NCBI GenBank assembly: GCA_029557025.1
Contig: JAKPRU010000735.1
Span: 1-13,341, forward strand
Direction: 5' to 3'
From: Candidatus Omnitrophota bacterium
GTDB lineage: Bacteria; Hinthialibacterota; Hinthialibacteria; Hinthialibacterales; JAKPRU01
Length of the DNA stretch: 13,341 nucleotides
Positions 1 to 13,341 of the stretch are shown piece by piece. How positions within the stretch are numbered: the first letter of the stretch is position 1; each line of letters begins with the position of its first letter. The notes below the pieces were generated by a model that saw only the letters and a program-made list of their open reading frames with translations, had not been told where the DNA came from and ran no database searches. The position numbers were made by a program, and so were the translations under genes.

Positions 1-1729
1 GGGTCAACTCGAACTGCACCCGGGGATCGTCAATAGAGATATTCGCGGGCAGGATTAAGGGATTTCGGTCTCCCTTTTCCCACAGGCTATGGATGACGAC
101 CGCCATCAGACGCAGGACTCCGCGGGTGCGCTGGAACTTCAACAAGGTGGACCAATCGGTGTAAAGCCGGTCAAAAACTTCGGGATGAATGGGATACGCG
201 GCCTTGATCCGCTTTTCGTAATCCGATTCCCGGCACTCCGGGGGGAATTCCTGGTGCTGGGTGCGGTAGAGGTCATAGAACGCGCGCGACACCGTATCCC
301 GCGCGACGAACTGATCCTTTTCAATGAGCGGTTCGAACAACCGCCGACGCACGATTTCGAAACTCTCCTCGGCGCTGGCTGGCCGCCAGGACGCTTCCAC
401 ACGCCCGACGGCATTGCGCAAGCGGTCGAGGGCAGCGCGTCCACGCTCCCCGCCGACTTCCACGTCATCGGCTTGGGCGTGAGGGGATCCGATCGTGTCC
501 GACGAGGGCAAACTGATTACCAGCATGCAGTGTTTCGCGAGTTTGGCCGATTCGGTGAGCGCCTGGGCGAAGGTGAAATGTGTCTCGAAACTCCCGCCCG
601 GCAGATCGGTGGCATCGTGGAGTTGGCGCGCGTAGGCGACCCATTCGTCGATCAGAATCAGGCAAGGCCCGTATTCATTCATCAACTCGCGCAGCGCATC
701 CCCGGGACTGGTGGCTTTTTCGTCGTCCGCCTGGACGCGCTTGTAGGCTTTCTTGCCGCCCAGTTGCCAGGCCAGTTCCCCCCACAGCGTGCGGATCACC
801 GTTCCATCCGATTTGACTACCGGATTGCCTGGAGAGATTTTGTTCCCTACCAATACTACCCGCCGGACCGAAGGCAGTTTTTCCACGCCGGCGTCCTTCA
901 ACACGTTGTCTATGCCCATGAGTTCCGATGGGGAAACTCCCGAAAACAGGTGGTAAAGCGCCAGCATGGAGTGGGTTTTGCCGCCGCCGAAGTTGGTTTG
1001 CAGTTGGACTACCGGGTCTCCGCCTTTACCGGAAAGCCGTTGCACCGCGCCGGTAAGAAGATGGTTCAAACTTTCCGTCAAGTAGGTTCGGCGGAAGAAT
1101 TCGACGGGTTGCTTGTACTCGTCGGTTCCCTCGCCCAGATGCACCTGCCACAGATCGGCGGCGAACTCAGCTTGTTGATAGCGGCCACTGGCCACATCCC
1201 GGTGGGGACTGACGACTTCCCGCCACGGTTTGAGCCCTCCGGTAACCTGGCTCTCGATGGCGGTACCCGAGCTCCGGCGCTTTTCAGTACGCATTTGTTC
1301 GTCGAAGATTAAGCGCCGGAGTTCCATCTTCATTTTGTTGATTTCATCGGCCTGCGGCGCGGAAATAGCGGTTAAAAGCCGCGCCATCGAATCCAAGGCC
1401 CGGTCGGTGTCATCACTGGAGAAGGTCTCCTGATGCGCCCACTTGTTGCGGGAATCGCGCAATTCACTCACCAGGCTGCGTTCTGCAAAGCCGAGAGGTT
1501 TGTGAAATACATCGTTCCAACAATCCCACATGAGTTTCAGCATGGCGGAGGCATCCCACTCCAGCAGCGGCTTGTTGACGAGCATCCGGTCATTTTTCAT
1601 GATCTCCAGTGCCCGTTCTTGGGGATTGTCATGGTACGTATTATCAAGTTCCCGCTCGATGAACGGACCCAAACCTTGCCGCAACAGTTCCAGCGCCTTG
1701 CCAACGCGTTCGTGATTAGTAATTGCCAT
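1..1729 (-). CDS. DUF499 AAA+-like ATPase with N-terminal Swt1-type HEPN domain, 3' part cut by window edge
   Basis: Translating the minus strand from 1729 gives 576 open codons running off the left edge. Start MAITNHERVG is preceded by AAAGGAG (1741-1735) with a 5-nt spacer. Residues about 1-150 resemble the Swt1-family HEPN domain, including the RX4H motif RNKWAH (R94, H99), the catalytic signature of many HEPN RNases. After a linker, the DUF499 ATPase region shows a Walker A, TNFGGGKTHS (K251, T252), and a Walker B, LILIDE (D361, E362), followed by WVAYARQL. DUF499 proteins are usually about 1000 residues, so roughly half is visible. In this family the ATPase is typically encoded next to a DUF1156 methylase, as here. 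It follows the methylase by 70 bp, a gap filled by a palindromic repeat. ATP-driven action in a modification/restriction complex is inference from family and context. The domain call is secure; RNase activity is not shown. Confidence 0.94.
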   Translation of the reverse strand, partial: MAITNHERVGKALELLRQGLGPFIERELDNTYHDNPQERALEIMKNDRMLVNKPLLEWDASAMLKLMWDCWNDVFHKPLGFAERSLVSELRDSRNKWAHQETFSSDDTDRALDSMARLLTAISAPQADEINKMKMELRRLIFDEQMRTEKRRSSGTAIESQVTGGLKPWREVVSPHRDVASGRYQQAEFAADLWQVHLGEGTDEYKQPVEFFRRTYLTESLNHLLTGAVQRLSGKGGDPVVQLQTNFGGGKTHSMLALYHLFSGVSPSELMGIDNVLKDAGVEKLPSVRRVVLVGNKISPGNPVVKSDGTVIRTLWGELAWQLGGKKAYKRVQADDEKATSPGDALRELMNEYGPCLILIDEWVAYARQLHDATDLPGGSFETHFTFAQALTESAKLAKHCMLVISLPSSDTIGSPHAQADDVEVGGERGRAALDRLRNAVGRVEASWRPASAEESFEIVRRRLFEPLIEKDQFVARDTVSRAFYDLYRTQHQEFPPECRESDYEKRIKAAYPIHPEVFDRLYTDWSTLLKFQRTRGVLRLMAVVIHSLWEKGDRNPLILPANISIDDPRVQFELT

Positions 1730-1734
1730 GGTTT

Positions 1735-1741
1735 CTCCTTT
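1735..1741 (-). promoter_or_regulatory. Ribosome binding site of the DUF499 ATPase gene
   Basis: AAAGGAG lies 5 nt before the ATG at 1729. It abuts the palindromic repeat at 1742-1799, so folding of that repeat in the mRNA could affect its accessibility. It fixes the start of the DUF499 gene. Confidence 0.75.
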
Positions 1742-1799
1742 GGGAGCGGGGAGCGGGAAGCGAGGAGCAAGAATATCCCTGCTCCTTGCTCTATGCTCC
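1742..1799. repeat. Imperfect palindromic repeat, family 2, intergenic copy
   Basis: This G/C-tract repeat fills nearly all of the 70-bp gap between the methylase stop and the DUF499 start. On the plus strand, 1742-1762 matches 4561-4581 at 20 of 21 positions. The second arm is built from GCTCC-type units (1780-1799) that can pair with the GGAGC units of the first arm. The central AAGAATAT core lies in the opposite orientation to that of the other copy. In the transcript it would form an intercistronic hairpin just before the DUF499 ribosome binding site. It has no U-tract, so it is not called a terminator. Confidence 0.7.
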
Positions 1800-4700
1800 T
1801 TATTCCTCAAACATGCTTGTTTGTTCGGATCTCGGCTTCATATTCTCCCGCGCCAGCCGTTCGATCTCCGGCCAACTGACGACCAGGCTATTGAATGCCA
1901 GCGCGTCCTGGGCCCATTTTCGGCGTTCGCAGACGATGTAAAGCCGATAAGCGAGTTCCCGGGCGGCCCCGGCATGAGCGCCGATTTTGAGGCGAATCCG
2001 CGCCGCCGCTTCTTCTCCCACCTTCTGTAAGGCGCGTATCAGTTGCAGGCTTACCTCCCAAACGGTCAGACGGGAATCCGTGGCTGGATCCCAATCCGCG
2101 GAGAGTTCCTCCGGTTTGAGCAATCGCACCTTCCCCCCCTTGGAAACCAGGATACCCGCCTCGGCCAGTCCAGCTACGCTGGTGTTTTTGGCGCGTGCGA
2201 GTACATCTGCCTGTCCGAATTCACCCTCGTTGAAACCGTACTGGTCGAACCAGGCCAGCGCCCAGCGGGTATCGGAATCGAAATCACCCTCCTGTTCGGC
2301 CAGCACCTCATCCAGGGTTTGGTTGATCAGCGCCAGTGCTTCCCGCACAGTAAGCGGATTGCCTTCGGCGTCCAGCACTTTTGAATATTTGGTATAGATC
2401 GCCATGCCCGGCCCGATCGCCGCTTGCGCCAGGTCAACAGGTGCAATATTGCTTCGTTGCAAGTAGGCCAGCGCCACAGGTAATTCCGACCTGAGCTTGT
2501 TAAGAAACTCACGACGCGTCGCAGTCAGCGCATTGGCCACGCGAGGACGGCAGACTAGGACAATACTGGATGCGAGGGCATTAAAGTTCTTTTTCAGATT
2601 GCCGGTGTATTCTGTACGCATAGGCCAAGTGCCAGTGAGAGCAAAACCCGCCTTAATTACTGCATCAAGAAAAGTCTCCCAACCAGTGGAAGATGTACCG
2701 TCGCTTTCGGTTTCCGATTGCTTAAAAGCATAATAGATTGTGACGGGAAAAACCGAATGAGCCTGTACCGCCAGCCGGTGCATGGCTTGGGCCATACCGT
2801 TTAGAAAAAAGGTTTCCGCGGCTTCTTTACTTCCATGACGATAAGGGGTAGCAACCAACTCCTCGGCTTTGGGAACAGACAAAGTAGCGAAAAGGTTTTT
2901 GAAAACCGATTTTAATGAACGACGTAGCCAAATATAAAAAAAATCCGATAGGTCAGCATAACCGATGTTATTATAATAAGGTGGATCAGTAGATACAACC
3001 TTGTTTTCACTTATTGATTGAAAAGCTGCATCTCCTTGAATCGCAAAACCTTTAGACATTAATGGTGCAGTTAGCAATTGACGATGTGCCTGCTCAATTC
3101 CTGCTAGATAGTTACCAGTCGATTCACTGAATGGATTTGCTTCTGCGAAATCCCAAACCATCGGAAGTGCTTGACGCCCAAACGTGCTTGTAACTGTGTC
3201 ACGACTACTATGCCAAGAACATAGTGATGACCAGTAATTCGAACCCTTATCCACCGCAAACCCCAAATACACCGCCATTGCGTCGGCGTATGCCTGCGCG
3301 CCGGTGCCGCCGTCATTAAGAGGAATCTCGTCCTGGGAGCGCGGGCGTCCCGCCCGCTTTTCCTCCTGATTCTTCGCGCTGCTCCAACTCCATTCTTCCG
3401 CGGTCTCACACAATCCTGCCTTTACCGGATTCTGCTCAATATACTCGACCGTTGCCGAATAGTGTTTCCCGTCCCGCATGGCGCGGTCGAAATACTCTTC
3501 CATCCAAAAAGGCCCGGTCTTCCTCAGAATCCGATTGGCTTCCTTGGCCGTATAGGATTTCCAGGAATGCAAGATTTCCGACAGACTGTATCCGGGCAGG
3601 GGAGTTGCCAACACATGCACGTGATTCGGTATAATGACCCATGCGTGAAGGCGGTAACGCTCTCCATCGAACTGCAGCAAGGCGTTTTCGATAACCTGGG
3701 CGATTTCCGGATCCTTCAGATGGCACGCGCCGAGACCTCGATCGAGGGTGGATTCGATTTGTTTCCGGAGTTCGCGTTGGGCCTCGGTTTTTGCAAGCCG
3801 GTGGAGTTCGTTTTCCCACGTTGCGCGTAAATCGGCGGGCAGGCTGTCGTGCAGGCGGAAGACGAGATGCTGCGGGATTTCCCCGGCTTCCCAGTGGGGG
3901 AGATAGCCGCGGGAGTGCCACTCTTTTAATGGGCGGGGCGCGGATTGGCGGGCGGGACGCCCGCACTCCCAGGAGAGGGCATCTTGCTTTACCCGTTCGC
4001 GTGCTTCCAGTACCAGATCGGAGAAAGTCGTCAAGGCCACGAGCTGACGGGGGGTGAAAAGATCGCCCCATTCTGTGAGTCCGTAGCCATAGCAAGTTCC
4101 GCCTGTCAGTCGGGCTGGAACATCACCCGATGGTTTCCAGGTTGGTTGCGCTTGATTGGTGATAGTTTCGTGCTCGGAGGTGGGTGAGAGATAAACTCGT
4201 CCATGATCACCTTCGGCAACAATAGCCATCAACCGTGCGCTCATGCGCCCGGCCTTGCCTTCAGCTTTGATGTAGTTTCCCGATATCGGTTCTCCTGACA
4301 TCACACAACGGAAATTTGCCCCGCGGGCCAGCTTGGTACCGTTTTTCGCCCCCTCTGGATTCTTTGGCTTTCCCATTTTTACCGTAAAGCGATAAGCGCC
4401 ATTTTCGATGACCGGTTCGACATAGGCCTCCTTGCCCGGCTTGGTGGAAAGCATGAAGGTGGAGACAAGGGGTACGTCCACATGCGCGAAGGCCGGATTG
4501 GGGCTTTTCACTGTCCGCGCCCACAGCCAGGCGATGACGGTTAGTTCTTCTACAGGAGTGGGGAGCGGGGAGCGCGAAGCGGGAATATTCTTGCTCCCTG
4601 CTCCCTGCTTCTTGCTCCATGCTTCGATCTCTTCCGGCGTCGCATGCCGGTACGTTCCATCTTTCTGTCGGACTACTTTGACCTTGGGGTAGAGATGGCC

Positions 4701-5372
4701 GATCCGCTTTTCGGCTTCGGCACGCATCCATTGGCCGTAGTAACGTACATCCTCGGCCAGCCCCTGCGCGCCACGCCACCTTCGGCTGAATAGTTGCTTG
4801 TCTTTCCTTGCCTCCGGATTCACGGGAGGCCTCCCCGCAAACTTGGGGGGAATTTCGATCATGGCCTTGTTGATCAATACCGCCACCGGATTGAGATCGC
4901 TGGCATACGCTTCCAGTCCCAACCGCTGCGCCTCCAATGGCAATGCTCCGCCTCCCGCGAAGGGATCATGGAAAGCGGGCAATTGGCCCGGATTGAACAA
5001 TTCCGCCGCGCGAGGGTGGTCCCGGTTCTCGGCACAAGTGGCCCGCCAGCTGCGCCAGATTTCATCCTGCGCTTGATTCAGAACATCCTCGTTGGCCGTG
5101 TTTTCCCATTTCACGAGTTCTTCGATCAAGCGAAAAAGCCGCTTGCGCTCTGCTTCCTGCTCCTCCTCCGTAGGGAATTGATCCGGGTGCGCCGAGGGAT
5201 CGTCCACCATCTGAGCAAAGATCACCGCCCGCGCGGCCGCCAGGGGACGCCGCGCCCACCACAGATGCAACGTGCTGGGATGCCCATGCCGGATGGATTT
5301 CTCCCGCGCGCTGGCCTTGTTGATGGCCTCCAACGGCAAAGCGACTTCGATGAGCTTTTTCTTGGTGTTCAT
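1800..5372 (-). CDS. DUF1156-family DNA methyltransferase (COG1743-like) carrying an in-frame RAYT transposase insertion
   Basis: Predicted adenine-specific DNA methylase. The N-terminus carries the DUF1156 signature ([19 protein letters not shown]). The S-adenosylmethionine-binding motif is DPFAGGG (D136-G142) and the catalytic motif is DPPY (D796-Y799), followed by [17 protein letters not shown] region at [10 protein letters not shown] corresponds to where relatives may carry a Zn-ribbon; only one Cys remains. Start 5372 ([10 protein letters not shown]) is chosen over the longer frame from 5462: it has GGGAG 6 nt upstream, overlaps the preceding stop as ATGA, and begins where the family homology begins. 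At 1190 residues it is longer than the usual 900-1000, because of two in-frame insertions: a palindromic repeat (residues about 252-271) and a RAYT element (residues about 467-681). Without them it would be about 950. Modification of self DNA is the expected role. Whether the enzyme still folds with the RAYT domain inside is unknown. GC falls to about 33% at 2881-3060, around the DPPY codons. Confidence 0.95.
3331..3357 (+). repeat. REP-like inverted repeat, left end of RAYT element
   Basis: This 27-bp sequence matches the reverse complement of 3948-3974 at 26 of 27 positions. Its core GCGGGCGTCCCGCCCGC is itself an imperfect palindrome, a REP hairpin. Read in the methylase frame it encodes RAGRPRSQ at the end of the insert. 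Confidence 0.88.
3948..3974 (-). repeat. REP-like inverted repeat, right end of RAYT element
   Basis: This is the partner of 3331-3357 in inverted orientation, with one mismatch. It encodes WECGRPARQ in the methylase frame, immediately before the RAYT homology begins. Head-to-head REP palindromes on both sides of a RAYT are the normal arrangement for such elements. Confidence 0.88.
4560..4620. repeat. Imperfect palindromic repeat, family 2, copy inside the methylase coding sequence
   Basis: Second copy of the repeat at 1742-1799: 4561-4581 is 20/21 identical to 1742-1762. The opposing arm of GCTCC units runs from about 4593 to 4618, with a GAATATTC centre at 4583-4590. It is translated as a low-complexity stretch ([18 protein letters not shown], residues about 252-271 of the methylase) with no stop codon. 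The methylase family has no reason to carry this stretch, so it is read as a miniature palindromic element inserted in frame. Confidence 0.72.
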
Positions 5373-7078
5373 GCAAAACTCCCGTTTTCCGATTCCAAAT
5401 CCGCTGCGGAGGTTACTCCCGTAATGCGCTGTATCTCCTGCCATAGTAGTGTCTGCCGCCACGTGAGAAAAGCATTGTAATCATTCCGCATGAGGGGTGA
5501 ATCCGGTTCCTTGGGCAAGCAATGAGAAGCGAGGACGGCCTCGAACGGAAAGCCGGGTGTATCGCGAATCTCGGCCAGGTATTCCGATGGCGCGCGGTCG
5601 TTGATCATCTGGTTCGTAGTGCGGTCAATGAGAGTGCGGTTCAAAACGCAATCACGCAACCGGACCGATGCAAGGCCATTCCGCTCCAGATAGGCCGCCG
5701 GGAAGATATGATGGTCGTCAATCCCCTCCACGGCCATGAGTTTGCTGGTGATGACCGCCTGGGTATGGAAATCGCGCGCTCCAGTACCCACTCCTAAAAT
5801 CAGGCAGATTATGCCCCGGTAAATCGATCGCTGGCGCGGCGTTACGTCCCGCAACGCCCGGGGATCGAAGCGGAAGGCGGCAACCGTTTCAGGTGGATTG
5901 CCTCCACCAAACCATGGCACGAGTTCGGTTACATCCTTTGCCGAACGGCTGTTGGGCGCGCTTTCGTAGGCCTGTCCGAAAACCGCGCACCAGAACCAGC
6001 GTTTCAATCTTTCGCGATGCACGCCGGCTTCGGCCGTTTTGGGACACCCCGACTTGGCGAGAACGGCCGCCAACGGAGGCAACATGGTCTGATAAGGCAG
6101 CCACTTGGGCAACATCACCTTGCAGTCATCGCGTAGAATCGTGAGGCCCTCCGCGAGTCCCTGAACGACCTTATCCCACCAGTCCCGAATATCCTCAACC
6201 GCTAGGTTTAGAACATCGCTACGCTTGCACGAAGGCGCTTTGCGGCAGGCGAGCGAGATGCCTTGCAGGATATAGTAGGGATCGACATCGAAATCTTCGA
6301 TCACCGGATACGCGGAGAGAGCTGCTTCCCAATAGGCCCGCAGGTTGATATTTTGCGGCCAGAAGCGGGCGGTGAGAAGTTCGAATACACTGAGTTTGAC
6401 GCCGGTTCGGTTTAGAGTCTCGAAGATGGTGCAAAGCGCATCCGGCTCGGTGTTTTCCGAGAGGGTCACGACCGGAAAATGGTAATCATCGATGGTTTTG
6501 ATCCACTGTTCATTGATCTTGGTGAGCGCGTCGAGCATCTGGGTGCGTTCGTCCGATAGCATCGGGTTCGTGACTTGGAGGAGCCACTGCAGAAAACCAC
6601 CTGCACCGCCTTTAAGGATGGACAGCGGGAGCAGGAGTTCCTTCGCTTGCAGGGTGAAATCCTCCCGGGCCTTGACCCATTTCGTCGAGGAACGTACGTG
6701 GAAAATCGCCTCTTCGAAGTCGGCGCCGTCGATCAACTTCCCGAGGTTTAGGTAGTATCGGTGATCACCCACTCCGTAGAACGCCTGATAAAGTGAGGTC
6801 AGCCTCTGCTGTCCATCCAGGACGAGGAAAGTGTGCTTTAATCCATCAAGTGGAGGAGCTCCCTCGAACTCGCGCGCGGCGAAAACACGCTTGGCGTCAC
6901 GCACACGCAGGATGCTGCCTGCGGGGTAGTTGTAGGCGATAGAGACGATCAACTCTTGGGTCGCGCTGGGCTCCCACACGAAATCACGCTGGAATTCGGG
7001 CAAGACTGTTGTGCGGTTATGGATCTCGGCCAGGAGATCCTTCAAAGCGCGGGGATTGGTGTCTTCAAAAATACTCAT
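5369..7078 (-). CDS. DUF262-DUF1524 (GmrSD/BrxU-type) putative modification-dependent restriction nuclease
   Basis: 569 residues. The N-terminal DUF262 (GmrSD N-terminal, ParB/Srx-like) domain includes [11 protein letters not shown] and the hallmark [10 protein letters not shown] (D88-R92), the nucleotide-binding/hydrolysing loop in GmrS. The C-terminus has the DUF1524 His-Me/HNH-like nuclease signature [12 protein letters not shown] (H456, H457), then VLNRTLI (N480) and TTNQMI (N489), with APSEYL after it. Both halves are therefore fused in one chain, as in type IV enzymes that cut glucosylated or otherwise modified cytosine DNA. Start 7078 has GGTGA 7 nt upstream. The stop overlaps the methylase start (ATGA), implying translational coupling. 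Cutting modified phage DNA is inferred from the family. An alternative is that DUF262 senses NTPs to gate the rest of the machine. Catalytic motifs look intact. Confidence 0.92.
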
Positions 7079-7162
7079 AGTGATTCACCTGCATTGTTAA
7101 ACATTATTTCTTTTCTCAGCAAATTCCGGATCAGGCCAGAAAGATGAACACAAAATAATGAA

Positions 7163-9406
7163 TCAGCGTCGGCTTCTTTTGGGTTTCGATCTCAAGATAT
7201 CCACAATCTCGGGTGCAATGGCGGCTTCGTCAATGCCGATATTGGCGTTGTGGGCTACGATGCGCGCCTGCTCCTGGGCTTCATGCTTCAATTTACGAAA
7301 CATTCCAATGATGATGAGTTCCAAATCCTTAAGCCCCTCCAAAAGGTCAGATTTGATCGTATCGTAGATGGGCCGCGCCGCATCCAGTGCGGTGGGCTCC
7401 AGTATGCCTAAAATACGACGCCTCATACCCGGACCGCTTTCTTCCTTGGCTTGGTCATACCCGGATTGCATTCGATTACGGGCAACCATGGACATATTGG
7501 CGGCTAGTTCTCCACGCCTTTCCCGAACCGCGGAGGCGATTTCCCGTTTCGCTTCGTCCGCCAAAGCATTGATCTTACTTCGAAACCATTCCAACTGCTG
7601 TTCCATTCGATCGTCGGCCGTGTGAAAGAGCAATTCGGCAATCAACCGGATTTTATCGCTGAAATTTTTCACGGATTCCGTCACCCGGATCACGAACTCG
7701 CTGGTGACGTGGCCCAGATCGTCCGTGAAATATTTTTCCCAGGATACCGGTAATTGCGCGAGCAGGGGCTCGGCCAGATCCTCATTGAAATCGTACGAAC
7801 GGCCCGTGGATGGGCTTTTGAAGATGCCATTCCGCTGCACGATGGCTCTCAAGGTTGCCCAGTGAATCGCGTGCCATCCCTCGATGACACGATTTACCCC
7901 CTGTACACTCGCTTCCAAAAGTGGATCCATTTTTTCCATAAAATGTTTGCGATAGAGTTCGAGTTGGATATTGACGCGCTGCTGGGCGTTTTGGATCTCG
8001 TTGGTGAAGGACTGATGCTCGGTTTGGAAGTGGGCGTGGGCTTCTTCCAACTCGGCAGAGGCGGAAGACGCCTTCGAACGAAAAAAGTATTCGATCTCTT
8101 CACCCAGTTGATCCAGCCGTCTTAAAGCGTTTTGAATATTAAAGACAGCGCCGGCTTCCTTGGTAATTTCTGCAAGATGCTCATGGATGCCGGATATCCC
8201 CGTGTCCCATTCGTTCTCGATGCCATAATCTCTCCGCAACCGCCCGATCTTTTTCAGTTTGCAGTATGCGCTGGCCGATGTGGTATGCACTCGGACCTGG
8301 CAGGCCACTTCGAGCAGTCGTTCAAGCGTCTCCCCTTCCTCACCCCGCGTGGCGAGATCGCGGACCATGATCTCGAGTTGCTTTCTCACCTCAGAAACGG
8401 TTTTCTCGCGATATGTTTGTATCAGTACATCGCGTTCGCAATCTTCCGGAAGTCCCAATTGCGGGGCTGCGTCATTATCGATGTCATCCGCCTTGGTGCC
8501 CACAAGAGACAAGGAATTATAGGCTCCGCTGAGAACCAGGAACCGCAGCAGTTTTTCTTCCTGGAGAATCTTGTGGATGTCATCCGTCAATCCCCGCACC
8601 ATGCTAAAAAGAATCCAAACAAACGGAGATGTGCGGAGATACTCGCGCGTGACTTCCACACGCGCCTCATTGGGATCGTTCAACCCTGGCAAATCGACGA
8701 TTTCAAGTCCTCCTGCCAAGCATGGGTAGGGCCCGCTGATATTGACCTCCTTGACGAGCGGCCAAAGGCAGTTGTCACCATGGACGAGCTGCCGCAACTC
8801 CGTCAACATCGGCTTGGCATCCTGAAAGACTTTCATTTGGGAGGGGCCTGCTCGAAATATATCTTTAACTGGTTCCGGCAGTTGATCGTAACTTAGATCC
8901 GGCAGATCAGACTCATCCAATGCATTATCCCCAAAAACGGCTTGGGCACGCTTCCGGGCTGCGTCTATCAATCTCTTCGATTCAGCGCGCCCATCACCTC
9001 CTTCATCTGTTTCACCCGGCTGCAGCGCTTTGATCAAGCTTTTCAGATCGTTCTCGAACTCCTCCCATGTGCAGAATTTAACCATGATCGAGTACCCGGA
9101 TTCGGGTGAATGAGTGATAGATGTAACAAAAGATGTACATGGCTGCATCACGCCAACCGGAAGTATTTCTTGACCCAGAACCGCATTCAGGAACGTGGAT
9201 TTCCCGGCTCCCGTTGTCCCCACCAAGGCGATACGTAGCTGATCAGGTTTGTCGATCCGATAGCGGATCAACTCCAGTTCTTTTCCCCAGGAATCTGTTT
9301 CCAGTGGATACGCCGGCCGCGCGAAAGGCTCCACCTTGTTAACGAACCAATGGTGGAATGCCTCCACTTCTTCTTTGGCGTTCTTTAGAATTTCTTCCGG
9401 ATTCAT
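7163..9406 (-). CDS. Dynamin-like large GTPase
   Basis: 747 residues. The N-terminal GTPase domain shows a G1 P-loop, GTTGAGKST (G63-T71), a G3 motif, DLPGLND (D238-G241), and a G4 motif, TKAD (T304-D307); a G2 threonine is probably in TSFVTS near residue 91. The remainder is long, charged and largely helical, with coiled-coil-like stretches (about residues 440-490 and 600-730), as in dynamin stalk regions. No clear transmembrane segment is visible, so membrane contact, if any, would be through an amphipathic paddle. Start 9406 has GAGG about 9 nt upstream and sits 14 bp after the helicase stop. Bacterial dynamins remodel or protect membranes, and some protect against phage lysis. A place inside a methylase/helicase operon suggests a defence effector or a mechanical GTPase subunit. 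That role is inference, but the GTPase family call is firm. Confidence 0.88.
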   Translation of the reverse strand: MNPEEILKNAKEEVEAFHHWFVNKVEPFARPAYPLETDSWGKELELIRYRIDKPDQLRIALVGTTGAGKSTFLNAVLGQEILPVGVMQPCTSFVTSITHSPESGYSIMVKFCTWEEFENDLKSLIKALQPGETDEGGDGRAESKRLIDAARKRAQAVFGDNALDESDLPDLSYDQLPEPVKDIFRAGPSQMKVFQDAKPMLTELRQLVHGDNCLWPLVKEVNISGPYPCLAGGLEIVDLPGLNDPNEARVEVTREYLRTSPFVWILFSMVRGLTDDIHKILQEEKLLRFLVLSGAYNSLSLVGTKADDIDNDAAPQLGLPEDCERDVLIQTYREKTVSEVRKQLEIMVRDLATRGEEGETLERLLEVACQVRVHTTSASAYCKLKKIGRLRRDYGIENEWDTGISGIHEHLAEITKEAGAVFNIQNALRRLDQLGEEIEYFFRSKASSASAELEEAHAHFQTEHQSFTNEIQNAQQRVNIQLELYRKHFMEKMDPLLEASVQGVNRVIEGWHAIHWATLRAIVQRNGIFKSPSTGRSYDFNEDLAEPLLAQLPVSWEKYFTDDLGHVTSEFVIRVTESVKNFSDKIRLIAELLFHTADDRMEQQLEWFRSKINALADEAKREIASAVRERRGELAANMSMVARNRMQSGYDQAKEESGPGMRRRILGILEPTALDAARPIYDTIKSDLLEGLKDLELIIIGMFRKLKHEAQEQARIVAHNANIGIDEAAIAPEIVDILRSKPKRSRR

Positions 9407-9420
9407 ATTTTGCTACCTCG

Positions 9421-12400
9421 TTAGCAGGGAGCGGTGGCTCGTTGAAGCAGTTCCGCGAAATCATAATTCACACTGGTCACACCGAAGTCCGGCTCCCGCC
9501 GGAAGGGCTGCCGCACATAGTGGACTTTGTAAGCCTCGCCATCCAGAAACTCTACAATGGCCAGGATGAAATCGTCGGGCTTGTTAAGCGAGTACAGGAT
9601 TTCGTTTTTCGTGACGGTGATTGATCCTGCGCCCGAAACACGCCCCTTCACCTCCAGGAAGCGCAACCGGCCGGTTTGGGGATCGAGACTTTCAATGTCA
9701 TATCCGAGTTTTTCTTGCTCACGGTCTCGGGGCACAAATCCCAATTGACGTTCCAATTCCATCACCACGGCCCGGGCCCGCGCCGATGATGCCTGTGTGT
9801 CGATCGGAAGGGAAAGAGCAGGCCCTATGTCCCGGCCGGTAATCCGTGCGATCAAACCAATGGGGATGACCACAAATCCTCCCAACACGGCCGGCGGCAT
9901 CGCGGATATTTGGGATTCACGATCGAGCTGTTCCAACCGCTTTTGCAACCGCCCCTGCAGTTCATCCGCGCGTCGGCGGGCTTCCTGCGAGTTGAGACGC
10001 GCGTTGGATCTACCGGCTTGCTCCTGAAGCCGCAGCTCCACCGACCGATGATCCCAGTAGCTGATTTCTTTGGTCAAGCGGTCTTTGACTGCCGCTCGTG
10101 TTTTATTGATCAACTCCAGACGCCGATTCCGCACCTCTTCCAAGTGCGCCGGAACCACCTCGGTAATCGCGTGAGCCAGCGCTTTTTGTTCCAATTCGCG
10201 GGTGATCCAGGCACACTCGGGGAGGGAGAGAAGCGTATCAATATCCGGTTCATCCTCTTTTAAGGGCCGGAAATCGAGATAAGGCGCATAATGGAGATGA
10301 TGGGTATTCCCTTCGTTATCCAACTCAACATAGAGCATTTGCTTTGAAATGACACGGTGCTCACTGTTTCTCGTGGCGCTCGCGTCCTGGATGGCATGCT
10401 CCATGTAGAAAAGGATTCGCGGCATGATTCCGGTATCACGCTCGTCAACCAAAATTGTGCCCCGCCGCAATAGATCACGCTGGCGTTCCAGAGTCAGATC
10501 GATCAAGGCGTCGAGGAGAGGGTGCCCCGGACAGACAAAGGCCGCCATAGGTTGATTCGGCGGCGCGACAAGATCCTTTTCGAAAGCGATGCGTTCATAG
10601 CGGGGAAGTACCGGCTCACCGACACCGATTAAGCGGTCCCGGTTACGGATTGGGCCAGGAACTTGCGTTACTTCATAACGCCGGGATTCGCGTTGCTTGA
10701 GGTGACCACCATGCTGTTTGAAGGCTTCCAGGAAAAATGACTCGATATAGTGCGGTTGCAGGCGGCGCGCTTCAGCCCGTTCCATCTCCTCGCGCACCCG
10801 GGCGACGCGGCTTACATCCATCGAATCATGAGCCAAAGCGCATTCCTCCAGCAGGTCTTGGATTTTCGGCCGGTCGATCGCGTTCTCAATAACCTGATTC
10901 AGGCGGGCGCGGACCTCAGGCCGTTCACCGTAACGAATGGCTTCGATCAACAAATCACGCAAGGGGCGGCCTTCAAATTGAATTTTGCCCAGGACATCGA
11001 ACACCTGACCGCCGAGCGCAGCCCGGGCCTGCTCCAATTTTTCCAGCAGTTTGCGATACACGTCTCCCTCGCGGGTCTCTTCCGCCACCAGATTCCACAA
11101 GTGGCATACTTCCGTCTGCCCGATACGATGAATCCGGCCAAAGCGTTGTTCGATACGGTTGGGATTCCAGGGCAAGTCGTAGTTCACCATCAAATGGGCC
11201 CGTTGAAGATTGATACCCTCTCCCGCCGCGTCGGTCGCCAACAAAACCTGAACGGTGGGATCGTGTTTGAAGGTCTCCTGGGCTTTCAGGCGCTCTTCCC
11301 GCCCCATGCCTCCGTGGATCACCACAATGGCTTGCTCCCGTCCTAGCAGCGTGATGATCCGGGCTTTAAGATAATTCAACGTATCCCGGTGTTCAGTGAA
11401 AATTACCAATTTCTGGGATGGGGATGACATCGGTCGCGGGCGGACAGGCTCAACCTCTCTATTGGTTGCTTTCTCCGTATCATGTTGATTCGTTGACGTA
11501 GTTGATGTGAATATTTCACTTAACAGATTCGCCAATTCCCGCCATTTTTTGTCCTCGCCGTTTCTGCGAACCTCGAGAGCCAACGACTCCAGCCTCTTCA
11601 GGGTTTGGATCTCCGCCTTCAGTTCGGTGATCGTTCGGGCAGCCGTGGCTTGATCAAGGACCTCTCCTTCGACTTCCTCGACTTCGTTGTCGGGCGCTTC
11701 ATCCAGATCTTCAAGGTCATCCGCATCCAGAACCGGCCCTAGCACTGTAATGCTCGATCCGGCTTCAGCCCCTCGATGCAGGAGTTCCAATTCCCGCAAC
11801 CGGCTTTCAAGGCGTTCCCGGCGGCGGCGCAAGGATTGATAAATCGCCTCGGGGGATGAGGCCAGACGCCGCTGGAGAATCGTAAGCGCAAAGCCCACCG
11901 TCCCAGCGCGCTTGTCGTTCTGCAGCGCCTCGGCGCGGTTGAACTCCTCCCGCACATAGTTGGTGACTTCCTTGTAGAGGTACGCTTCACCGTCGGATAG
12001 TTTGTACGGAACGGTATAAGCAATCCGCTCCGGGAATAGCCGCTTGCCATCGAACTTCAACAGGCCTTCCTTGATCATCCGGCGCATCAAATCCGAGGTA
12101 TCCACCGCATGGACGCCATCCCGGAATCGCCCCTCAAAACGGTCGCCATCCAACAACGCCAGGAATAGTTGAAAATCTTCCTCTTTTCCGTTGTGTGGCG
12201 TCGCGGTCATCAACAAGAAGTGCCGCGTCAAGGTGGCGAGCAATTGGCCAAGCTTGTAACGTTTGGTGTACTTGATCTCTCCCCCGAAGAAAGTCGCGGA
12301 GAGTTTGTGCGCCTCATCGCAGACAATAAAATCCCATCGACTCTCCGGCGCTTGTAACTTTCTTTGGACATCCTCATTCCGCGCGAGCTTATCCAGTCTG

Positions 12401-13011
12401 GCTATGACCAAATTGGTTTCCAGAAACCAATTTCCGGTCCGTGCCGCCTCCAGTTTATCGTTGGTCAGAATATCAAAGGGAAGATGAAAACGACGGTATA
12501 GTTCATCCTGCCACTGTTCCGCCAGACTCCCGGGGCAAACCACCAGGCACCGCTGTAAGTCCCCCCGCACAATCAACTCCTTGATCAGCAGTCCTGCCAT
12601 GATAGTCTTACCCGCACCGGGATCGTCGGCCAGCAGGAAACGCAATGGTTGGCGCGGGAGCATCACTTCATAAACCGCGGTGATTTGGTGAGGCAGGGGA
12701 TCAACATCCGATGTATGCACCGCCAGCACTGGATCAAACAGGTGAGCCAGCCGTATGCGGTGCGCTTCGGAGACCAACCGGAACAAATGGCCATCTCCAT
12801 CAAAACTCCAAGGACGGCCCTTTTCGACGATCTCCAGACGGGGCTCGTCATTGCGATAGATCAACTCATTGGCCACCCGTCCGGATGGATCCCTGTACGT
12901 CAGTTCAATCGCTTGGGTTCCAAACCACTGAACACACACAACAGTCACCAGGGCGTCAGGAAGAATGCCCCGTATAATGGAATTCGGTTGGATATCTTCA
13001 AGTCTGAGCAT
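9421..13011 (-). CDS. SNF2/DEAH-type helicase with C-terminal DUF3883 module
   Basis: 1196 residues from the second Met. This start is chosen because AAAGGA lies 7 nt upstream and family members begin MLRLEDIQP; the Met at 13029 has no ribosome binding site. Motor motifs: DDPGAGKT (K135, T136), DEAH (232-235), MTATPHNG, and in the second RecA lobe LLATDAAGEGINL and QRFGRIHRIGQ (622-632). A low-complexity linker (about 500-530) separates the lobes. Charged coiled-coil segments lie at about 385-420 and 950-1060. The C-terminus is DUF3883-like: LGYDIESL, then FLEVKGR, with D1106 and E1121-x-K1123 spaced as in PD-(D/E)XK nuclease folds. This architecture recalls the SNF2-like DrmD of class 1 DISARM and helicases found with DUF499/DUF1156 genes. 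Expected role: ATP-driven translocation on phage DNA, possibly with cleavage. It is the first large gene of the operon. Nuclease activity is inference. Confidence 0.93.
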   Translation of the reverse strand: MLRLEDIQPNSIIRGILPDALVTVVCVQWFGTQAIELTYRDPSGRVANELIYRNDEPRLEIVEKGRPWSFDGDGHLFRLVSEAHRIRLAHLFDPVLAVHTSDVDPLPHQITAVYEVMLPRQPLRFLLADDPGAGKTIMAGLLIKELIVRGDLQRCLVVCPGSLAEQWQDELYRRFHLPFDILTNDKLEAARTGNWFLETNLVIARLDKLARNEDVQRKLQAPESRWDFIVCDEAHKLSATFFGGEIKYTKRYKLGQLLATLTRHFLLMTATPHNGKEEDFQLFLALLDGDRFEGRFRDGVHAVDTSDLMRRMIKEGLLKFDGKRLFPERIAYTVPYKLSDGEAYLYKEVTNYVREEFNRAEALQNDKRAGTVGFALTILQRRLASSPEAIYQSLRRRRERLESRLRELELLHRGAEAGSSITVLGPVLDADDLEDLDEAPDNEVEEVEGEVLDQATAARTITELKAEIQTLKRLESLALEVRRNGEDKKWRELANLLSEIFTSTTSTNQHDTEKATNREVEPVRPRPMSSPSQKLVIFTEHRDTLNYLKARIITLLGREQAIVVIHGGMGREERLKAQETFKHDPTVQVLLATDAAGEGINLQRAHLMVNYDLPWNPNRIEQRFGRIHRIGQTEVCHLWNLVAEETREGDVYRKLLEKLEQARAALGGQVFDVLGKIQFEGRPLRDLLIEAIRYGERPEVRARLNQVIENAIDRPKIQDLLEECALAHDSMDVSRVARVREEMERAEARRLQPHYIESFFLEAFKQHGGHLKQRESRRYEVTQVPGPIRNRDRLIGVGEPVLPRYERIAFEKDLVAPPNQPMAAFVCPGHPLLDALIDLTLERQRDLLRRGTILVDERDTGIMPRILFYMEHAIQDASATRNSEHRVISKQMLYVELDNEGNTHHLHYAPYLDFRPLKEDEPDIDTLLSLPECAWITRELEQKALAHAITEVVPAHLEEVRNRRLELINKTRAAVKDRLTKEISYWDHRSVELRLQEQAGRSNARLNSQEARRRADELQGRLQKRLEQLDRESQISAMPPAVLGGFVVIPIGLIARITGRDIGPALSLPIDTQASSARARAVVMELERQLGFVPRDREQEKLGYDIESLDPQTGRLRFLEVKGRVSGAGSITVTKNEILYSLNKPDDFILAIVEFLDGEAYKVHYVRQPFRREPDFGVTSVNYDFAELLQRATAPC

Positions 13012-13018
13012 GGTTAAA

Positions 13019-13024
13019 TCCTTT
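13019..13024 (-). promoter_or_regulatory. Ribosome binding site deciding the helicase start
   Basis: AAAGGA lies 7 nt before the ATG at 13011. The upstream in-frame ATG at 13029 is preceded only by an AT-rich stretch and the stop of a short upstream frame. The internal start is therefore preferred. Confidence 0.65.
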
Positions 13025-13029
13025 GGCAT

Positions 13030-13080
13030 TTATATCAATACATAGCGAGTTAACAATTCGTCATCTATATTGATTTCCAC
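13030..13080 (-). other. Possible 16-codon leader ORF before the helicase gene
   Basis: A GTG-initiated frame encodes VEINIDDELLTRYVLI and stops with TAA at 13032-13030, directly against the ATG at 13029 and in the same frame. It is preceded by a near-consensus AAGGAGG (13092-13086) with 5-nt spacing, the strongest Shine-Dalgarno seen in the window. It could be a leader peptide that couples translation to the helicase, a decayed start of an earlier small gene (the NIDDELL string recalls VapB antitoxin N-termini), or chance. Nothing in the sequence decides between these. Confidence 0.3.
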
Positions 13081-13085
13081 ACTTT

Positions 13086-13092
13086 CCTCCTT
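13086..13092 (-). promoter_or_regulatory. Strong Shine-Dalgarno upstream of the leader frame
   Basis: AAGGAGG is followed 5 nt later by GTG. It is stronger than the site next to the helicase ATG and lies about 75 nt upstream of it, so it cannot serve that start directly. No convincing promoter was recognised in 13093-13159. Confidence 0.5.
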
Positions 13093-13159
13093 AAAAATCA
13101 TTGGTTATGACCACCGGTTTCACTAACGCAATCCCCTATTAACCTCTTCTGAGTCTGTG

Positions 13160-13341
13160 TTATGGAATCAAGGAACGCACAAGCCGAAAGCCTAGGTATC
13201 CGAAATCGTCATTGGGACTGAGAAGAAAGCGATTTGCTGAACGACAGGATCTGGCGTCATAGTAACAACACCCGCCTCGTCCAACCAAGTATGTGCCAGT
13301 GTCTACCCCTGTAGGATCTGCCTGGGGGCTAGAAGGATATT
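13160..13341 (-). CDS. SUMF1/formylglycine-generating-enzyme-like protein, C-terminal fragment cut by window edge
   Basis: The minus strand from the right edge has 59 codons before a TAA at 13162-13160. They read PQADPTGVDTGTYLVGRGG, then CCYYDARSCRSANR and PNDDFGYLGFRLVRSLIP. This is the C-terminal end of the FGE-sulfatase (SUMF1) C-type-lectin-like fold, normally R-G-G-S-W ... R-S-A-x-R ... G-F-R-L-V. The usual S-W after R-G-G is replaced by C-C. The fold is used by formylglycine-generating enzymes and also by target proteins of diversity-generating retroelements, whose variable region covers this stretch. Only the tail is visible, so the role is open. It reads in the same direction as the operon, but 80 bp separate it from the leader frame, so membership in the operon is unproven. 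Confidence 0.82.
   Translation of the reverse strand, partial: YPSSPQADPTGVDTGTYLVGRGGCCYYDARSCRSANRFLLSPNDDFGYLGFRLVRSLIP

What the first reader, a model, noticed from the sequence alone, without database searches (positions are those of the whole stretch)
3331..3974. A complete REP-RAYT-REP transposable element sits in frame inside a defence methylase
The transposase has intact HUH (NHVHVLA) and Tyr (VEYIEQNP) motifs and is bounded by 27-bp inverted REPs matching 26/27. It lies between the SAM motif DPFAGGG and the catalytic DPPY of the DUF1156 methylase, yet the host frame stays open on both sides and the family sequence resumes at [16 protein letters not shown]. The element has no own ATG before its transposase domain, so the natural product would be a methylase-transposase-methylase chain. 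Either this is a very recent frame-neutral insertion tolerated in a loop, or a domesticated hairpin-binding ssDNA transposase domain inside a defence enzyme.
Basis: partly seen in the sequence, partly recalled or inferred. Interest (0 to 1): 0.88.

Follow-up and report, generated by a model that had tools for sequence, protein, structure and literature searches.

The report
Transposase lodged inside defence methylase
A small jumping-gene enzyme sits, without breaking the reading frame, inside a bacterial anti-phage DNA methylase, and related bacteria show that such enzymes have entered the same two loops of these methylases several times and have mostly stayed intact there.

Summary
In detail: a 644-bp RAYT cassette with inverted-repeat ends (3331-3974) lies in frame in hmaB, the DUF1156 methylase of an Hma / BREX-related type-1 operon. 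It is neither unique nor a private recent hit. In an insert-biased list, 109 of 120 HmaB proteins (the window's included) carry a RAYT; all 112 inserts lie at one of two loops (77 at B, the window's; 35 at A). In sampling blind to the insert, 6 of 32 other HmaB genomes (28 showing site B) carry one, all in frame. Embedded RAYTs are not one clade. They keep HUH and Tyr (115 of 117), mostly have no Met ahead of the domain (90 of 103), and in one 28-member clade diverge together with their hosts. In the six carrier genomes, all 7 RAYT matches at 1e-20 lie inside DUF1156 methylases. Other repeat-bounded guests, one a DUF559 nuclease, use the same loops. Best reading: a read-through, non-splicing HUH element that repeatedly lodges in permissive methylase loops and travels with the defence operon. 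A defence role of the HUH domain is not excluded. The paper searches made found no description of this.

The parts
1800..5372 (-). hmaB with the insert, 1190 aa from ATG 5372 (ORF open to GTG 5462): DUF1156 methylase of an Hma / BREX-related type-1 system
   Evidence: (PDLC00660 HmaB 1499 bits)
3331..3974 (-). 644-bp RAYT cassette, repeat to repeat, at loop site B of HmaB
3948..3974 (-). 5' terminal repeat in coding sense, read in frame as SWECGRPAR; forms a hairpin as ssDNA
   Evidence: 33-nt stretch, -11.3 kcal/mol, z -4.0
3331..3357 (-). 3' terminal repeat in coding sense, read in frame as AGRPRSQD; hairpin with 7-bp stem
   Evidence: 33-nt stretch, -10.0 kcal/mol, z -1.8, 9 of 200 shuffles fold as well
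3380..3925 (-). RAYT / Y1 HUH transposase domain, catalytic H-x-H and Tyr intact, no ATG/GTG/TTG start ahead of the domain (limits approximate)
4554..4618 (-). second, unrelated repeat-derived in-frame insert at loop site C of the same methylase (..[20 protein letters not shown]..); 72% complementary to 1743-1807
2..1810 (-). HmaC, DUF499 ATPase with N-terminal Swt1-like HEPN, cut by the contig end
5369..7078 (-). GmrSD_N-type accessory gene
7163..9406 (-). dynamin-like GTPase accessory gene
9421..13029 (-). HmaA, SNF2-type helicase with C-terminal NOV_C domain
   Evidence: PDLC00659, 1699 bits

Best explanation
It is a mobile HUH cassette (RAYT between two hairpin-forming inverted repeats) that lives in frame inside a loop of a defence methylase. 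Shown by sequence: open frame across both junctions, no ATG/GTG/TTG start of its own, intact active site, recurrence at two loops of HmaB in many lineages, polyphyly of the embedded RAYTs, and no match outside DUF1156 methylases at E<=1e-20 in the six carrier genomes tested. Inferred: the cassette is made only as part of the HmaB chain, folds as a separate lobe at the edge of the target-recognition region, leaves the methylase working, acts (if at all) on REP-like hairpins in single-stranded DNA from there, and is spread mainly by horizontal transfer of the Hma operon plus occasional strand transfer into palindromic repeats already sitting in permissive loops. In effect it is an intein-like passenger that is tolerated instead of spliced.
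For: Two sites: of 112 RAYT inserts in 109 of 120 proteins (window included), 77 follow ref 435-488 (B) and 35 follow ref 183-203 (A) of the insertless Meiothermus protein, none elsewhere. Sampling blind to the insert: 6 of 32 non-own HmaB genomes (28 with site B covered) carry a RAYT, five at B and one at A, all six in frame on the coding strand. Repeat ends: 103 of 110 inserts have a translated repeat motif upstream, 90 of those 103 without Met between it and the domain; the motif is loose, but occurs in only 36 of 5000 random 75-aa stretches of insertless HmaB, and upstream of 1 of 81 empty A sites and 0 of 81 empty B sites. DNA: of the six other inserted hmaB loci, L147, L148 and L168 start with CCTGGGAGCGCGGGCG, L146 and L167 with variants, L169 differently. 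Repeated entry or exit: 38 label changes on a 350-row RAYT tree, 12 on a careful 56-row tree with at least 5 forced by starred branches, 45-54 changes of insert state on HmaB trees of 200 rows (biased sample). The same loops hold unrelated repeat-bounded guests: a bare repeat pair at B beside a RAYT at A (L148), two other inverted-repeat families (L170, 25 and 20 nt) and a DUF559 cassette with a 22-nt inverted pair (L188). Carrier genomes: 7 of 7 matches at E<=1e-20 lie in DUF1156 methylase ORFs (second host L187). Active site kept in 115 of 117 embedded vs 229 of 233 free RAYTs.
Against: No transposition, excision or target-site signature was demonstrated; no near-identical second copy was found, so present mobility is inferred. 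Embedded and free labels are more clustered on the RAYT tree than shuffled labels (12 vs mean 19.4, 0 of 200 as low), and in a 28-member site-B clade RAYT identity (mean 0.777) tracks host identity (mean 0.760; r 0.72, 0 of 1000 permutations): long co-inheritance with selection on the domain, which fits host use at least as well. In two other clades there is no such tracking (r 0.27 and 0.21). The six carrier genomes were chosen because they carry the fusion, and one (G338) is only 59% complete. Embedded and free states could also interconvert by escape from the methylase. One related RAYT sits in frame in an SNF2 helicase (L043), so lodging is not exclusive to methylases.
Confidence: 0.6

Rival explanations
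1. Domesticated domain: the HUH domain has been recruited, several times, to give HmaB an ssDNA/hairpin-binding or nicking activity next to its target-recognition region, useful in defence (for example acting on replicating or folded phage DNA).
For: Active site retained in 115 of 117 embedded copies; embedded RAYT about as conserved as the methylase in a 28-member clade and more so in some others; 7 of 7 matches at E<=1e-20 in six carrier genomes inside DUF1156 methylases, one of them a second, distant methylase; another nuclease, DUF559, at the very same loop in L188; PMC12839542 places the TRD after core strand 2 (passages and section 29 seen), from which I infer that both sites lie in or at the edge of it.
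Against: In the sample blind to the insert, 22 of 28 HmaB genomes with site B covered have no RAYT, so it is dispensable for Hma; repeat ends are kept at DNA level (26/27 in the window; 29-31 nt at site A of L148); the same loops also take repeats without any enzyme; the trees need many switches.
Confidence: 0.27
2. A transient, purely accidental insertion in this one genome that happens to be frame-neutral and is awaiting loss.
For: The four nearest HmaB relatives of the window lack an insert; only recognised case of its 5' repeat frame (1 of 89); one mismatch only between the repeats.
Against: The same loop is occupied in many lineages; no source copy found in the genome; long co-inheritance is seen in other clades.
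Confidence: 0.08
3. One ancient acquisition at each site, with later replacement of the RAYT by recombination between repeats or by swapping of the region between A and B. (Overlaps with the mobile-passenger and domestication readings; the odds given are not exclusive.)
For: Sites are exactly two; free RAYTs interleave with embedded ones partly at low-support forks; N-part and C-part identities differ in some pairs (P0110/P0015 0.958 vs 0.793); P0031/P0056 have 0.895 core but 0.68 RAYT identity.
Against: The 80 loci, chosen as insertless, mostly show a short loop without repeat scars at A and B (seen by eye); insert state switches 50 and 54 times also on trees from the C-part or N-part alone.
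Confidence: 0.15
4. Assembly or binning artefact.
For: The window is one whole contig (C679) of a 1271-contig draft with 5.9% contamination.
Against: Same architecture in independent assemblies with contigs of several megabases, including proteins named for Chloracidobacterium thermophilum (P0024, P0054) and the single-contig genome G544; window GC 0.548 is like two other loci of the same genome (0.548, 0.56).
Confidence: 0.02

Closest known systems
REPtrons / TIRtrons: RAYT (TnpAREP, TIRYT) genes flanked by palindromic repeats (PMC3733652, section 16 and passages seen; PMC8266576, passages seen)
   Same: HUH/Tyr active site, flanking inverted hairpin repeats, best PDB match to a RAYT-REP complex
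   Different: No GTAG foot; no own start codon; co-translated inside another protein; the same two loops of one methylase family used again and again. [quoted passage not shown]
In-frame palindromic elements of Rickettsia (RPE)
   Same: Palindromic repeat inserted in frame in open reading frames that likely encode functional proteins (as described in a passage of PMC3733652)
   Different: To my knowledge RPEs carry no enzyme; here the whole RAYT is inside the host protein
Inteins
   Same: Enzyme-bearing in-frame insert; one HmaB (G512, L170) carries Hint and LAGLIDADG domains directly after DPPY
   Different: Pfam finds no Hint domain in the window's protein; loops rather than the active site; no reason to expect splicing
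Hma system (PMC8565338, passages seen) = Type-1 BREX-related (BR) system (PMC12839542, passages and section 29 seen)
   Same: HmaA, HmaB, HmaC with HEPN present
   Different: HmaB carries a RAYT; the BREX paper's main text has 'RAYT' 0 and 'transposase' 0 times, and the passages seen of the PADLOC paper do not mention one. The two papers differ on the base: predicted m5C in PMC8565338, N6-adenine in PMC12839542.

Membership tests
RAYT (REP/TIR-associated tyrosine transposase) | Y1 HUH domain with H-u-H and catalytic Tyr | tested here: met
   NCBIfam NF047646 88.1 bits over cut-off 80; PF01797; residues kept; 4er8 best PDB match
RAYT (REP/TIR-associated tyrosine transposase) | Flanked by inverted palindromic repeats | tested here: met
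   27-nt repeats 26/27, each predicted to form a hairpin
RAYT (REP/TIR-associated tyrosine transposase) | Classical REP with GTAG tetranucleotide foot | tested here: not met
   No GTAG in the element; fits the TIR type instead
RAYT (REP/TIR-associated tyrosine transposase) | Repeats disseminated in the genome | tested here: not met
   17-nt core exactly only at the two ends; one further place with one mismatch; a fragmented draft can lose repeats
RAYT (REP/TIR-associated tyrosine transposase) | Cleaves REP hairpin ssDNA | not testable with these tools
   needs a cleavage and strand-transfer assay
Hma / Type-1 BREX-related system | HmaA, HmaB, HmaC neighbours on one strand | tested here: met
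   PADLOC models PDLC00659, 00660, 00662; two other genes lie between HmaA and HmaB; HmaC cut by contig end
Hma / Type-1 BREX-related system | Anti-phage activity | not tested
   no experiment
Intein | Hint splicing domain | tested here: not met
   Pfam finds only DUF1156, Y1_Tnp and MethyltransfD12 in the window's protein at 1e-3

The most novel reading that the evidence does not exclude
DUF1156 defence methylases are a preferred home for read-through nuclease cassettes (HUH RAYT, DUF559, possibly others) at the borders of their target-recognition region; the embedded nuclease is kept catalytically alive because it adds an activity against invading single-stranded or hairpin DNA, so methylase and nuclease are joined by transposition into one R-M-like protein, repeatedly and convergently.
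Probability: 0.2. Interest if true: 0.88.

Novelty: new variant of a known kind. Interest (0 to 1): 0.72.

Why it matters
RAYTs are often regarded as domesticated transposases of unclear benefit. Here are many cases, from several entries, in a gene with a testable function (methylation, phage defence), where a RAYT can apparently persist only as part of a host protein. That allows a clean test of whether HUH activity is kept for the element or for the host. It also shows that whole enzymes, not only short palindromes, can be carried in frame by bacterial genes, and that defence methylases have at least two loops that accept them.

Tried and rejected
Considered and rejected: (a) multicopy insertion burst: no further copy found in the genome. 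(b) Single domestication: RAYT trees. (c) First-pass sister grouping of the window's RAYT with P0170/P0179: not recovered in the careful tree, where its place is not starred; nearest by identity are other site-B inserts (67% at best). (d) RAYT genes enriched around hmaB in general: in the 80 insertless loci L050-L129 only 1 other RAYT within the flanks (L089) at 1e-4; the 81st locus (L190) was picked for having one. In the samples, G115 (L137) has one weak RAYT hit (25.8 bits) beside hmaB on the other strand. (e) Viral contigs and plasmids as sources: no relative found with the full protein in viral contigs, two distant RAYTs not near an hmaB, no plasmid match of the RAYT at 1e-20, 7 viral-contig HmaB loci without RAYT, of which L198 is split and L199 stops at site A.

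Limits: the two big lists are biased (towards inserts, towards insertless genes). dN/dS was not computed, because DNA of close insert-bearing pairs was not in reach. The model has pTM 0.46, so domain arrangement is not claimed; that the sites border the target-recognition region is inferred from sequence order. Site labels in the trees rest on a motif upstream of the insert and agree in number with the mapping. Four tree rows (pieces of P0030 and P0032) were dropped for length, and these two proteins were given their state by hand; the start-codon count dropped 7 of 110 inserts whose repeat or motif was not recognised and sees only Met, not GTG/TTG. Seven of the 117 embedded RAYTs are hmaB fragments recognised among supposed free proteins. 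Literature: DUF1156 with Y1_Tnp 0 papers; DUF1156 with transposase 1, passages seen, unrelated; RAYT with in-frame 109 papers, 20 listed, listing only; RAYT/methyltransferase/defense system/fusion, 15 of 1350 listed, listing only; Y1 transposase with methyltransferase 1, listing only; also listings. Only CC0/CC BY/CC BY-SA PMC text was searched, so 'not in print' is not proven. Bertels 2017 was not held. The name REPIN, the idea that P0051-type inserts are antisense readings and the Vsr-like label of DUF559 are recalled.

Full report
What is there. The window holds an Hma (BREX-related type-1) operon on the minus strand: HmaA 9421-13029, a dynamin-like GTPase 7163-9406, a GmrSD_N gene 5369-7078, HmaB 1800-5372 and the first part of HmaC with its HEPN domain 2-1810. 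HmaB contains a RAYT between two 27-nt inverted repeats, 3331-3974. The host frame is open on both sides and there is no ATG/GTG/TTG in frame ahead of the RAYT domain. The insert is predicted to fold well by itself and resembles 4er8, a RAYT bound to its REP hairpin. The repeats are predicted to form hairpins as single strands but lack the GTAG foot.

The genome. G000 is a draft of 4.69 Mb in 1271 contigs (presumably a MAG); the window is its contig 679. The element was found once; its 17-nt repeat core occurs only at the two ends plus one place with one mismatch; the only other RAYT found at 1e-3 is 42% identical. GC of the window is like that of two other loci of the genome.

Relatives. Of the 120 best HmaB homologues, a list biased to inserts because the query has one and including the window's own protein, 109 carry a RAYT by HMM and 11 do not. 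Mapped on the insertless Meiothermus protein P0112, the 112 inserts fall at two places only: 35 at site A (after residue 183-203) and 77 at site B (after 435-488, alignment ends overlapping); P0002, P0003 and P0084 have both. Eighty loci from GTDB species, kept for an unbroken match and therefore insertless, show the empty loops: A ..NPESRKDKDLFAREWKGAQGLA.., B ..RDALAAGLPDDGKPLRDGGTGATAYAEA.. with variation. To get a fairer rate I searched with the part of HmaB downstream of site B: 15 of 291 genomes of one phylum and 20 of 386 spread genomes including the own one match at 1e-100. Of the 32 different non-own genomes, 6 carry a RAYT: G103, G098, G544, G667 and G362 at B, G338 at A; four (G173, G371, G008, G640) do not reach site B, and in G640 the contig ends there. 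All six inserts are in frame and on the coding strand.

One origin or many. A RAYT tree of 350 rows (36 A, 81 B, 233 free) needs 38 changes of label and shows A and B copies interleaved with free RAYTs. A careful 56-row tree around the window needs 12, at least 5 forced by starred branches; shuffled labels need 19.4 on average, so labels are clustered, i.e. partly inherited; the window's own place is not firmly resolved. On HmaB trees of 200 rows insert state changes 45 times, and 50 or 54 times when only the C-part or the N-part is used. The counts depend on a biased sample and cannot tell gain from loss, but a single origin without later switching is excluded. The window's four nearest HmaB relatives in the set are insertless.

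Kept alive inside the host. Both His and the Tyr are kept in 115 of 117 embedded RAYTs (exceptions P0003 site B and P0046) and 229 of 233 free ones. The window's own RAYT departs at one conserved place, Ile for Met just before NHVHV. In a 28-member site-B clade RAYT identity averages 0.777 and host identity 0.760 with correlation 0.72 (0 of 1000 permutations reach it); the six other clades tested range from 0.21 to 0.86, three of them weak (129, 204 and 390 of 1000). Of 103 inserts with a recognised upstream repeat peptide, 90 have no Met between repeat and domain; that peptide motif is rare by chance (36 of 5000 stretches) and nearly absent upstream of empty sites (1 and 0 of 81). In the six carrier genomes, all 7 RAYT matches at 1e-20 lie in methylase ORFs of 1067-1399 aa, and G640 has none; the seventh is in a second, distant DUF1156 methylase of G544. 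Outside this set, G029 has five strong matches in short frames and one in an SNF2 helicase ORF, and G011 seems to have remnants of a more distant RAYT in a frame-broken DUF1156 methylase.

The loops take other guests. L148 (G338) has a RAYT at A and a bare repeat pair at B; L170 (G512) has two other inverted-repeat families at A (25 nt) and B (20 nt) and an intein after DPPY; L188 (G681) has a DUF559 nuclease between a 22-nt inverted pair at B; L093, L107, L127, L168 and the window itself have repeat-derived peptides at a third loop, C. This favours permissive loops used by several mobile elements over one recruited function, but two unrelated nucleases at one loop of a methylase keep the functional reading open.

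Prior knowledge. Hma is described in PMC8565338 and, as Type-1 BR, in PMC12839542, which places the target-recognition insert after core strand 2; that both sites lie in or at the edge of it is my inference. RAYT classification PMC6006769 states that unexpectedly long proteins were discarded. In-frame palindromic elements are known from Rickettsia. None of the text seen reports RAYTs inside these methylases.

Verdict. I give 0.6 to a read-through mobile passenger, 0.27 to a defence function of the HUH domain and 0.15 to old acquisition with later replacement (these overlap, so they sum to more than 1), and little to accident or artefact.

Noticed in passing
L188 (G681:C205:3900-10000), hmaB site B: A DUF559 nuclease domain between inverted repeats (SPTQPSPAGGGL..SSPWRGEVGRG when translated) sits in frame at the same loop where others have a RAYT; DUF559 genes may be another repeat-associated mobile nuclease.
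   Followed up: partly
L170 (G512:C147:5000-10900): HmaB of 1559 aa with an intein (Hint and LAGLIDADG) directly after the catalytic DPPY and repeat-derived inserts at loops A and B.
   Followed up: partly
L187 (G544:C1:2679000-2685500): A second RAYT of the same genome lies in frame in a different, distant DUF1156 methylase, flanked by repeat-like peptides.
   Followed up: yes
L043 (G029:C27:164500-170000), 720-3776: RAYT domain in frame inside an SNF2-type helicase ORF of 1019 aa.
   Followed up: partly
L084, L087 (two), L093, L095, L045: Extra partial copies of the hmaB 5' end (29-46 codons) lie 1.3-4 kb upstream of the intact hmaB, as if accessory genes had arrived with a duplicated hmaB start.
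   Followed up: partly
window 1742-1762 and 4561-4581: A second repeat family (GGGAGCGGGGAGCG..) in the window, one copy near the hmaB/hmaC junction and one read in frame at loop C of hmaB.
   Followed up: partly
P0051, P0037, P0087, P0090, site A: Other long site-A inserts, some with EIGNRGEEIGNRG-like repeats, looking like a reading of another small gene in a wrong frame or strand.
   Followed up: no
L045 (G017), site A: A further insert of about 110 aa at site A of HmaB that is not a RAYT.
   Followed up: no
L198, L199 (viral contigs): One hmaB is split into two pieces about 2 kb apart, another stops at site A.
   Followed up: no
searches lists: JGI names many free-standing RAYTs 'putative DNA methylase', perhaps an annotation spill-over from the fused proteins.
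   Followed up: no
L190 (Candidatus Chlorohelix plasmid NZ_CP128402.1): A free IS200-like transposase gene and a four-helix-bundle gene flank an insertless hmaB inside the Hma operon.
   Followed up: partly
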